From the NCBI GenBank assembly GCA_024278345.1, contig JAJRTK010000415.1, positions 1 to 6,744 of the forward strand: a DNA stretch of 6,744 nt, given 5' to 3'. Below are positions 1-6,744 of this stretch, piece after piece (position 1 is the first letter of the stretch; each line of letters opens with the position of its first letter). Both the position numbers and the translations under genes were made by a program. Under the pieces are notes generated by a model, which saw only the letters and a program-made list of their open reading frames with translations, searched no databases and had not been told where the DNA came from. The stretch is from a bacterium (lineage in GTDB: Bacteria; CSSED10-310; JAJRTK01).

Positions 1-70
1 CGGCGCTCCCAGCGGAGGTCCGGAGGCAGAGCCTCCGCCGGGTTCCAGGGCTGGAAGCCCTGGGGCGGCG
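1..70. repeat. GC-rich tandem-hairpin intergenic repeat, cut by the left window edge
   Basis: Two perfect hairpins stand side by side. The first is CGGAGGC/GCCTCCG (21-27 with 31-37, loop AGA). The second is CCAGGGCT/AGCCCTGG (45-52 with 56-63, loop GGA). A small CGCT/AGCG hairpin (4-7 with 11-14) may instead be half of a larger hairpin lying outside the window. An alternative pairing, CCGCC (35-39) with GGCGG (64-68), would enclose the second hairpin. The same plan appears on the same strand at 6576-6621: GGTCC entering the first hairpin, then GGGT plus CAGGGC entering the second. The two sites are therefore probably copies of one repeat family. No coding potential was recognised. The role is unknown; such blocks are typically dispersed intergenic repeats. 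Confidence 0.6.
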
Positions 71-84
71 TCTGAAATCTGCAC

Positions 85-127
85 CGTGGCCGGTACCATG
101 ACCGAGGCCCTTCACCGGTTCGCCACG
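85..127 (-). terminator. Imperfect hairpin just after the response regulator gene; possible 3'-end structure
   Basis: CGTGGC (85-90) pairs with GCCACG (122-127). After a 4-nt bulge (118-121), CGGT (91-94) pairs with ACCG (114-117). The structure begins 5 bases past the stop codon of the minus-strand operon, where a transcript end would be expected. No U-tract follows on the minus strand, so it is not a canonical intrinsic terminator. It could mark an RNA 3' end or a factor-dependent stop, or be part of the neighbouring repeat. Confidence 0.3.
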
Positions 128-131
128 TAGA

Positions 132-1565
132 TCATGACTTTTGACTCGTGTTGGCGTACCTTGACGGACCGATGAGCCCGTATCGCTGGATCTTGTTGAA
201 GAGGGTTCGCCGGCTAATCCCGAGGATCTTTGCAGCGGCGGAGCGGTTCCATCCACATTCAGCGAGAACTCGCTCGATTTGGGATCGCTCCACGGATTCC
301 AGGGTCTGGTCGCCAGTGAACGATGTTGCGGCCCGCGGCCTTTTCTCCAGTGATCTCGGAAGCACAGGGCCAAAAACGGTCAGAAGATCCGCCTTTTCAA
401 TACGAAGACCCCTAGTTTTCAACAAGGCCCGTTCGATGCAATTCCTGAGTTCCCGCACATTTCCAGGCCAGTGATAATTGGAGAGGACTTCCAGAGCTTC
501 ATCGGTGAAGCCCGAAGCTGGACATCCATTTTCTTTCGCCACCTCCGCCAGGAGATGCTGGGCGAGCAACGGGAGATCCTCCGGTCGGTCGCTGAGTTCG
601 GGAAGCTGAATCCTCAAAACGTTGAGACGATAGTAGAGGTCTTCTCTGAACTCCCCTTGACGGATCATGGCTTCCAGGCTCCGATTGGTGGCGCAGATGA
701 TCCGCAGCTCGACCTTGAACACCTTGGAGCTTCCGATGGGTCGGAGCTCTTTGTGCTGGATGACGCGCAAGAGCTTCGCTTGTTGCTGAACCGGGATCTC
801 GGCGACTTCATCCAGGAAAAGAGAGCCGCCGCTGCTTTGGTGGATGAGCCCCGTCTGGTTTTCCACAGCGCCCGTGAAGGCGCCTCGGCTGTGGCCGAAC
901 ATGGTGCTTTCAAACAGGGCTTCGGGGATGGCGGCGCAGTTGACGGGAATGAAGGGAGCTTCGGAACGGGCACTCTCACCATGGATCGCCCTGGCCGCGA
1001 GTTCCTTGCCAGTGCCGCTGCGCCCTGTGATGAGGACCGGGGCTTGGACCACGGCGGCGTCCTGGATGGCCTTTCGCACTTTCTCCATTTCGGGGGAGAT
1101 GCCCAGGAGATCTTGGGCGCTGAATCGCCTTTTAGGGGGATGCCACTTTCTTGTGGGCTTCTGTTCTTGTCGCTTCGCAAGGATCTCCCTGGAAGCGTCC
1201 CGGAGGAGCGCTGCTACCTGTTCCACACGGAAAGGTTTGCAGATATAGGAGTAGGCTCCGGCTTTCACGGCTTCCACGGCGGCTTCAACGCTGCCGAATG
1301 CGGTCATGAGAATGACTTTCACACAGGTGTGTTGGTCTTGCACAAGCCTCAGGAGGCTTCGTCCGTCCATCCCCGGCATCCGGATGTCGCTCAAGAGAAT
1401 GTCGGGGACGCACTCTTGAATGAGGTTGACTGCTTCGAAGCCGCCGGTGGCTCCTCGGGTCTTGTAGCCGAGCCTGTCCAGGTGGCGCAGCAGAATCCCC
1501 AGCATTCTTGGGTCGTCTTCTACCACAAGGATTTGGATGGAAAATCCAGCCGCCCCGCGGGTCAT
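132..1565 (-). CDS. NtrC-family sigma-54-dependent response regulator
   Basis: This 477-residue protein has the full three-domain NtrC plan and the usual length. The receiver (about 10-125) has the acidic pair D17/D18, phospho-acceptor D60, T88 and K110. The AAA+ sigma-54 interaction domain (about 153-385) has Walker A GRSGTGKE (181-188), an intact GAFTGA loop (228-233), Walker B GGSLFLDEV (246-254), a sensor-like CATN (291-294), an arginine-finger region FREDLYYRLNV (306-316) and HWPGNVREL (365-373). A Fis-type helix-turn-helix (about 424-465, ending in SRRTLFNKI) binds DNA. It should act as a cytoplasmic oligomeric ATPase that remodels sigma-54 RNA polymerase after phosphorylation, most likely by the kinase encoded immediately upstream. 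The ATG overlaps the kinase stop and has a good Shine-Dalgarno. The Walker A second residue is R rather than the usual E, and STMFGH replaces SELFGH; both are mild departures. The regulon cannot be told from the sequence, so no symbol is given. Confidence 0.96.
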   Translation of the reverse strand: MTRGAAGFSIQILVVEDDPRMLGILLRHLDRLGYKTRGATGGFEAVNLIQECVPDILLSDIRMPGMDGRSLLRLVQDQHTCVKVILMTAFGSVEAAVEAVKAGAYSYICKPFRVEQVAALLRDASREILAKRQEQKPTRKWHPPKRRFSAQDLLGISPEMEKVRKAIQDAAVVQAPVLITGRSGTGKELAARAIHGESARSEAPFIPVNCAAIPEALFESTMFGHSRGAFTGAVENQTGLIHQSSGGSLFLDEVAEIPVQQQAKLLRVIQHKELRPIGSSKVFKVELRIICATNRSLEAMIRQGEFREDLYYRLNVLRIQLPELSDRPEDLPLLAQHLLAEVAKENGCPASGFTDEALEVLSNYHWPGNVRELRNCIERALLKTRGLRIEKADLLTVFGPVLPRSLEKRPRAATSFTGDQTLESVERSQIERVLAECGWNRSAAAKILGISRRTLFNKIQRYGLIGPSRYANTSQKS

Positions 1566-1577
1566 GACAATGCCTCC
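1562..1577 (-). promoter_or_regulatory. ATGA stop/start overlap with Shine-Dalgarno: translational coupling of kinase and regulator
   Basis: On the minus strand the kinase TGA (1564-1562) and the regulator ATG (1565-1563) share bases as ATGA. GGAGG (1577-1573) lies 7 bases before the ATG, inside the kinase coding sequence. This decides the regulator start and indicates coupled translation of an obligate pair. Confidence 0.8.
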
Positions 1578-3439
1578 GCCGGCTGGATGGGAAGGTGGAT
1601 GACGAAGCAGGCTCCTCCCCAGGGCCCCTTTCCCACGCTGATGTCTCCGCCATGCCTGGCGATGATCCGGGCGCAGACCGACAGTCCCAGTCCCGTGCCA
1701 TCTTCCCGTGTCGTAAAGAAGGGGTCGAAAACCCGTTCTCGCAACGCCTTGGGAATTCCCGGCCCATCATCATAGAGCTTGAGGCAGACCATGGCCTCCT
1801 GGCTCTGGGAATCCGGAGCTTCGTTTCGGGCCATGATCCCGATCCGGCCCTCGTCCGAAACAGCCGCGAGAGCGTTGACCAATAGGTTGAGCAGAAGTTG
1901 GTGCAGGCCATCTGGTTCCACGTGAACGGAGGGCCGTTGGTGAGAGAACTCGATCTTAAGATCGACTTTCTTTTGTTCCAAGGGGATTCTCAAGAGCCGA
2001 AGGACCTTGTCGATGGCCGCCTTGAGGTCGATGGAAGTGCGCTCGGCATCAGATTCGCGAGCGAGTTGCAGGAGCTCTCCCACCATGCGCCCGATACGCT
2101 CGGTCTCTTCCACGATAGTATTGAGCTCATCCCGTCGGCGGTCGATGTCACCGCCCTCGAACAAGAGATACTCGGCTGTGGCGCTAATGATGTTGAGCGG
2201 AGTACCGATTTCATGGGCCAGGCCAGCCGCGAGGCTCCCCGTGGCAGCCAGTTTTTCCGAGCGGAGCATCCGGCGCTCTAGCCTCATCTGCGCACTGGCG
2301 TCGCGGATGGTGGCGACAATCCCCAAGGGCTCACCTTCCGCGTCCCGAAGGAGCGAGGCGGTCATTTCTACTGGTACCGACCGGCCCTGGGAGTGCCGCC
2401 ATTCGATGCGCTCCCCAAGGATTTTTCCCTGACGCATCACCTTCTTCAAGATTCTCGACGCCGTTGAAGACTCGGCGAATTCCGCCAGGGAGCAGCCCAC
2501 CATGGTGTCGCGGTCCACTCCAAATTCTCCGCCAGCTCTGGAACTCCAGTTGAGGATCGTTCCGTCACAGCCAATTTCCAAGATTGCGTCGCTGGACTGC
2601 TGGGCCAGGTGAGCCAACATCTGTTCTTGTGCTTCGAGCCGGCGCCGCAAATGGTGGAGGGCGCTGAGGTCTTCGATCATGGTGGATCGACCGATGAGCG
2701 AACCGGCGGAATCGCGCATCGCCACCGCGGAAACCGCTACAGGCACAAGTCTTTCGCTTCGATCAAGGCGCATCGTCTCCATCCTCGGGAGCTTCCCCTC
2801 CCGCTCCACGCGCTCCATGATGAGGCGCTTTTCCCACAGGCGGTCTTTGGGCAGCAGGAGGTCGATGGAGCTTCCCAGGGCCTCGTCCAAGTCGTAGCCA
2901 AAGAGCGCTCGCGCCTCAGCGCTCCAGCTCACGATCCGGTGCTGCAGATCGACCACGATGAAAGCCCCTCCCGTCATCGAAACGGCATCTCCCAGAACGT
3001 CGCTCACTGCCCGGGGCGGAACCACCGCCGGCCCAAGAGAGGAGAGGTTGACAAAGCTCTCCAAAACCCACCGGAACCGCCCAGTTTCGTCTTCCACGGG
3101 GAGAGCGCAAATCCGGTAGGCCTCCGTAAGACTTCCACGCTGGGCACGCTCCCGGATTCCCACCCGAGGCTCGCCAGTAGAAAAAACCAGGGTCGGCAAA
3201 CAGTCAGAACAGCGGCGAGGGCTTTTCCAAAGAGCCGCGAAGCAGGTGTGGGAAGGGCCACCAGCAATCTCCGGAAGCTTTTGGCGCATGAGCTCGTTGT
3301 ACCAGATGAGCTCCAGGTTTTGGTCAAGGAGGGTGAGGCCAATTCCCAGCGCACTGGCAAGATGGCCCCAAGAATCGAGATCCCTGGGGTGACCGATCTG
3401 GATTCGGCCCTCTTCGAGGTCACTATGTCTTGCAGACAT
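1562..3439 (-). CDS. Soluble PAS-domain sensor histidine kinase (NtrB-like), partner of the adjacent sigma-54 activator
   Basis: This 625-residue protein has no signal peptide or membrane segment, so sensing should be cytoplasmic. There appear to be three PAS-type domains: about 25-132, 150-258 and 275-383. The second and third end in typical PAS/PAC edges (GRSTMIEDLS and GIVATIRDAS). A short helical linker follows each. The HisKA domain (about 392-465) carries the phospho-acceptor H409 in HEIGTPLN. The HATPase domain (about 505-618) has N518/N522 (N box), DDGPGIP (557-563, G1), FDPFFTTR (571-578, F box) and GTGLGLSV (581-588, G2), so the catalytic core looks complete. The first PAS contains a cysteine pattern, C66, C77 and C80, that could bind a metal or respond to redox; the ligand is unknown. 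The start chosen is the ATG at 3439; its Shine-Dalgarno is weak (AGGA about 10 bases upstream), so the exact start is less certain. It is first in a two-gene operon with the regulator. Confidence 0.95.
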   Translation of the reverse strand: MSARHSDLEEGRIQIGHPRDLDSWGHLASALGIGLTLLDQNLELIWYNELMRQKLPEIAGGPSHTCFAALWKSPRRCSDCLPTLVFSTGEPRVGIRERAQRGSLTEAYRICALPVEDETGRFRWVLESFVNLSSLGPAVVPPRAVSDVLGDAVSMTGGAFIVVDLQHRIVSWSAEARALFGYDLDEALGSSIDLLLPKDRLWEKRLIMERVEREGKLPRMETMRLDRSERLVPVAVSAVAMRDSAGSLIGRSTMIEDLSALHHLRRRLEAQEQMLAHLAQQSSDAILEIGCDGTILNWSSRAGGEFGVDRDTMVGCSLAEFAESSTASRILKKVMRQGKILGERIEWRHSQGRSVPVEMTASLLRDAEGEPLGIVATIRDASAQMRLERRMLRSEKLAATGSLAAGLAHEIGTPLNIISATAEYLLFEGGDIDRRRDELNTIVEETERIGRMVGELLQLARESDAERTSIDLKAAIDKVLRLLRIPLEQKKVDLKIEFSHQRPSVHVEPDGLHQLLLNLLVNALAAVSDEGRIGIMARNEAPDSQSQEAMVCLKLYDDGPGIPKALRERVFDPFFTTREDGTGLGLSVCARIIARHGGDISVGKGPWGGACFVIHLPIQPAEALS

Positions 3440-3538
3440 CTCAACGAGATCCTGTTCGTGGGACGGTGAGTTGGGAGTCGTTCGTCCGTGCCAGAGCTTT
3501 CCGGCGAATAGTGCATACCAGCTTCGAATTGTCCAACC

Positions 3539-3567
3539 ATTAGGACATGTTTTTCGCGAAATGTCGA
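3539..3567 (-). promoter_or_regulatory. Candidate sigma-70-type promoter for the kinase-regulator operon
   Basis: Reading the minus strand, TCGACA (3567-3562) matches the -35 consensus TTGACA at 5 of 6 bases. A 17-bp spacer follows, then CCTAAT (3544-3539), which matches TATAAT at 4 of 6. TG one base ahead of it gives an extended -10. The predicted start near 3532 would leave a leader of roughly 90 bases before the kinase ATG. This assumes the organism uses the standard housekeeping consensus. Confidence 0.45.
3552..3561. promoter_or_regulatory. Perfect 10-bp palindrome TTTCGCGAAA inside the leftward promoter spacer
   Basis: TTTCGCGAAA is its own reverse complement and lies wholly within the 17-bp spacer between the candidate -35 and -10 boxes. 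A nearby inverted pair, GACAT (3544-3548) and ATGTC (3561-3565), is off-centre by 2 bases. The position is typical of a repressor operator, but a single short palindrome can arise by chance and no cognate regulator is identified. Confidence 0.3.
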
Positions 3568-3623
3568 TCTCTTTTTCTGCTTGGTTCCCGCCGCTGCCAC
3601 TGGCAAACTTTCCCCGCTTGGGG

Positions 3624-3652
3624 TTGGCGTTCGACTCGATTCCCGATATCTT
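3624..3652 (+). promoter_or_regulatory. recQ: Candidate sigma-70-type promoter for recQ
   Basis: TTGGCG (3624-3629) and TATCTT (3647-3652) are separated by 17 bp and each match consensus at 4 of 6 bases. The start would fall near 3659, giving a leader of about 60 bases that is strikingly pyrimidine-rich and has no clear Shine-Dalgarno before the ATG. No LexA-type box was recognised in 3440-3720. The rest of this 281-bp divergent intergenic region shows nothing else I can name. Confidence 0.35.
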
Positions 3653-3720
3653 TAACCCTTTCGTCCACTCTTCATCTCGCTCTTGCCCTTTCTTGATGCC
3701 TGTCTTCCTGGAATCTCCTG

Positions 3721-6504
3721 ATGCAACAGATGGCCTTGGCCCAGCAGATCCTTTCCGACCGCTTCGGATTCGAGTCGTTCCGGCCTGGACAGCGGATCAT
3801 CATCGAAGCGGTTCTGGCGGGTCGCGACGTATTGGCCATCATGCCAACGGGTGCCGGGAAGTCGCTATGTTACCAACTTCCCGCTTTGGTTTTCCCTGGC
3901 GTAACGCTTGTAGTCTCGCCGCTCATCGCGCTCATGAAAGACCAGGTAGACGCGCTCCAGAGGCGCGGGATCCCCGCCACTTTCGTCAACAGCTCCATCA
4001 GCCTGTCCGAGCAGGAACAGCGTCTGTTGGCGTTGCGGTCCGGCACGCTCCGCCTGCTTTACGTTGCCCCAGAGCGGTTTCGCAACCGCGCCTTTCTTCG
4101 TGCAATGGAATCGGTGCGCCTGTCGCTCCTGGCCATTGACGAAGCACACTGTATCAGCCAGTGGGGGCACGATTTTCGGCCGGACTACCTTCGGTTGAGG
4201 CAGGCCATCGAGAATCTTCGGCCGGATCGCGTCTTGGCGCTCACCGCTACGGCCAATGCCAAGGTCCAGATCGATATCGTGCAGCAGATCCCCCGGCCGG
4301 CGATCCAAAAGTTCGTGGGCGGGTTTGATCGGCCAAACCTCCATTTCGCCGTGGATCGCCTTTCCAAGAAAGCGGAGAAGCTGGAGCGCCTGTTGGAACT
4401 GGTGCGGCGCCTGGAAACCGGCATTGTTTACACTGCCACGCGGAAAGCCGCTGAAGAGGCGACCCAGTTCCTGACAAGCCAGGGGGTTTCGGCCCTTTGC
4501 TACCATGGCGGGCTGGAAGCTGGAGATCGCCGTCGGATCCAGGATCTTTTCATGGGCTGGGGGAAATCGACCGCGGAAGGTCAGGAGGATGTCCAGGACG
4601 GGATGCCGAGGGACGGAGCCAAGCCTCCGGCCGTAGTCTGTGCCACCAACGCCTTCGGAATGGGGATCGACAAGGCCGATATCCGATTTGTCATCCACTA
4701 CCAGATGCCCGGAACCTTGGAGGCATATTATCAGGAAGCCGGCCGCGCTGGCCGCGATGGCGCGCCTTCGGAATGCCACCTTCTCTATTCGGCGGTCGAC
4801 GTGCGCATCCAGAAGTTCTTCATCGAAGGAGAGAACCCCCCCCGCGAAGCAGTGGAGGCGCTCTATGCAGTACTTGTGGCTGAAGCGCGCCGCCATCCCG
4901 AGGCCATCGTCCAAAAGACCCAGGACCAACTTGCGGAAGATGTTCCAGAGTTCCCGAATTCCATGGGGGTTTCCACGGCCCTCAAGCTCTTGGAGTCCGC
5001 GGGACATCTTTTGCGGCTCTCTCGCTCCACCCACACCGCCACGTTCGTCTTGGAACGGCCTCATGCCCATATTACCGAACGGGCGAAGGTGCAGAGAAAG
5101 ATTCTTCAGTCCCTCAAAAAACTGGCCTCCGCAACGGGGATCGTCGAGATCTCCCTGGAAGCCCTGGCCCTGTACACCGGCCTCAACGATGCTTCGCTCA
5201 GGCGCGGGATCCATGCCCTGGAAAACGCCCAGTTGATCGAATACCAGCCGCCTTTTCAAGGTAGGGGCGTTCGCCTCACGGAGCCGGTCCCTCCGGAAAA
5301 ACTCAACATCGATTGGGCCGCCCAGGAACAGAAGGCCGCGCATGCCTACGAAAAACTCGAGATCATGCGCCAATACGTTTTTTCCCGCGCCTGCCGCCGG
5401 GCTTACTTGTTGCGTTATTTCGGGGAGAAGAGCGTGGCCGGGAACTGCCAGAATTGCGATGTCTGCGGGACCGGATCCCAGCGGCGGGGCGCCTCCGGAT
5501 CAATCGGCGCGCGGCAGACTTCGTTGAAGCGCGTTCCCACGGAAGGTTCCGCGCCGCTTCCTCCCGGGTCACCCCGGGAAGACAAGATCATCGTCCTAAA
5601 GGTCTTGAGCTGCGCGGCCCGCCTTCGGAATCGGTATGATCGTCAGACCCTCCAGGAAGTACTGCGCGGGGAACGGAGCTTGGCCGTTCTAGAGGCGGGA
5701 CTGCACCGAAGCATCAAGACTTACGGGCAACTTATCGAGCTTCCTGCCGAGCGAGTATCGGCCTGGATCGAACGGCTCTTGGAGGTCGATGCCCTCCGGC
5801 AGGACTCCAACCATTGCGAGACCGGCACTCTTCGAGGAGGGCGGATGCATCTTACTTCCCAAGGGATGCGGCTCATCCGCCAACGGGAGCATCCCGCGAC
5901 GATCTTTCCGCGCCTCCCGGAACACCATCCCACCTTTTCAGCAACAGAACCCTACGACGCCCCTCTCTTCGCCAAGCTCCGGATGGCCCTGGCCCGGCAT
6001 CTAGAGGAACGCGACCTTGACCAACAACGTGCTCTTTCAGATTCGGTCCTCCAGCAAATCAGTCGCATCTATCCCATGACGGTTCGCAAGCTCCGCGGAG
6101 ACGCCGGTCTCACGCCGGAGCAACGCAGACTTTGGCAACCACTGATCTTTGAGGTGGTGGGTCGTCATCTCGGGGAGCAGGGTGTGGCATCCGCTCCAGA
6201 GGATAAGGAACAAACCAGAAAACGGCGTGCAGGCGGTTCCAGGAAGAATCTCGCCGCCACGGAGAACCTCAGCGACGAAGACTATCAACTGTTTGAGGCC
6301 ATCAAGGAGTGGCGCCTGAAAGTGTCAAAAAAGAGGCGGCTTCGCGCATTTCAGGTGCTGACCGATAGCGACATTTTCGAGTTGTGCCGCACGCGGCCAA
6401 GGACCCACGCGGAGTTGCGCGCCGTCCACGGGTTTGGCCCCAAGAAGGTCCAGCGCTACGGAGACCTCCTCTTGGACCTCATTTTGCGCCACAAACCCCG
6501 TTGA
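3721..6504 (+). CDS. recQ: RecQ-family ATP-dependent 3'-5' DNA helicase with winged-helix insertions and two HRDC-type domains
   Basis: RecQ enzymes unwind forked, recombination and G-quadruplex DNA during repair. The helicase core (about 5-365) has motif 0 FGFESFRPGQ (15-24), Walker A MPTGAGKS (41-48), DEAH (140-143) followed by the aromatic loop CISQWGHDFRP (144-154), LTATA (174-178), ATNAFGMGIDK (308-318) and QEAGRAGRDG (338-347). A loop of about 21 extra residues (about 279-300) precedes motif V. Residues about 375-525 look like two winged-helix units, absent from E. coli RecQ. The zinc site follows: C558, C576, C579 and C582. Next come the RQC winged helix (about 620-720), a divergent HRDC-like domain (about 742-817), a basic linker (829-842) and a typical HRDC (about 850-924). 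At 927 residues it is about half again the size of E. coli RecQ (about 610). The start is the first ATG after an in-frame stop at 3694-3696; the ATG at 3730 is an alternative. A C8 tract lies at 4836-4843. Confidence 0.95.
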   Translation: MQQMALAQQILSDRFGFESFRPGQRIIIEAVLAGRDVLAIMPTGAGKSLCYQLPALVFPGVTLVVSPLIALMKDQVDALQRRGIPATFVNSSISLSEQEQRLLALRSGTLRLLYVAPERFRNRAFLRAMESVRLSLLAIDEAHCISQWGHDFRPDYLRLRQAIENLRPDRVLALTATANAKVQIDIVQQIPRPAIQKFVGGFDRPNLHFAVDRLSKKAEKLERLLELVRRLETGIVYTATRKAAEEATQFLTSQGVSALCYHGGLEAGDRRRIQDLFMGWGKSTAEGQEDVQDGMPRDGAKPPAVVCATNAFGMGIDKADIRFVIHYQMPGTLEAYYQEAGRAGRDGAPSECHLLYSAVDVRIQKFFIEGENPPREAVEALYAVLVAEARRHPEAIVQKTQDQLAEDVPEFPNSMGVSTALKLLESAGHLLRLSRSTHTATFVLERPHAHITERAKVQRKILQSLKKLASATGIVEISLEALALYTGLNDASLRRGIHALENAQLIEYQPPFQGRGVRLTEPVPPEKLNIDWAAQEQKAAHAYEKLEIMRQYVFSRACRRAYLLRYFGEKSVAGNCQNCDVCGTGSQRRGASGSIGARQTSLKRVPTEGSAPLPPGSPREDKIIVLKVLSCAARLRNRYDRQTLQEVLRGERSLAVLEAGLHRSIKTYGQLIELPAERVSAWIERLLEVDALRQDSNHCETGTLRGGRMHLTSQGMRLIRQREHPATIFPRLPEHHPTFSATEPYDAPLFAKLRMALARHLEERDLDQQRALSDSVLQQISRIYPMTVRKLRGDAGLTPEQRRLWQPLIFEVVGRHLGEQGVASAPEDKEQTRKRRAGGSRKNLAATENLSDEDYQLFEAIKEWRLKVSKKRRLRAFQVLTDSDIFELCRTRPRTHAELRAVHGFGPKKVQRYGDLLLDLILRHKPR

Positions 6505-6541
6505 GCAAGTCAGGGTGACCACGCAAGGCGGGACAGAACAG

Positions 6542-6650
6542 AAAAAAAAGGAAAACGCGTAGCGTACAAAAACGTGGGTCCAGGGAGCACGCTCCCTGGT
6601 GGGTGCAGGGCGAAGCCCTGCCAGGGGATGGAATCCCCGGACCACCTACG
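6542..6650 (-). terminator. Possible intrinsic terminator for leftward transcription entering from the right
   Basis: On the minus strand the hairpin block (6650 to 6573) ends in a stem strand, ACCCACG, directly followed by TTTTT (6572-6568). After a short ACGC/GCGT hairpin comes an 8-T run (6549-6542). Stem plus U-tract is the intrinsic-terminator form. It would serve a gene converging on recQ from outside the window. For recQ itself, reading rightward, these tracts are A-runs and no terminator is seen. Confidence 0.35.
6573..6650. other. Cloverleaf-like fold: closing stem around three hairpins
   Basis: On the plus strand CGTGGGT (6573-6579) pairs with ACCTACG (6644-6650), seven pairs including one G-U. 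It encloses three hairpins: CCAGGGAG/CTCCCTGG (6580-6587 with 6592-6599, loop CACG), GCAGGGC/GCCCTGC (6605-6611 with 6615-6621, loop GAA) and GGGGAT/ATCCCC (6624-6629 with 6633-6638, loop GGA). It resembles a cloverleaf in outline only: no anticodon arm, TPsiC arm or CCA end fits a tRNA. Whether it is transcribed is unknown. Confidence 0.5.
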
Positions 6651-6694
6651 GGTAACGCGCGGCGTGACCCGCCGAGCGATAGCGAGGCGTTGCC
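6651..6694. other. Second stem domain of the right-hand element
   Basis: GGTAACGC (6651-6658) pairs with GCGTTGCC (6687-6694), eight pairs with one wobble. Inside, CGGCG (6660-6664) pairs with CGCCG (6670-6674). The stem begins at the base following the cloverleaf closing stem, so the two domains could stack coaxially in RNA. It is part of the inverted-repeat element; function is unknown. Confidence 0.4.
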
Positions 6695-6744
6695 CGGACG
6701 CTTGCGATTCCACGGTCCCGGGAATGTCCCGCCTTGCGTGGATA

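Follow-up and report, generated by a model that had tools for sequence, protein, structure and literature searches.

Among described non-autonomous DNA transposons (MITEs), QMITE1 and QMITE2 of Coxiella burnetii come close to the family described here in their size, their ends and their overlap with genes: they are high-copy and hairpin-rich, have terminal inverted repeats (TIRs) of 17-29 bp and overlap open reading frames, and QMITE2 has 7-9-bp direct repeats (PMC5896051). QMITE copies affect functional annotated genes at their 3' ends, whereas two copies of the present family lie in the middle of long open reading frames; the likeness is one of published description. Likened on the same descriptive rather than sequence basis, the Chunjie MITE of Geobacter uraniireducens belongs to the 235-bp class, with size variants (178-235 bp) and dozens of mostly intergenic copies bearing conserved ends and direct repeats (PMC10969869); it comes from another organism, and our family differs from it in a far greater number of ends and in end types that are interchangeable. 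MITEAba12 of Acinetobacter also lacks a transposase gene, is bounded by TIRs with 9-bp target-site duplications (TSDs) and is thought to be mobilised in trans (PMC6382973), but it is uniform (111-114 bp) and a helper insertion sequence, ISAba12, has been proposed from matching TIRs, whereas none was found for the family studied here. The mosaic TIMEs of Pseudomonas are likewise non-autonomous, with shared TIRs and varying interiors (PMC4133298), but have 38-bp Tn3-type TIRs and 5-6-bp TSDs as against 23 bp and 8-9 bp. Precedents for in-frame insertion into genes exist in Rickettsia palindromic elements, which interrupt unrelated protein genes, and in other MITEs (PMC10969869); in our family most copies lie outside genes. 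MITEs are thus well known as a kind. The present family and its mix-and-match ends nevertheless appear to be undescribed, since the MITE literature searched (ISfinder lay outside its scope) describes other families only and the exact TIR had no match in IMG/VR or in about 85,000 GTDB species genomes, collections that may lack the record of the window and those closest to it.

Results

The element downstream of recQ

The window, the whole stretch of DNA analysed, comprises 6,744 nt of a contig from an uncultured bacterium of the phylum CSSED10-310. With a probability of about 0.95, the element that follows recQ in it is one copy of a MITE with 23-bp TIRs, a hairpin-rich interior devoid of a transposase gene, and 8-9-bp TSDs [Table 1].

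Table 1. Coordinates of the recQ-adjoining copy, its parts and its neighbour in the window.
Feature	Position	Strand	Basis
recQ (DEAD helicase, Helicase_C, RecQ zinc-binding, RQC and HRDC domains); neighbour, outside the element	3721-6504	+	Pfam
GCAAGTCA, the 8 bp separating the recQ stop from the MITE; expected target duplication, left copy (right copy beyond the contig)	6505-6512	+	sequence
MITE copy	6513-6744	+	alignment with 20 other copies; 23-bp ends and flanks
Left TIR, GGGTGACCACGCAAGGCGGGACA (family consensus GGGTATCC...)	6513-6535	+	repeat search, end comparison, end typing
Left subterminal module, type T2 (GAACAGAAAAAAAAGGAAAACGCGTAGCGTACAAAAA)	6536-6572	+	typing of 195 ends
Central GC-rich hairpins CCAGGGAGC/GCTCCCTGG, GCAGGGC/GCCCTGC, GGGGAT/ATCCCC	6580-6642	+	fold, alignment, covariation analysis
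Right TIR, TGTCCCGCCTTGCGTGGATA(CCC), last three bases beyond the contig	6725-6744	-	repeat search, alignment

A first-pass annotation of the window had drawn attention to a perfect 17-bp inverted repeat in a non-coding element at 6519-6741. The repeat is real, its arms (6519-6535 and 6725-6741) being 100% complementary and 189 nt apart, and our rough estimate of about 1e-4 per window for pairs this good within 250 bp agrees that it is unlikely to have arisen by chance; the coordinates proved slightly short once the family was compared. When ends were compared across the organism's own genome, the family terminal repeat was found to be 23 bp long (GGGTATCCACGCAAGGCGGGACA), the 17-bp repeat being its inner part. 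The perfect match in the window copy ends at 17 bp because its left outer six bases, GGGTGA, differ twice from the family's GGGTAT, and a copy altered in this way may no longer be mobile. On the right, the contig breaks off before the last 3 bp; the full length would be 235 bp, with an A-rich end of type T2 on the left and type T1 on the right.

No protein accounts for the element, as had been claimed: there was no protein family match, and the window's open reading frames across it are short frames only, two of which are open across the copy on the minus strand. A search for the right-hand flank by means of the expected duplication GCAAGTCA gave best matches with three mismatches, which were not accepted, and a RecQ search of named genomes for a syntenic empty site gave a best identity of about 50%, with no near relative.

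Abundance in the genome

The multiple copies that would be expected of a mobile element are present in very large number. When the organism's own genome was searched with the window element, at least 12 copies spanned nearly its full length (E <= 1e-83), and some 40 places in all scored E < 1e-50; there are many partial copies as well. The 23-bp end, with up to three mismatches, occurs at 413 sites (196 + 217), against 0 for a reversed-pattern control. At two ends per element this suggests about 200 elements, an estimate of our own in which ends can be orphaned or nested, and we estimate that the elements amount to near 0.8% of the 6.06-Mb genome. The same end, at the same tolerance, was found at 0 sites in seven other genomes of the phylum, and a DNA search of 40 other genomes gave matches of chance strength only. 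All copies have the terminal inverted repeats in common and are short, without a transposase gene; paired copies mostly measure 168-360 bp, two longer ones reaching 517 and 673 bp.

Target duplications and empty sites

Among 39 elements with both ends in place, taken from 1.39 Mb of contigs partly picked because they carried ends, 24 are flanked by TSDs of 8 or 9 bp: 13 are exact over 8 bp, four exact over 9 bp, four have 7/8 and three 8/9 matches. An earlier 1-Mb subset yielded no full matches, and no excess, at lengths of 4-7 or 10-12 bp. This constant length derives from copies other than that in the window. Similarity between copies stops sharply at their ends, as the first-pass annotation had anticipated of a mobile element, the boundary being that of the 23-bp repeat and not of the 17-bp one; beyond it lie the 8-9-bp duplications.

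One element lies within the end of another copy, flanked by the TSD TATCTACG. If the element and one of the two duplicates are removed and the flanks joined, the interrupted end is restored and can be recognised as one of its type, with slight divergence. Together with a paralogue that lacks an insert (see below), this makes two places in the genome at which an empty site can be seen, neither of them at the recQ locus, where the right flank is missing. Copies are many and dispersed, with empty sites on record for the family except beside recQ.

Insertions into genes

A kinase/AAA/TPR protein of 1397 aa (C512) contains a 244-bp element with an 8-bp TSD, inserted in frame. A paralogue on contig C250 aligns to residues 31-925 and 1011-1379 of this protein, with 2 residues between the two segments as opposed to 85 in the interrupted protein. 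A 168-bp copy lies in frame within a 1873-aa helicase-like open reading frame whose nearest matches in the phylum cover chiefly the helicase part. These are the only two clear in-frame gene insertions among the 24 elements with TSDs; a further candidate, L315, was left out of the count because a probable signal peptide begins only downstream of its insert.

The kinase/AAA/TPR proteins form a very large family, with 162 matches in the organism's own genome, some of which are MITE frames, and 237 in genome G003. An open frame of 765 aa on the minus strand of L216 (contig C373, 347-2641), which by eye resembles an exosortase, runs through a copy of a second MITE family that seems nested in an element of the first.

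End modules, hairpins and a second family

By simple patterns, 195 distinct ends fall into eight subterminal types. In 44 distinct elements an A-rich end (T2, T3, T6, T8) is mostly paired with an end of another class (T1, T4, T5), the commonest pairing being T3-T1 (n=17), followed by T2-T1 (n=9), that of the window copy; the types were defined after the ends had been viewed, and the counts are therefore descriptive and do not amount to a test. An additional hairpin of some 35 nt (CCCGTTGC...GCAACGGG) is found inside the central hairpin, at alignment columns ~70-108, in about half of the 21 aligned copies; the window copy lacks it. The same hairpin was also seen near second-family copies, and may be a separate tiny repeat.

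The second MITE family has the TIR GGCCTCGGTCATGGTACCGGCCA, is usually about 203 bp long and likewise has 8-9-bp duplications; the CCAGGGAGC/GCTCCCTGG hairpin is common to both families. Positions 1-109 of the window are the right part of a second-family copy, with a perfect 23-bp end at 87-109 on the minus strand, so that MITEs stand at both ends of the contig. Another second-family copy (L229, contig C5, 334-536) interrupts an ISL3 transposase relic, with the TSD TTCAAGC(G) on each side.

Search for a helper transposase

Comparison of the ends with transposases of the same genome, suggested in the first-pass annotation, produced no match to any family tested; an autonomous relative sharing the TIRs is usual for a MITE but not obligatory. 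The search (PF01610, PF01609, PF12762, NF033572, PF00872) covered ISL3, DDE_Tnp_1 (IS4/ISAs1), IS1595, IS256 and ISKra4. Derivation from ISL3 was rejected, the relic on C5 being followed by GGCGAAGAGCC, that is, an end GGCTCTTCGCC (by eye), which differs; so was derivation from IS1595, copies of which on C322 and C295 begin with the different GGCTCTATATGCG (by eye). The ISKra4 family has 8-9-bp TSDs and ends beginning GGG; the ISKra4-like relics on C17, C481 and C464 are weak, below cut-off and broken, with no matching ends nearby. A DDE_Tnp_1 fragment, ISAs1-like by eye, lacks these ends where its ends are readable, and no IS256 transposase was found in the genome. Self-comparison of open reading frames for multi-copy transposases over 1 Mb returned mostly MITE frames, the six others listed looking repetitive or hypothetical by eye. 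The helper may have been lost, may be unassembled or may belong to a family other than those searched; the assembly is 87.9% complete, and the helper may therefore be missing from it.

Discussion

High copy number, precise ends, target duplications and insertion both into another copy and into a gene characterize this family, and bear out the earlier proposal of a MITE-like mobile element. By the mechanism we envisage, a DDE transposase acting in trans would recognise the 23-bp repeats and cut out or copy the element, with insertion at a break staggered by 8-9 bp; the gene of this helper would itself be bounded by GGGTATCCACGC... The hairpins could be passengers or could aid in bringing the ends together.

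The first-pass annotation had also offered a repeat-derived structured RNA, and one may ask whether the sequence is primarily a non-coding RNA or cis-acting RNA element, such as a recQ terminator or mRNA stabiliser, repeated because it is useful. The dense internal structure that was reported is indeed there (-119.6 kcal/mol for the single strand versus -87.3 +/- 4.9 for shuffles, z -6.5), and the position 8 bp past the recQ stop and the combination of an A-rich tract with GC hairpins would suit such a role. Rfam, however, has no family that matches at gathering score, and relaxed thresholds added nothing of note, there is no terminator-like site at the recQ element, and compensatory change affects one of the 56 consensus pairs in 21 copies (covariation term -0.19). 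Hairpins almost without covariation leave an RNA role unsupported, and the target duplications and nested insertions require transposition rather than RNA function, making this explanation very improbable. The copy beside recQ is most likely without function, an insertion tolerated in the space behind the stop codon.

We give still less credence to two other explanations. Palindromic repeats of the REP/BIME/REPIN type, spread by a RAYT (Y1) transposase or in some other way, share with our elements their high copy number and location largely outside genes, but 23-bp TIRs accompanied by 8-9-bp target duplications are, to our knowledge, not a product of REP/RAYT movement, and the duplications in particular disfavour this origin to the point where it is scarcely credible. 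That the repeats are an artefact of assembly or binning, through contaminating contigs or chimeric joins, might be suspected from the many contigs, the window's included, that end inside a copy; short-read assembly nevertheless ends contigs at real repeats too, and dozens of copies are contig-internal, their flanks being unique and their duplications matching on both sides, so that an artefact is hardly conceivable.

Within the MITE reading, the copy number, the interchangeable ends and the hairpins held in common with a second MITE family are the notable features. A tentative joint reading, which we regard as rather unlikely in its entirety, is that the family spread combinatorially by shuffling of end modules (A-rich T2/T3/T6/T8 versus T1/T4/T5/T7) and exchange of hairpin cassettes, the latter shared with a second family of different TIRs, and that open frames let in-frame insertions persist as new protein segments.

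The findings add a MITE family of high copy number from a phylum so far thinly sampled (eight genomes) and help account for the break-up of this genome into 550 contigs. They also call for caution, as gene calls near or through MITE copies include element-encoded peptides. Finally, the two large proteins with a clear in-frame insertion provide a usable case for studying how mobile DNA turns into protein sequence.
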